DNA of 64,000 nucleotides, from NCBI GenBank assembly GCA_016784605.1, contig JADHUI010000011.1, positions 1 to 64,000 of the forward strand, read 5' to 3'. Positions 1 to 64,000 of the stretch are shown here, in pieces; position 1 is the first letter of the stretch, and the number at the start of each line of letters is the position of its first letter. Origin of the DNA: Fidelibacterota bacterium (lineage in GTDB: Bacteria; Fidelibacterota; Marinisomatia; Marinisomatales; UBA1611). Below the pieces are notes generated by a model, which was not told the DNA's origin, ran no database searches, and was given only the letters and a program-made list of their open reading frames with translations. Position numbers and translations under genes: made by a program.

Positions 1-1
1 G

Positions 2-967
2 GGTAATCCGAATCAAACAATGGGAATGGCTCTTTATAGCCCTGACGTCGAGGTAAAGAATAATATCATTATCAATTGTGAAAGAGGAATTACATCAACG
101 TTTCTTCCGACAAATTGTGAAGATAATCCATTTGTATTGTCTGATGGCTTTAATAATATATGGGGAAATGAGCTAAATTATTGCAACATTTACCCATCAG
201 AGACCGATGTTTCTGTGGACCCCCTTTTAAATAGCAATCACCAATTAACAGAAAACAGCCCTTGTATAGATGCAGGAGATCCAGACAGTCCTTTAGACCC
301 GGATGGAACACGATTAGATATAGGCGCTTTTTATTTTGATAAAGTCCCCAATGCCCCTACAGGCTTTACCATTCTGGGAGATGTGGGAGATCATCCTGAA
401 TTAACTTGGGATGAACATGAAGAAAGTGATGTAAATGAATTCCTTATTTATCGAAGCCTGAATTATGGTGCTTTTCTTTTAACAGCAACCGTATCACAAA
501 CCAACTGGGTGGATACAGAAGTAACCATTAATAATGAAAAAAAGTTTTCTAATCGAGCCTGTTACTATATAAAGGCGGTTGATGCTATTATGCAAGAGTC
601 TCCATCAACCACTCCCCAGTGTGAATCTGTCGATATTGGATTAAAGAAACAAGCGTTTACGCTTATCCCTAAAGTGTATGAATGGTCTTCTGCTCACCCA
701 AATCCTTTTAATCCAACCACAACGATACAGTACGGTTTACCTGTTTCATCCCATATAACCTTTACCATTCATAATATGGTGGGACAGTTGATTAGAACCC
801 TTCAATTAAGAGAGATACCTGCAGGGGTTCATTCGATTCAATGGAATAGTTTAAATGATGCGGGAGAGAAAGTCCCTAGTGGCATGTACATTGTTCAAAT
901 GAAAGCCATATCCACAAACGCAAAGAAGCATTTTACTAACGCACAAAAGGTTGTACTCCTAAAATGA
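2..967 (+). CDS. Secreted protein with T9SS type A C-terminal sorting domain (5' truncated by window; beta-helix/choice-of-anchor-like N-terminal part)
   Basis: Frame open to window start; 'SPCIDAGDPDSPLDPDGTRLDIGAF' typical of the end of parallel beta-helix proteins; C-terminal 'AHPNPFNPTTTIQYGLP…GMYIVQM…KVVLLK'. Confidence 0.8.
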   Translation, partial: GNPNQTMGMALYSPDVEVKNNIIINCERGITSTFLPTNCEDNPFVLSDGFNNIWGNELNYCNIYPSETDVSVDPLLNSNHQLTENSPCIDAGDPDSPLDPDGTRLDIGAFYFDKVPNAPTGFTILGDVGDHPELTWDEHEESDVNEFLIYRSLNYGAFLLTATVSQTNWVDTEVTINNEKKFSNRACYYIKAVDAIMQESPSTTPQCESVDIGLKKQAFTLIPKVYEWSSAHPNPFNPTTTIQYGLPVSSHITFTIHNMVGQLIRTLQLREIPAGVHSIQWNSLNDAGEKVPSGMYIVQMKAISTNAKKHFTNAQKVVLLK

Positions 968-1785
968 GCGAAATTTTATTATCCATCAAAAACCTTAAAA
1001 CGATATTCAAAGTCGGGAAAGATTGGTCGACCACCGTAAATAGCATTAGTCTCGATATTTTCAAACGAAAAACTCCATCATCTACTAACTCCTTAATAAA
1101 AGTTTATTACTATTTATTAACAATTGTTATTGGATTAGTATGCACGCTAAATGCAGATAAGAAGGATGTCGGTATTCATTTGTATGTGCCCTATAATTAT
1201 TCGGTTATTGAAAATAGCTCTCATTTCAACCTATCTTTTCACGGAAGTCAACTTTCATACTATCCCTTAAAACAAAGGAATTCTATTGGGATTGGTATTA
1301 GTACCAAGATAAATGATAAGTTAAGAATAGAGTTTGACAATGAACTTTGGAATGTAAATATTGCACGCCCTGGGTTTGCAACTGGAGCAGGTGCATATAA
1401 ACGATTAGATCAACTAATAAATTCGGTTCAAATCAATTACCTTTTATACACATTTAACTATCGTATTAAACTTATTGGTATTGCGAGTATAAGCTATATC
1501 AAATCGCAAATAGGAGATTATGGGTACTCAGAATCAAAAAAATATTTTTTAAATCCATATATTAAATATGCTCCATCAATTGGATATTCGATTGGTGGTG
1601 GAATACATTATGAATTAAATGAGAACATATCCATTGGGCTAAATATCGCAAATTCTACACACCAAATTTCAAATATTTTATCGAACCTATTTAATAAATC
1701 TGACTACATATTTTCACCGCTAAATATTAAACGTAGTCACATAAATTTTACATTATCATATAGGACTTTTTTATTTAACCGATAA
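964..1785 (+). CDS. Chimeric ORF: N-terminal remnant of oligopeptide/dipeptide ABC transporter ATPase (approx. aa 1-37) joined to an outer-membrane beta-barrel-like protein
   Basis: 'MSEILLSIKNLKTIFKVGKDWSTTVNSISLDIFKRKT' resembles DppD/OppD N-termini; then an internal signal-like segment 'YYYLLTIVIGLVCTLNA' and barrel-like sequence; no Walker motifs. Confidence 0.55.
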   Translation: MSEILLSIKNLKTIFKVGKDWSTTVNSISLDIFKRKTPSSTNSLIKVYYYLLTIVIGLVCTLNADKKDVGIHLYVPYNYSVIENSSHFNLSFHGSQLSYYPLKQRNSIGIGISTKINDKLRIEFDNELWNVNIARPGFATGAGAYKRLDQLINSVQINYLLYTFNYRIKLIGIASISYIKSQIGDYGYSESKKYFLNPYIKYAPSIGYSIGGGIHYELNENISIGLNIANSTHQISNILSNLFNKSDYIFSPLNIKRSHINFTLSYRTFLFNR

Positions 1786-1796
1786 ATATATTATTT

Positions 1797-4217
1797 ATGA
1801 ACATTATATTATTCGTACGGCTCTTGCTTTTAATTTGGTTCACAACTGTATTTGTTAAAGGGGAACAATATGACCATAATATATTTAAAGGAAAACGAAT
1901 TATAGAAATAAAGAATAATGGAAAAACAAAACGATATATAGATGGTGAAATAATAATTAAATTAAAACATATATCATTGATCGAAAGTTTTAATAAGTTC
2001 TTGAACGCTGAATTCGGAGACGTTTACCTTGTAAAGGAGTTTGATTTGCAAGATGTTGGTGTGTTTAATATTTCATCAAATCATTATTTACCTGACATAT
2101 GTAATAAAATATATGAAACAGATTTTGTAAAATATGCGATTCCACATAGTATTATTCAAGAATCTTCAGTACCTAACGATATTAGCTATATTATAAATCA
2201 ACAAAATGATTTCTCTGGAATGTATTTTCCTTTTGCATGGGAAATTGAGAAAGGTGATGATAATGTTAAAATAGGCATAATTGACAGTGGAATAGATATA
2301 GATCATGCAGATTTAGAATCAATTATTCTAGGATATGATTATATTGATAATGATGATTCTCCTAATGATGTTAGAGGGCATGGTACTGCGGTAAGTGGTC
2401 TAATTGGAGCTACAACAAATAATTTCTTAGGGATTGCATCGACTATGTGGAATAAATATATAGTTGTAGAAAAAATAATTGATGAAAATAATAATATTTC
2501 AATAATTGATTATTATGAGTCTGTCCATAACTTGATCGACAATCATCAAGTCAGGCTTATCAATGTTAGTATTGAAGACACCGATAATCCTGAAAATGAA
2601 TTATTCTATAATGATTTGGCTGATTATGCATCATCAAATAATTGTCTTATAATAATTGCTGCCGGAAATTCTGGGCAAATATCTTATATGGCTAGGTCAG
2701 ACAAAGTATTGACTGTCGGTGTTTCTAATATTGATTTCCCAAATTATAGTTATGGTCCTCAAATGGATATTTCCGCCCATGGGAAGGATATCTTTTCAAC
2801 AATTTATAATGGCACTTATAGTAACTTTTATTTGGGATCAAATCGCAATTCGGGAACATCTTTTTCAACCCCATTCGTAACAGGAGTTGCTGGTCTTGTC
2901 CTCTCTAAAAATTCAAACCTAAATTATTCCGAATTGAAACAAATTTTAATTAACTCAACTGATGATGTACAGAAAAAAGATTTCTTTGGTAATTGGTTAA
3001 TTGAACCAGGTTGGGATGAGTATACTGGGTTCGGCAACATTAATGCATTTAAGGCGGTATCGGGAATTGATTATAGAATTACAAATTTAAGTTCGAATAT
3101 TATTGATGCTTTAAATATTGGCGACTATTTAGACATTTGGACAATAAGTGGTGAATTATTGGGAAGAGTTTATATGACTTTAGATAATTTATTGGACGGG
3201 AAATATATTTGGAATGGTGTGATAAATGATAATGAAATTGTCGCATCTGGTTTTTATCTTTATATTAAAAATGAAAATGGTCTTACGTTTCCAATTGTAT
3301 TAGAAATTGATAACAATCCATTAATGGCTACTAATATACAAATAAGTTCTGATAAAATATTTTCATTTGAATTATCTGGAAATGATGAAATTGGTAGAGT
3401 CTCATTATTTATATTTGATGAAAACGAAGAATTTATTTATAAGGATATTGACAATATTTTAATACAGTCTGGGATGAATAGTTTTACGCTTACTACTGAT
3501 TTAGCTTATAATTACATTTATAAATTGGTTTTAATTGATGTTGCAGGGAATATAAGAATATATTCTAGATCTTATGAAAGACCTATGACTCCTCAACTTC
3601 AGCTTAACAATCATTTCCATCAGCATTGTGGACATTGTGAGGTTCATATACATCCAAAATTAATAATTTCTAATTTCAACCCATCGCTTTTAGATTATTT
3701 TAATATTTACAGAAGAATAAACTTAGGAGATTGGGATTACATTGCCAACACTAGTTCGGCAACATTTATCGATCAAAGTATTGAAATATTTCCAAGAGGA
3801 GATCAAAGAATAGATTATAAAATATATACGATATCAAATACTCCTTCGACTTCATTTGCATCAAATGTAGTAACATCTTGGTTTGACTGGCCAAATAAAG
3901 TTGCATTAGATTATATCCCTTTGGAATTTATTATGCATTCAGCCTATCCAAATCCCTTTAATCCAGCCACAACCATTCAGTATGGTTTACCTGTTCCATC
4001 CCATATTACCTTTACCATCCATAATATGGTGGGACAGTTGGTAAAAACGATTCAATCTAAAAACATATCTGCAGGATATCATTCGATTCAATGGAATAGT
4101 TTAAATGATGCGGGAGAGAAAGTCCCTAGTGGCATGTACATCGTCCAAATGAATGCTATATCCACAAATGGGAAGAAACATTTTACTCACTCACAAAAAT
4201 TAGTTTTACTTAAATAA
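1797..4217 (+). CDS. S8 (subtilisin-like) serine protease with T9SS sorting domain
   Basis: 'IGIIDSGIDIDHADLE', 'RGHGTAVSGLIG', 'NSGTSFSTPFVTGVAGL' catalytic motifs; CTD 'AYPNPFNPATTIQYGLP'. Confidence 0.9.
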   Translation: MNIILFVRLLLLIWFTTVFVKGEQYDHNIFKGKRIIEIKNNGKTKRYIDGEIIIKLKHISLIESFNKFLNAEFGDVYLVKEFDLQDVGVFNISSNHYLPDICNKIYETDFVKYAIPHSIIQESSVPNDISYIINQQNDFSGMYFPFAWEIEKGDDNVKIGIIDSGIDIDHADLESIILGYDYIDNDDSPNDVRGHGTAVSGLIGATTNNFLGIASTMWNKYIVVEKIIDENNNISIIDYYESVHNLIDNHQVRLINVSIEDTDNPENELFYNDLADYASSNNCLIIIAAGNSGQISYMARSDKVLTVGVSNIDFPNYSYGPQMDISAHGKDIFSTIYNGTYSNFYLGSNRNSGTSFSTPFVTGVAGLVLSKNSNLNYSELKQILINSTDDVQKKDFFGNWLIEPGWDEYTGFGNINAFKAVSGIDYRITNLSSNIIDALNIGDYLDIWTISGELLGRVYMTLDNLLDGKYIWNGVINDNEIVASGFYLYIKNENGLTFPIVLEIDNNPLMATNIQISSDKIFSFELSGNDEIGRVSLFIFDENEEFIYKDIDNILIQSGMNSFTLTTDLAYNYIYKLVLIDVAGNIRIYSRSYERPMTPQLQLNNHFHQHCGHCEVHIHPKLIISNFNPSLLDYFNIYRRINLGDWDYIANTSSATFIDQSIEIFPRGDQRIDYKIYTISNTPSTSFASNVVTSWFDWPNKVALDYIPLEFIMHSAYPNPFNPATTIQYGLPVPSHITFTIHNMVGQLVKTIQSKNISAGYHSIQWNSLNDAGEKVPSGMYIVQMNAISTNGKKHFTHSQKLVLLK

Positions 4218-4226
4218 GGATAACTC

Positions 4227-4502
4227 ATGGATATACATTTATTGCCCACATTTAAATCGATAGAAGACATTTTAGAATACGCTTTGAATGAAGAAAAGGA
4301 TGCGACTTCATTTTATTTAGAAGTATCTAAAAAAACAGATAATCCTGATTTAAAACGATTTTTAATTGGATTAGCTGAAATGGAAGAGCATCATTACACC
4401 GTTTTAAAGAATAAACTTGAAGAATGTAAAGCAAACCACTTTTGCACAGATGGAATTTTGTCATCCTTCCATGAAGAAGAAGCACCTTTAGACGCTGTGT
4501 AG
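4227..4502 (+). CDS. Short ferritin-like/rubrerythrin-type domain protein
   Basis: 91 aa; 'EYALNEEKDATSFYLEVSKKT…LAEMEEHHYTVLKNKLEE' half ferritin-like helical pair with ExxH. Confidence 0.7.
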   Translation: MDIHLLPTFKSIEDILEYALNEEKDATSFYLEVSKKTDNPDLKRFLIGLAEMEEHHYTVLKNKLEECKANHFCTDGILSSFHEEEAPLDAV

Positions 4503-4511
4503 GAGTTTGCT

Positions 4512-5552
4512 ATCTTTATTCTAGCCATAAATCCGGGTGCCACATCTACTGAAGTTGGGCTGTTTAAACATCAATCGCCTGTTTGGGTTGAATATATTCA
4601 ACATTCAGTTGATTTAACTTCGAAGCCCTTATCCGAACAACTCAAGGCACGCCTACTCCTCATTAAGCTAAAGATAAATTCAGATATACATATTGATGGG
4701 ATAGCCGCACGTGGCGGTCCATTAAAACCACTTATGGGTGGCACGTATTCTGTAAACGATATTATACTAAATGATTACCGCAATGAAACTTTTTCTAGCC
4801 ATGCATCTAATTTAGGCGCATTAATGGCTCATGAATTGTCCGGTTTAACAGGAGCGCCAGCTTTTATCGTGGACCCTGTAACGACAGATGAATTTATTCC
4901 GGAAGCGCGTATTTCCGGTATTCCGGGAATTGAAAGAAAAAGTAGAAGTCATGCATTAAATATCAAATATTGTGTACGTAAAACAGTCAAATCTTTAAAT
5001 ATTTCCATTCATAAATCTCGATTTATTGTTGCTCATTTGGGGTCAGGGTTTTCTATCGCAGCCGTCAGACATTTTAAAATCATTGATGTAAATGATGCAT
5101 TACTTGGGATGGGACCTTTTTCCATTGAACGTGCAGGAGCTCTTCCCATTGCTGGACTGTTAGACTTGATATTTAATGAAAATAAAACACGAAAAGAATG
5201 GGAATATCTCTTTTCAAAAAAAAGTGGTTTAGCCGGATATGTTGGGACATCTGATTTCAAACAGATTGAATCCCAATTAAATGATCCAAAAGTTCAAACA
5301 ATTTATTCAGCCATGGTACACCAAATCATAAAAGAGATGGGTGCCATGTTTGCTGTTTTAGAAGGTAAGATTGATGGACTTATTCTCACGGGCGGGCTAG
5401 CCCATTCTGAACAGCTCATGACTGATATTTCATCTAAAATGCCTTTTACAAATCCTATTTATATTTATCCCGGATCTTTTGAATTGGAAGCATTAGTCGA
5501 AGGTGTCCTTCCCATCATTTCTGGAAATGAAAAGCCAAAGGATTATGTATGA
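4512..5552 (+). CDS. buk: Butyrate kinase (acetate/butyrate kinase family), putative AUC start codon
   Basis: In-frame extension upstream of the 4734 ATG gives '(I/M)FILAINPGATSTEVGLF…IDGIAARGGPLKPLMGGTYSVND…'; AGGAG at 4501-4505; followed by Ptb with ATGA overlap; 346 aa fits family length. Confidence 0.85.
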   Translation: MFILAINPGATSTEVGLFKHQSPVWVEYIQHSVDLTSKPLSEQLKARLLLIKLKINSDIHIDGIAARGGPLKPLMGGTYSVNDIILNDYRNETFSSHASNLGALMAHELSGLTGAPAFIVDPVTTDEFIPEARISGIPGIERKSRSHALNIKYCVRKTVKSLNISIHKSRFIVAHLGSGFSIAAVRHFKIIDVNDALLGMGPFSIERAGALPIAGLLDLIFNENKTRKEWEYLFSKKSGLAGYVGTSDFKQIESQLNDPKVQTIYSAMVHQIIKEMGAMFAVLEGKIDGLILTGGLAHSEQLMTDISSKMPFTNPIYIYPGSFELEALVEGVLPIISGNEKPKDYV

Positions 5553-6379
5553 TTCAATCATTTGAGCAATTAAGACACTCATTACCAGCCAAATCATCCA
5601 AAAGATGCGCCGTGATTCATCCCCAATCAGATTATTTATTGGATTGTCTCTCGGATGCTGAACAAAGGGGTTGGATTACTCCCGTCTTATACCAGGATGA
5701 ATCCCCGGAAAAATCCGCACAAAAAGCGGTAACGGATACTGCCAGAGGAAAAAACGATTTAATCATGAAAGGGGATATTGATACAGCCACATTACTTAAA
5801 GCTGTTCTTGATAAATCAAACAATCTTCGAACAAATCGAATTTTAAGCCACATTGCCGTTGTTAAATCACCCCAATATTCAAAATTAATGCTTATGACTG
5901 ATGGTGGAATCCATCCAAGTCTCGACAAATCAACCATCATATCCATGATAGAAAATGGATTAATTCTGAGTCATGCTCTTGGTATTCATCATCCAAAAGT
6001 GGCTATGTTATCACTGGTGGAAAAAGTAACACCCAAAATTCCAGAAACAGTATTAGCGCAAGAATTAGTCAATCATTTTTCAACGGACTCGCGGATGACA
6101 ATTGAAGGACCCATGGCACTAGACGTTGCTTTATCCAAAGATGCAGCAGAAGCCAAAGGATTACAATCAGAAATAGCGGGCCAAACAGATATATTTGTCG
6201 GGCCATCCATTACCACAACAAATTTTATGGTTAAAGCATTAATGAGTGTTGGGCAATCAAAAGGAGGTGGAATTATTTTAGGCGCAAAAGTACCCATTAT
6301 ACTTCTCTCAAGATCTGATTCTTCAGATACAAAACTTCATTCAATTGCTCTCGGGCTAACATTATTAAAAGGACATTAA
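5549..6379 (+). CDS. ptb: Phosphate butyryltransferase
   Basis: 'LMLMTDGGIHPSLD', 'EGPMALDVALSKDAAEAKG', 'SEIAGQTDIFVGPSITTTNFMVKAL'; adjacent to buk. Confidence 0.9.
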   Translation: MIQSFEQLRHSLPAKSSKRCAVIHPQSDYLLDCLSDAEQRGWITPVLYQDESPEKSAQKAVTDTARGKNDLIMKGDIDTATLLKAVLDKSNNLRTNRILSHIAVVKSPQYSKLMLMTDGGIHPSLDKSTIISMIENGLILSHALGIHHPKVAMLSLVEKVTPKIPETVLAQELVNHFSTDSRMTIEGPMALDVALSKDAAEAKGLQSEIAGQTDIFVGPSITTTNFMVKALMSVGQSKGGGIILGAKVPIILLSRSDSSDTKLHSIALGLTLLKGH

Positions 6380-6380
6380 A

Positions 6381-8084
6381 ATGGATATTAAACAAAGAAA
6401 AATTTTACTCTTAGGTGGATATGGATTAGTTGGCACAGCCATCATTCGGAAATTGCTTCAATACAAACCAAAAGAAATTATTATTTTATCCTTATTCGAG
6501 CATGAATCTAAATCAGCGTGTGATTTATTAGATTCAGAATCAGGATCAACTATTCTAACACCAGAATGGGGAAATATTTTTATTCGCCATTCATTAAAAG
6601 ATTTATCTCGACAAGATATTTTAGGGCAATCGCAAAACAGACAACAATTATTGCATGATGTTATGGATCCTTTTGATGATGAAATATTATCAACATCTAT
6701 GTTGGATGTTCTTATTTCTAAACATCAACCAAATATTATTATTGATTCAGTGAATTCAGCAACAGGCTTGGCTTATCAAGATATTTATAATGGATATTAT
6801 TCTTTAAGCAATGAACTGGAGAAAGCAAAATCTACTGAAACTTTGTCAAACCAATTAATTGAAGAAATTGAAAAAATGTTAACAACACTTTATGTGCCAC
6901 AAATAATTCGCCATATACAAATATTACATCAAAGTATGGTTAATAATAAAACGGGTGTGTATATAAAAGTTGGCACAACTGGTACAGGTGGTATGGGTTT
7001 AAATATCCCATACACACATAGTGAAGAACAACCCTCACGTGTTCTTCTTAGTAAAACATCCTTAGCTGGTGCTCATACACTTCTACTCTTTTTGATGGGA
7101 CGTACGCCAAATGGTCCTATTTGCAAGGAAGTGAAACCAGCAGCAGCTATCGCTTGGAAAGGAATTGAATATGGTGAAGTTAAAAAACATGGGAAACCCA
7201 TTCAATTGTATGATTGTTCTGTTGAGCAGGCTGAAACATTAAAGGATACCTTTTCCTTTTCCGGAAATCATAATTGGAATGATACAGGTGAATCACTGAA
7301 ATCAGTCTATATTGATACGGGAGAAAATGGCATTTTTTCTCGTGGAGAGTTTGAAACGATTACGGCTGCAGGTCAAATGGAATTTATAACTCCAGAAGAG
7401 ATTGCAGATAATATTATATTTGAAATTTTAGGCGATAGCACCGGACATGATATTATTAATGCGTTAGATAATTCAATCATGGGGCCTACTTACCGTGCAG
7501 GTTATATGCGTCACTTTGCATTAGAAAAAATGGACCAGCTCATGAAAGAGTTTGATTCTGAAAGTATCGCATTTGAAATTTTGGGACCACCCCGTTTGTC
7601 TAAATTATTATTTGAAGCCCAATTATTGAAAAAGATTTGTGGGGAATTCTCTTGCATTATTGCTGAAGATTTAGATGATTTAGTCCAAAGAGCAGAAAAT
7701 TATATTGAAAATAATCCCGGATTAAGATCTGAAATGATTTCAGTTGGATTACCCATATTAATGGCAGATGGTAAAAGAATATTACGGGGTCCAATCGTTA
7801 AAATCCCAGCACAATTAGGAAGAAAATCCCTAACAATTCAATCAGATAAAATTAATGAATGGGCGTATGCTGGCTGGATTGATTTGCGAATAGAAAATAT
7901 GGCATTATGGCAAACACGTATTGAAAAAATACTATCGAATATTGATGATTTACCCCCTTCCGATACCAGCTCCCGATTTCATCATGGTATTCAATATTGG
8001 AAAGAAAATGATTCTCTCGAAATTGGGAAATTAGCCGCTTGGATTTTTAATCATGAAGATGAAGGATTACGCATAAAAAGATAA
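6381..8084 (+). CDS. Large (567 aa) Rossmann-fold NAD(P)-binding dehydrogenase/epimerase-like protein of unknown specificity
   Basis: N-terminal 'KILLLGGYGLVGTAIIRKLL'; 'VGTTGTGGMGLNIPY'; 2-bp intergenic gap to ptb. Confidence 0.6.
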   Translation: MDIKQRKILLLGGYGLVGTAIIRKLLQYKPKEIIILSLFEHESKSACDLLDSESGSTILTPEWGNIFIRHSLKDLSRQDILGQSQNRQQLLHDVMDPFDDEILSTSMLDVLISKHQPNIIIDSVNSATGLAYQDIYNGYYSLSNELEKAKSTETLSNQLIEEIEKMLTTLYVPQIIRHIQILHQSMVNNKTGVYIKVGTTGTGGMGLNIPYTHSEEQPSRVLLSKTSLAGAHTLLLFLMGRTPNGPICKEVKPAAAIAWKGIEYGEVKKHGKPIQLYDCSVEQAETLKDTFSFSGNHNWNDTGESLKSVYIDTGENGIFSRGEFETITAAGQMEFITPEEIADNIIFEILGDSTGHDIINALDNSIMGPTYRAGYMRHFALEKMDQLMKEFDSESIAFEILGPPRLSKLLFEAQLLKKICGEFSCIIAEDLDDLVQRAENYIENNPGLRSEMISVGLPILMADGKRILRGPIVKIPAQLGRKSLTIQSDKINEWAYAGWIDLRIENMALWQTRIEKILSNIDDLPPSDTSSRFHHGIQYWKENDSLEIGKLAAWIFNHEDEGLRIKR

Positions 8085-8204
8085 AATGATACTCTAGTTT
8101 AGCCAATCACTTTTACTACAATGTATGCAGTATATTATAATTATACGCTGTTTTTTATATTTTTTATTGTTTTTTACATCCGAATAAAATAAATTGTTGC
8201 GCGT

Positions 8205-9719
8205 ATGATGCTTCAATTATCAACAGTTCACAAAATTTTCACAGAGAATACACCTCCTATTCTTGGAGATGATATACCAAAGATAAACCAAGATTTGCGA
8301 TGGATTGGACTTATCCAACAAGCATCAAAACTCAAACTTGCACCATTCCCTGATACGAAAACCAATCTAAAATTATTATTAAAAGGACAGACTGACCCTA
8401 AAACGCGTGCTATTATATATATTGGAATAAGTCGTTATTATAAAGGAGTTGGAAATTTAACAAAAACTGCACAGGCGTTAGCCCACGCCCATTCTTTAAT
8501 TCGTGACACAGACCCTTCTGATGCTCACGCCTTTTTATCTATTGAAATGGCCATTTTACTTTCAATAACCGGCAATATTGAATATGGGCAAACTCTTCTT
8601 GAAAAAACCGTCCAACTCACCGACTCAGAATCTTTATTGAAATTGGCTCTCTTTAGACTATTAGAAAATAGGATGCGTCTCGGTGAAAAAAATATCATTC
8701 AACCGCTCAATGATTCACTTGCCTATTTCCAATCGCAAAATGAATCTATCGCACAGGCAAACCATTTTAAAGCAATAGGCAATGCATACCGTAGACTAAA
8801 TGATTACCAATTAGCTATGGAAAGTTATTTAGATGGAATAAAAATTGCCGTTACTAATGGGCATGCACACATTGCCACATCCATAGAACATGATATTGGT
8901 ATGCTTTATTTTCATATGGGGCAACCAGAAAAAGCTATTAAACAATTGCAAGAAGTTGAAACGGATAGTTTAAATTATTATGTCCAATGTGTTTCTCTTT
9001 CAAATATTGGATTTATTGAATTAAGTATGGGCGATAATAAAAGAGCCATTCAATCTTTCACGAAAGCACTATCAATTGCAACTCAACACGGCATTTATCA
9101 TCGCATGACTGGGTTGAATTATTATTTAGGCACTCTTTATGAAAAAGATGTGAAATTGGACTTAAGTCGTAATTATTATTTAGCAGGATTCGAATCTGCA
9201 ATGAATATGGTAGAAAAACATTTCCCGTGTACAGGTGATACATTGAAAGCAATTAAAGGTTATCACGCATTTACGGAACAATATGGGCAATATAGCCAAA
9301 TGGCCGGAAAAGAGAAAATAGATGAGTGGAATTTTTTAGCCTCAAAACCACTTTCTGAATCAAAAAGTATTTTTCAAAATAGATTATTGAACCGCATGAT
9401 TGATTTTTATGGTTCTAAAAGAAAAGCAGCGAAACAACTCAAAATGAGTGAAAGATCCATATTTGACGTTTTAAATAAACTGAAGATGCAGGATCATTCA
9501 GATTCTTTCAACATTATTGATGATCTTATACAAGTTCACCATCCATTATCTTGGACTAAAATCAATTCCTTATTCGAAAATAAAATTATCCAACGCGCCT
9601 ACCAGAATAATGATAAAAATATTCGCCAAAGTGCAAAAAGTTTAAACATCAGTTATGCAGGTGCAGCTAATAAATTAAAAGAAATTAAAAAATCAACAAA
9701 CCTTGATATAATAAAATAA
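8205..9719 (+). CDS. TPR-repeat transcriptional regulator with two Fis-like HTH segments at C-terminus
   Basis: TPR-like motifs ('YRRLNDYQLAMESYLDGI', 'MGDNKRAIQSFTKALSIA'); 'GSKRKAAKQLKMSERSIFDVLNKL' and 'KNIRQSAKSLNISYAGAANKLKEI'. Confidence 0.65.
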   Translation: MMLQLSTVHKIFTENTPPILGDDIPKINQDLRWIGLIQQASKLKLAPFPDTKTNLKLLLKGQTDPKTRAIIYIGISRYYKGVGNLTKTAQALAHAHSLIRDTDPSDAHAFLSIEMAILLSITGNIEYGQTLLEKTVQLTDSESLLKLALFRLLENRMRLGEKNIIQPLNDSLAYFQSQNESIAQANHFKAIGNAYRRLNDYQLAMESYLDGIKIAVTNGHAHIATSIEHDIGMLYFHMGQPEKAIKQLQEVETDSLNYYVQCVSLSNIGFIELSMGDNKRAIQSFTKALSIATQHGIYHRMTGLNYYLGTLYEKDVKLDLSRNYYLAGFESAMNMVEKHFPCTGDTLKAIKGYHAFTEQYGQYSQMAGKEKIDEWNFLASKPLSESKSIFQNRLLNRMIDFYGSKRKAAKQLKMSERSIFDVLNKLKMQDHSDSFNIIDDLIQVHHPLSWTKINSLFENKIIQRAYQNNDKNIRQSAKSLNISYAGAANKLKEIKKSTNLDIIK

Positions 9720-9740
9720 ACAATGAAGGGAGATTATATT

Positions 9741-10196
9741 ATGAACACATTTAAAATAACCAGCCTATCTACCGTACTGATTTTAGGTATGTGGACTGTT
9801 GGTTGTGAAGATAACCCATCATCTGAAATAGTATCAATATCCCCTTCAAATGGCAGTCGTGGTGTTGCGAAAACGACAGAAATAAAAGTGGAATTCAGTG
9901 AATCTATGAATGAAATGTCTTGCGAATCAAAGTTCGCTTTAATCATGGGAAACCTAGAAGACATGCCTAGCGATTTTGATCATGCTATTTCGGGAACATT
10001 TAACTGGGATGAAGGACAGTCAATAATGACTTTTCATTCTGACTCCACATTAATGGATTCGGTCATGTATTCAATTTGCTTGAAAGAAGGAATGGAAATG
10101 CACGGCAATGGTATGGGAATGATGATGTCGAGTATGAGCGGGCATGGTTCGTCAACAGTCAATGGCATTATTTCAAAGTTTGAAACGGTTAAATAA
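9741..10196 (+). CDS. Lipoprotein with SbsA/Big_5-like Ig domain and Met/His-rich C-terminal segment
   Basis: Lipobox 'LGMWTVGC'; 'SISPSNGSRGVAKTTEIKVEFSESMN'; 'EGMEMHGNGMGMMMSSMSGHGSS'. Confidence 0.7.
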   Translation: MNTFKITSLSTVLILGMWTVGCEDNPSSEIVSISPSNGSRGVAKTTEIKVEFSESMNEMSCESKFALIMGNLEDMPSDFDHAISGTFNWDEGQSIMTFHSDSTLMDSVMYSICLKEGMEMHGNGMGMMMSSMSGHGSSTVNGIISKFETVK

Positions 10197-10234
10197 TGAA
10201 GCAACATAATTATAGCAACAAAAAGGAAACATCA

Positions 10235-11983
10235 ATGAAAAATTGGTTTATTATAGTAATAGTCTTCTTCGGCTATATAAATGCGCAAAATCCACTGATT
10301 ATACCTCCTGCGATGACTGGAAATAATTTTGATCTTACACTTCAAGTAAGTGAAATGGAATTTTATCCCGGTGTTTTTACAGAAACAATGGGCGTTAGTT
10401 TTCCCATTTTGGGGCCAACTCTTATTATGGAAAAAGGGGAAGAAGTAAACATCACTTTCGATAATCAACTTCCAGATACGACCACAATTCATTGGCATGG
10501 TATGCATGTTCCTGCAGAATTCGATGGCGGACCTCATACACCTATTCCACCCAATACCCTTTGGAATCCCCATTTCACTATAAAAGATCATGCGTCAACT
10601 ATGTGGTATCATCCTCATTTAATGCATAAAACAAATGAACATGTTCAAATGGGTATTGCAGGATTTGTCATTGTAAAGGACGATGAAGAAGCTTTATTGG
10701 ATTTACCTCGTGAATATGGTGTAGATGATATTCCACTTGTTTTTCAAACAAAAACCTTGAATGAAAATTATCAAATCGTAACCAATATGGATTCAAGTGG
10801 TTTGGATACGGCTTTATTTACCAACGGAACCATAAACGCATATCTTGAAGCACCTGCTCAAGTTGTTAGATTTCGATTACTTAATGGTGCATCCGAACGA
10901 TCTTTTAATGTTGGGCTAGATAATCACGAAACCTTTTATGTTATCGGAACAGACGGTGGATTATTAGAGGCACCCGTTGAAATAGATGAATTACTCATAT
11001 CGCCAGGAGAACGTTATGAAATTCTCGTTGATTTGACAAATCGCGTCGGCGAAATGATTCATATTATGAATTACGGTTCATCCATTCCAAACGGTGTTTA
11101 TGGTGCTGAAACAGTCGGTGGTATGGGAGGAAGTTCTATACCGTATTATGCAGATAATCACTTAAATGGAGCAGATTTTCCTCTTCTTTCTTTACATGTT
11201 GGCGAACAAACCGCCAGCCCTATTTATACGATTCCTTCTACACTTGTTAGCGTGGATGAATGGGATCCAAATGAGATTGATGAAACAAGAGTTATTCAAT
11301 TTTCTCCCACTGTCATGGGCCCAAATGGAGCATTGAATGGACCTTTTCAATTTAATGGAGAACCATTTGATATTAATGTAGTAAACTATGAAATACCTTT
11401 GAATAATGTTGAAATTTGGGAATTGAGAAATCAATCTCAAATATCTCATCCGTTTCATATTCATGATGTTCAATTCAATATTTTAGAAATCAATGGGGAA
11501 GCTCCACCTGCTCATATGCAAGGATGGAAAGACGTAGTCTTAGTCCCACCGCAAAATGGTACTGCAAAATTCATCACAAAATTTGAAGATTTTTCAAATA
11601 CGGAAGTCCCATATATGTATCATTGCCATATTTTAACTCACGAAGAAACAGGCATGATGGGACAATTTACGGTAGTAGGTGAACCGGCGGTTGGGATTGA
11701 AGCGCCGAAGCTTTTATCGGAACAATTCACATTACATTCAGCATACCCTAATCCGTTTAACCCTACAATAACTCTACCCTTTTCTGTCAAATCGCCCCAC
11801 AAGGTATCTATCCAAATATTTGATATTTCGGGACAATTAGTGGAATCATTGTTTAATGATGAAATAGAAGCAGGAAATCATACAATTAAATGGAATGCGA
11901 GTCATTACGCCAGTGGCGTTTATATCCTCACTCTTCAATCGGGCAATCAGGTAGAAACACAAAAATTAGTATTACTGAAGTAA
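10235..11983 (+). CDS. Multicopper oxidase (laccase/CotA/FtsP-type) with T9SS sorting domain
   Basis: Cu ligand motifs 'IHWHGMH', 'WYHPHLMH', 'HPFHIHDVQF', 'YHCHILTHEETGMMG'; CTD 'SAYPNPFNPTITLPF'; start placed at ATG 10235 after AAAGGAAAC. Confidence 0.92.
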   Translation: MKNWFIIVIVFFGYINAQNPLIIPPAMTGNNFDLTLQVSEMEFYPGVFTETMGVSFPILGPTLIMEKGEEVNITFDNQLPDTTTIHWHGMHVPAEFDGGPHTPIPPNTLWNPHFTIKDHASTMWYHPHLMHKTNEHVQMGIAGFVIVKDDEEALLDLPREYGVDDIPLVFQTKTLNENYQIVTNMDSSGLDTALFTNGTINAYLEAPAQVVRFRLLNGASERSFNVGLDNHETFYVIGTDGGLLEAPVEIDELLISPGERYEILVDLTNRVGEMIHIMNYGSSIPNGVYGAETVGGMGGSSIPYYADNHLNGADFPLLSLHVGEQTASPIYTIPSTLVSVDEWDPNEIDETRVIQFSPTVMGPNGALNGPFQFNGEPFDINVVNYEIPLNNVEIWELRNQSQISHPFHIHDVQFNILEINGEAPPAHMQGWKDVVLVPPQNGTAKFITKFEDFSNTEVPYMYHCHILTHEETGMMGQFTVVGEPAVGIEAPKLLSEQFTLHSAYPNPFNPTITLPFSVKSPHKVSIQIFDISGQLVESLFNDEIEAGNHTIKWNASHYASGVYILTLQSGNQVETQKLVLLK

Positions 11984-12086
11984 CGCAATAAAATGAGTAA
12001 ACATAATATCAACAATCAGTCTATTCCATGCAGGATCCCTTTCTCTGTAAGATGATTTTTGAATAACCAATAAAAGGAATAAGAAA

Positions 12087-14129
12087 ATGAAAAAAGCAAT
12101 ACAATTAACTGCTGTTACAATTCTCTTTTCTACTCTAGCTCTGGGGGCATCCTTAAGTGGTGTAGTAACAGATGCAAATACTGGAGATAGTATTGAAAAT
12201 GCACATATTGTTGTGCATTTAGTAGATTCAACTCATGCCGATTGGTTTTGGGGTGATACATTCGCAGGGGAAGACGGATTCTATCACTTTGATAGTCTAA
12301 CCGTAGGCTCCTATAACCTTTATGCATCTATTGATGGATATGATGGATTTTTCACATCGATAGAACTCAATGAAGATATGACTTTCGATATATCGTTAAA
12401 CGAATATACAGCTCCTGGTGATGGATTTGAAGTATCAGGGTTTGTAACGGATGCCGAAACAGGTGAAGGCATTCAGCATGCTTCCATTAAAAAAGAAGGC
12501 TTTAATGGGTTTTGGTTCCCACTAGCGTGGACAGATTCAACAGGCTACTATTCTTTTGAAAACGAGGGTGACATCAATCTTAAAATTCGAGCATGGGGTT
12601 ATAACACAGAAGAAACGAGTGTTTCAATTGTTAGTGATACCACATTCAATTTTTCATTAACCGAATATGGTTATTCTGTTTCTGGGATTGTTCAAGATTC
12701 TGAAACAGGTGAAGGTATTCCATATGCTGTAATTAAAAAAGAAAATGATAATGGTCATTGGTCCCGTTTGACGTGGGCTGACTCAACTGGGTTTTATTCT
12801 GTAAACCATCTTGAAGGAGATTTTAATCTCAAAGCGATGGCTTGGGGATATAATTCAGACGAAATGAGCGTTACAATTGATGAAGATACTACACTCAACT
12901 TCAACCTTTCATCCATTAATTATGATGGCGCTCTTTATGGCTCTGTTAGCAATGGTGAAACGGGGTCCGTTTTTGTTGGGGCTGAAGTGCGTGTTTTTGC
13001 TCCACGGAATGATTCCACTCAATCACACGGAGGATGGGGTCATCAGCTGTATACATCAGAAACAGATTCCAACGGAAATTACTTCGTGGAAAACTTACCT
13101 TCATCTCAAGTGACTGTTAGAGTATTCGAAAATGGGTTTGAGTTTTACAATGAATCTGTTCAAGTAGTTGATTCAACTCTTTTCGATATTACTCTTTCTC
13201 CAATACAAGGATTAGGATCCGTTTCGGGTGACGTGACTTACGACGATGCGGATGGACCAGCAAATGCATTTATCCGACTTATTCGTAACGAAGGATATGG
13301 TTGCGGATATCAATTAGGCACATGGACTGACGAAAATGGCCATTATGAAATTCTCGCGCCCGAAGGTGATTATTATGTGTTGAGTTTTGCCACAAATAGA
13401 GAAGGCGGCCATAATCAGGATGATCATTCAGATTCAACTTCATTCTTTTATATGGAATATTTTGATGATGTTCAAAATATCGAAGATGCGACACTCGTTT
13501 CTGTTGTGGAAGATTTAGAAACAAGTGACATTAATTTCAGCATTCCATTCCAAGGTGATAGCGCTATGACAGCGCAAGTAAGTGGCATCATTTCCGATGC
13601 ATCTGAAGCACCTATTTCTGGTGTTACATTATCGTTATATGATAATGAAGGATCATTGGTTGGATCAGGCGAAACAAATATGTCTGGTGCCTATATTATT
13701 GACGGATTGGATATTGGATCTTCATACAATCTTGTCGCTATTGTAACAGGATTTGATGAAAGCTCAATGTTATTTGAGCAAGAAGGATTAATTACAGTAG
13801 CCAACCTTGAGTTAACGGGGCCCTTATCTGTTGATACAGATATTGTACCTTTTGAAGTATCATTGATGGCAAACTACCCAAATCCATTTAATCCAAGTAC
13901 GACTATTGATTTTTCACTCCAAAAAAGTCAGAATATTCGTATTGTTATTTATGACATTTTGGGTCAAATAATAGCTGAATTAACAAATAGTCATTATTCT
14001 GTTGGATCATATTCAGTAACGTGGAATGGACTAAACCAAAATGGTTTAGCTGCTTCCAGTGGCGTTTATATTTATTCGCTCATTTCTGAATCAGGTTCCG
14101 TTTCTCAGAAGATGCTATTGACTAAATAA
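12087..14129 (+). CDS. Multi-domain carboxypeptidase-regulatory-like (CarboxypepD_reg) secreted protein with T9SS sorting domain
   Basis: Repeated 'VSGxVxDxETGEGI' modules; signal peptide; CTD 'NYPNPFNPSTTIDF…QKMLLTK'. Confidence 0.8.
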   Translation: MKKAIQLTAVTILFSTLALGASLSGVVTDANTGDSIENAHIVVHLVDSTHADWFWGDTFAGEDGFYHFDSLTVGSYNLYASIDGYDGFFTSIELNEDMTFDISLNEYTAPGDGFEVSGFVTDAETGEGIQHASIKKEGFNGFWFPLAWTDSTGYYSFENEGDINLKIRAWGYNTEETSVSIVSDTTFNFSLTEYGYSVSGIVQDSETGEGIPYAVIKKENDNGHWSRLTWADSTGFYSVNHLEGDFNLKAMAWGYNSDEMSVTIDEDTTLNFNLSSINYDGALYGSVSNGETGSVFVGAEVRVFAPRNDSTQSHGGWGHQLYTSETDSNGNYFVENLPSSQVTVRVFENGFEFYNESVQVVDSTLFDITLSPIQGLGSVSGDVTYDDADGPANAFIRLIRNEGYGCGYQLGTWTDENGHYEILAPEGDYYVLSFATNREGGHNQDDHSDSTSFFYMEYFDDVQNIEDATLVSVVEDLETSDINFSIPFQGDSAMTAQVSGIISDASEAPISGVTLSLYDNEGSLVGSGETNMSGAYIIDGLDIGSSYNLVAIVTGFDESSMLFEQEGLITVANLELTGPLSVDTDIVPFEVSLMANYPNPFNPSTTIDFSLQKSQNIRIVIYDILGQIIAELTNSHYSVGSYSVTWNGLNQNGLAASSGVYIYSLISESGSVSQKMLLTK

Positions 14130-14143
14130 TAAGCAAGTAATTT

Positions 14144-14182
14144 AACCAGCGTGGAAGAATGAATCCTTTTTCCGCGCTGGTT
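14144..14182. other. Intergenic stem-loop (aaccagcgtggaa…ttccgcgctggtt), terminator- or attenuator-like
   Basis: 13-bp inverted repeat with one mismatch, between two paralogous genes; no clear U-tract. Confidence 0.5.
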
Positions 14183-14200
14183 GATTAATCGGAAAATAAC

Positions 14201-15661
14201 ATGAAAAAAACTCTAACATTATTCATCACTTTCATATTGAGCATGAATCTTCATGCCGCTTCTTTGACAGGTCAAGTGTTCGATCAAAATACCAATGAGG
14301 GAATAGAAAATGTTAGAGTTCACTTATGGTTTTTAAATTGGACTCCCGATTCATTGGGTGTCAGGCATTATGTTGATTTTACCGACAGTAATGGACAGTA
14401 TGAATTACTTAATTTAAATGATGGGCTATATACCTTATTAGCTTGGAGTTTTTCAGGATATCAAACTTTCTCAATCGATGAAATTGACATTATGACTGAC
14501 GTTGTATTAAATATTCCATTAACTCCCCTGCCAGGGACCGGCTTTGTTTCAGGGCAAGTTTATGAAGATATCACGGGTGATCCCTTATCGAACCATTTTT
14601 TGAAATTCCTACCATTAGACGAACATGGCGTTTGGCAATCTGCTTGGACTGATTCATTGGGGAATTATTCAGTGGGACTATCTGAAGGAGATTATTATGC
14701 TATGTGTTTCCAATTTATCCAAGATAGCATAACAGAACATTCTCATCATGATTCATCTTCCCATCATTTTAGTTATTTTGAATTCTTTGACGATGTTCAA
14801 AATATAGAACTTGCTTCAACCATTGCAATTATTGAGGGGGAAACCACCCCAAATATTGATTTTGGACTCCCTTCGGATTTCGAAAATATCGAACCCGTTC
14901 ATTTTACAAATGTCCTTAATGGCTATTATGATGATTATATAAATTTTCATCTTGAAACGGACCAAGGTATTATTCAACATATTATAATTGATGCAGTTGA
15001 ATCGGGTGATATTGGAGATGAAATTGGGATATTGGATAATTTCGGTATTCCCGGATTAGGTGACTGTGATGACACCTATCAAGATGAGGTTCTTGTGGGC
15101 GCCGGTGTGTGGACAGGCGATCCAATCATAATCCCAATTTATGGTCATGTGGAAGATTGTATTAATAGTGGATTAAACTATCCTGGGTTTATAGAAGGGA
15201 ATCAAATTGAAGTCCTATTCTGGGACGCATCTGAAAATAATGAATTTTCGATTAATTTAGATTTTTCTTATGGTTCCCCCTCGCCTGATGCTGGTGGTAT
15301 TTATGATCCATCTGTATTCGGAAATCAATATACATTTTTATCTATACAACAACCTGTGAGTATTGATCCATTTCCTGTGGTTAACGCATTAAGCTTATCA
15401 AAAAATTATCCAAATCCATTTAATCCTGTTACACTTATATCTTTTAATACACCCAAACATCAGACGGTGAAAATTTCTATATTAGATATCAAAGGTAACC
15501 ACATTTTAGAATTGGCTAATCGCCCATTCACACCAGGATTTCACACTATTCAGTGGACTGGCATCAATGAAGAAGGGACTTTAATGGCGAGTGGTGTTTA
15601 TATATGTCTTCTCGAGTCCGACTTAGATATTCTAAGTCAAAAAATGATTTTAGTTAAATAA
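14201..15661 (+). CDS. CarboxypepD_reg-like secreted protein with T9SS sorting domain, paralogue of upstream gene
   Basis: 'SLTGQVFDQNTNEGIENVRV…', 'FEFFDDVQNIELAS' matches upstream 'MEYFDDVQNIEDAT'; CTD 'NYPNPFNPVTLISF…QKMILVK'. Confidence 0.8.
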   Translation: MKKTLTLFITFILSMNLHAASLTGQVFDQNTNEGIENVRVHLWFLNWTPDSLGVRHYVDFTDSNGQYELLNLNDGLYTLLAWSFSGYQTFSIDEIDIMTDVVLNIPLTPLPGTGFVSGQVYEDITGDPLSNHFLKFLPLDEHGVWQSAWTDSLGNYSVGLSEGDYYAMCFQFIQDSITEHSHHDSSSHHFSYFEFFDDVQNIELASTIAIIEGETTPNIDFGLPSDFENIEPVHFTNVLNGYYDDYINFHLETDQGIIQHIIIDAVESGDIGDEIGILDNFGIPGLGDCDDTYQDEVLVGAGVWTGDPIIIPIYGHVEDCINSGLNYPGFIEGNQIEVLFWDASENNEFSINLDFSYGSPSPDAGGIYDPSVFGNQYTFLSIQQPVSIDPFPVVNALSLSKNYPNPFNPVTLISFNTPKHQTVKISILDIKGNHILELANRPFTPGFHTIQWTGINEEGTLMASGVYICLLESDLDILSQKMILVK

Positions 15662-15702
15662 ACCGTTTACTCTTCTCCAGTGAAAGCTGGACAAGAAAGG
15701 GG

Positions 15703-15732
15703 ACAGCGGATTTCGTTTAAGGAATCCGCTGT
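15703..15732 (+). terminator. Putative Rho-independent terminator after 14201-15661 gene
   Basis: acagcggatt/aatccgctgt perfect 10-bp stem followed by ttgattta. Confidence 0.65.
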
Positions 15733-15781
15733 TTGATTTATTAAAAGCGTAAATATTATTACCTTTTATTCTTGTGTAAAA

Positions 15782-15904
15782 TCATAAATCCATATCCATC
15801 ATACCGCCACCTTTTTTAGATTTCTTCCCATTGCGACCCCATCGTTTCATTTCTTCTAATTTCCCAAAACGATAACTCATAACAAGATGTATTGTATTAA
15901 TTTA
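15782..15904 (-). pseudogene. Decayed C-terminal remnant of an outer-membrane beta-barrel/TonB-receptor-like protein
   Basis: Minus strand reads '…* I NTIHLVMSYRFGKLEEMKRWGRNGKKSKKGGGMMDMDL*'; 'SYRFG' plus basic/acidic tail typical of OMP_b-brl C-termini; in-frame stop immediately upstream. Confidence 0.5.
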
Positions 15905-15953
15905 ATTGTACAATAGTTAATGATGTATTTCCATCATTTCTCTATTTATTGTT

Positions 15954-15988
15954 AAAAAAAAAGCCCCATGTCACCATGAGGCTTTTTA
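15954..15988 (-). terminator. Bidirectional-looking terminator hairpin downstream of FKBP gene
   Basis: aaaaaaaaagcc(c)catg-tcac-catg(a)ggcttttt. Confidence 0.75.
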
Positions 15989-16005
15989 CTATAATGAGTT
16001 TTCTC

Positions 16006-16692
16006 TTATTTAAGTATTTCTAATAATTCCACTTCAAAAACAAGTGTACTATTTGCAGGGATTGTTGCACTTGGTCGAGGACCATATGCAAGATTTGAAG
16101 GAATATAAAATTCAAATTTCGCACCCACTTTCATGAGTTGAATCCCTTCTTTCCAGCCTTTAATAACGCCCCCTACTCCAAAAGTAGCAGGTTCTCCACG
16201 GCTATAAGAACTATCAAATTCAGTTCCATCAATCAATTTTCCGCTATAATGTACTTTCACTTTATCTGAAGCAGTTGGAGAAGCACCATTCCCTTCGCGA
16301 ATAACTTTATATTGTAATCCGGTTGGAGTTTCTTGAACGCCTTCTTTTGCTTTATTTGCATCTAAAAACTCTTTCCCGAGTACTATATTTTTATCTGCTT
16401 TTGCTTTTTGGTTTTCACGAAGTGTTTTTTGGAATTTACGAATCGTTTGGTTTCGCTCATCTTTTGTCAACATAACTTCAGCATCACTAAAACCATGTTT
16501 AATACCAGTGAAAAATACATCATAATCCAAATCAATCATTTCTCGTTTGAAATTTTCACCTATGTCCATACCAAGTGTATAGCTTAGAGAATCTGATTCT
16601 GTAGTTAATGTGCTGGTTTCTTGATGGCCTCCGCCACCACATCCAACCATAAGACTACCAAAAATGACAATAGTTGCTAATTTTAATTGCAT
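16006..16692 (-). CDS. FKBP-type peptidyl-prolyl cis-trans isomerase, lipoprotein
   Basis: Lipobox 'LMVGCG'; 'DKVKVHYSGKLIDGTEFDSSYSRGEPATFGVGGVIKGWKEGIQLMKVGAKFEFYIPSNLAYG'. Confidence 0.92.
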   Translation of the reverse strand: MQLKLATIVIFGSLMVGCGGGGHQETSTLTTESDSLSYTLGMDIGENFKREMIDLDYDVFFTGIKHGFSDAEVMLTKDERNQTIRKFQKTLRENQKAKADKNIVLGKEFLDANKAKEGVQETPTGLQYKVIREGNGASPTASDKVKVHYSGKLIDGTEFDSSYSRGEPATFGVGGVIKGWKEGIQLMKVGAKFEFYIPSNLAYGPRPSATIPANSTLVFEVELLEILK

Positions 16693-16760
16693 TGTTTATC
16701 CTTATATTTTTTTTAATGACTATCTAAAATTTAGAATTACCCAAATTTCAGCTGGCGATA

Positions 16761-16940
16761 TTACGCTTCTTTTTTACTCATATCATATAAAAGAAGGCCT
16801 GCGCCGGCTATAATTGCAATAAAAGCAAGTCCGAGAATAGGATGTCCAGCGATAAAAGAAAATATTGCACCTATAAATTTGATGAGAAAAATGACTAATC
16901 CTCCAAATATGAGATACCAGCCTAATTGTTTTGTTTGCAT
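16761..16940 (-). CDS. 59-aa two-TM small membrane protein (not in supplied ORF track)
   Basis: Manual translation MQTKQLGWYLIFGGLVIFLIKFIGAIFSFIAGHPILGLAFIAIIAGAGLLLYDMSKKEA*; GGAGG upstream of ATG. Confidence 0.7.
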   Translation of the reverse strand: MQTKQLGWYLIFGGLVIFLIKFIGAIFSFIAGHPILGLAFIAIIAGAGLLLYDMSKKEA

Positions 16941-17044
16941 TATAACCTCCGTAATGATCTGTTTCTTTGTTCAAATATCAATTTGATTCCCCTAATTTTA
17001 AGCACCAATCCAATGAGTGTGCGAATTAAAACTGAAAGAATTGT

Positions 17045-17707
17045 ATGAATTCAACGAAAGATTTTTCTATTCGTTCCGCTAAAGGTGGATATGACGATAA
17101 TTTTTCCTATCTGATTACATGCCTACAGACTGGATTTCAATGTATCATCGATCCTGCTCTGCCTTATGATACTTTTAAACCCTTTATCCGCAATGGATTA
17201 TCTGCGATTTTCATCACGCATACTCATGGCGATCACATTTCATTTTTGAATGAATATTTACAAATGTGCCCAAAAACAATTGTTATTGCACATCATTTAG
17301 GACAGCAAATAGTGACTTCGAATCAAACTCATTTTGTCCATGGAAATGAAAATATCAAAATGGGCCAATTAACATTCAAAATAATTTTTACACCTGGGCA
17401 TTACCCGGATTCCATCTGTTTACAGTTAGAGAATGTTTTATTTACTGGGGATACACTTTTTGTTGGTCGGACGGGTCGCGTTATAAGTGCTGGAAGTAAT
17501 ATTCAAGATTTATTTCAATCTGTTTATCAACATATTTTGACCCTTCCGCCAGATACCTTAATTTATCCCGGTCACGATTATGGGAATCAACCTACAATTA
17601 CTTTGGAAGAAAATATTTTGATCAGCCCCTTACTTCAAGCAGATAATGAAACTGATTTTATTAATCGCATGAATCACTATGAAAAAAACCGAATATCTAA
17701 ATCATAA
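17045..17707 (+). CDS. MBL-fold metallo-hydrolase, glyoxalase II/persulfide dioxygenase-like
   Basis: 'FITHTHGDH', 'FTPGHYPDS', 'LFTGDTLFVGRTGR', 'YPGHDYG'. Confidence 0.85.
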   Translation: MNSTKDFSIRSAKGGYDDNFSYLITCLQTGFQCIIDPALPYDTFKPFIRNGLSAIFITHTHGDHISFLNEYLQMCPKTIVIAHHLGQQIVTSNQTHFVHGNENIKMGQLTFKIIFTPGHYPDSICLQLENVLFTGDTLFVGRTGRVISAGSNIQDLFQSVYQHILTLPPDTLIYPGHDYGNQPTITLEENILISPLLQADNETDFINRMNHYEKNRISKS

Positions 17708-17716
17708 GGAGTCCAC

Positions 17717-17974
17717 ATGAAACACCTTCTCATTATTTTCTCTCTAGCTCTTCTGTCGCTATCTTGTGATAATAATGCCCCTGAATGTGGAGATTGTGGG
17801 GGAGGTATTCTAGATGGATTTATTTATCAAACGGTCACATTAGAGGATATAGCACCACTAGCTGATATTAATATAGCAACAGATGTTGGCGCCTGTATTC
17901 GGGCACAATTAGACGAAGAAGGATTTACCGAAGCCACTATCGTGGATGACTGTTGTTGTTCTCAATATGAGTAA
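17717..17974 (+). CDS. Small Cys-rich lipoprotein
   Basis: Signal + lipobox 'LALLSLSC'; 'ECGDCGGG', 'DDCCCSQYE'. Confidence 0.6.
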   Translation: MKHLLIIFSLALLSLSCDNNAPECGDCGGGILDGFIYQTVTLEDIAPLADINIATDVGACIRAQLDEEGFTEATIVDDCCCSQYE

Positions 17975-18548
17975 ACCCATTGCTATTATTGCTATTCATG
18001 GATGGCAAGGAGACGCATTATCCATGCAACCCCTTTCTAAATCTATTGGTGAAAAATATATAACATGGTTTTTTCCACAAGGCCCATACGATGCAGAAGA
18101 CAGTGGATATTCCTGGTATGGTGGGAGTCACGAAACAGGGTGGGAATTCGATCTTTCTTTTACGCGTTTGGAAGCAACCATTTCGAAAGCAATGGAATCA
18201 TTTTCTTCTGATAATATATTTATTTTAGGATTTTCTCAAGGGGCTGTTTTTACCTTTCACTATATTGTTAGCCAAAATAATACGTTTGGTGGGTCAATTC
18301 CAATAGCTGGATTTATTCCTGAAAAACGTCATTTTGAATCAAAGTCTTTCACAAAAACAAATAATACGCCTTTTTTAATTCTTCATGGTAATGAAGATGA
18401 AATTGTGAAACCAGAAGGAAGTCAACATATGCAAAACCTTTTACACAATGCGGGATATTCTTCTAAACTCATATATTATAAAGGGGCTCATAAAATTAGA
18501 TTATCTGCCATAAAGGAGATTAAAACCTTTATTTCAAAAAACACTTAA
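17967..18548 (+). CDS. Alpha/beta hydrolase (phospholipase/carboxylesterase-like)
   Basis: 'ILGFSQGAVFTFHY' nucleophile elbow; 'PFLILHGNEDEIVKPEGSQ'; start chosen at ATG 17967. Confidence 0.8.
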   Translation: MSKPIAIIAIHGWQGDALSMQPLSKSIGEKYITWFFPQGPYDAEDSGYSWYGGSHETGWEFDLSFTRLEATISKAMESFSSDNIFILGFSQGAVFTFHYIVSQNNTFGGSIPIAGFIPEKRHFESKSFTKTNNTPFLILHGNEDEIVKPEGSQHMQNLLHNAGYSSKLIYYKGAHKIRLSAIKEIKTFISKNT

Positions 18549-18598
18549 CCTTTATTAGTCTCAAGCGTCTATCACTGAATAATGACTAAATTAACTTT

Positions 18599-20254
18599 AT
18601 GACTGGAAAACGAATATCACGTAGATCATTTCTAGGCATTGACTTAGATGAGAAAAATAAAGTATCCCATTTAAATCCCAATTGGCCTACACCTAAAGTA
18701 GCAACCATATATAAAAACTTTCTTCGAGACAAAACACCCGTTTACCGTCCTAATGCTTCCAATATAAAACATAAACCAATTTACGTTCCATCATCGACAC
18801 ATGTCTTGCCTACCGTTGACTGGAATAAAGAAACAGCCGCACATTTACTGAAAAGAGTTTTATCTGGTGTATCTTATGCAGAAATAAACAATGCTGCGAA
18901 TCAATCTTTATCTGAAATAATTAATCAGATTTTATTAGATCTGCCTATTCCAGATCCGCCTGGAGAGTGGGTTACTGAAGAACCTCCCGCATGGGACACA
19001 CTCTCTGAAGATGAGATTCTCATTATTTTGGAATTATATAATGAACGTATGTATACGCTCATTGATTGGTGGATTCTCCGCATGACCCAATCGCCACTTT
19101 CAATGACAGAATCCATGACTTTATTTTGGCATGATCATTTTGCAACCGCTCACTCAAAAGTGTTTTACCCTCAGGCAATGTATGAACAAAATGCGATTAT
19201 TCGTGAACATTGTATGGGAAATTTTAAAACATTACTACGGAAAATTACATTTGGACCTGCCATGTTAATTTGGTTAGATACTCATGGAAGTAAAAAATGG
19301 CATCCGAATGAGAATTTTGGACGAGAATTATTAGAGTTATTTACATTAGGCGTAGATAATTACACACAAAACGATATTGAAGAAGCTTCACGTGCCTTTA
19401 CGGGTTACGTCACCAATGGATTAATAGCCAATTACGATTATGAAAATGAAGTCGGTTGGGGTATATGGTGGGATGATTGGCATGATTTTGAAGAAAAAAC
19501 ATTTCTAAATCAGACAGGAAACTGGACAGGTGATGATATTATAAATATCATTCTTGAACAAGAAGTGACCGCGCAATTCTTGAGCAGGAAAATATATGAA
19601 TGGTTTGTTTATGAAGCCCCTAGTGAAGAATTCATTGATGAAATGGCTCATATAATGCGGGAAAATAATTATGAAATTAAACCTGTTCTAGAATTCTTAT
19701 TCACAAGTGAACATTTTTTTAATCCTGCTCTCAGAGGTGCAAAAATTCGAAATCCTATTTCTGTTATTCAAGGAACGGTTCGACAATTTGAACTCGAGAA
19801 CTACACATATCCAGATTTATTTTTTCTCCAAATTCATCACTTTTTAGGTATGTTGCCACTAGAACCACCGGATGTGAGTGGATGGTCAGGATACAGAACA
19901 TGGATTAATTCTATTTCTCTCCCAATTCGAAAATTATTAACCACTTCATTCATTGATGGTAACAGCCCCTTTGGGCAATTAGATGGCACCATTGATGTGA
20001 TAGCTCTTGCTAATTCTATGTACAACTCAGATGAAGCTGATTATGCTTCCATCCAAATCGTACATAATTGTTCCCTTATGTTATTTGGTATCCCCTTATC
20101 TGAATCGATGGAAAACGATTTATTAGCTATTTTACTCGATGGGGCTGAACCTTACGATTGGTCTATTGATGCACCTGATAATGATGGTCAATGGAATCGT
20201 TTAAGAGATATGTTACGCTTTATGATGAAAAAACCGGAATTTCAATTATCATGA
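18599..20254 (+). CDS. DUF1800 family protein
   Basis: 'AAHLLKRVLSGVSYAEI', 'MTLFWHDHFATAHSKV', 'NENFGRELLELFTLG', 'PPDVSGWSG'. Confidence 0.9.
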   Translation: MTGKRISRRSFLGIDLDEKNKVSHLNPNWPTPKVATIYKNFLRDKTPVYRPNASNIKHKPIYVPSSTHVLPTVDWNKETAAHLLKRVLSGVSYAEINNAANQSLSEIINQILLDLPIPDPPGEWVTEEPPAWDTLSEDEILIILELYNERMYTLIDWWILRMTQSPLSMTESMTLFWHDHFATAHSKVFYPQAMYEQNAIIREHCMGNFKTLLRKITFGPAMLIWLDTHGSKKWHPNENFGRELLELFTLGVDNYTQNDIEEASRAFTGYVTNGLIANYDYENEVGWGIWWDDWHDFEEKTFLNQTGNWTGDDIINIILEQEVTAQFLSRKIYEWFVYEAPSEEFIDEMAHIMRENNYEIKPVLEFLFTSEHFFNPALRGAKIRNPISVIQGTVRQFELENYTYPDLFFLQIHHFLGMLPLEPPDVSGWSGYRTWINSISLPIRKLLTTSFIDGNSPFGQLDGTIDVIALANSMYNSDEADYASIQIVHNCSLMLFGIPLSESMENDLLAILLDGAEPYDWSIDAPDNDGQWNRLRDMLRFMMKKPEFQLS

Positions 20255-21783
20255 AACGGCGCGATTTTATAAAATCATCCATCGCTCTTTCGTTGCTAGG
20301 AAAACAAATTCCACTCCTAGCTTTTAATCGACCAAAATATTTACCAAAGCGATCTACACAATGGGAATCAGATCGTATATTAATTTTGATCAAACTCAAC
20401 GGTGGGAATGATGGTTTGAATACCATTATTCCCATTAATAATGATATATATTACCAAAATCGATCAAATCTGGCTATTAACCCATCTGATGCTATTTTCA
20501 TTAATGAAGAAACAGGATTTCACCCCAGCATGTTGCCTATCATGGATTTATACCAAAATGAACAAATGAGTATTATTCAAGGTGTTGGCTACCCAAATCC
20601 AAACTTATCTCATTTTCGATCTTCGGATATTTGGGTTACAGGGTCGGACTCAGAATCCCATTTGAATACGGGTTGGTTGGGACGTCTTTTTAGTTTGGAA
20701 TACCCAGACTATCCTGACAATGCTCCAGAATTCCCATTGGCCATACAATTTAACAGTGCAAATCTTTTAGAATTTCAAATGGAAGAAACCAATGCGGGGA
20801 ATATGGTTTTTGATCCTGAAGTGATGTATCAAATTGTCACAGGAAATTATGTCCCTAGCGAGAATGATCCTCCGCCCGAATCTTTTGGAGGAAATGAATT
20901 ATCTTTTATTCGGGAGGTTGATATGAATACGTTTGAATACTCCGGTGTGATATATGATTCAGCCATGAATGGATCAACAACAGTCGATTATCCAAATTCG
21001 GATATAGCCACTCAACTCGCTTTGACATCTAAACTTATTTCGGGCGGTTTAAATACGCCCGTTTATCGTTTATCCCAAGGGGGCTTTGATACTCATGCGA
21101 ACCAATCAGGAGCACATGCCACTTTATTGAGTGATGTTTTTGAAGCTATCCAAGTATTCATGTCCGACCTAGAAAATCAAGGATTAAAAGATCGCGTACT
21201 CGTTGTAACTACATCTGAATTTGGTCGACGCGTTGGGGAAAACTATTCAAATGGGACAGACCATGGAACCAGCGGCCCGATGATGGTTTTCGGATCGGAA
21301 GTTGTTCCGGGCTTTTTTGGCAACCAACCCAGTTTATCTGAATTGGATCAAAATGGCAATCTGTTAAACCAGTTTGATTTTCGTCAATTATATTCAAGTT
21401 TAATTACAGATTGGTTTGGATTATCATCAAACATCGCAGAAACGGTATTTAAATCGCCTTTTGAAACAATACCCTTTATTCAAAGTCCATTATCTATCCA
21501 TAAACCTATTCCTATCCCAGCAACTTTTCGCGTCGAACCTGCTTTTCCCAATCCTTTTAACCCATCCACTCAAATTCAAATCCATTTACCAAAATCTGCT
21601 CCCGTGATTATTCGACTTTTAGACTCACGTGGGATGGAAGTTCAGACTCATCAAAGATGCATTCTTACAGAAGGTAATCATTCATTTACATTTAATGGCC
21701 AAGAGTTAGCCAGTGGATTATATTTTATACAAGTGGATGTTGAAGGAACAGCTCTCACTCAAAAAGTGACATTATTAAAATAA
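20251..21783 (+). CDS. DUF1501 family protein with T9SS sorting domain and Tat-like signal
   Basis: 'MKRRDFIKSSIALSLL', 'LILIKLNGGNDGLNTIIP', 'SEFGRRVGENYSNGTDHGT'; CTD 'PAFPNPFNPSTQIQI'; ATGA overlap with DUF1800 gene. Confidence 0.9.
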   Translation: MKRRDFIKSSIALSLLGKQIPLLAFNRPKYLPKRSTQWESDRILILIKLNGGNDGLNTIIPINNDIYYQNRSNLAINPSDAIFINEETGFHPSMLPIMDLYQNEQMSIIQGVGYPNPNLSHFRSSDIWVTGSDSESHLNTGWLGRLFSLEYPDYPDNAPEFPLAIQFNSANLLEFQMEETNAGNMVFDPEVMYQIVTGNYVPSENDPPPESFGGNELSFIREVDMNTFEYSGVIYDSAMNGSTTVDYPNSDIATQLALTSKLISGGLNTPVYRLSQGGFDTHANQSGAHATLLSDVFEAIQVFMSDLENQGLKDRVLVVTTSEFGRRVGENYSNGTDHGTSGPMMVFGSEVVPGFFGNQPSLSELDQNGNLLNQFDFRQLYSSLITDWFGLSSNIAETVFKSPFETIPFIQSPLSIHKPIPIPATFRVEPAFPNPFNPSTQIQIHLPKSAPVIIRLLDSRGMEVQTHQRCILTEGNHSFTFNGQELASGLYFIQVDVEGTALTQKVTLLK

Positions 21784-21788
21784 AGAGA

Positions 21789-21992
21789 TTATCCCAAACG
21801 AACATTAATCGCCTTATCTCCTTTCATCCCAAAATCAATATCAAATGATACACGTTGCCCTACTCGTAATCCCTGTTTCTTTAGATGCTCACGGAGTCCG
21901 CTTACATGAACAAAATAATCTTCACCATCATCCGATGTAACAAAACCAAATCCTTTAGTTCGATCATATTCTTTTACAATACCTTGTTTCAT
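21789..21992 (-). CDS. Cold shock protein (CspA family)
   Basis: 'GIVKEYDRTKGFGFVTSDDGEDYFVHVSGL'. Confidence 0.9.
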   Translation of the reverse strand: MKQGIVKEYDRTKGFGFVTSDDGEDYFVHVSGLREHLKKQGLRVGQRVSFDIDFGMKGDKAINVRLG

Positions 21993-21994
21993 GA

Positions 21995-22483
21995 TTAATC
22001 ACCTTTCGGTTTAAAATTTAAAGAGGCCGAATTAACACAATGTCGAATACCTGTTGGCTGCGGTCCATCATTAAAGATGTGGCCTAAATGACCCCCACAA
22101 TTCGCACAGGTAATTTCCGTTCTAATCATTCCAAAAGAATAATCTTCCGTTTCATTAATTTTTCCATCAATGCCATCGCTAAAGGCTGGCCACCCACAAC
22201 CAGAATCATACTTTGTCTCAGATGAATAAAGGATTTCACCGCAACCTGCACAAACATAATCACCGTTCTCATAATGTTTATCATATTTCCCAGTGAATGC
22301 CCTTTCTGTTCCTTTTTCCCGAAGAATTTGGTATTGTTCTTCTGTTAATATTTCTTTCCATTCTGTATTCGATTTGGACATTTGGTTTTCCTTTATTTCT
22401 TCTTGCTTAGTTGGGGTTTTCCCCTGTGCTGTTAAAACCCAAACTACTCCGATCATTGAGATAATAATGATTCCATATTTCAT
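21995..22483 (-). CDS. msrB: Peptide-methionine (R)-S-oxide reductase MsrB with N-terminal signal/TM segment
   Basis: 'CAGCGEILYSSETKYDSGCGWPAF', 'CANCGGHLGHIFNDGPQPTGIRHCVNSASL'. Confidence 0.93.
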   Translation of the reverse strand: MKYGIIIISMIGVVWVLTAQGKTPTKQEEIKENQMSKSNTEWKEILTEEQYQILREKGTERAFTGKYDKHYENGDYVCAGCGEILYSSETKYDSGCGWPAFSDGIDGKINETEDYSFGMIRTEITCANCGGHLGHIFNDGPQPTGIRHCVNSASLNFKPKGD

Positions 22484-22498
22484 ATTAGTGCATCATCT

Positions 22499-22660
22499 TC
22501 ATTCTTTATAATAATTTAAAATGGATGATGCAGCTACACCAATTGAAATAAAATATAGAATCCCAGAAATTTCGTCAGGTATGGAGAATGCTTGATCCAG
22601 CACAATAACAATTGTGGCCGCAAGGCCCATGCCAAAAATAAGAATGAGAATTTTTTTCAT
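22499..22660 (-). CDS. 53-aa small membrane protein (not in supplied ORF track)
   Basis: Manual translation MKKILILIFGMGLAATIVIVLDQAFSIPDEISGILYFISIGVAASSILNYYKE*; abuts the next ORF at 22660. Confidence 0.6.
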   Translation of the reverse strand: MKKILILIFGMGLAATIVIVLDQAFSIPDEISGILYFISIGVAASSILNYYKE

Positions 22661-23022
22661 TAGCTACTCGGTAGATTTATTAAAATAAGGGCAAGACCAA
22701 TACCCAAAATATCGGCAACTAAATCTCTACGGCTAAAAAAACCTTTTGGCTTTTTTTTATCCAATATTTCTTTCTCAATACCAATGAATAAACTGGAGGA
22801 TGCAGAATAAAGAGCAGCTTCATTTTCTGCCATATTATATTTATTTACCAGAATATATTGAGAGCTTAAAGTTATTAAACAACTAAATGTGAAATGTTGA
22901 ACTTTATCAAAACCCAACCAAGGGTCATCTATTTTTTGATGGATATTATTCGGTGCCGACCAACCTAAAGATAGTAAAAGTGCGAGTCCAAGCAATCTTA
23001 TCTTTATAAATGAGTGAACCAT
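22660..23022 (-). CDS. YfiM/DUF2279-like membrane-associated protein
   Basis: 'FDKVQHFTFSCLITLSSQYIL', 'FSRRDLVADILGIGLAL'. Confidence 0.6.
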   Translation of the reverse strand: MVHSFIKIRLLGLALLLSLGWSAPNNIHQKIDDPWLGFDKVQHFTFSCLITLSSQYILVNKYNMAENEAALYSASSSLFIGIEKEILDKKKPKGFFSRRDLVADILGIGLALILINLPSS

Positions 23023-23096
23023 ATACCTACATAGAAATAAAGGATGATTCCTACAAATATTAATACAAGTGTTCTAATAATAATCTTTTCATTCAT
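23004..23096 (-). CDS. 30-aa single-TM mini-ORF overlapping both neighbours (not in ORF track)
   Basis: MNEKIIIRTLVLIFVGIILYFYVGIWFTHL*; start overlaps PAP2 stop, stop overlaps DUF2279 start. Confidence 0.4.
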   Translation of the reverse strand: MNEKIIIRTLVLIFVGIILYFYVGIWFTHL

Positions 23097-23703
23097 GACA
23101 GAATTTACCCTTTTTAATCCAATATTTGAATCCCGCATAAGCTAAAATAATACCTGCAATGGAATCAATTATAAAATGTTGTTTAATTAAAAATGTTGAT
23201 AAAAATATAAAAAACCCAATCATATAAAAACCCCATTTCATTCTAGGGAATTCAAAGGCAAAAACCCACATGAATAAACCAGAAATAGCAACATGCATTG
23301 AAGGAAATGAATTTTGATCCCATCCATTTTTCATAAGGACAGAATAAAGAAAATCTAGATGGTTTGGTTCTATATCATTCCATACAGCTTTCGCATTTAT
23401 GGGCCATAAAATAAAACTGATATAACAGACCAAAGTAATAAGAATACTCGTTTCTGTTAATCGTTTTAATTTTCTTTTATCCTTAAGTAATAAAGGTGGA
23501 AGAATTAATCCTATATAATGTAAATAATATGGAATAATCATCCACCAAACAAAAGGAATGAATGGATCGATCCAGCCAATCCAATCTGTAGGTGGTATTG
23601 ATTCAACCCATTCTAAAATAATAAAATACCCAATGATCAAAACCCAGAAGGGTAATATAATCTTTATTCGCTGATTAAGTGTTAATTGGATATTATTGGG
23701 CAT
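23089..23703 (-). CDS. PAP2-superfamily / inositolphosphotransferase-like membrane phosphatase
   Basis: 'NSFPSMHVAISGLFMWVF' and 'KQHFIIDSIAGIILAY'. Confidence 0.8.
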   Translation of the reverse strand: MPNNIQLTLNQRIKIILPFWVLIIGYFIILEWVESIPPTDWIGWIDPFIPFVWWMIIPYYLHYIGLILPPLLLKDKRKLKRLTETSILITLVCYISFILWPINAKAVWNDIEPNHLDFLYSVLMKNGWDQNSFPSMHVAISGLFMWVFAFEFPRMKWGFYMIGFFIFLSTFLIKQHFIIDSIAGIILAYAGFKYWIKKGKFCHE

Positions 23704-23733
23704 AAAAAAAGGGTAACAAAAGTTACCCTTTTA
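23704..23733 (-). terminator. Terminator of the Cys-rich repeat protein gene
   Basis: aaaaaaagggtaac-aaaa-gttaccctttt. Confidence 0.75.
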
Positions 23734-23753
23734 AAAAGTTACTTTTTAAATAA

Positions 23754-24254
23754 TCATGCTTTATCGCAACATGGTTTAGTGCAATCCGATCCACATTTCT
23801 CTGATTTACTATGGGATTTTGATTTCGCACAATCAGCAGATGATTTTGATGCGCATTTTCCGTGGGCATAATCTGATTTTTTATCACAACCAGCTTTTCC
23901 TTTTTTTGCACAATCGGATGATCCTTTAGAAGCACAGTCCTTATGTGCGGATCCACCTTTTTTGTCACATCCTGCTTTCCCTTGTTTATCACATCCTTTA
24001 GCAAATGCATGACTGCCTTTTGAGCATCCTTCTTTAGAAGAATAATTACCTTTTTTGTCACATGCTTTATCAGATGCATGTCCACCCTTAGAGCTACATT
24101 TACCTGAAGCAAAACCTGCTTTCTTTTCACAACCCGGTTTTCCCTGTTTTGCACATTCTGTTGATGCTTTTGTGCTTCCCTCGGGTTGATTCATCGCACT
24201 TATAACAACAATACTAAAGGTTCCGATAAGAACCGCTGCAATAATTTTTTTCAT
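23754..24254 (-). CDS. Secreted Cys/Lys/Gly-rich repeat protein (metallothionein-like composition)
   Basis: Signal peptide MKKIIAAVLIGTFSIVVISA then degenerate repeats such as 'GKAGCDKKGGSAHKDCASKGSSDCAKKGKAGCDKKSDYAHGKCASK', ending 'DCTKPCCDKA'. Confidence 0.75.
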   Translation of the reverse strand: MKKIIAAVLIGTFSIVVISAMNQPEGSTKASTECAKQGKPGCEKKAGFASGKCSSKGGHASDKACDKKGNYSSKEGCSKGSHAFAKGCDKQGKAGCDKKGGSAHKDCASKGSSDCAKKGKAGCDKKSDYAHGKCASKSSADCAKSKSHSKSEKCGSDCTKPCCDKA

Positions 24255-24319
24255 TTATATTCCTTTCTTTTTAAAAATGAACCCCGGAATGTAATGGGGC
24301 AAGCCCACTCTCACAACAG

Positions 24320-24955
24320 TCATTTTTTAACTATTCCAATTCGCATTCCAACAACTTGAATTCCCCAAAACCATAGAATTGCCAATAAAATATTAACAAT
24401 CACATAAATCGGCCATGGACCAAACATACGTTCAATATCCAATGTAGGTTCCATTAAATCTAATATATTTTGGTTAAACATTATATCATATATAAATATG
24501 ATAATTGCATAAGAAAACATGAATGATAAAGCATCCTTCAGCCCTGTTTTTCTAACCCTTTTATTTTTTCTAATAATCAAATAAAGAGTGAACAATATTG
24601 GGCCAACATGCTTTAAGTAAAATGCTAACCAATAAATGGATGCAGTTTTTAATGGAGGGCAAACAGGATTATCTATTATCAATAAAGTAAATAAATCTCC
24701 TGACCATACTAAAAAAAAGAAAATATCAAATAATCTCTGATGAAATCTCACGGTCAAATAAATGGCAATCAAACAGGTTATATTACATAACCATAAAACA
24801 AGATGTGGATTATGATTTACATTATACCAAGTGGAAAAAATGAGAGCGAACCACAAAACGCCCTTTAATTCCATTCCAACTTGCCGATTACTATAAATTC
24901 CATACCCCACCCATGATGTAATAATGAAAAGACTAATTACTGCAAGAATATGCAT
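24320..24955 (-). CDS. Polytopic membrane protein, possibly YwaF/TIGR02206-like
   Basis: Multiple TM segments; 'FYLKHVGPILFTLYLI', 'FGPWPIYVIVNILLAILWF'. Confidence 0.45.
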   Translation of the reverse strand: MHILAVISLFIITSWVGYGIYSNRQVGMELKGVLWFALIFSTWYNVNHNPHLVLWLCNITCLIAIYLTVRFHQRLFDIFFFLVWSGDLFTLLIIDNPVCPPLKTASIYWLAFYLKHVGPILFTLYLIIRKNKRVRKTGLKDALSFMFSYAIIIFIYDIMFNQNILDLMEPTLDIERMFGPWPIYVIVNILLAILWFWGIQVVGMRIGIVKK

Positions 24956-24958
24956 ATT

Positions 24959-26080
24959 TTATTTTAGGTATAATACCTTTTGAGTTTTCACTTGTCCGCC
25001 AGCAATTAACCGAACAAAATAAATACCATTTGGATTCAGACTTGCGTTCCAAGAAAATTCATAATCACCTGGTGAAAAATGTGTTTGCGTAATCATTTCT
25101 ACAAACCGTCCATTCAAATCAAATATCATGAGCGAAACGTCCTGGTCAGATTGAACTGAGAATCGAAACGTTGTAGTTGGGTTAAATGGATTTGGGAAAT
25201 TAGGATATAATGTTATTGACGTAGGATTTAGAATTGTGACACCAATACCTAATACATTCACATTTGAGATTCCAGGTGAAGGGTTCGCATAAATCCATGT
25301 ATCCGATCCATCAGGAAATCTACCGAATGACACATCTGAAAATTGAACGTTATAATTTAATGTATCAATTGCTGTCTCTCCGTCATGCATAAAGAGTCCA
25401 ATTTGTTCCCCAGAGCCCGATAGTTTAAAATTCAAATGGTTTATTCCCTGTATTGAATCATCATCTGCCCAAAATAAGACGAATTCTCCTGGGGCTATAT
25501 AATAATTGGCTGAATCATTAATTGAAAAAGGAATCATAAATTTTGTAGGGTCACTCAAATCATCCGTCAAAAACATCCCATCAAGAACGATTGTTGAATC
25601 TCCTGCATTAAATATTTCAATGTAATCATCATATTCTCCATTCTCATCCGTACAGCATGAGTCATTTTTTGCGAGAAATTCATTTATTACAAGAGCGGGT
25701 GGAAATAATGTATCGACTTCTGGGTATTCTAAAGCACCCTCATTAATCCATTGTGCCAAAAAATCAATCGTTTCAAATGGAAGGGGTCCCGTTGGTGGCA
25801 TTTGATTTCCAAAAGGCGGATCCGAATTAAGCTTTTGAATAATAATACTGTTTTCACTGTCAAATGGAATAATAACAGGTCCATGATTCCCCGTTGTCAT
25901 CAAACTTGAATAACTGGCCAAATTAAATCCGCTTGAATTTCCAGTAGTATGACATCCGCCACAACTTCCAGTTAAAATGGGTTCAATTTCAGAATAATAA
26001 TCGATTTGCCCTGACAGCATTGAGCCAATGCAGATGCTCATTATAATGATATATTTTTTCAATCTAAATCCTTTCATCAT
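24959..26080 (-). CDS. Secreted protein: cytochrome-c-like CxxCH domain + lamin-tail domain + T9SS sorting domain
   Basis: 'SCGGCHTTGNSSGFNLASY…QMPPTGPLP', 'LVINEFLAKNDSCCTDENGEYDDYIEIFNAGDSTIVLDGMFL', CTD 'NFPNPFNPTTTFRF'. Confidence 0.8.
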   Translation of the reverse strand: MMKGFRLKKYIIIMSICIGSMLSGQIDYYSEIEPILTGSCGGCHTTGNSSGFNLASYSSLMTTGNHGPVIIPFDSENSIIIQKLNSDPPFGNQMPPTGPLPFETIDFLAQWINEGALEYPEVDTLFPPALVINEFLAKNDSCCTDENGEYDDYIEIFNAGDSTIVLDGMFLTDDLSDPTKFMIPFSINDSANYYIAPGEFVLFWADDDSIQGINHLNFKLSGSGEQIGLFMHDGETAIDTLNYNVQFSDVSFGRFPDGSDTWIYANPSPGISNVNVLGIGVTILNPTSITLYPNFPNPFNPTTTFRFSVQSDQDVSLMIFDLNGRFVEMITQTHFSPGDYEFSWNASLNPNGIYFVRLIAGGQVKTQKVLYLK

Positions 26081-26193
26081 GTGGTTACTCTCTAATATTA
26101 CTGTGGCGATGGTTAATCGTAATTTTTATTTTCTTTCATTATTTATAACCCATATAAATCCCCCTTTGCCCATTTATTGAGACCCCCTTGCAT

Positions 26194-26208
26194 CCCCCAC
26201 AATGGGGG
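26194..26208. repeat. Short GC-rich hairpin (ccccc-acaat-ggggg)
   Basis: Perfect 5-bp stem in AT-rich intergenic DNA. Confidence 0.4.
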
Positions 26209-26257
26209 AATAAAAAGGTGCTGGGGATACGTAAGGGAATAAAATCAAAATTAACTA

Positions 26258-26287
26258 CCTGTCTGCGTTCCACTACGAACAGGCAGG
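26258..26287. repeat. REP-like palindromic element
   Basis: cctgtctgcgttc-cactac-gaacaggcagg: near-perfect stem with 2-nt bulge and one G.U-type pair. Confidence 0.5.
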
Positions 26288-26305
26288 CGACTATCATCCG
26301 CCGGA

Positions 26306-26911
26306 TTAATAATAGCGTTTTAATCCGCTTGATTCATCATGCCAATTTTGAGACGAAATTTGTTTTAGCGGCAGAGTGAATAAATTAAACGCCAGTGATA
26401 TACGTTTATCTGAACTAAAATTTTTCCCAACTCTATGTTTTAATTTAGATGGAAATAGGATAAGATTTCCCGTCCTTGATTCAATTTCTAATTCAGTGCC
26501 ATCTAATTGTTTGAAAAATATATTCCCAGAATCATTTGGTATATTTACATAATAAACACCTGACGCATCTGCATATTGATGATGGTCATGCCAACCCGTT
26601 GATTGCCCCGGCTCAGCTACGTTAAACCAAAAAGCATCGTCTTTTAATCCCAATAAACGATTAGGGATAATCAACTTTTTATCAAATTGTAACCCTGCTT
26701 CCCGAGCTGCTGACAATAATAATGGACGTATATCAGGCACATCGGATAAATGAACGTATATATTTTCCCATCTTCCATTGATAAAATGTGAAAAGGTGAA
26801 TCCATCCTTAATATTGGAAAATTGTTTTTGAATATTGTCCGGTTTCACAATTGATTCATCAACTTTATAAACACGAATGTTTGGGCTATAAGTTGCTATA
26901 AGTTTAAGCAA
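26306..26911 (-). CDS. 2OG-Fe(II) oxygenase-like protein
   Basis: 'TGWHDHHQYADASGVYYVNIPNDSGNIFF', 'GNLILFPSKLKHRVGKNFSSDKRISLAFNL'. Confidence 0.7.
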   Translation of the reverse strand: MLKLIATYSPNIRVYKVDESIVKPDNIQKQFSNIKDGFTFSHFINGRWENIYVHLSDVPDIRPLLLSAAREAGLQFDKKLIIPNRLLGLKDDAFWFNVAEPGQSTGWHDHHQYADASGVYYVNIPNDSGNIFFKQLDGTELEIESRTGNLILFPSKLKHRVGKNFSSDKRISLAFNLFTLPLKQISSQNWHDESSGLKRYY

Positions 26912-28171
26912 TTATACGATTCTCCGATGTATCATTTTGTTTTTAACGCTTCTGAAAAGCGCATCTTCAAAAAGGTCATTTGATTTATAATATGACCCAA
27001 AAACAGATTTCCATAATTGTTTATCTTCCATGCAAAAATAAAAGAAAACGTGCTCATGCCATGAGGCAAAATAGGAAAAAACTTTTCCAAATATCTTTTC
27101 TTTAATTTCCATAGGATATGAATATTTTCCAGCCGCTTCCACAAGGGGCATTTGAAGTGCTTTACTCTTGAAACCGGCAACTCTCATTCGTTTAATAGCA
27201 GGCTTAATATAGGTTAAGGTTCCGAATGAAATCATGCCAATTTCTTCCGGTAAAAATGTTGATAAAATTATATCCACAATTCCTTTGTATCCCTTTTCCC
27301 AGCCCTGATAATAGAATAAAGGGTGAAAATGAAAACCAACAATTATTCCTTTATCGGCCAATAATCTTGCTGAAGAAATACGTTGGTTCAATCGTGCTGT
27401 CCCATGTTCTTCATGATCAATAATTTCGTCTGGATTTAATGACCAACATACAAATACATTTTCCGGGACATCCACATCCAATAAAGATGAAATATTTTTC
27501 GTTTTCGTTTTGAATTCAAAAATAATATTTGGATTTTTTCTGGCAAAATCAAGTTGAGCATCAATAATCCCATTTTTATTCCCCACGGCCAACGAATCGG
27601 ATGATTGGCCAGATCCAATATGGTAATTTTTAGAAACATCTAATTGAATTGAATCTAATTTCTCCCTAAGGTTACTATCCACCAAGATTGCACCATCCTC
27701 GTAAAAAGTTTGAATACTACAATAACTACATCCTAAGCCACAACCTTGTGCCGCATCGACTGTCATTAAATTACAACATACTGTTTTTTCGGATGCAACA
27801 GGGCACATTCCTAATATTTCATTTTGATCTGAATGTGACGCTACTTTTCTAATCTCACCCTTCGGCCTCTTTATTTGCCCCTGATATTCCGTGGCATTTT
27901 GTTTTAAGCTATGCCAAGCATTTCTTACATTTTGAAATACTTTTTTCCCGCTTATACCTACTTCTGATTCAATCCATATTTCTTTGTATTCTTCATCCCA
28001 CATTGAAAAATCAATCGCCATGTCAATCGTTTGTCGCGTTTGTTGATAGGTAAGACGATGGTGGTTAGATATTTCTTCTATAAATAGCTGCATTTCTTCA
28101 TTCAAACTGAGAAATAATCCATCTGCTAGAAATGGGTTAATACGATTTTTTGGGGTAATGCTCGTCGTCAT
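26912..28171 (-). CDS. Radical SAM protein of spore-photoproduct-lyase (SPL)-like family
   Basis: CX3CX2C in 'QGCGLGCSYCSIQTFYEDGAILVDSNL'; start chosen at MTTSITPKNR after nth stop. Confidence 0.65.
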   Translation of the reverse strand: MTTSITPKNRINPFLADGLFLSLNEEMQLFIEEISNHHRLTYQQTRQTIDMAIDFSMWDEEYKEIWIESEVGISGKKVFQNVRNAWHSLKQNATEYQGQIKRPKGEIRKVASHSDQNEILGMCPVASEKTVCCNLMTVDAAQGCGLGCSYCSIQTFYEDGAILVDSNLREKLDSIQLDVSKNYHIGSGQSSDSLAVGNKNGIIDAQLDFARKNPNIIFEFKTKTKNISSLLDVDVPENVFVCWSLNPDEIIDHEEHGTARLNQRISSARLLADKGIIVGFHFHPLFYYQGWEKGYKGIVDIILSTFLPEEIGMISFGTLTYIKPAIKRMRVAGFKSKALQMPLVEAAGKYSYPMEIKEKIFGKVFSYFASWHEHVFFYFCMEDKQLWKSVFGSYYKSNDLFEDALFRSVKNKMIHRRIV

Positions 28172-28175
28172 TATA

Positions 28176-28820
28176 TTAATTTTGATTTGATGGACAAAAA
28201 GGGGCAATACCGCATGTATGGCATTGAGGTCTCCTCGCAATACATACGGCGCGGCCATGATCGATAATTAAGTGCGTTAACTTAATCCATTTCTCTTCTG
28301 GGAATAATACCATGAGTTCTAATTCGATTATTTTTGGATCTTTCGATTGAACAAATTTTAGCAAATTCATGATACGAACCATATGGGTATCAATCACCAT
28401 CGAAGGCACATTAAAACATTCGCCTAATACACAATTAGCTGTTTTCCTACCAACACCCGGTAGTGACACTAAATCTTCCATTGAATTTGGGACATCACCT
28501 TGATATTCATTAAGAATTGTGAGAGCGGATCCTTGAATACTTTTTGATTTTTGATTATGATATCCACAGGAATGAATATCCTTTGATAACTCATTTATAT
28601 CCGATCTAGCAAATGATTCTATTGTGGGATACTTTTCAAATAATGCAGGTGTAACTTGATTCACACGTTTATCTGTGCATTGAGCAGATAAGATGGTTGC
28701 AATTAATAATTCATGCGTCGATGTATAATGTAATGAACATTTGGCATCTGGGTAGGTTTGTTCTAAAATGCTTAAAACATCTAATGCCCGCCTTAGCTTT
28801 TTTTGTTTACCTTCTCTCAA
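28176..28820 (-). CDS. nth: Endonuclease III
   Basis: 'LPGVGRKTANCVLG', 'VIDTHMVRIMN', Fe-S motif 'CIARRPQCHTCGIAPFC'. Confidence 0.95.
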   Translation of the reverse strand: MREGKQKKLRRALDVLSILEQTYPDAKCSLHYTSTHELLIATILSAQCTDKRVNQVTPALFEKYPTIESFARSDINELSKDIHSCGYHNQKSKSIQGSALTILNEYQGDVPNSMEDLVSLPGVGRKTANCVLGECFNVPSMVIDTHMVRIMNLLKFVQSKDPKIIELELMVLFPEEKWIKLTHLIIDHGRAVCIARRPQCHTCGIAPFCPSNQN

Positions 28821-29161
28821 TCTAACAATTCATCCATTAAAGTTGGCAAATTTTTCACTAAAGATGATCGAGGTAAAATCATTTCACATCCCGCTTTTTT
28901 AAGCCGAGATTGATCTTTATTATTTACTTGATTCATAAAACCGACTACTTTCAATTCATAACGACTCAATTCGGCCATAAGACCTATGGATGAAAATAAT
29001 TTGTCATCTAAGTCCACTATAGCCATTTTAGCTGTTTCTGCAAACTCTCGAGGATCCGACTTTTCATCTGTAAATTCAACAGAATGGTCTAAATCTGTAC
29101 ATACACTAGATAATTTTGTCCCTAATTCAAAGTCTCTTACGAATAATAATATATGTGCCAT
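28817..29161 (-). CDS. Receiver-like (pseudo-CheY) single-domain protein
   Basis: 'MAHILLFVRDFELGTKL…AKMAIVDLDD…VVGFMNQVN…AGCEMILPRSSLV'. Confidence 0.5.
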   Translation of the reverse strand: MAHILLFVRDFELGTKLSSVCTDLDHSVEFTDEKSDPREFAETAKMAIVDLDDKLFSSIGLMAELSRYELKVVGFMNQVNNKDQSRLKKAGCEMILPRSSLVKNLPTLMDELLD

Positions 29162-29530
29162 TTATGCCCTTAATTTTGGAACGAGGTTCCAGTTAAAAGA
29201 TTGATTTGATTCAAGCGATTGATATGCCAAACTCAGTATGAGTAATTCTTGATTGAGCGAATCCACATTTATTCCCCTGCATATCCCACTGAAATTATTA
29301 AATTTTTTCTTACATTTGTTTAAAAGACTTTTTGCGCCAATCATATTGTCGTTTGATAAATGAACAAAACTAACAGATAGTTGAATTAACCCTTGAATAA
29401 ATAGACGGTCGGGTAAATAATAATCACTCCATAAAGTTTCCCATTCTTCATGGGCATCAAAAAAGGATCCTTTTTGATATAACGCTAACCCTTTCTTAAA
29501 CAACCGTCGAATTTCTTCTTGTTCAGTCAC
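29162..29530 (-). CDS. DUF309-like protein
   Basis: 'KGLALYQKGSFFDAHEEWETLW…FIQGLIQLSVSFVHL'. Confidence 0.75.
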   Translation of the reverse strand: MTEQEEIRRLFKKGLALYQKGSFFDAHEEWETLWSDYYLPDRLFIQGLIQLSVSFVHLSNDNMIGAKSLLNKCKKKFNNFSGICRGINVDSLNQELLILSLAYQSLESNQSFNWNLVPKLRA

Positions 29531-30371
29531 TTATGTTTACGGTATCCTTTAACTGAAAATGTTTACCTACTTGTTTAATAGTTCCAGCCTGAATATGTTG
29601 ATCATGTTCAAAAAATAAAATCCAATTTTCATTAACCATTTTGGGTAATAAGGCTATTTTCTCTTCAACAGTTTTAACTGGATTAATATCATATGCCATC
29701 ACCCACGGAACAGGAATATGGGTTGAAGTCGGGAATAAATCAGCACCAAAAATGAGTGTATTATTTCCGTCCGAAATAATGGGATGAAGTAAACCGCTTG
29801 TATGTCCATGCGTATAGATGAATTCGATTCCATCTATAAAAGGCTCATTACCGTTAACAATTTTAATCATTCCATTTTCTTCCAGAACATTCCAATCATG
29901 ACTCATAAAACTTCCTTTATCCTTTTGGGTAGGATTATTTGCCAACTGCCAATTTTGTTCTGAAACCCAATAGTGCGCATTCGAAAATGTCGGAACAATT
30001 TTTCCATCTTCGATTTTTGTATTTCCACCTACGTGGTCAAAATGCAAGTGCGAGCAAATAACATCTGTAATATCGTCCGTTTTAATATGTAGTTTTGCCA
30101 ATCCTGATTCTATATTATATCTATCGGTATTAATATTGTAAATCTGTTTCAACTTATCCGTCCACTTGGTCCCATTCCCCGTATCAATAAGAATTTTTTT
30201 ATCTTTACTCACAAGAAGCAATGAACGGGTAACCATTGGAATTCTATTTTGATTATCTGCTTGAATCTGTTTATTCCAAAGCGTTTTTGGAATAATACCA
30301 AACATAGCACCTCCATCTAATCCAAATTCACTCGTCTCAATACTATAAAGTTCAAATGATCCAATTTTCAT
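29523..30371 (-). CDS. MBL-fold metallo-hydrolase (lactonase-like)
   Basis: 'DVICSHLHFDHVGGNT', 'YTHGHTSGLLHP', 'IFGADLFPTSTH'. Confidence 0.85.
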   Translation of the reverse strand: MKIGSFELYSIETSEFGLDGGAMFGIIPKTLWNKQIQADNQNRIPMVTRSLLLVSKDKKILIDTGNGTKWTDKLKQIYNINTDRYNIESGLAKLHIKTDDITDVICSHLHFDHVGGNTKIEDGKIVPTFSNAHYWVSEQNWQLANNPTQKDKGSFMSHDWNVLEENGMIKIVNGNEPFIDGIEFIYTHGHTSGLLHPIISDGNNTLIFGADLFPTSTHIPVPWVMAYDINPVKTVEEKIALLPKMVNENWILFFEHDQHIQAGTIKQVGKHFQLKDTVNISD

Positions 30372-31354
30372 GATGTGACCTTTTCTATTTTATCGCCCAA
30401 GTATGGCAACAAATGTTTATCACATATTTTACCGATTGTTCGGAGAGATTCTAACGCTACTATTTTTTTCATTTTTTCTTCTAACTGACTATTCGATTGA
30501 ATGACTTTTTCTGCACTTACGATGAATTGATTACTCCAATAATTGGGGCCTTCACAAATCCAATGGTTCGACGATTTTGACATTTCAGTCAAACTTTCAT
30601 ATTGCAATGAATTTAATTCTTCTAAAATTTCATTTTTAATTTGATTCACTCTCACATATTCACTATTCCAGAATCGCAACATGGTAGAATACCGATTAAT
30701 ATTTCCCGTATCATTTTGATGGATGATTATCGCTATTTTATCAGTGACATCTCCATTTTGATCTGGTGCAGGATGATTAAAAGATCGACTTTTTGATTGG
30801 TATATTAATGTGAGAATAAAGGACCATAGTGATTCTTTTTTTTCTTGAAAAGCAAATGCACGCATTAAATGAAATGTCAATAACCCAAAGGTTTTATAAT
30901 CACGTAATAGAATTTCTGCTATAACCTCTAAAATACTTTGCGATCGATCCGATGCTAAATATAAGTGTGCTGTTGGTTGAACGATATTAGGATTGCCTTC
31001 AATAAGTGCATCTTGTACATCGCTTACAAATACCGATTGATCTATCTGTATTCCATCTAAAATAGCATGATCATTCTTCCGATAAGATCTGTTCTGGACA
31101 CATTCTATCGCAAACTCAATTAAAGGTAAGGATGGGGTTTCCTTAACATCACTTATCAAGTTTTTTATACTATTTAAGACAATAATTGGATGATCTGATG
31201 GTTGGCTATTCCATTCTATAGATACAGCTACATCAAATAAATCACTTAAACAGGGAACAACATTTTGTGGCGATTCGCCAATTCCTTGAATCGTAGCATA
31301 AATGGATTGAGTGTCTCCTTTTAGAAGTGCATCTCTAAAAAGTGTTTGGGTCAT
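30368..31354 (-). CDS. Conserved-looking hypothetical protein (328 aa)
   Basis: ORF overlapping neighbours by 4 bp on both sides in a tight operon; no domain recognised. Confidence 0.55.
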   Translation of the reverse strand: MTQTLFRDALLKGDTQSIYATIQGIGESPQNVVPCLSDLFDVAVSIEWNSQPSDHPIIVLNSIKNLISDVKETPSLPLIEFAIECVQNRSYRKNDHAILDGIQIDQSVFVSDVQDALIEGNPNIVQPTAHLYLASDRSQSILEVIAEILLRDYKTFGLLTFHLMRAFAFQEKKESLWSFILTLIYQSKSRSFNHPAPDQNGDVTDKIAIIIHQNDTGNINRYSTMLRFWNSEYVRVNQIKNEILEELNSLQYESLTEMSKSSNHWICEGPNYWSNQFIVSAEKVIQSNSQLEEKMKKIVALESLRTIGKICDKHLLPYLGDKIEKVTS

Positions 31355-32073
31355 TCAGGTAAATATTTTTTTTCTTTAAAACCACCTAAATAAAACATGA
31401 CTTGAAACGATAATCCTGTTGCCCTAGAGTATTCAGACGGCATGCCACCACGAGATACGGGATAATCTTCATAGCTACTTCCCCAAAGTTCTTGAACTTC
31501 GGGACTTGTTGGATCCCAACTAAAGTTTAGGATTTCGGAGAATGGCATGGATGCAAAATCATGATAATAACCAATTTCATATCCGATTCTTTTACTTGGC
31601 TTCCCTCCCATGAGGAGCCCAAATCTTAAACTGGTTCCACGAATGCCATTTTGTGGAATATACATGAATTTGAAACCCTTCCATTTAAGCATTTCTACTT
31701 TCTTTTTTACAGGTCGTGTGCGTGTAACTAACTTCTTTTTAAATTTGTAATAAGTGAAATCCATATTTTTATTAGGATTTAAGGCAAAACTTAAATTTAT
31801 AGCATCCCACTTTTTGTCTTTTTGCATCACAATTCGTGTGTAGTCTATACCCGTTCCGTATAGCGGAAACCCAATTCGAAGCCCAATATCGCTTTTATCA
31901 GATAAGCCTCTTCTAAACCATACCATAGGAATAGCATTTTCAACAGCTAATGTATAACCCCATGTCGTTTTACCTACAGGAGCAAGCTCAGGAGATATAG
32001 TTGGGTGTGTTGCGCATCCTATCCATAGGAATAACACGGGTAAAAGGGTCGAGATCTTTCGGGGTATCTTCAT
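31351..32073 (-). CDS. Outer-membrane-associated lipoprotein, hypothetical
   Basis: Lipobox 'LFLWIGC'; 'KSDIGLRIGFPLYGTGIDYTRIV' barrel-like. Confidence 0.6.
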   Translation of the reverse strand: MKIPRKISTLLPVLFLWIGCATHPTISPELAPVGKTTWGYTLAVENAIPMVWFRRGLSDKSDIGLRIGFPLYGTGIDYTRIVMQKDKKWDAINLSFALNPNKNMDFTYYKFKKKLVTRTRPVKKKVEMLKWKGFKFMYIPQNGIRGTSLRFGLLMGGKPSKRIGYEIGYYHDFASMPFSEILNFSWDPTSPEVQELWGSSYEDYPVSRGGMPSEYSRATGLSFQVMFYLGGFKEKKYLPE

Positions 32074-32128
32074 ATCCAGTGGCTAAAGTTATGGTTTATC
32101 CCATAGGAAGAAAATAAAAAGAGAAATT

Positions 32129-33913
32129 TTATTTTAAGTAAATCATTTTACGACTAAAAGTAACTGGAGCCAATCCATTTACCATTGTTTGAATCGTAAA
32201 GAAGTAAATCCCCGTTGGATGTCCTGTTGCATTCCATGAAAAATTATAGGCTCCCGATTGTAAAAATTCAGATTCAACAAATTGATCTATGATACGACCA
32301 TTCGCATCAAAAATAAATAATGATACAGTGGCATTTTCCAATAGATCAAATGAAATACGCGTTTCCGAGTTAAAGGGATTAGGGTAATTTTGATATAATA
32401 CAAATATTTCCGGTATCAGTGATTCGCTCTCAAAAAGATTTTCAGATGTATTGCTTTTCCCCAATGAGAAATTGGACGTTTCTTCCCATTGGCCGCCATC
32501 AGGTAATTTTTCTAAATGAATCTCTTGGGATATATCGATAGGAATCCATTCAAAATTCTTCCATAAATCTTGATTCGTATTTCGACACCATCGAATCCAT
32601 TGAATATCCGCCGAATCTATATTTGAAATGATCAAAGATGTATCTATAAAGACCGGTTCTGCGGATAATGGTGGGCTCCATTCAAACAATATGTCATTAT
32701 TGGACCATAATGTATAAGATTCAAACTGATCTGTATGACTCATAATTTCGAATTGCAAAATATTATTTGCATAATGGATTTCATTTAAGGTACTCGATGG
32801 CTTCTCAATTGCCACTTTCCAAACTTGATCATTATCTGGAATAAAATATTCGTTCATTAATGAAATGGACATTTTATGAACATCTGGTATAAATCGAATA
32901 TTTTGAACCCACTCCCCATTATGGACTAAAGTAGCAAATGTCCAATCTGTCGGTATCATCACTTCTATAAGTTGATTTGGTTCCCGTTCTTCAGGTTTTA
33001 AAATATTAATATAAGTGTCCCCATTCAATAAATATAATTCATCCCATGAAATATCTTGTTCTCGAATAACAAGTAATGATACATAATTATTGTTATCAAA
33101 TTGATTCTTTTGAACAATTCGAATGGCATCGACAGTGTGAAGAAAATCTAAATTATTGATATATTGATCCAATAATTGGTTCATATTATTCATCACTCTT
33201 GATTCAATTTCTTTCTCAAGAACATTCCATTCTTCCCCAATTAGGAAGAATTCATTTTGAAGATATTCCTTATAAATATGAATGGAATCCGAGAATTGAA
33301 TATTAGTGTAATAGGAATGAATCGTTAAAAAATCATTTTCAATATTTGGTAAATCACTTAGTAATAAATTTTCACACCAATCAAAATCATTTAATGATTT
33401 CCGATAAAATAAATCTACCAAAGATGATATTATTTCTGAATCAAGATTAGGCATAAGTGAATGAATCATTTTCACCTGTTTTAGTTTAAAAAGAGTTTCC
33501 AATCTATCAGGATCAATCTCATCAATAAATGGATTAGATTCTTTTTGTAAGCACGTTCCAAACGTCGGGTGATTAATATCACTTGTGATCGTTCTGCCAA
33601 ACAAATCGATTAATTCAATATAATAAAAATATCGCTCTTTTTCTTCACAGGAAGTATCTAAATATTTTCTTTTTCCCTGCTCAACGATTTCATAATGGGT
33701 AAAATCATCATAATAGGATGTTTTAGAAAATAGTCGTATTTCGGCTATTGAAAGTGTATCAGGAACGTTCCAAGACAACAATAATGATCCTTGCCCTTCT
33801 TGAATATCTAAATCCACGAAGTTATTTTTCAGTACAGTCTCCTCACCAAGGGCAAATCCAAATCCAAAGATAAGGATGGCTTGCAATATCATTTTTATAG
33901 TTGTGTTTATCAT
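32129..33913 (-). CDS. Secreted protein with T9SS sorting domain
   Basis: CTD 'LYQNYPNPFNSETRISFDL…YFFTIQTMVNG…FSRKMIYLK'. Confidence 0.75.
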   Translation of the reverse strand: MINTTIKMILQAILIFGFGFALGEETVLKNNFVDLDIQEGQGSLLLSWNVPDTLSIAEIRLFSKTSYYDDFTHYEIVEQGKRKYLDTSCEEKERYFYYIELIDLFGRTITSDINHPTFGTCLQKESNPFIDEIDPDRLETLFKLKQVKMIHSLMPNLDSEIISSLVDLFYRKSLNDFDWCENLLLSDLPNIENDFLTIHSYYTNIQFSDSIHIYKEYLQNEFFLIGEEWNVLEKEIESRVMNNMNQLLDQYINNLDFLHTVDAIRIVQKNQFDNNNYVSLLVIREQDISWDELYLLNGDTYINILKPEEREPNQLIEVMIPTDWTFATLVHNGEWVQNIRFIPDVHKMSISLMNEYFIPDNDQVWKVAIEKPSSTLNEIHYANNILQFEIMSHTDQFESYTLWSNNDILFEWSPPLSAEPVFIDTSLIISNIDSADIQWIRWCRNTNQDLWKNFEWIPIDISQEIHLEKLPDGGQWEETSNFSLGKSNTSENLFESESLIPEIFVLYQNYPNPFNSETRISFDLLENATVSLFIFDANGRIIDQFVESEFLQSGAYNFSWNATGHPTGIYFFTIQTMVNGLAPVTFSRKMIYLK

Positions 33914-33983
33914 GACTCGTTTTGGGCGAGGGATATTTTATACCTGCTTATGACTATAGAGCAAGGTAAATCGATCAGATATT

Positions 33984-35666
33984 TTATTTCAAATAAATCA
34001 TTTTATTCGTTATTGATCTATTCTCAGTTTGTAATTGAACAAAATATATGCCACTTCCATTTTGGGATGCATTCCATTGAATTTCGTGTTGTCCAGGATT
34101 CAAATTTCCATTCACCAAAACATCAACAACACGCCCGGTTATGTCAAATATACGTAGAGACGTGGCCCCGCTTACAGCGGGATTTCCAACATGCCATGTC
34201 TCTACCAAATCAAACCGGATCGTGGTGATTGGGTTGAATGGATTTGGGTAATTTGACAAAAGATTAAAACCCGAAGGATGAACGAATCCGTCTGTGGATG
34301 ATATAGGAAAGTTTATAGCTCCCCATGTATCGATAATACCATATCCATAACTATTATTAGGATTGGAATGATTATCTGCTGACATTAATAAAGCAGAGCG
34401 AAGTGTCATAGGCGCCCAATCAGGGTGAGCACTTTTGATAACGGCGACTGCGCCACCTACAAGGGGTGTGGCTAAAGATGTTCCATTTAAAGTACGGTAC
34501 CCATTTGTTCCAGGATCGATTCCCCAGGTGGATACACCTCGCGCACAAACTTCCGGTTTAATTCGCCCATCAAATGTCGGGCCATGAGAACTAAAAGTAG
34601 CCAGTACATCATTCACATTGACAGCGCCAACAGCAATCACAGAATCCGCATCGGCAGGTGAAATAATATAATACCATGAAGAATTTCCTTCGTTACCAGC
34701 AGCCGTAACGCATGTCAAACCCAATCCAACGGCAATATCGATCGCATTTGTTGTAACAGCTGTATTACCATCTAAATCTTCATATGTATACCAATCAAGA
34801 TACCCAAGAGATGTGGAAACCACCTGCGCCCCATTTGCTTCTCCCCATTCTAGTCCAGCGACATAATTATCTTCTTCACCTTGGATTTCTTGCTCAACCA
34901 TTTCTGTCTTGGCCAATAAATATTCTGATTTAAATGCAGGCCCAATTAAAGAACCTGGCTGATTGCCAGCCATGACAGACAAAACAGCTGTTCCATGAAA
35001 ATCTTGGTTATAATAATTTTCATCATCTGTTTCATTGCCTGTAAAATTATCATCGTTAATAAAATCATGCTGAGCAATGAGTGTAAGTGAATCAAAAACA
35101 GAATGGCTCAAATCAAATCCAGTATCCATAACTAGAACGCGAATACCTTGCCCATAATATCCATTTTGGTGTGCCATATGAACATTGATTTGTTCAATCT
35201 GATCTTGCGCATATCCATAATCCAATGAATCGTCACGACTCGAATTGGGTTGAGCTACTTCTCCACTTAAACCTAATTTCTCTCTATGGTAAAAATAGAC
35301 AGGTTCTATTTTTTTTACAAAAACAAGATTGTTTAACTGATTTAGCTCAGTAGGGGTTACTAATACGGAAACAGCATTAAGCCACCGACTCTGATGAATA
35401 ATATTAATTCCTAATTCGTTTAGCCGATGCATATAATTTGGAGAAATTTTCTGATCATAGAAAGTAGGCTCTGATGATAGCCCTACCGCTTGACGCTGAT
35501 TTTTTCTCCTCTCATCCAATGCAATAATAGGTGATCCCATTTTATCTTGAAAGTATACCCATGTTTTAATAAGTCCGTTTTCTCTAAAACCGGGAGAAAA
35601 TTGAGATAAATTTATTTCGCCACTGAAACCCACTGAAAGTGTTAAAAGAATTAATATTTTTTTCAT
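33984..35666 (-). CDS. S8 (subtilisin-like) serine protease with T9SS sorting domain containing a palindromic insert
   Basis: 'VLVMDTGFDLSHSVF', 'DFHGTAVLSVMAG', 'LNGTSLATPLVGGAVAVI'; CTD 'NYPNPFNPITTIRFDL…TNKMIYLK'. Confidence 0.9.
   Translation of the reverse strand: MKKILILLTLSVGFSGEINLSQFSPGFRENGLIKTWVYFQDKMGSPIIALDERRKNQRQAVGLSSEPTFYDQKISPNYMHRLNELGINIIHQSRWLNAVSVLVTPTELNQLNNLVFVKKIEPVYFYHREKLGLSGEVAQPNSSRDDSLDYGYAQDQIEQINVHMAHQNGYYGQGIRVLVMDTGFDLSHSVFDSLTLIAQHDFINDDNFTGNETDDENYYNQDFHGTAVLSVMAGNQPGSLIGPAFKSEYLLAKTEMVEQEIQGEEDNYVAGLEWGEANGAQVVSTSLGYLDWYTYEDLDGNTAVTTNAIDIAVGLGLTCVTAAGNEGNSSWYYIISPADADSVIAVGAVNVNDVLATFSSHGPTFDGRIKPEVCARGVSTWGIDPGTNGYRTLNGTSLATPLVGGAVAVIKSAHPDWAPMTLRSALLMSADNHSNPNNSYGYGIIDTWGAINFPISSTDGFVHPSGFNLLSNYPNPFNPITTIRFDLVETWHVGNPAVSGATSLRIFDITGRVVDVLVNGNLNPGQHEIQWNASQNGSGIYFVQLQTENRSITNKMIYLK
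34154..34205. repeat. 52-bp nested palindromic element within the S8 protease CTD coding sequence
   Basis: gtagagacgtggc … gccatgtctctac (12/13 complementary) enclosing cccgc-ttaca-gcggg. Confidence 0.8.
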
Positions 35667-37906
35667 TCTATCTCCATAATCATTGAAACAAGTAATGTTA
35701 GATCAGAAACATCTAATGTTCCATTCCCATCTAAATCTCCTACCGAAAGTTGATAAATTGTTGGATTATCATCCTCCATAATCAAATTTGCTAAAGATAA
35801 TAAATCATAAATATCGATAGACAGATCCGGAACAAGATTCCCAAGTGTTTCGGAACTAAATCCAGAAATACTAAAATTATCAAAATAAAATCCATCTTCT
35901 TCTACATAGTTATCACTGGTTAAAATAAACCGAAAACTTATAGGAGTATGCCCCCCCAATTGATCTAAATCGATGCGTTCTGTAACCCAGTTAACCTGTG
36001 AACCGTCATAACCTGATTCTCCTGCTGGTTGAGCACTTTGTCCATTTCCTAATACTGTATAATCCCCCGATAAACTCACCCAACCATCTTCAACAGTGTA
36101 AGCCTGAAATCGAACAAAATCCCAATTATCTTCTATTGTCCATTTTGCCTGGAAAGTAATAAATGGTCGAACAATATTTGCCAAATTGGGTGTTCCCGTA
36201 AATGTTATTATATTTTCAACACCAGCACTATAATTTCCTTCTGGACTATCTGTAGCGGAATAATTTCCTGTTGCTGATTCGGTAGATAATCCCCATGATT
36301 CTGATGTCCAATGATTCATCCCCGATTCAAATGAATCTAAAAATAGGACCATTGGACTCCCGATAATTTGCCGAATCGTATCTGTCCGAGAAAGACTGTT
36401 ATTATCATTCATAGTAACAATAATCCCGATTTCTGATCCATTGAGCGCTAATTCTGATGCAACTATCTGAGTAGACCAAGGTGAAGATGTTCTTGCTGGA
36501 AGTGACATAATTTCCGCACCATTATTCAAGACAACTGATTGGTCATTGAGCGGTTCGACAGATATTGTTACGGGTCCATTTGAATCTGATAATCCTCGAT
36601 TTTGAATTACAATTGAAATATCAATTGTATCTCCGGGAGCGGGTTGCTCATTTGAAACAAGTGCATCATAAACAATGAAATCAGACCCTGCAACTGAAGC
36701 AAATATTTTATTTGGATGAATTTGATCTTCACATAAAGGAATGACTCGATCCTCGGATGGCCAAAAATAATCTGAGTAGGATCCTACTTCGGGTGTGTAA
36801 GAAATCATTCCTTGATCACCGTAGGTCCAATCAACTGCATCACCATTAACTGTATAACCAATCAATTCATATCCTGTTCCCACGGGATATCCATTATACC
36901 GCGTCATTTCTGCCCCGATTTCACGTAAAGTAGTTAAGTCTGGTTCAGGAGGTAATGAAGCATCGCCAAATGAATGAATTAACACATTTGAATAGGTATG
37001 ATAGTGTAATACATCCTTAAATGGACGACTCGAAATAAAGTCACGAACTGCTTGTGTTTCTGGCTCCGAAAAAGCTTCTGTTCCGCGATAAACGGCACTA
37101 CAAGGATTGGGCGAAGAGCCGGAATTATCGGCTCCCCAATTAAATCCATAATTACGATTTAGGTCAACACCTTGTTCATAATTGTTATTGCAATTTGATG
37201 ATTCTTCTCTTCTATTTTTTCGATGCATCCCACCGCCATTGGGTTCTACTTCTTCATTGTAAACATACCCATCAGGATTTATAACAGGTAAAAACCACAT
37301 TTCACGCTCATTCACCAAAAAAGTTAATTCTGAGTCAGAGCCATAGCTTTCACATAATAATTGTATAAAGTAAAATAAATTCATCATTCCAACCGGCTCT
37401 CTGGCATGAGTTAACCCCGTGTATAATACTTCAGGTTCATCTTCATCTTCATTTGGATTATCTGAAATTTTAACCGCCCATATTTCTCGCCCTTCAATAG
37501 ATAAACCCAATATGTGTCTTTCAGATATGAGATTTGGATATAAATCATGTAATTCATCCATTCGAACGTTTAATTCATCCCATGAATAATTCCCCAATAA
37601 GGAACCAAGTGGAAATTCTCTTTCGGGGCTCGAAATAGATCGATGTTGAAAATACATTGATAAATCCCTTTGTAATACTTCAAATAAAAATCCCGCTTGG
37701 TCTAAATGCTCCATTTGACTATCCGTTACCGTTAAATCAATAAATACATTTTGTTTTATTAATACATGATCTGTTGGAATGCCCATTTTAGTATAGGCAT
37801 TTATTGCATCTTGAGATGCATCAAATACGCGCACTTGATGGTATGACTCTCCCCATACGCATTGTAAAAGCAGGAATGTTAAAAAGATAATTGTTTTTTT
37901 ATTCAT
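35663..37906 (-). CDS. M14 family zinc carboxypeptidase with C-terminal dockerin-like repeat
   Basis: 'GLTHAREPVGMMNLFYF', 'INPDGYVYNEE', 'GVDLNRNYGFNWG', 'TPEVGSYSDYFWP'; C-term 'VGDLDGNGTLDVSDLTLLVSMIM'. Confidence 0.88.
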   Translation of the reverse strand: MNKKTIIFLTFLLLQCVWGESYHQVRVFDASQDAINAYTKMGIPTDHVLIKQNVFIDLTVTDSQMEHLDQAGFLFEVLQRDLSMYFQHRSISSPEREFPLGSLLGNYSWDELNVRMDELHDLYPNLISERHILGLSIEGREIWAVKISDNPNEDEDEPEVLYTGLTHAREPVGMMNLFYFIQLLCESYGSDSELTFLVNEREMWFLPVINPDGYVYNEEVEPNGGGMHRKNRREESSNCNNNYEQGVDLNRNYGFNWGADNSGSSPNPCSAVYRGTEAFSEPETQAVRDFISSRPFKDVLHYHTYSNVLIHSFGDASLPPEPDLTTLREIGAEMTRYNGYPVGTGYELIGYTVNGDAVDWTYGDQGMISYTPEVGSYSDYFWPSEDRVIPLCEDQIHPNKIFASVAGSDFIVYDALVSNEQPAPGDTIDISIVIQNRGLSDSNGPVTISVEPLNDQSVVLNNGAEIMSLPARTSSPWSTQIVASELALNGSEIGIIVTMNDNNSLSRTDTIRQIIGSPMVLFLDSFESGMNHWTSESWGLSTESATGNYSATDSPEGNYSAGVENIITFTGTPNLANIVRPFITFQAKWTIEDNWDFVRFQAYTVEDGWVSLSGDYTVLGNGQSAQPAGESGYDGSQVNWVTERIDLDQLGGHTPISFRFILTSDNYVEEDGFYFDNFSISGFSSETLGNLVPDLSIDIYDLLSLANLIMEDDNPTIYQLSVGDLDGNGTLDVSDLTLLVSMIMEIE

Positions 37907-37988
37907 AGTATGATTTGTGTATTTCTTCTTTGTTAATATAAAAACGAATGTACAGGAAAAATCCCTTATAAAGAATAGTGCTATTTAA

Positions 37989-38022
37989 CAAAAAAGCCTT
38001 CGTAAGAGCGAAGGCTTTTTTG
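37989..38022 (-). terminator. Terminator downstream of citrate synthase
   Basis: aaaaaagccttcg-taagag-cgaaggctttttt. Confidence 0.85.
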
Positions 38023-38040
38023 TTTTATTGACTTTTTAAA

Positions 38041-39312
38041 TTAAGAATGGTCTTTTAACCAGTCAATGGTAACGGACTTCGGACGCGTAATAGGCATTCC
38101 AAGTGCGCGATTAACCACCATTTGTGAAACCATTCCCATAGCACGAGAAATACTGAACAACACTGTATAGAAACTGAATTCCTTCATGCCATAATGATAT
38201 AACAATGAACCAGAAGCTGCATCTACATTTGGCCAAGGGTTTTTTGCCTTCCCTTGTTCTTTAAGTACAGGAGGCACAATTTCAAATAGATTTTTAACAA
38301 TCTCAAAAACATCATCATCTTTTATATGTGCTTTTCCGAATTCCATGAATGCAGTATACCTTGGATCTGGGCAACGCAAAACAGCATGACCATAACCTGG
38401 AATGACTCGGCCTTCATGTAAACGATCCCAGCAAAATTCTTTCAGTTCATCAACAGATGGCGATCCACCAAAATGATCTTTAATATCAAGAACAAAATGC
38501 AAACATTCTTGATTTGCGAGCCCATGAAGTGGACCTGCTAATCCATTCAATCCTGCTGAAACAGCATAATAAGGATCAGATAAAGCTGATGCAACGGTCA
38601 ATGCGCTGAAAGCAGAAACGTTTCCACCTTCATGATCGCTATGGAGCATTAAATAAAGTTGCATGAGTTTTTTCAAATTTCCATCAGGATCTGGTAGCCC
38701 AAGCATATGAGCGAAATTCGCACCCCAGTCTAAAGATGGATCCGGTGCAATTCTGTCTCCTTTGTCAAATCGCATACGATAAATACCCGCGCCAATGTTT
38801 GGTAACTTGGCCACTAGGCGAATTCCATCATCGAGAATTGTTTCCCAATATTGTTTTTTCATTAACCCTTTATCATATTGTTGATGAAATAGTGATTCCT
38901 TCTCCATAACAAGTATTGCAGTATTAAACATAACCATGGGATGAGAATCTTTTGGCATCGCATCTAACACATCCCAAACATACTCTGGGACTTCTTCATG
39001 CTCTTTTAATTGATCTTGAATATCCTTAAGCTGTTCATCATTGGGTAAATCCCCTGTGAGCAAAAGATGAAAAACTTCTTCCGGAAGAATATCTGTTATT
39101 TCAAGTAAAGGAATACCTCGAATAATTAACCCCGTATCAGGTGAAACGGATGATGTATCACAAATCAACCCTTTGATACCGCGCATGCCTCCATAGATCT
39201 GAGCAAGAGTGACTTCCCCTATGACTTCATTTCCCTTATCTTCAATTAATTTTTTTGCATCATAACGCCAATCAGGTATTTTTTGGCTTAACGTATTTTT
39301 TAGCAATGACAT
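38041..39312 (-). CDS. gltA: Citrate synthase, mitochondrial-like type
   Basis: 'GGMRGIKGLICDTSSVSPDTGLIIRGIPL', 'HSDHEGGNVSAF', 'GPLHGLANQE', 'PGYGHAVLRCPDPR'. Confidence 0.93.
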   Translation of the reverse strand: MSLLKNTLSQKIPDWRYDAKKLIEDKGNEVIGEVTLAQIYGGMRGIKGLICDTSSVSPDTGLIIRGIPLLEITDILPEEVFHLLLTGDLPNDEQLKDIQDQLKEHEEVPEYVWDVLDAMPKDSHPMVMFNTAILVMEKESLFHQQYDKGLMKKQYWETILDDGIRLVAKLPNIGAGIYRMRFDKGDRIAPDPSLDWGANFAHMLGLPDPDGNLKKLMQLYLMLHSDHEGGNVSAFSALTVASALSDPYYAVSAGLNGLAGPLHGLANQECLHFVLDIKDHFGGSPSVDELKEFCWDRLHEGRVIPGYGHAVLRCPDPRYTAFMEFGKAHIKDDDVFEIVKNLFEIVPPVLKEQGKAKNPWPNVDAASGSLLYHYGMKEFSFYTVLFSISRAMGMVSQMVVNRALGMPITRPKSVTIDWLKDHS

Positions 39313-39608
39313 AACTTTTCCCCTTTTTATTTATTGATTTAATGGATGCTCGTATGAGCTATTCGGAAGGATCCAATTCGGACTTGTATCATATAGTATA
39401 AACATTAAAAAATTGTCCAATTCTACACTTTGAAATTTAACTTAGTTGCTTATAAAAGACCAACTTATCTGAAAATAATTCCAGCATTTATTATAAAAGA
39501 ACTATTATTTTTTCAATCGACATGAAATATTTTAATTTATCTTTTTTTATTTCATAATATTTGCCCATCTATTAATAACAAAAGTGACAGGGAATCACAC
39601 ATAATAAA

Positions 39609-40802
39609 ATGAGCGACAAAAGTAAAAGTATATTAATTACGGTCAGCGGTGATGATCAGCCAGGTATAACTTCAAACTTGATGAAAATTATTCAGCAAGG
39701 TGGATACCATATATGCGATATTGGACAATCTGTTACCCATGGCCTTTTGTCATTAAGTATTTTGCTCGATTCAGACTCCACTGACGAAAAAGATTTTCCC
39801 GTTTTAAAAGAACTCCTTTTTGCGTCAAAAACCATGGGGCTAAATCTGGATTTTAAAATGATTGAAGGAGATGATGAAACATTTAAAGTCCCCTATGATA
39901 ATTTTATTTTAAGTTGTGTTTCTATTCAAAATATTCCAGCTTCATTCTTATATGACCTGTCAACAGCCCTCGCTAATCAAAATATTAATATTCATAGAAT
40001 TGAAAATATTGGGAAACCAAATAGCTTTAACTCACTTGAAATTTTTACACGAACAGCCAAAGATATTGATTGGATCAATATCAAGAATAATTTAATGAAA
40101 ATAAGTTCAAAACATTCAATCGATATAGCCTTCTTAAGAGACAATGTTTATAGACGCAATAAAAGGCTTATTGTTTTTGATATGGATTCCACGCTCATTC
40201 AAAATGAAGTGATTGATGAAATGGCCATTGTAGCGGGTTTTGGAGACCAAGTAAAGAAAATTACAGATGAAGCTATGAATGGGAATTTAAACTATAGTGA
40301 ATCCTTAATTAAAAGAGTGAGTTACTTAAAGGGTTTATCTCGAGATGATTTAGAATTAATTTTCCAAAAATTAGAGTTAACGCCAGGAGCGAAAGATTTT
40401 ATTACATCTGTTAAAAAGCTCGGATATAAAGTGGCTATTATTTCGGGTGGATTTAGCTTTTTTGCCAACAAATTAAAATCTCAACTTCATTTGGATTATG
40501 CTTTTGCTAATGAGTTGGAATTCGTAAAGGATAAACTGACCGGAAAAGTAACAGGAACAATCATTGATGCAGACCAGAAAGAAATCCTTTTAAAAATGAT
40601 ATCCCAACAAGAAAACATATCACTGGAGCAAGTTGTTGCCATAGGAGATGGAGCAAACGATTTACCTATGTTATCTTGCGCAGGCTTAGGAATTGCTTTT
40701 CACGCTAAAGATATTGTAAAAGATAAAGCCCAACACAATATGAGTCATGGTCCGATGACTTCTATTTTATATTTTCTCGGGATTCCGGGTATTATTGATT
40801 AG
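39609..40802 (+). CDS. serB: Phosphoserine phosphatase SerB with N-terminal ACT domains
   Basis: 'ITVSGDDQPGITSNLM', 'VFDMDSTLIQNEVIDEMA', 'AIISGGFSFF', 'AIGDGANDLPML'. Confidence 0.93.
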   Translation: MSDKSKSILITVSGDDQPGITSNLMKIIQQGGYHICDIGQSVTHGLLSLSILLDSDSTDEKDFPVLKELLFASKTMGLNLDFKMIEGDDETFKVPYDNFILSCVSIQNIPASFLYDLSTALANQNINIHRIENIGKPNSFNSLEIFTRTAKDIDWINIKNNLMKISSKHSIDIAFLRDNVYRRNKRLIVFDMDSTLIQNEVIDEMAIVAGFGDQVKKITDEAMNGNLNYSESLIKRVSYLKGLSRDDLELIFQKLELTPGAKDFITSVKKLGYKVAIISGGFSFFANKLKSQLHLDYAFANELEFVKDKLTGKVTGTIIDADQKEILLKMISQQENISLEQVVAIGDGANDLPMLSCAGLGIAFHAKDIVKDKAQHNMSHGPMTSILYFLGIPGIID

Positions 40803-40832
40803 GCTTTCTGCGCTCTCAAAAAACACGAAACT

Positions 40833-42683
40833 TTAGTCGTTTTCATTGAATTGTATATCGTGAAGTTTTTTATATAACCCATTCTGAACTATCAATTCTT
40901 GGTGAGAGCCTATTTCTTTAATCTCCCCCTTATCGAGTACAATAATTTTATCCGCATTTACAACAGTTGATAATCGATGAGCAATCACCAATACAGTACG
41001 ATCTTTCATCAACGTCTCTAACGCTTCCTGTACCCATTTTTCAGATTCTGTGTCTAATGCAGACGTAGCTTCATCTAATATTAAAATGGGTGGATTTGCT
41101 AAAAGGGCACGGGCTATAGCAATTCGCTGTCTTTGACCGCCTGAAAGTTTTGCCCCTTTTTCACCAATATTGGTGCTCAACTGATCTGGGAGAGATTCAA
41201 TAAATTCCCAAGCATTGGCTGCTTTTGCTGCTGACTTAATATTATCATCATTTTTAACATCCATTCCATAAGCAATATTATTTCGTATCGTATCATTGAA
41301 TAAGATTGTTTCTTGCGAAACAATGCCCATAAGGCTTCTTATGGATTTTATTTCTAGAGTTTGTACTGGTTTACCATCGATTAATATAGATCCGGAATTA
41401 ATATCGTAAAACCGAGGAATTATATCTGCTATGGTAGATTTTCCTGCGCCACTTGGCCCCACCAAAGCGACAATTTCGCCACGATTTATATCAAATGTAA
41501 TATTAGTGAGTACTTGCTCTGATTCATCATTGTACTGGAAATATACATGATCAAGTTGTATGGATTGATTGAAATTGTTAATAGGTTCAGCATTTTTAGA
41601 TTCAACAATTTCCGGTTCAATATCCATCATATCAAAAACCCGTTCTGCAGACGCGAGCCCGGTCTGAATTTGGATATTTACACTTGTTAGAGATTTAATC
41701 GGCGCCAATATGGAAAAAAGAAGTAAAATAAATCGGATAAAATCTTCTGATGTAATCATTTGATATTGAATCACATCCATACCACCAATCCATAATAGAA
41801 TAACACCAATCGATACACCGATAATTTCAGTAATGGATGGGGAAAAATGCATCAATCGAGCTCGGCGATACAATAATTTAAAAAAGTGTTCACCTTCATT
41901 TTCAAATCGTTGAGATTCTTTCTCTTCCATTGAAAATGATTTTACAACACGAACGGATGATAATGTTTCATTTAATATATTCATAATCCCAGCAATTTGT
42001 TCGGCAGTTCGGCGGGATTTTCTTCGAATACTACGACCTATAATTACAATGGTTATTCCTGCTAAAGGTAGAACTAATATAGAAATTAAAGTCAATTTCC
42101 AACTTATGATCGCCATTAGGGCAATGAATGTTACAATGTTAAACGGCTCCACCAATATTTTTTGAAAACTTGTGGAAAAAGCAACCTGCATATTATGGAC
42201 ATCATTAATAATAATAGATGAGATTTCACCCGTTTTTCTTTGATGAAAGAATCCAAGAGACATGGATTGTATATGAGCATATAATTTATTTCTTAGTTCT
42301 GAAATGAGCCGTAATTGAACAAAAGATAACAATACCTTTTTAAGATAAAGAAAAACATGCTTTCCAAAAAAGACACCTAAAAGCGTTAAACATAAAACTT
42401 TGAGCGATTCGGCCGGAGTATCTCTCAAGATAAGAACATTTGTCCAATATTTTAATTTTTCATTAAATGTCAATGAATCAAGTTGGCTACTCCATTCAGA
42501 TTGTTGCGATGCTAATTCATAAAAATCAGAAAGAATACTATTAATGAGGGATGCCGTTAGCCAAACGGATAAACTATTCATTAAGACAAATAGGATTGAT
42601 GCTATAGCAGAAAAAATTAATGCAACCCAATAATGAGATACAAATCCCATGAGGCGACTAAATGTAGATTTATTTTTATTCAT
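40833..42683 (-). CDS. MsbA-like ABC transporter, fused permease/ATPase
   Basis: Walker A 'VGPSGAGKST', signature 'LSGGQRQRIAIARALL', 'ILILDEATSALD'. Confidence 0.93.
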   Translation of the reverse strand: MNKNKSTFSRLMGFVSHYWVALIFSAIASILFVLMNSLSVWLTASLINSILSDFYELASQQSEWSSQLDSLTFNEKLKYWTNVLILRDTPAESLKVLCLTLLGVFFGKHVFLYLKKVLLSFVQLRLISELRNKLYAHIQSMSLGFFHQRKTGEISSIIINDVHNMQVAFSTSFQKILVEPFNIVTFIALMAIISWKLTLISILVLPLAGITIVIIGRSIRRKSRRTAEQIAGIMNILNETLSSVRVVKSFSMEEKESQRFENEGEHFFKLLYRRARLMHFSPSITEIIGVSIGVILLWIGGMDVIQYQMITSEDFIRFILLLFSILAPIKSLTSVNIQIQTGLASAERVFDMMDIEPEIVESKNAEPINNFNQSIQLDHVYFQYNDESEQVLTNITFDINRGEIVALVGPSGAGKSTIADIIPRFYDINSGSILIDGKPVQTLEIKSIRSLMGIVSQETILFNDTIRNNIAYGMDVKNDDNIKSAAKAANAWEFIESLPDQLSTNIGEKGAKLSGGQRQRIAIARALLANPPILILDEATSALDTESEKWVQEALETLMKDRTVLVIAHRLSTVVNADKIIVLDKGEIKEIGSHQELIVQNGLYKKLHDIQFNEND

Positions 42684-43107
42684 TCTTATTTTTTAAAACC
42701 ATTTTCATATGTGGAATATTTGCTTCATAAAATCGTTCACCTTCTTCCACAAAGCCAAACGGTTTATAAAAGTTGATTACACTTTCTTGTGCATATAAAT
42801 AAACAGTCTTTGAAAGATCTAAATTATTCATAATGAAACGAACTAAGGAAGCACCAATTTGTTTTCCACGATAATCCTTTAATACTGCAAATCGCTCCAA
42901 TTTCCATCCTTCATCTGTCTCTCGCCAACGAGCCGTTCCTGCCGGCTGTCTTTGCCATGATGCTAAAACATGGGTTGATGTTGCATCAAATTCATCCATT
43001 TCTACATCCATAGGAACATTTTGTTCATCCACAAATACATTAGTACGAATCTCCATTGCCGTCCTCATTTCAGAATCTGTTTTTATGACTTCTACGTTTA
43101 TACTCAC
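42676..43107 (-). CDS. GNAT-family N-acetyltransferase
   Basis: 'IRTNVFVDEQNVPMDVEMDEFD…LERFAVLKDYRGKQIGASLVRFIM'. Confidence 0.88.
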   Translation of the reverse strand: MSINVEVIKTDSEMRTAMEIRTNVFVDEQNVPMDVEMDEFDATSTHVLASWQRQPAGTARWRETDEGWKLERFAVLKDYRGKQIGASLVRFIMNNLDLSKTVYLYAQESVINFYKPFGFVEEGERFYEANIPHMKMVLKNKNE

Positions 43108-43169
43108 CCTTTAATTTCGATAATAATCCTACAACCTCCAACGGAACTTCAAGTTTCATAAATTATAGC

Positions 43170-44279
43170 ATGATTAAAGCTGGACTCTATATCCATATCC
43201 CATTTTGTGCCACAAAATGTATGTATTGCGACTTTTATTCCATTGCGGATCGAAATGAGTCAATTCCAAGATTTATAAAAGCATTGGTTAAAGAAATAGA
43301 ACAAAGTTCGATTGACTCTTCCAATTGGATTTTTGATACAATATTTATCGGGGGAGGAACACCAAGTTTACTAGAACCAAACCATATTGAATCTATTCTC
43401 AATGCTCTCGAAACTCAATTTGATTTATCTCAAATAAAAGAATTCACCATTGAAGCCAACCCAGGAGAAGCACCTTACAATCGTTTAAACAATTTCCATG
43501 AACTTGGGATAAATAGATTATCCATGGGTGTTCAAACATTTCAACCTGAATTATTACAATTTTTAACGCGCAAACATTCTACTCAAGATGTATTTGATAC
43601 ATTTGAACATGCCCGCAAAGCTGGATTCCAAAATATTAATTGTGACTTAATTTATTCAATCCCTGGACAAACGTGGGATATGTGGGATAAAGATATGTCC
43701 ACATTAATTCAATTAAATCCGGATCATATTTCGGCTTACACATTAACCGTAGAAAAAGGAACCGATTTATTCCACTCGGTAAATAATAAATCCATCATTA
43801 TGCCAAATAATGATATAACGGGTGACTGGTTTTTAAAGACGCATGACTATTTGGCATCCAATGGATATTCTGGGTATGAAATTTCCAATTTTTCTAAACC
43901 TGGATTGGAATGCAACCACAATTTGCATTATTGGAATATTGAACCCTATCTCGGATTTGGCCCATCGGCGCATAGCTTTGATGGAAAAAATCGATGGTCT
44001 AATATGCGTCACTTGGATGGATATTTAGGTAAAATTGAATTATCTGATTCTCCTGTCTCATTTCAGGAAGAGTTGACTCCCAATCAAATTCAAAATGAAA
44101 AAATCGGTTTTGGACTTCGAATGACTCAAGGGATTCATCATGAATTAGTCAAAAAGAATTTATTAAGGAAGTCTCAAGACAAATGGCCCGATTGCATTCA
44201 AGTTCAGAATAATCGAATTCGCCTGACACATGAAGGTATGGTTTTCGCTGATGCGATTGGTGTAGATTTAATGGGATAA
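43170..44279 (+). CDS. hemW: Radical SAM family heme chaperone HemW
   Basis: 'YIHIPFCATKCMYCDFYS', 'FIGGGTPSLL', 'SMGVQTFQPELLQFLTRKHS', 'GFGPSAHSF'. Confidence 0.92.
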   Translation: MIKAGLYIHIPFCATKCMYCDFYSIADRNESIPRFIKALVKEIEQSSIDSSNWIFDTIFIGGGTPSLLEPNHIESILNALETQFDLSQIKEFTIEANPGEAPYNRLNNFHELGINRLSMGVQTFQPELLQFLTRKHSTQDVFDTFEHARKAGFQNINCDLIYSIPGQTWDMWDKDMSTLIQLNPDHISAYTLTVEKGTDLFHSVNNKSIIMPNNDITGDWFLKTHDYLASNGYSGYEISNFSKPGLECNHNLHYWNIEPYLGFGPSAHSFDGKNRWSNMRHLDGYLGKIELSDSPVSFQEELTPNQIQNEKIGFGLRMTQGIHHELVKKNLLRKSQDKWPDCIQVQNNRIRLTHEGMVFADAIGVDLMG

Positions 44280-44459
44280 TATTTATAATGGATATCAATC
44301 AGTAAGCGTTACTTTATTGCTGTAGACTTTTCAAGACTTGCTGTTCAAATACGTTTGATAGTTTTGTTCCATAATTGGAAATACTTATTGAATGCTGTTG
44401 CATCCCATAAGTACATTTCGGGAAAATTAACCGTTGTATAAAAAGTGAAGGAGAATTCA

Positions 44460-44852
44460 ATGATACAAAAATACTTTGTCCCCATTCTTCTTACTGCATT
44501 CATTAACATAAGTTGCAATACGCCATCTGAAATAAACAACATCAATATTCTAGAAATAAAAGACGCTTTCTCACACGTTGAAGATTTAAACGAAAAAATC
44601 TTAAGTGGCCAATCTGCCGAAGAGCCACAATTAATAGTAATTGGAATTGATGAAAGAAATGGTCTAACTATAATTCAAAAAAAATCGAGTAAATGTTTCG
44701 GATGTATTATGTTTGATGAATGGTATGATATTTATTATGACGATTTAACAGAAGAAGAATGTGATGGAGAGTTTGAAGTTTCAATGATGGATTATTGCGG
44801 TTATGTGGGTACGCCCACATTCCGTGGATGTTCGCCTGACACAACACAATAA
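44460..44852 (+). CDS. Hypothetical lipoprotein
   Basis: AAGGAGA RBS; lipobox 'AFINISC'; Cys-containing C-terminal region. Confidence 0.6.
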   Translation: MIQKYFVPILLTAFINISCNTPSEINNINILEIKDAFSHVEDLNEKILSGQSAEEPQLIVIGIDERNGLTIIQKKSSKCFGCIMFDEWYDIYYDDLTEEECDGEFEVSMMDYCGYVGTPTFRGCSPDTTQ

Positions 44853-44870
44853 TTAAAATTTATTCAACGT

Positions 44871-45371
44871 ATGACTTTATTTAATTATCATTTTATAAAA
44901 TATTCATTTCCACTCATTTTTTCTCTTTTCTTCCTAAATGGATGCGCTTCAACTTATGCTCCTGCTACTGAAGGATCGACCGGTTATAGTGAATACAAAA
45001 TGAATGAAAATACATTTCGGGTTACATTTCAAGGTAATAGGCGACAAAGTAAAGATGATGTACGAACGCGTCTTATTTATCGTTGTTCAGAAGTAACGGC
45101 CCAAAATGGGTTTAGCCACTTCATTCTATTAAAAGATGATAGTTATAAACATATTGGTAAACGCGACTTTGGAAATTCAGATTTATCTTTTGAAACGACT
45201 ACAACCATGTCAGGCGGCATCAATAATCGTGTAAAAAGTAATTTTGGCGCGCAGGATTCGGATGCTTATTTTGTAGGCGTTTTTACTATAAAAGTATTAA
45301 AAAATCCAGTAACAATGTCTATAGATGCTTCATCATTTATAAATAATAATTCCCATATAATAAAAAAATAG
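44871..45371 (+). CDS. CC0125/CC1285-like lipoprotein
   Basis: 'NGCASTYAPATEGSTGYSEYKMNENTFRVTFQGN…YRCSEVTAQNGFSHFILL'. Confidence 0.7.
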   Translation: MTLFNYHFIKYSFPLIFSLFFLNGCASTYAPATEGSTGYSEYKMNENTFRVTFQGNRRQSKDDVRTRLIYRCSEVTAQNGFSHFILLKDDSYKHIGKRDFGNSDLSFETTTTMSGGINNRVKSNFGAQDSDAYFVGVFTIKVLKNPVTMSIDASSFINNNSHIIKK

Positions 45372-45427
45372 GTGCTGGTCTCATCTGACAATACACCTAT
45401 AATTAAAGTTTTGGATTTAAATAAGTA

Positions 45428-46228
45428 TTAATAGGTGAAATGTTTAATGGTTTCCCCTTCTTCACCAATTCGGGCCATTGCTTCAATCCCTAAATCAATA
45501 TGAAGATCCACAAATTTCCGTGTGATTTCCATATCCGATTCTTCTGTTTTTACTCCTTCAGGAGTCATAGGTGTATCAGACACAAGTAATAATGCTCCAC
45601 GATCAATTCCATTGGCAAAGCCCGTAATAAAAATGGTTGCTGTTTCCATATCAATGCCAATCGCTCTTACTTTGCCTAAATAATCTTTGAATTCTTCATC
45701 ATGTTCCCAGACGCGTCGATTTGTTGTATAAATAACACCTGTCCGATATTCCATTTCTCGTTCCACTAATAAAGATGAAACATGTTTATGCAATTTAAAA
45801 GACGGCATAGCAGGAACTTCTTTTGGGAAATAATCATTACTGGTTCCTTCGCCGCGGATTGCCGCAATGGGAAGAATAAAATGCCCCAACTCTGTAGAAT
45901 GTTTTAATCCGCCACATTTCCCAAGGAATAATACACCTTTTGGATGGATGCTTGATAGTAAATCCATAATGGTTGCCGCATTGGAACTCCCAATCCCAAA
46001 ATTAACAATGCTTAATCCTTCATGATTGGTTGCAGATGTCATGGGACCACCACGACCTAATACTTCAACATTGAATTTTTCTGCAAATTTTTCTACATAA
46101 TTTTGGAAATTGGTTAAAAGAATCCATTCTCCAAAAGCATCAGGGTCTGTTCCAGTATAGCGCTTAAGCCACCCTCGTGTAATATTTTGTTTATCTATCA
46201 TAGGTTTAAATTTAATGAAATTGGACAA
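45428..46228 (-). CDS. amn: AMP nucleosidase (start may be 46201)
   Basis: 'NFGIGSSNAATIMDLLSSIHPKGVLFLGKCGGLK', 'AIRGEGTSNDYFPKEVPA', 'AIGIDMETATIF'. Confidence 0.85.
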   Translation of the reverse strand: MSNFIKFKPMIDKQNITRGWLKRYTGTDPDAFGEWILLTNFQNYVEKFAEKFNVEVLGRGGPMTSATNHEGLSIVNFGIGSSNAATIMDLLSSIHPKGVLFLGKCGGLKHSTELGHFILPIAAIRGEGTSNDYFPKEVPAMPSFKLHKHVSSLLVEREMEYRTGVIYTTNRRVWEHDEEFKDYLGKVRAIGIDMETATIFITGFANGIDRGALLLVSDTPMTPEGVKTEESDMEITRKFVDLHIDLGIEAMARIGEEGETIKHFTY

Positions 46229-46962
46229 TGGTCTGAACCTAATACTTTATCGAGTATATCGGCATCATTACACATTTCTAACATACCTTCATTCACAAAA
46301 AAATAATCAATGCGCCAGCCGATATTTCGATCTCGAGCACCTGTTCGGTAGGACCACCAAGAATATCGATCTCCCTCTTTATGGAATTCTCGAAATGTAT
46401 CCCGCCATCCATGGGCCATATAAGTATCCAGCCGTTCACGTTCAATCGGCATAAACCCAGATGTTTTTACATTGGCCTGGGGTCGCGCTAAATCAATCGG
46501 ATGGTGAGCTGTGTTCCAATCACCTGTGACAATGACATTATTCCCGGATTCCACTTGTTCATCAATGATGGGTAATAATTCATCATAAAAATCTAATTTA
46601 TATTGTAAGCGTATATCATCTTTTTGGCCGTTTGGAAAATAAATATTATAAAGAAGAAAGTTTTCATGTTCGGTCAGGAGAACCCTTCCTTCTCTATCAA
46701 ATTTTTCAATTCCCAGGCCCTTTTGTACGTATAGCGGTTCTTCTTTACAAAATGTAGATACAGACGAATACCCTTTCTTTTCGGCTGAATGCCAAAAAGT
46801 ATGGTAACCATGATCTTTTAAAATTTCATTCGTTAATTGTTCTTTGTGTGCCTTTGTTTCTTGTAAGCAAAGAATATCTGGTTGTTCATCGTCTAGCCAA
46901 TCTAAAAATCCTTTTTTGACTGCAGCTCGGACTCCATTTACATTCCACGAAATAAGTTTCAT
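46198..46962 (-). CDS. xthA: Exodeoxyribonuclease III
   Basis: 'MKLISWNVNGVRAAVKKGF', 'DILCLQETKA', 'VTGDWNTAHHPIDLARP', 'GSDHCPISL'. Confidence 0.95.
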   Translation of the reverse strand: MKLISWNVNGVRAAVKKGFLDWLDDEQPDILCLQETKAHKEQLTNEILKDHGYHTFWHSAEKKGYSSVSTFCKEEPLYVQKGLGIEKFDREGRVLLTEHENFLLYNIYFPNGQKDDIRLQYKLDFYDELLPIIDEQVESGNNVIVTGDWNTAHHPIDLARPQANVKTSGFMPIERERLDTYMAHGWRDTFREFHKEGDRYSWWSYRTGARDRNIGWRIDYFFVNEGMLEMCNDADILDKVLGSDHCPISLNLNL

Positions 46963-47005
46963 TTTTTATCCCTAATTACATGTGAGAAGTTTAAAGCTAG
47001 AATAC

Positions 47006-47914
47006 TCAGGGAACAAAAATTCGTTCAATTTTATCTGTAGCAATGGCGCCAAACACCCCATAGCCTCCTTCGATTCCAAAGGATCTTCCTGTTGCGCCCT
47101 CACTTCCCATAATAAAACTGATAAATTCATTTTTATTCCCATACTCTATAAAATAATCATAATAGTGCGAATCCATAGATTCTAATAATACTTCTAATTG
47201 AATTGCATCTTCATATTCACCCTCATCCCACCAACTATTAGAACAGTCGGAAACTTGTGATGTCCAAACAGTATCGGTTCGATCTGCAATCAAATGGACT
47301 TGATTTGCGCCACAGGCATAATTTCCATAGATTGCTTTTGTCTTTAGTCTAAAAGTTCCATCATCTTCCACAGCATCAAAAGGAATGGAATAAGGCGTCC
47401 GATTAGATAGTGTATCTTGCACAAATTCTTCTCTTATGTTTGGACGAAGTGGAACCGTAACGGATCCTTGAGCCATGCGACCATCATCCGTTTCAACTCG
47501 CAAAGAATATGTTTCTCCCGGTTGAGGCTGAAATGTCCCAGATGTATCAACATATTTTGTTTCATACATACCCCAATCATAATTTGATTTATTAGCAAAA
47601 ACCCATTCTTTTTCATGATTAGAAATTGTTACCTGTGCATCAAGAACAGTAAATCCCGACCTGTATTCATAGTTTATATAAAAATCATTGGGTCCAGGAC
47701 CAAAATAAACGGTGTCAGACGAAATTAAAATATTCTCAGGGTCTTGTAAGTTTAAACTTTGATGTACATAAATATATCCATAACTGGAATCGGGTTCAGA
47801 AACAATGAGCCCAAAAATATTCAGTGTAGAATCATGGTCTGAATCAACAGGTTGCCATCCCCACCCTTCGCACGAAACGAAAAAAAGAAAACTAATAATA
47901 ATTACATGTTTCAT
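47006..47914 (-). CDS. DUF4249-like lipoprotein
   Basis: Lipobox 'SFLFFVSC'; paired with upstream TonB receptor (TAATG junction). Confidence 0.65.
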   Translation of the reverse strand: MKHVIIISFLFFVSCEGWGWQPVDSDHDSTLNIFGLIVSEPDSSYGYIYVHQSLNLQDPENILISSDTVYFGPGPNDFYINYEYRSGFTVLDAQVTISNHEKEWVFANKSNYDWGMYETKYVDTSGTFQPQPGETYSLRVETDDGRMAQGSVTVPLRPNIREEFVQDTLSNRTPYSIPFDAVEDDGTFRLKTKAIYGNYACGANQVHLIADRTDTVWTSQVSDCSNSWWDEGEYEDAIQLEVLLESMDSHYYDYFIEYGNKNEFISFIMGSEGATGRSFGIEGGYGVFGAIATDKIERIFVP

Positions 47915-50379
47915 TAGAAATGTATCCTCCAACCAAATGTTGGGAAAAATGGAAACATAGGGACACCGGCTCGTTTCATCCCAAGAGTTTCGCCCGTTTC
48001 TTCATTATAATTAGTATTATAAATATACATGAGTGCATTTAAATGGTTTGTTACATTAATAATTTGAAAATAGGATTCTTTAAAGCCACCATTTTTAAGC
48101 TGTTTTCTTTTAGTGAAATTCACATCAATTCTAAAATAATCTGGGAATCGATCCCCATTTTTTTCTCCAACCAATAATGAGTTATTGGGCCACCAATTCG
48201 AATAGCCTGTATAGTAAAAACTTTCTTTCCAATTTTGAATTCTTCCTTTCACTTCAGTAAAAGGGTTCCCAGTTGCATAAGAAATAGTTAACCCAACGTG
48301 TGTTTTTTCTGTCCATTGCCAATCACCCACTACATTCAATGTATGGGGACGATCAAATTTAGGTGGATACCAATCATGCAATTCTGTTTTCCATTTTGTC
48401 ACAGCATAGGTATATCCAATCCAACCTGTCAAATTTCCACTCTTTTTTTGAATTAAGCCTTCTAAACCATAGGCATAAGCATCTGTTTCATAAAAATCAT
48501 TAAATGGAGTGAATTGCAACATACCATCATCGCTTACTGAAAATATATTACCCTGTTTAAGGGTGATCAAATTGTCAAATGATTTGTAATATGTTTCTAA
48601 TCGATATAATATATTTTTTGGCGTTAAATGTTCTATACCCAAAATGGTATGGTCAGAATATGGAATAGAATTATCTTTTGGAATGGGCATCCAAATATCC
48701 ACAAACCGAAGGTTTTCATCCTGCGGATTTGCAATGGTCATAAATTGATGATAGCGACCCCAATTAAATTTGATGGATGTATCATCATCTAACAAATATT
48801 TTAACCCTATTCGTGGATCGGAATACAGTTGGTTATGGGCGGATGCTGAAGAAAGGCGGAATCCGAGTTGTGCCGAAAATACAGGAGATATATGCCATTT
48901 ATCTTGGATATATAACCCTAATTCGCGAGAAGGTTCAACCATCCATAAGGCCGTATCTTGCCTAGATTCAATCGCATCATTGTCCGTTAACCATTTTGAC
49001 CCAAAAATAAGTCCAAGAGTAAAATCAATATCTTTCGCTTGAAACCCAGTGGTAATGGTATGCTTTTCATTTGGTGTATAAACCAACTCAGTCTCAATAG
49101 ATTTATCATTTACAATATCAAAGGCATCAAACATCCATGAATTATCCCATTTGGATGTACCCCAATCATCTTCAGATTCACCCCAACTGTGATCATCCAT
49201 ATCAATCCAAAATCGAAAGTAACTCGATGCGAAAAATGTTTTTAATACCATTTTGGGAGAAACAAGCCAGCGCCATGTAAGGCTATTTGTTTTATTCCCC
49301 CACTTCCAATCAAAATTAAATTCGTTGTTAGAAATGGATGTAGAATTATTTCTATCGTATGAGTCAAAGGAGACATATTTAAAATCATATATATCGTCTC
49401 CTAAAAATGAACTCAATGTTAGGCGATGATTTTCGTTGATATCTAGATTTATTTTTCCTTCAATATCGTAAAAATGATAAGGGAAGAAATTTTCAGGAAA
49501 ATCATTATTAAAACCTCTGGATTTAGATTCCCGTTTTGCAGCTAAGGTCATTGCTTTCGTGATATAATCAAAATAGGTTCTTCTCCCAGCCAACATCCAC
49601 GATCCTTTCCATTTACCGGGGAGCGGACCTTCAATCATTCCTTTGCTCGAAATAAGAGACATATTCGCACGACCTGAAACTTTTTCCGTGTTTCCTTCAC
49701 GATTAATAATATTTAAAATGGATCCCATACGTCCACCATAGCGAGCTGGAAACCCTCCCGCATGAAAATCCGCTTCCTTAATGGCATCCGTATTAAATGT
49801 TGAAAAAACGCCACCCAAATGAAATGGATTATACACCGTAATGCCATCCATCATAATAAGGTTTTGGTCTGGTGTGGAACCACGAACATAGAGGGCGCTG
49901 GAAAAATCATTCATTGTTTGAACGCCGGGAAGAAGTCGTAATATGCGAAAAACATCCGGTTCAACAAATGAAGGTAACCGTTCTATATCTCTCATATCCA
50001 GTTGAATACGACTTGGCTCAACTTGCTCACGGAATTTTTGTCTTTCCGCTGTAACAAGGATTTCTTCTCCGATCAAAGCTGCAGGTTTTAATCTAAAATC
50101 GATTCGAATACTTTCACCCTCACGAATCTTCAATGGGCGCGTGTCTAACTCAAAACCTATCATGGATGCCACAAGGTTGTATTCTCCGGAACTCACTTTT
50201 GGAAGAACAAAATATCCATCCACATTTGTAGCGGCACCAATGGATGTCCCTTGTACAAATACATTTGCATAGGATAAGGGTTCGCCATTCGTATTATCTC
50301 GAACAAACCCGGTTATAGATTGTGAAAACACAGGTACAGTAAATCCAAAACAGATAATATAAAAAATAAATCTTTTCAT
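47914..50379 (-). CDS. TonB-dependent receptor with N-terminal CarboxypepD_reg domain
   Basis: 'ITGFVRDNTNGEPLSYANVFVQGTSIGAATNVDGYF', plug 'VFRILRLLPGVQTMNDFSSALYVRGSTPDQNLIMMDGITVYNPFHLGGVFSTF'. Confidence 0.92.
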   Translation of the reverse strand: MKRFIFYIICFGFTVPVFSQSITGFVRDNTNGEPLSYANVFVQGTSIGAATNVDGYFVLPKVSSGEYNLVASMIGFELDTRPLKIREGESIRIDFRLKPAALIGEEILVTAERQKFREQVEPSRIQLDMRDIERLPSFVEPDVFRILRLLPGVQTMNDFSSALYVRGSTPDQNLIMMDGITVYNPFHLGGVFSTFNTDAIKEADFHAGGFPARYGGRMGSILNIINREGNTEKVSGRANMSLISSKGMIEGPLPGKWKGSWMLAGRRTYFDYITKAMTLAAKRESKSRGFNNDFPENFFPYHFYDIEGKINLDINENHRLTLSSFLGDDIYDFKYVSFDSYDRNNSTSISNNEFNFDWKWGNKTNSLTWRWLVSPKMVLKTFFASSYFRFWIDMDDHSWGESEDDWGTSKWDNSWMFDAFDIVNDKSIETELVYTPNEKHTITTGFQAKDIDFTLGLIFGSKWLTDNDAIESRQDTALWMVEPSRELGLYIQDKWHISPVFSAQLGFRLSSASAHNQLYSDPRIGLKYLLDDDTSIKFNWGRYHQFMTIANPQDENLRFVDIWMPIPKDNSIPYSDHTILGIEHLTPKNILYRLETYYKSFDNLITLKQGNIFSVSDDGMLQFTPFNDFYETDAYAYGLEGLIQKKSGNLTGWIGYTYAVTKWKTELHDWYPPKFDRPHTLNVVGDWQWTEKTHVGLTISYATGNPFTEVKGRIQNWKESFYYTGYSNWWPNNSLLVGEKNGDRFPDYFRIDVNFTKRKQLKNGGFKESYFQIINVTNHLNALMYIYNTNYNEETGETLGMKRAGVPMFPFFPTFGWRIHF

Positions 50380-50487
50380 TAGATACTAAACGAATTTACA
50401 CGGAGATTCACTTAATTAAAACAATGTGACTTTTTGATGCCAAACCATTTGAAAACCCTTAATTTCTCAACTTGAATTAAAATCATT

Positions 50488-50970
50488 ATGGCTGCAAAAC
50501 GAAAAAGAAAACGAATAAGTCGAACCGAAATATCCTATCTTCGAGAATATAGTTATGAAATAAAAGTAGCCATTATATTTGCATTAGGCGTTTTTCTCCT
50601 TGTTGAAAAGTTAGAAATAAAACACTATTTATATTTGTGGGTTCGGGGAACTTTATTTTTTATTGGGGATATTATAAAGTCTGTTGCGGGTGGTTTTGAA
50701 TTTGTAATTGGCACATTTGAAACATCGGATATTGTTGGTATTATTTTAATTATTACTGCCTTTTTTATGGTGAGTAAACGCTGGCGAGAAAGAACTATCG
50801 AACGAAATTCCAGTCTAATAAATTGCCCAAACTGTGACGGCGATTTTAAACGAATTCGCCGAACAAGTTATCAAAGATTACAAAGTTTTTTTTGGTGGGT
50901 AAAAGTCAAACATTATGAATGTAAAAATTGCTCACAAACTTATATGCAAATGACTGAGAGGAGATCATGA
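50488..50970 (+). CDS. Hypothetical membrane protein with C-terminal zinc-ribbon-like Cys pairs
   Basis: TM segments; 'NCPNCDGDFKRIRRTSYQRLQSFFWWVKVKHYECKNCSQTY'. Confidence 0.6.
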   Translation: MAAKRKRKRISRTEISYLREYSYEIKVAIIFALGVFLLVEKLEIKHYLYLWVRGTLFFIGDIIKSVAGGFEFVIGTFETSDIVGIILIITAFFMVSKRWRERTIERNSSLINCPNCDGDFKRIRRTSYQRLQSFFWWVKVKHYECKNCSQTYMQMTERRS

Positions 50971-51206
50971 CAGAAGAAGCTGTACAATTATTAATTGAAG
51001 AAGGGATTGAAAATGCCCATGTAGAAGTGGCTGATACACGAGGAAGCGGAGACCACTTTCAAGCGGTAGTAATCTCAGATACCTTTGTGGATAAATCGTT
51101 GGTCCAAAGACATCGAATGGTTTATGAAGCATTGGGCTCAATCATGACAAATGAAATTCATGCACTTCAATTGAGTACATTAACCAAATCTGAGTGGAAA
51201 AAATAA
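50967..51206 (+). CDS. BolA family protein
   Basis: 'NAHVEVADTRGSGDHFQAVVISDTFVDKSLVQRHRMVYEAL'. Confidence 0.9.
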   Translation: MTEEAVQLLIEEGIENAHVEVADTRGSGDHFQAVVISDTFVDKSLVQRHRMVYEALGSIMTNEIHALQLSTLTKSEWKK

Positions 51207-51280
51207 AATAGTCGTTTTCTTAGAAGAAGCCTTAGGGATAGGTTTTTGATTGAAAATAAATTAATAGAGAGAGGAACAAA

Positions 51281-51598
51281 ATGGAAATAGCAGAACAAAT
51301 AAAAAGTGATATTGAATCCAATTCAATCATATTATATATGAAAGGAACAAAAGAAATGCCCATGTGCGGCTTTTCAAATTCCGTCGTCCAAGTATTAAAT
51401 CATTATGGCGTTGAATATAAAGATGTGAATATTTTGGAAGATCCAATGATTCGGATCAAGTTAAGTGAATACTCCAATTGGCCAACCATACCACAATTAT
51501 TTGTGAAAGGTGAACTCGTGGGTGGAGCGGATATTACGATTGAACTTCACCAAACGGGGAAATTATTGGATATTTTAGATTTTTCGAAAACGGCTTAA
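51281..51598 (+). CDS. grxD: Monothiol glutaredoxin (Grx4 type)
   Basis: 'VILYMKGTKEMPMCGFSN'-type active site, 'SNWPTIPQLFVKGELVGGADI'. Confidence 0.93.
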   Translation: MEIAEQIKSDIESNSIILYMKGTKEMPMCGFSNSVVQVLNHYGVEYKDVNILEDPMIRIKLSEYSNWPTIPQLFVKGELVGGADITIELHQTGKLLDILDFSKTA

Positions 51599-51668
51599 TA
51601 TTATTTGGTGGAAATAATTCAGCGGTATAAATTTCCGCCCGATTTCATATCGAAATCTTTTAAGAATT

Positions 51669-51740
51669 GGTCCGTTCGTCTAGTGGTTAGGACTCCAGGT
51701 TTTCATCCTGGCAACAGGAGTTCGATTCTCCTACGGACTA
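51669..51740 (+). tRNA. tRNA-Glu (anticodon UUC)
   Basis: GGTCCGT/ACGGACT acceptor stem, CCAGG-TTTTCAT-CCTGG anticodon arm, AGGAG-TTCGATT-CTCCT T-arm. Confidence 0.95.
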
Positions 51741-51744
51741 CATT

Positions 51745-51776
51745 AAGCCGTCTTAATTATTTTAAGACGGCTTTTT
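51745..51776 (+). terminator. Rho-independent terminator after tRNA-Glu
   Basis: aagccgtcttaa-ttatt-ttaagacggctttttc. Confidence 0.9.
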
Positions 51777-51790
51777 CATACAAATAAATT

Positions 51791-52216
51791 ATGATAGAAA
51801 ATTTACATCCAGTCTTTGTTCACTTCCCGATTGCCTGCATTGTGGTGGCATTCATCTTTCAATTATTTCAAGTGCTTGCACCCCAAATAACACCCAAAAA
51901 TGCTGGCCTTTGGCTTATGGGAATTGCTGCATTATTCGCACTTATTTCTAGTCAAACTGGGGAATTAGCTTTTTCATCTCAGGTGAATTTGAATGCATTC
52001 CAAATTGAGGAAGTTGATACGCACGAACTATTTGCAAATATAACAACGTGGGGAGCTATTATTATTTTCGTTGGATGGATTTTCGCTCACCTTCAAGGCG
52101 TTCAAAACCGAAAAGTGGATATATTGATTCTAGCTTTTCTTAGTTTATTAGCTGTGGCTGTTTTAATTACAGGCTATTTGGGTGGCGAATTGGTTTATCT
52201 TTACCATATTCATTGA
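51791..52216 (+). CDS. DUF2231-type membrane protein
   Basis: 'LHPVFVHFPIACIVVAFIFQL…HELFANITTWGAIIIFVGWIF…ITGYLGGELVY'. Confidence 0.75.
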   Translation: MIENLHPVFVHFPIACIVVAFIFQLFQVLAPQITPKNAGLWLMGIAALFALISSQTGELAFSSQVNLNAFQIEEVDTHELFANITTWGAIIIFVGWIFAHLQGVQNRKVDILILAFLSLLAVAVLITGYLGGELVYLYHIH

Positions 52217-52273
52217 GTAATAAGTTTGTATAGTAAAAAAGTTTCTAAAGTGGAAAGTTTTTAGCGCTTTAGA

Positions 52274-53275
52274 TTAATTCCCATCTGCCTCTTGGACAAT
52301 ATAAACAAAAAAGGCCACAGAATTCGTTGAGGTAAAAAGTCCATAGCCACCTTCAATATTGCTTTCGGGCAATACATATTGATTCATGGAAATCGGATCT
52401 CCTTTATAATAATCTGCAAACGCCTGATCCGTGCTTTGAATAATCATAAGATATAATCCATAATAATTGAAAGCGAGCCAACTAAAATAGATTTCTTGTT
52501 GAGAAAAATTCCAAACTTGCGGATTGGGTCGATAATAGTTTCCATCTTCGTCTTGAAATGGCGTTCCTTTAAAAGCGATGGCTGAAAAAGATGTATCCAT
52601 AATAAAGTTGGAAGGAGAATCATCTTGGGCAATCATAATATTTCGCATCATCCCTGGTTCGGTTTCAGATTGCCATTTTACAATGAAATAAGGCATAGAT
52701 GTAAAACTAGATGTATAACAATCATCTTCTTTATATACGACTGTATCATATTTAAAAATGGATGAATCGCCGAATCCACCATAAAAAGCCATAAGTTGAT
52801 CCATGCCAAATGGATAAATATTAATCGGTTCCACGGATGTATTTTCGCCACAACGCCACAACGAATCATTGGATACACTTTCTAACTCAATGGCACTGGG
52901 AACAATTGTTTCCGAAATAATTTCATCAATGCCATCGCTTACATAAAGAGTATAGCGAACTCCTGCTTGAACAATGAGGGAATAATTATTCGTTACATAT
53001 CTACCGGGCTTTCCTTCAGCTTCCGTAAATAATATTGTGTCAGCTTCATGAATCATCATAACTGTCCCATCTTCAACCCATTTATTATTTCCTTCATGCT
53101 TCTCATTGATGGAATGAGAATAGGTAACAAATACTGTATCAAATGCTAGGGGTAAATCTGCTTCCAAATTAGCAAATACGGTTAATTTTTCTTCATATAT
53201 CCTTTCTTCGTCAATGGGTTCGCAACTCCAAATAATAAATAAAAGCATACTGATAATTTGAATCGTTTTTTTCAT
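52274..53275 (-). CDS. DUF4249-like lipoprotein
   Basis: Lipobox 'LLFIIWSC'; paired with TonB receptor; shares 'IEGGYGLF' ending with 47006-47914 product. Confidence 0.7.
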   Translation of the reverse strand: MKKTIQIISMLLFIIWSCEPIDEERIYEEKLTVFANLEADLPLAFDTVFVTYSHSINEKHEGNNKWVEDGTVMMIHEADTILFTEAEGKPGRYVTNNYSLIVQAGVRYTLYVSDGIDEIISETIVPSAIELESVSNDSLWRCGENTSVEPINIYPFGMDQLMAFYGGFGDSSIFKYDTVVYKEDDCYTSSFTSMPYFIVKWQSETEPGMMRNIMIAQDDSPSNFIMDTSFSAIAFKGTPFQDEDGNYYRPNPQVWNFSQQEIYFSWLAFNYYGLYLMIIQSTDQAFADYYKGDPISMNQYVLPESNIEGGYGLFTSTNSVAFFVYIVQEADGN

Positions 53276-53276
53276 A

Positions 53277-55598
53277 TTAAAATTCCACAGAAATCCCAAT
53301 GGTTGGAATAATGGGAAGTCCATTGACTCTTTTTAATTGTGGCGACCCTTCATCAGCTTCATCCACATTGGGCTCGCCCCAGTCCGGAACCCCATTTCCA
53401 TTTTCATCGTGCAACTCTTTATCCCAATCACCATCATCATCTAAGCCATTGAAGGAATTCCCGAATTCATAAAAATATCGAAATACATTTTTTTGCCAAT
53501 ACGTATTTACCACTTGAATGAAGAATTCCCCTTTGAAATATTTCGAATTGATTTTTCTTGTAAGACCCACATCCAATCGATGATAATCTGGATATCGACC
53601 TGAATTCCTTACACCTGGAATTGTTCTATAATACACATCAGCCATGGATCCACCAGGAAGATGTTCTTCATAATATCCAAGAATTGGGGTAAAGGGTTGC
53701 CCCGATTGATATGTCCATTTAAAATTTCCAGACCATTTTTGATTCAATTGAATATTCCCGATAATGTTAAAAACATGTCGCCGATCCCAATTGGTGTAAT
53801 ACTCTTTCCCATTCAATGTTTTTCTTGATAAAGACCATGCATAACTCACCCAGCCATTCACACGACCTGCTTCTTTTTGAAGAAAAAACTCTCCTCCGTA
53901 GGCATATCCGTCACCCACATCCACAAGCGAATCTAAATTTTCACTCGACATTTCATCGTCTTCTGTTGAACGTGAATCCACAAAAGTTAAAATATTCTTT
54001 AAACTTTTATAATACCCTTCAATTTGAAGATGAATATTATTGTCAAAATATTCTTCATATCCAACGACATATTGTTTGGCTGATGCAGGTTCAATCGATT
54101 CGTCCACAGCAAACCAAGCATCCAAGATTTTGGGATTAAAATCATCTTGAATTGTTTCCATGAATTGATGGTATTGTCCAATAGAAAAATTGAGATACCT
54201 TGAATCTGTTAATAAATATTTTACAGCAAGTCTTGGATCATGGAAAATAGATTCTTTGCTGTTACCGTAATATTCTAATCTATACCCAGGCTCTAACATT
54301 AAAGAGGGGCTTACCCAATATTTCATTTTTAGATAGGTTGCGAGCTCTTGGGTTTTCGTCACGGATTTATATAATTCTCGCCCAAAACCATTCGCCGAAT
54401 AAACAAAAGCTAAATCTTTATATTCTAATCCAAATTTAATGTGTGTTTTTTGAGACATAAACCATGTCCAATCAGACCGAAATGTCATATCATCGATATA
54501 ATCTTTTTCATTGATACCTGATTCGCCACCCAAACCAAATAAAATATCAAATCGACTTTTAGCCACTAATGTATTTGCCACTAATCGTTGACTAAATAGT
54601 TTTCTATAATTCAGGCTAATGGTTTCATTTCCCCATTTTCCTTCCAACTGAAATTCATCCCAATACAAATCATCCGTTCCTGCATACCAACTAATCGAAA
54701 CGCGATCTTGAGATGTTATATCTTGGAATATATGCCCTTGTAAATCCCAAAAGTAATAAGGGAATTCCAATTTTGTTCCTTTAAATACTTGGTCAAAATA
54801 CGTCCGTCGTCCAGCTGCCAGCCAAGCCCCTTTACCAATGGGACCTTCCAATGTAGATTGAAAAGATAAAAGAGATAAGGACGATTTCCCGGTGAAAGAT
54901 TTTTGATTTCCATCTCTGCTACGCACATTCAAAACAGCCGATAATCGACCTCCATAATCAGCATTAAATCCGCCTTTCATTAGATCAGCTTCCTTAATAG
55001 CGTCTAGGATAAAACTTGAGAAAAATCCCCCTACATGGGATGGATTATAAACCGTTATACCATCTAATAAAATGAGATTTTGATCGGAATTTCCTCCACG
55101 AATGATAAGCCCAGTACTAAATTCGGATTCGGTTAATACGCCTGGAAGTGCCTGTAATGTTCGGAACAAATCTGCTTCCCCCACTTGTGGGACTGTTTTC
55201 AATTGACGCACATTTAAATTGGTGCGACTGATTTGAATATTCATTTTTCTTTCAAGCTTCTCAGCGGTTACGTCAATGCTTGATAATTCAATCAGTGTGG
55301 GAATTAATTCAATATCCAAAATGACTTTTCCCAATTCTTGCATTTGGATGAGTTCTAATTTTGAGTCAAATCCAAGATAAGAAATGAGTAATTCATATTC
55401 CCCGTGTGGGATATCTGATAAAACAAAATACCCGTTTTCATCTGTTGCAGTTCCGATGGATGTTCCTTTTAAGTAAACATTCGCACCTATCAAAGATTCG
55501 CGGGATGTTTCATCATACACAAAACCGGAAATAATGCCATCTTGAGCATGAGTACTTGTTATAAATAATATGAATATTAATGTAAAAATTCTGTGCAT
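53277..55598 (-). CDS. TonB-dependent receptor with N-terminal CarboxypepD_reg domain
   Basis: 'ISGFVYDETSRESLIGANVYLKGTSIGTATDENGYF', plug 'LFRTLQALPGVLTESEFSTGLIIRGGNSDQNLILLDGITVYNPSHVGGFFSSF'. Confidence 0.92.
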   Translation of the reverse strand: MHRIFTLIFILFITSTHAQDGIISGFVYDETSRESLIGANVYLKGTSIGTATDENGYFVLSDIPHGEYELLISYLGFDSKLELIQMQELGKVILDIELIPTLIELSSIDVTAEKLERKMNIQISRTNLNVRQLKTVPQVGEADLFRTLQALPGVLTESEFSTGLIIRGGNSDQNLILLDGITVYNPSHVGGFFSSFILDAIKEADLMKGGFNADYGGRLSAVLNVRSRDGNQKSFTGKSSLSLLSFQSTLEGPIGKGAWLAAGRRTYFDQVFKGTKLEFPYYFWDLQGHIFQDITSQDRVSISWYAGTDDLYWDEFQLEGKWGNETISLNYRKLFSQRLVANTLVAKSRFDILFGLGGESGINEKDYIDDMTFRSDWTWFMSQKTHIKFGLEYKDLAFVYSANGFGRELYKSVTKTQELATYLKMKYWVSPSLMLEPGYRLEYYGNSKESIFHDPRLAVKYLLTDSRYLNFSIGQYHQFMETIQDDFNPKILDAWFAVDESIEPASAKQYVVGYEEYFDNNIHLQIEGYYKSLKNILTFVDSRSTEDDEMSSENLDSLVDVGDGYAYGGEFFLQKEAGRVNGWVSYAWSLSRKTLNGKEYYTNWDRRHVFNIIGNIQLNQKWSGNFKWTYQSGQPFTPILGYYEEHLPGGSMADVYYRTIPGVRNSGRYPDYHRLDVGLTRKINSKYFKGEFFIQVVNTYWQKNVFRYFYEFGNSFNGLDDDGDWDKELHDENGNGVPDWGEPNVDEADEGSPQLKRVNGLPIIPTIGISVEF

Positions 55599-55639
55599 AC
55601 TTTTAATACGGGCGATGAAAAGTCATTACTCAAATGAAG

Positions 55640-57832
55640 CTATAGGGAAAATAAATATTGAAATTTCAAATAAGCTTGAGTTGAAGAAGATATAAATTGA
55701 TTCGATTGTTCATATTGGAGGCTTGCACCCACATAAAATATAGTAAACGGATTTGGTTGATAGCTCAATAATGGTTGTATATCAATCGTTTTATAATAGT
55801 CTTGATATTCCGTCACAATCCTAAAATTCGTTGCCGATGTAAATTGATACGATAATCGAAGTCGCCCAATGAGTACAGAATAAATTTCTTCATCAGTATC
55901 TTCCAGTGCTGAACGAGAATAAACGACAAATGGTTTAATACTTATTTTTTCGTTTGGCTTTATATCCATCCAAAAACTCATTGATTTGTTGATAGCTTGA
56001 AATGGATTAGAAGGATCGCGAATAATTTCCCTTCCCATAGATGGCCCCATACCTAAATGAAACTTGTCGCTAAATTTAGAATTCCACATTAGGCTTAAAT
56101 GATAATTATTCTTTAAAGTGTCACCCGCATAAAATTCAGAATTAGGCATAAAATCCGCGCTCACATTGTTTTGACCTTTAAATTTCCCACTCACCGTTGC
56201 GTAAAGCCAATCTTCATACCATTGGTCTCCGGCATGATTATAAACACGCCCCATTCCGACCAAAGCAAATAAATGTTCAATATATTCATTTTCTGGCCAA
56301 AATTGCCTATATATATTCCCACTCATTTGTTTTTTATCATTTAGGGAAAGATAGCCATTATCCACGCGAAAAGTTGGGCTTTTAGTCACATACATTAATG
56401 TTCCTCCCCAATTTCGTCCATGACGCTCTAAACTTGTATAAGTCGCATTTCCTGTGAATGATTCTCCATCCAAGTCAGTTGTGAAATTATTTCCCTGGAA
56501 ATAGCCTCCGGTTAAACCACTTTCTACCGTGAGTAATGTATCTGATAATTCTTGGGTGGATGATGCAAAATATTGCCAATCTAAATTCCATTTATCCCCA
56601 AATCGAAATACACCATCAGCACCCAACATTTGACCCAATCCATCTCCATATCGACGATCCGTTATAATGCCCCCAATATAGCTTCCTGGTTTTAATGAAT
56701 GCTTTGTTCGAAAAATATTAGACAAACTTTCTCCTACACCAACCGTGGTACCAAATTCTGTAAAAGGAACAATCAAATAAGTGTCTTCATCTTGTGCCCC
56801 TAAATAACCAAATTGTGTTTTTCCAAATTGTCCCATTATTTTTGCCGCTACTTTTGGATTATTAATGGATCGCGTATAAACAGCCCGTACCTTTGGTTTC
56901 CAACCGTATGAACCTGTTCCAAATAAATCAATCCCTTCATTGAAAAATGGACGTGATTCTGAATAAGATAACGCCGCACGTTTATTCACATCAATTCTAG
57001 CTTGATCTGATTCAATTTGACTAAAATCCGGATTGATGGTTATTTCCGCTGTTACATTTGTTCCAATGGGGATTTTTAGACCCATACCCAAATTTGTATC
57101 AAACGTGTCATCTTCTTTAAACCCTGTGGCACTTGGTAATAATTCAATCGGTGATCGTCCACCAATCCCTTCTAACCCATACAAATGTCCCAATTGGCAT
57201 AATTCACATCCATTATTTCGATCATAAGGTGTCCAAGATAATTGTCTTCGACTATCAGAACGTGAAATAGTTCTGAAAAAAGCAATTCGCCAATGGTATT
57301 TATCCGATTCTTGAAAACGAAGGCTGGAAAAGGGAATGGACATTTCAACTTCGAATCCTTGATCTGTTAATCTTCCAGCTGATGTCCAAATTGCATCCCA
57401 ATCCATTTTTTCTGAATTAATCATCTTTTGACCATCAGCTTGATTTCCAAACGGATTAACCATAAATAGATTTCCCATGACACCATCATTTTGGGTGTCT
57501 AAAATAATGCCAACCATATCATCGGCAAAAATATCATCCCGTTTGGATAAATGTGCACGGACTAGCTTCGGGTCATCAAATGCTTTAAAAGATACATAAA
57601 GATTTTCAGAGTCAAAGGTTGCGCGCACTTCAGTCTCAACTAAAGGAGAAATATTTTCACCGGGCATCACTTCTATAAAATCGGAAAAAATTTGTACACC
57701 CGCCCATTCGTCTGCATCAATGATTCCATCAACCGAAATGGGTATTGTATTTCGTGATATTGTGATGGATTTTTCTGCCCAAATACACGTGTTAATAAAT
57801 ATGAAAATGAGAAAGATATTTTTTTTATTCAT
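55640..57832 (-). CDS. DUF5916 (CBM9-like N-terminal domain + beta-barrel) protein
   Basis: 'ISVDGIIDADEWAGVQIFSDF…', 'FFNEGIDLFGTGSY…VRAVYTRSI', barrel-like C-terminus. Confidence 0.8.
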   Translation of the reverse strand: MNKKNIFLIFIFINTCIWAEKSITISRNTIPISVDGIIDADEWAGVQIFSDFIEVMPGENISPLVETEVRATFDSENLYVSFKAFDDPKLVRAHLSKRDDIFADDMVGIILDTQNDGVMGNLFMVNPFGNQADGQKMINSEKMDWDAIWTSAGRLTDQGFEVEMSIPFSSLRFQESDKYHWRIAFFRTISRSDSRRQLSWTPYDRNNGCELCQLGHLYGLEGIGGRSPIELLPSATGFKEDDTFDTNLGMGLKIPIGTNVTAEITINPDFSQIESDQARIDVNKRAALSYSESRPFFNEGIDLFGTGSYGWKPKVRAVYTRSINNPKVAAKIMGQFGKTQFGYLGAQDEDTYLIVPFTEFGTTVGVGESLSNIFRTKHSLKPGSYIGGIITDRRYGDGLGQMLGADGVFRFGDKWNLDWQYFASSTQELSDTLLTVESGLTGGYFQGNNFTTDLDGESFTGNATYTSLERHGRNWGGTLMYVTKSPTFRVDNGYLSLNDKKQMSGNIYRQFWPENEYIEHLFALVGMGRVYNHAGDQWYEDWLYATVSGKFKGQNNVSADFMPNSEFYAGDTLKNNYHLSLMWNSKFSDKFHLGMGPSMGREIIRDPSNPFQAINKSMSFWMDIKPNEKISIKPFVVYSRSALEDTDEEIYSVLIGRLRLSYQFTSATNFRIVTEYQDYYKTIDIQPLLSYQPNPFTIFYVGASLQYEQSNQFISSSTQAYLKFQYLFSL

Positions 57833-57923
57833 AGATTAATTTGACAATGAGTCCCTTTATTGGTTGTCATGAAAATCATAATTGACATCCCTTTGTTTAT
57901 TATGATTGATTCAAGCCTTGAAG

Positions 57924-58784
57924 TTACAAGGAATCATTCGAAGACGCTTTTAAATCATTGAGCCTTTTAGAATAAAATTCAATTTTATCGGTCATCTCCC
58001 GTGTATGATTTTGATGATGCCTTTTTAATGCTCCTGAAAGAAATATATTACATTTTTTTATTAATGTTTCTAGGACAGCTCTTTCATTCAATTGAGATAA
58101 AAGTGAATTTTCTAAAATATGAGATAGTGCTTTTATACGATAAAGTTCAATTTTATTTGTCTGCAATGATAATTGATCTTTATGTCCGCCATATTTTTCG
58201 ACTAAGGGTTCATCCACAAATAATATGGGAAATTGCGATGTTACTTTTAACCATAAGTCATAATCCTCACAAATAGGAAAAGTAGTATCAAAATAGCCAA
58301 TCGAATGAATTAATTCTTTTTTCATCAAAACAGTTGATGGTGAAATAAGGCATCTTTCCAAATTTTTATTAAATACCCACCCACCATACTTTTTATGTTT
58401 TTTCATTTGGTTGATTCTTTTACCATTTCGGATCCATAGCTCATCGGTATGACAAAATACTGTTTTAGCCTTTTTTCCAATCTCATTTTTTTGCCGAGCC
58501 AGTTTATTGGATTTCCACTCATCATCCGAATCAAGGAATGCTAACCAATTTCCTTGAGCGGCTTTTATTCCAATATTTCTGGCATGGCTTACACCACAAT
58601 TTTCTGTTGAAATGGTTCTTATTCGAGAATTATATTTTTTTAATACATTGCGTGTATCGTCCGTGGAACCATCATTAATAATAATAATTTCGAATGGTAA
58701 ACTTGTTTGATTTAATACAGAATCAATGGCGCGTGAAATTAAATGTGCTCTATTATATGTTGGGATTATGACGGAAATTTTCAT
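57924..58784 (-). CDS. Family 2 glycosyltransferase
   Basis: 'ISVIIPTYNRAHLISRAIDSVLNQTSLPFEIIIINDGSTDDT', 'NWLAFLDSDDEWKSNKL'. Confidence 0.93.
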   Translation of the reverse strand: MKISVIIPTYNRAHLISRAIDSVLNQTSLPFEIIIINDGSTDDTRNVLKKYNSRIRTISTENCGVSHARNIGIKAAQGNWLAFLDSDDEWKSNKLARQKNEIGKKAKTVFCHTDELWIRNGKRINQMKKHKKYGGWVFNKNLERCLISPSTVLMKKELIHSIGYFDTTFPICEDYDLWLKVTSQFPILFVDEPLVEKYGGHKDQLSLQTNKIELYRIKALSHILENSLLSQLNERAVLETLIKKCNIFLSGALKRHHQNHTREMTDKIEFYSKRLNDLKASSNDSL

Positions 58785-58952
58785 AAGGTGTTTCCTCGAG
58801 AGAAATTAGATCATATCTAAAAATAATGTGTCAATTATTGTTACATGTGTTACAGTTTGAAAATTGACCTTTTTTCACTACTAATCATCATTTTTTATTA
58901 TATTCATCCCGATTTGAGGCAAGAGGTTGGTAATTTTCCCTAAAGAAAGCGG

Positions 58953-59333
58953 ATGAGTGTATTAAAAAATAAATCAGTTCTCGTCATAGAAAGCGATGAA
59001 CTAATCTTAAATAATTTATCTTCTCGGTTAAAAAAACGGGAAATGATCGTTATAACAGCGGACGACGGCTATGACGGTTATACCCGCGCCTGCACTGAAT
59101 TTCCTGATTTTATCGTTACCGATGATTTGCTTCCATCTATGAGCGGTTTCCGTTTATCACGCTTATTAAAATTTGACGAACGCTATAAAAATATCCCCAT
59201 TATACTCATCAGTTCTACACCCGAAAATGGAAATAATACACTCCACACACAAGCGGGAGTTGATAAACTTTTCTACAAACCATTTCGATTTAGTGATTTA
59301 CTATTATCCTTAGAAGAATTGGGGGAGAAATGA
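58953..59333 (+). CDS. Response regulator receiver protein
   Basis: 'VLVIESDELILNNL…DFIVTDDLLPSMSGFRLSRLLK…ILISST…KLFYKPF'. Confidence 0.85.
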   Translation: MSVLKNKSVLVIESDELILNNLSSRLKKREMIVITADDGYDGYTRACTEFPDFIVTDDLLPSMSGFRLSRLLKFDERYKNIPIILISSTPENGNNTLHTQAGVDKLFYKPFRFSDLLLSLEELGEK

Positions 59334-60127
59334 TTCCTTCGATTGAACTTTACCCTATTTTATTTTTCCTTTTCGGATCAATTGTTGGCAGTTTTCTCAA
59401 TGTTGTTATTTGGCGTGTTCCTAGAAATGAATCCATTATAGCGCCACCATCTCATTGTCCTTCTTGCAATACTCATATCGCTCCTTATGATAATATTCCC
59501 ATGTTAAGTTGGCTCATTCTTGGCGGAAAATGTCGTCAATGCAAACAAGAAATATCGTCTCGGTATTTCATTGTAGAATTCATAACAGGATTATTAACCG
59601 TATTGATGGTATCCACTTACGGGATCTCCAACGAACTATATATCAACCTTATTCTTGTTTATATGTTAATTGCTATCACGTACATTGATTTTGATCATTA
59701 TATTATTCCAAATGAATTTATACTTATGGGGATTGGCGTTGTTTTTGCAGCGCACGTTTTTGAATGGCTGCCCATAACAATAATGGAAGGCGTCTATGGT
59801 GCTTTGACTTTTGGAGGATTCCTTTTTGGGATAGGTCAAGTAGGCTCATTGATTTTAAAAAAAGACAGTATGGGGTTTGGCGATGTAAAACTCGGTCTCG
59901 TTTTAGGTGGGTTACTAGGACTAGAGTTGGCAGTTTTAGCGCTGTTTTTATCTTTTATCATTTCCGCACTATTTACTTTAGTGGGAGTAACATTATTTAA
60001 AATGGAAGGAAAAGGTAAAATACCCTTTGGCCCATTTATGGCCGCTGCAACAGTTGTTGTTTTTCTTACCCGAACTGCCGGTGGTGGGAATTCTATTTTA
60101 AACTGGTATTTTACAACAATGTTCTAA
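59330..60127 (+). CDS. pilD: Prepilin peptidase (A24 family)
   Basis: 'GSFLNVVIWRVPR', 'CPSCNTHIAPYDNIPMLSWLILGGKCRQC', 'GFGDVKLGLVLGGLLG'. Confidence 0.95.
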   Translation: MIPSIELYPILFFLFGSIVGSFLNVVIWRVPRNESIIAPPSHCPSCNTHIAPYDNIPMLSWLILGGKCRQCKQEISSRYFIVEFITGLLTVLMVSTYGISNELYINLILVYMLIAITYIDFDHYIIPNEFILMGIGVVFAAHVFEWLPITIMEGVYGALTFGGFLFGIGQVGSLILKKDSMGFGDVKLGLVLGGLLGLELAVLALFLSFIISALFTLVGVTLFKMEGKGKIPFGPFMAAATVVVFLTRTAGGGNSILNWYFTTMF

Positions 60128-60128
60128 T

Positions 60129-61796
60129 ATGGCGAAAATTGGAAAACAAGCATTAGGACATTTATTAGTCCAATCTGGGAAAATTGATGAAAACCAACTT
60201 AACGAGGCTCTTCAAGAACAAAAAAGTTCGAATGACTATTTGGGGAATGTCCTTATTAATATGGGTGCATTGGCTGAGAATGATCGCAATACCAGTCTAA
60301 GCCACCAATTAAGAATTCCTTACATCAATCTCGGTCATTATACCTTGGATAAATCCGTTTTGGCTCTCGTCCCAGAAAGGATTGTTCGAAAATTTAATGT
60401 TTTACCCTTATTCAAATTAAAAGATACATTGAATATTGCTGTTGCTGATCCTTTAGATGCTGCGCCCATTAATGCTGTTCGACAAGCGACCGGTTTAAGA
60501 GTTGATCCTATTATAGTAACTGCCATTGATTTAGGAAATGCAATTGATCTCCATTATGGGATGTCCAAATTTGTAAGTTCTAATTCCGATGATGATTCTG
60601 AACAAACTAATATGGATGATTTATTTGACGAATCACGTGTAATCGATTTAGTGGATCGGATTATTGGACAAAGTCAAAAATACCAAGCAAGTGATATTCA
60701 TATTGAACCACGAGAAGATGATATTCGAGTTCGATTTCGGATTGATGGGCGATTACAAGATTTCCAAAGTTTACCCTTATCCATTGCAAATGCCTTGATT
60801 TCACGATTAAAAATTATGGCGAGTATGGATATTGCAGAAGCACGTCGCCCTCAAGATGGACGTATTCTCTTTTTAACAAAAAACAGTCGATTGGATTTAC
60901 GTATTTCGACCTATCCAACTCTTTATGGTGAAAAATCTGTTCTTCGATTATTAAATATATCAGAAGCCATTCATTCCTTATCAGATTTAGGCTTCGAACC
61001 AAAACCACTGGAATTATATCATGATATGCAAGTGGGTGGAGAAGGAATTATTCTTATTTCTGGGCCGACTGGCAGTGGAAAAACGACCACTTTATATTCC
61101 ACATTAAATAAATTAGAAACGCCTGATGTCAATATTGTCACTATTGAAGATCCTGTAGAATATGACTTAGAAAACATTAATCAGGCACAAGTCAATTCGA
61201 AATCGGGTGTTACATTTGCTTCTGCATTGCGAGCTATTTTACGACAAGATCCGGATATCATTATGGTGGGGGAGGTTCGTGACGAAGAAACAGTTGAACT
61301 GGCCATTCGCGCCGCACTCACAGGACACCTTGTTTTTAGCACTATTCACACCAATGATGCTGCCTCTGGTTTTACTCGTTTACTCAACTGGGGAATAGAA
61401 CCTTTTCTAATTACATCCACGGTAAAAGGCATTTTAGCGCAAAGGTTAGTCCGGCGAATCTGTAATTCATGTAAAGAATCTTATGAAGCAAAACCCATCG
61501 AATTAAAAAAAGTGGGATTAGACACATCAAAACCCATGACACTTTATAGAGGAAAAGGATGTTTATCCTGCCGGAATACAGGGTTTAGTGGCCGAGTTGG
61601 AATCTATGAACTTTTAAGGATGGATGATGAGATTGCTCAACTGGTCATGGATTTGGCTCCGGGATATCTTATTCGTGAAAAAGCTATGGAGAATGGAATG
61701 GTAACTCTTCTTGAAGATGGAATAACGAAAGCAAAGCGCGGAGAAACTACATTATCTGAAGTCATTGAAACTCTTGGATCAAGACGAACAGAATAA
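60129..61796 (+). CDS. GspE/PilB-type secretion/pilus assembly ATPase
   Basis: 'ISGPTGSGKTTTLYSTL', 'TIEDPVEYDLENINQAQVN', 'RQDPDIIMVGEVRDEETVELAIRAALTGHLVFSTIHTND', CxxC zinc motifs. Confidence 0.95.
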   Translation: MAKIGKQALGHLLVQSGKIDENQLNEALQEQKSSNDYLGNVLINMGALAENDRNTSLSHQLRIPYINLGHYTLDKSVLALVPERIVRKFNVLPLFKLKDTLNIAVADPLDAAPINAVRQATGLRVDPIIVTAIDLGNAIDLHYGMSKFVSSNSDDDSEQTNMDDLFDESRVIDLVDRIIGQSQKYQASDIHIEPREDDIRVRFRIDGRLQDFQSLPLSIANALISRLKIMASMDIAEARRPQDGRILFLTKNSRLDLRISTYPTLYGEKSVLRLLNISEAIHSLSDLGFEPKPLELYHDMQVGGEGIILISGPTGSGKTTTLYSTLNKLETPDVNIVTIEDPVEYDLENINQAQVNSKSGVTFASALRAILRQDPDIIMVGEVRDEETVELAIRAALTGHLVFSTIHTNDAASGFTRLLNWGIEPFLITSTVKGILAQRLVRRICNSCKESYEAKPIELKKVGLDTSKPMTLYRGKGCLSCRNTGFSGRVGIYELLRMDDEIAQLVMDLAPGYLIREKAMENGMVTLLEDGITKAKRGETTLSEVIETLGSRRTE

Positions 61797-61797
61797 T

Positions 61798-63246
61798 ATG
61801 GCAAAAATCTTACATGTGGGTGGTGCAAAAAAATCATTTCCGGAGTTAACTCCTTTTGGACATATTGTAGATACGGTTCAAAATGGGATGATTGCGTTAA
61901 GTGCTCTTTCTGTAGATCATTACGATGTGGTGGTCATTGAAGATGAATTACCACTTCTTACTCCAGCAAAATTGATTTTCGAAATCAATGCTTTATCAGG
62001 TCGATTTCCGATTATTGCATTAATTAGAAATGATAGCCGACGAAATGAAATATTAACTGATTTTGATCATGGATTATTTGGATGGTTTGAGCCAAAAGTC
62101 GGCACGCCGGAACAATTATCTCATTTAATTAATACTGCAAATAATTATCACCAATTCCTAGATAGTCTCCCTCCAAAATTGGGCCAAAAACTCACGTTTC
62201 ATGGCTGTTGTAATATTATCGGTATTTCAAAAGTTATGCAGGAAAATTTTAAACTTTTGCTTCAAATTCAGGAAAAAGACGTAACCACTTTCTTGCGCGG
62301 TGAGAGTGGCACTGGTAAAAATTTAATGGCCAAATTACTTCATTCAAACGGGAGTCGCGCATTAAAACCATTCATTTCTGTGAATTGCCCAGCCATTCCA
62401 TCCGAATTATTAGAAAGTGAATTATTCGGCCATGAAAAAGGTGCATTTACTGGAGCAACCGATCGTAAAGATGGGAAATTTCTGGTGGCTAATGGTGGAA
62501 CTATTTTTCTCGACGAAATTGGCGATATGAGTCCTTCTCTACAAGCAAAAATATTGCGTGTATTAGAAAGTGGTGAAATTGAGCGTGTGGGTGGAGCCGA
62601 AACCATGACGGTGGATGTACGAGTTATATCCGCCACAAATCAAGATTTAGATAAAATGATTCGAGAAGGAAAGTTTAGACAAGATCTTTTTCATCGATTA
62701 AACGTATTCCCTGTTACACTGCCTCCCTTAAGGGATAGAAAGGGTGATATTCCCCTTTTATCCATGATGGTATTGAAAAAACTTCGAGAAAAATATAATA
62801 TGCCTGTTAATTATATTGGACCAGAAGCAATGGAACTATTACACCAATATGATTGGCCCGGAAATGTGCGTGAATTACAGAATACGCTCGAAAGATGTTT
62901 ACTTATTTCGGATAATAAACATTTAATGAAAGACGATATTTCTTCTGTTTTAAAAGAAGAAGCGGCTCATACCCAAGCTCAAAAACAAGTCTCACCTACA
63001 GAAACTCTCCCTGTTATGGATTCTGTAACACCCAATAGTGCTCCGCAAGACATACCACAAACTGCCGTTATTAACCCAATTGTAACGCATGAGGTAAAAA
63101 CATTAAAGGATTTGGAAAAAGAAGCTATTGTTTTAGGATTGGAACGCACAAAATGGAATTTGACTCTTACCGCAAAGCAATTGGGTATTAGTCGAATGAC
63201 ACTTTATAGAAAATTGGAGCAGCATGGCCTTCGGGACAAAGACTAA
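61798..63246 (+). CDS. Sigma-54-dependent regulator (degenerate receiver + AAA+ + Fis HTH)
   Basis: 'RGESGTGKNLMAKLLH', 'GAFTGATDRKDGKF', C-terminal 'LTLTAKQLGISRMTLYRKLEQHGL'. Confidence 0.93.
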   Translation: MAKILHVGGAKKSFPELTPFGHIVDTVQNGMIALSALSVDHYDVVVIEDELPLLTPAKLIFEINALSGRFPIIALIRNDSRRNEILTDFDHGLFGWFEPKVGTPEQLSHLINTANNYHQFLDSLPPKLGQKLTFHGCCNIIGISKVMQENFKLLLQIQEKDVTTFLRGESGTGKNLMAKLLHSNGSRALKPFISVNCPAIPSELLESELFGHEKGAFTGATDRKDGKFLVANGGTIFLDEIGDMSPSLQAKILRVLESGEIERVGGAETMTVDVRVISATNQDLDKMIREGKFRQDLFHRLNVFPVTLPPLRDRKGDIPLLSMMVLKKLREKYNMPVNYIGPEAMELLHQYDWPGNVRELQNTLERCLLISDNKHLMKDDISSVLKEEAAHTQAQKQVSPTETLPVMDSVTPNSAPQDIPQTAVINPIVTHEVKTLKDLEKEAIVLGLERTKWNLTLTAKQLGISRMTLYRKLEQHGLRDKD

Positions 63247-64000
63247 CTCTCCTCAGATTTATACTTACATTGCGAAAAATGATTCTGACAATGTGGTTCG
63301 AGGTGAATTAAAGGCCATTAACGAAGATTCAGCGCTTCAACAATTGGATCGCCTTGGTTTAGAACCTGTTTCTGTTAATCTATTAAAAGAATCTATCTGG
63401 GATAAAGATATTTCATTTTTTGAACGTGTTCCTGCTCAAGCAATTTATACGTTTACCCGTCAGCTTTCTGTCATGTTAAAAGCGGGCGTCCCTTTGGTTG
63501 AAGCACTTGACTCCATGCAGGGAGAGAGCACCAACCCAGGACTCAATAAAGCTTTAACACAGGTGATATCTGATGTTTCTGGCGGACAAGCACTTTCAGG
63601 AGCCATGGCTAAACATCCTAAATTATTTGATTCTATGTTTGTAAATATTGTAAAAGCTGGAGAAAGTGCCGGTGTTTTGGATGATGTGTTATTGCAATTA
63701 GCTGACTTTATTAATCATGATTTACGATTGAAAATGGGCATTAAACAAGCGGTTCGTTATCCCGCCATTGTGGTCGGAATAACCATGTTTGTGGGAATTT
63801 ATGCGGTGACATTTATTCTTCCACGTTTTTCATCTCTTTTTTCACAAACGAATATTGCATTACCCCTTCCCACACGCATTTTATTGGGCATGGATCAATT
63901 TATGCAAAATTATTATTATCATATTATTATTGTACTTGCCGGATTAGCCTTTGCCTTTTATCGTTATGTTCAAACAGAAGTTGGAAGATTTAAGTTTGAT
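63224..64000 (+). CDS. GspF/PilC-type inner-membrane secretion/pilus protein (truncated at window end; absent from ORF track)
   Basis: Manual translation MAFGTKTNSPQIYTYIAKNDSDNVVRGELKA…FTRQLSVMLKAGVPLVEALDSMQG…FVNIVKAGESAGVLDDVLLQLADF…. Confidence 0.88.
   Translation, partial: MAFGTKTNSPQIYTYIAKNDSDNVVRGELKAINEDSALQQLDRLGLEPVSVNLLKESIWDKDISFFERVPAQAIYTFTRQLSVMLKAGVPLVEALDSMQGESTNPGLNKALTQVISDVSGGQALSGAMAKHPKLFDSMFVNIVKAGESAGVLDDVLLQLADFINHDLRLKMGIKQAVRYPAIVVGITMFVGIYAVTFILPRFSSLFSQTNIALPLPTRILLGMDQFMQNYYYHIIIVLAGLAFAFYRYVQTEVGRFKFD

Follow-up and report, generated by a model that had tools for sequence, protein, structure and literature searches.

A nested palindrome encoding part of a T9SS sorting domain is probably the long form of a common type of GTAG-ended, REP-like palindrome

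The window analysed here, a 64,000-nt stretch of contig JADHUI010000011.1 from a Fidelibacterota genome, contains a 52-bp nested palindrome located in frame within the T9SS sorting domain (CTD) of an S8 protease. We consider it probable that this feature is the long nested form of a widespread group of GTAG-ended, REP-like selfish palindromes that are moved by RAYT transposases and persist where their reading frame fits a protein loop. On this reading a hairpin of parasitic DNA has come to supply some of the coding sequence of a protein secretion signal. In-frame insertions of REP and of Rickettsia palindromic elements (RPE) are known but scattered; here one hairpin of a secretion address carried by ∼95 proteins of a single genome has been hit repeatedly, by two families, in two orientations and in two phyla. 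The CTD hairpin is a natural, countable experiment on which properties render a protein site permissive to selfish DNA and on whether the frames of such elements evolve to suit proteins. The relevant features of the window are as follows.

33984–35666, minus strand: gene for an S8 (subtilase) protease with a T9SS CTD, 560 aa (ORF translation and profile matches)
33996–34250, minus strand: T9SS type A sorting domain (CTD), TIGR04183/PF18962 (profiles, model and PDB match)
34154–34205, minus strand: 52-bp nested palindrome, coding-strand sequence GTAGAGACATGGCATGTTGGAAATCCCGCTGTAAGCGGGGCCACGTCTCTAC
34154–34166, unstranded: outer arm, GTAG-tagged, GTAGAGACGTGGC, the same arm as in the genome's other copies
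34193–34205, unstranded: complement of the outer arm, GCCATGTCTCTAC, with one mismatch (pairing and fold)
34166–34189, minus strand: 24-nt internal segment TTGGAAATCCCGCTGTAAGCGGGG, which contains the inner hairpin

The initial annotation placed a nested palindrome in the coding sequence of the protease, and its sequence, coordinates and reading frame were all found to be correct. The arm gtagagacgtggc at 34154–34166 pairs with gccatgtctctac at 34193–34205 at 12 of 13 positions, and between these outer arms, at 34167–34181, lies the inner hairpin cccgc-ttaca-gcggg with its 5-bp stem. Removing the 24-nt segment turns the long form into the short one of 28 bp, which is centred on CATG. Folding of the transcript strand, a check proposed at the outset, gave −25.9 kcal/mol compared with −12.5 ± 2.6 kcal/mol for shuffled sequences (z −5.3), and none of 200 shuffles was equally stable. 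This z-score, the 13 copies in the genome and the copies across the phylum rule out a chance or unique palindrome. A functional RNA family was also rejected, since the window palindrome has no match in Rfam.

In the protease a Peptidase_S8 domain (residues 172–443) is followed by a Por_Secre_tail/TIGR04183 CTD (residues 473–557) that scores above the profile cut-offs (37.5 bits versus 23 for TIGR04183 and 43.6 versus 27 for PF18962). An AlphaFold model of the CTD is a seven-strand domain with a mean pLDDT of 83, and the closest PDB structure is the T9SS CTD of mirolase (8qb1). The palindrome encodes V-E-T-W-H-V-G-N-P-A-V-S-G-A-T-S-L and the first base of R505 (V488 to R505). These residues make up the loop and the start of the following strand, between the predicted strands ITTIRFDL and ATSLRIF; in the model they form the loop between strands 20–27 and 41–47 together with the start of the second of these. 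The loop block has a pLDDT of 55, versus 89–95 in later blocks, and is the sole poorly predicted part besides the N-terminus. The distance from ‘F.L’ to ‘I(Y/F)D’ is 18 residues in the window CTD and ∼9 residues in most of the 95 CTDs extracted from the genome. The unusual loop length noticed within the window thus holds at the scale of the genome.

The assembly of the window's genome comprises 2.17 Mb in 46 contigs and is about 89% complete. The genome search suggested by the initial annotation gave further copies: the pattern GTAGAGA-N10..40-TCTCTAC matched 13 palindromes, while the reversed control pattern matched none. They occur in two forms, one of 28 bp (GTAGAGACG-N10-CGTCTCTAC, in many cases centred on CATG) and the other the 52-bp nested form, represented by the window copy, C14:208197, C17:72562 and C44:78. 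Eleven of the 13 lie inside CTDs, all at one offset, in one frame and at one beta-hairpin. The genome has 98 TIGR04183 matches and CTDs occupy ∼1% of it; independent placement would give this result with a probability of about 1e-20, a value that serves as a guide only because the copies are partly dependent. Three more CTDs contain slightly decayed palindromes (C2:33727, C25:45149 and C25:46327), and about 80 of the 95 extracted CTDs are free of them. The two exceptions outside CTDs are a 28-bp copy in carB (C38:15440–15467; L032, L154) and an AT-rich 36-bp GTAGAGA...TCTCTAC at C29:2902–2937, ∼30 nt downstream of the stop codon of a CTD gene. The 24-nt internal segment was not found dispersed by itself in the window's genome. 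The inner hairpin was rejected as an independent mobile unit, its matches in the genome being long-form copies only and those elsewhere lacking the outer arms.

Similar palindromes are present in many other genomes. Within the phylum the exact 28-bp pattern was found in 37 of 245 genomes, at up to 29 exact copies per genome, and the reversed control in none. Matches listed in a scan of GTDB genomes include Bacteroidota, Cyanobacteria, Spirochaetales, Anaerolineae, Zixibacteria, Acidobacteria and others. The resemblance of the GTAGAGACG...CGTCTCTAC flank to repeats of other bacteria, noted in the initial annotation, is now established by these searches. A sister family, GTAGGGG-N14-CCCCTAC, occurs in 26 of the 245 genomes. 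All family copies start with GTAG and end with CTAC, the two being paired in every copy; CGTC is present only within the right arm and not at the element ends. Across 97 distinct inner variants 401 of 485 stem positions are paired, versus 174.5 with the halves shuffled. Eight further genomes contain the nested form, with different sequences; it shows 21 double-change cells versus 7.0 by shuffle, and the structure fits better than every slid control. The similarity between non-coding copies stops in the flanks, where neither a target-site duplication nor a clear target motif was found, only a mild excess of A beside the element. Among 80 classified copies from relatives, whose genomes are incomplete assemblies with sampled loci, CTDs account for 10, RAYT-like genes for 12 and carB for 2.

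The occupied CTD hairpin is the same in relatives. Copies of 28 bp lie there at L081, L088, L091, L094, L413, L419 and L429–L432, nested copies of 49 bp with reversed orientation at L312 (G128) and L313 (G130), and copies of the GTAGGGG family at L483, L491 and L492. In two Bacteroidales genomes the palindrome again falls between matching CTD strands (L193, GVLVVETQNFASLPTQTYRITNLMG, and L232); none was found in the sampled other CTDs of these two genomes. The window protease was compared with its orthologues: the one from G129 (same genus, 76% identity) has no palindrome and reads VDGMQYISIQ, that from G130 (same genus) has a decayed 28-bp palindrome, and other genera have the native loop. 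The outcome that would have spoken against the initial annotation, in which other copies are lacking and orthologues have the same residues minus the palindrome, was not observed, and copies are in fact numerous. We found no description of palindromes in T9SS CTDs in the part of the literature covered.

We then have to ask whether one ancient insertion into a CTD was later spread solely by CTD duplication or gene conversion, with the palindrome as a passenger. Palindromic CTDs show raised DNA identity across the CTD and none beyond it, and because they are alike along the CTD only, CTD duplication contributes to the spread. When the palindrome sequence is left out of tree building, the palindrome label requires 9 changes on the CTD tree (bootstrap 8–11) compared with a mean of 13.3 for shuffled labels, and none of 500 shuffles was as low. 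This clustering indicates that CTD descent accounts for some of the spread, and the long-form peptide is common to four CTDs. All three observations agree with a passenger. However, such a history does not readily give 9 label changes, two orientations and two palindrome families at the CTD site, or copies at the matching hairpin of Bacteroidales. In addition, where the same residue is compared, arm codons are identical in 87% of cases versus 53% for the flanks, the arms exceeding the flanks in synonymous conservation in 55 of 55 pairs, and codon usage alone predicts 36%. We therefore regard descent from a single insertion as improbable. The presence of both orientations and of two families, the Bacteroidales copies, the conservation of arm codons and the 9 changes lead us to prefer repeated arrival or replacement at the CTD site, which on these sequence comparisons is a better reading than one insertion copied with the domain.

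The compensated stems, the arm conservation and the strong RNA fold would also suit a hairpin that is kept for a function of its DNA or RNA, such as that of a recombination site for CTD shuffling or of an mRNA control element. We find this very unlikely, given the large majority of CTDs that have no palindrome, the occurrence of the same element between genes, in carB and in RAYT genes, the absence of an Rfam match and the persistence of decayed copies.

A loop in carB is a second recurrent site. In several genera a palindrome, intact or as a decayed remnant, separates KIDPWFL.QIK.L from L..LK..G, with copies in relatives at L084, L351, L355, L365 and L375, the last being of the GTAGGGG type; carB of G129 contains an apparent decayed 52-bp remnant, and that of G082 an apparent copy of the GTAGGGG type. 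Short copies change the length of this loop by about 0–5 residues.

Both 28 and 52 are 1 modulo 3, so an exact insertion would shift the reading frame. The net gain is about +27 nt (∼9 residues) for the 52-bp window copy and about +3 to +6 nt (1–2 residues) for 28-bp CTD copies, while copies of the GTAGGGG family in CTDs encode a different peptide and add about 4 residues. Since the net gain is smaller than the element, native loop codons were lost or a segment was overwritten, and for this reason the insertion event itself is not seen. Overwriting could take the form of local conversion, not transposition, if replication template switching or palindromic single-strand annealing replaced native arm-like codons (E-T...S-L; GAGAC...TCTCTA) with a net length change near zero. 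The small changes in loop length made by short copies in CTDs and carB fit such a process, as do the ‘SL’ and ‘VE’ positions, which coincide with native residues. We nevertheless doubt that conversion is the explanation, because the GTAGGGG family occupies the same site with its own peptide and longer loop, and intergenic copies have no common flanking context.

The search for a RAYT gene gave a divided answer. The genome to which the window belongs, at its level of completeness, yielded no Y1/RAYT transposase. In relatives, 17 RAYT-like genes contain an in-frame palindrome 7–41 residues after PNHxH (the HUH motif), in two frames and from both families (L071, L079, L080, L089, L090, L092, L163, L187, L201, L389, L391, L416, L425, L433, L478, L490 and L496). 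One such post-HUH loop reads MPNHVHGIIAIGGGFMV-GRDVACNVST-LKHMSN. For the two of these proteins that were scanned, the sole NCBIfam match is the REP-associated tyrosine transposase NF047646, at 61.2 and 57.4 bits, below the cut-off of 80; PF01797 scored 23.3 on one RAYT-like protein versus a cut-off of 23. A second palindrome lies near one end of 6 of the 17 genes and on both sides of none. A Y1 transposase is present in 28 of the 37 genomes that contain palindromes, compared with 66 of the remaining 208 (p 6e-7, a comparison that ignores relatedness and genome size). No such palindromes were found near the phylum's 30 best Y1 matches. The palindromes are probably mobilised by RAYT transposases. 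A palindrome inside a RAYT-like coding sequence, beside the catalytic motif, bears on how REPs and RAYTs stay together.

We propose that the element would be moved as a folded single strand by a RAYT-type (HUH, Y1) transposase that is still encoded in relatives, with single-stranded GTAGAGACGTTGCATGCAACGTCTCTAC as the candidate substrate. Intragenic insertions would survive only if a tolerant loop receives them with their stop-free frame (V-E-T-...-S-L) in phase. The beta-hairpin of the T9SS sorting domain is probably such a place, colonised repeatedly by two families and in both orientations. Loss of native loop residues after insertion would keep the loop at a workable length, and the result is presumably neutral for secretion. 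In the window's genome, where a transposase is no longer found, copies have probably spread also with duplicating or recombining CTDs. It is conceivable, though unlikely, that the GTAG palindromes are themselves adapted to proteins. Their open frame would then be a ready-made beta-turn (V-E-T-x-H-x-T-S-L) that fits both the CTD hairpin and the post-HUH loop of their own transposase, and they would be propagated by that transposase gene and by multiplication of the secretion signal.

The family resembles the GTAG REP/RAYT systems (PMC3733652, PMC2817692, PMC8266576), which are small palindromes starting with GTAG that have compensated stems, are dispersed, are linked to IS200/IS605-like HUH transposases and occasionally lie in frame in ORFs. 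Intragenic GTAG and CGTC repeats have been described, including a case at the same site in recB of two Xanthomonas species (PMC3733652), and RAYT genes are flanked by inverted REPs (PMC2817692). The terminal GTAG and the compensated, dispersed palindrome are shared, although the copy number here is modest. In the GTAG REPs, however, the tag is unpaired beside the hairpin, whereas the GTAG of the present 28-bp palindrome forms pairs with CTAC, and strict REP membership fails for this reason. The RAYT-like genes here hold a copy inside the ORF, unlike known RAYTs with one REP on each side, and the recurrent host is a secretion-signal domain. As with RPE, a palindrome in frame within a protein gene is translated as an extra segment. 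In contrast to RPE, whose described families are CGTC-ended or longer, the present elements are GTAG/CTAC-ended and 28 or 48–52 bp long, and they recur at a single position within one domain family, where the short form replaces the loop instead of lengthening it. The element behaves as a REP or RPE would, yet it has no unpaired tag, and its RAYT-like genes are not flanked by two copies. The original proposal of a selfish REP/RPE-like repeat tolerated in the CTD survives in its copies, its family and its RAYT-like carriers; a single event has given way to recurrence, clean addition does not hold, and the strict REP features hold only in part. The 28-bp pattern is also present in Nostoc/Calothrix-type genomes, and we take it to resemble the cyanobacterial small dispersed repeats (SDR), short palindromes of such genomes.

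Some additional observations were made at the loci analysed. The CTD hairpin of L413:708 (G032) has the peptide NPPSKGD besides its 28-bp palindrome, presumably the product of another palindromic repeat of the CCCCCTT...AAGGGGG type. In the window, a gene for an M14-type carboxypeptidase (35663–37906) adjoins the protease gene and overlaps its start by 4 nt (ATGA); at the end of its product stands a dockerin-like repeat (DLSIDIYDLLSLANLI...VGDLDGNGTLDVSDLTLLVSMI) in place of a T9SS CTD. A perfect 16-bp inverted repeat at 37987–38024 with A/T-rich outer ends (AACAAAAAAGCCTTCG/CGAAGGCTTTTTTGTT) is probably a two-way terminator.
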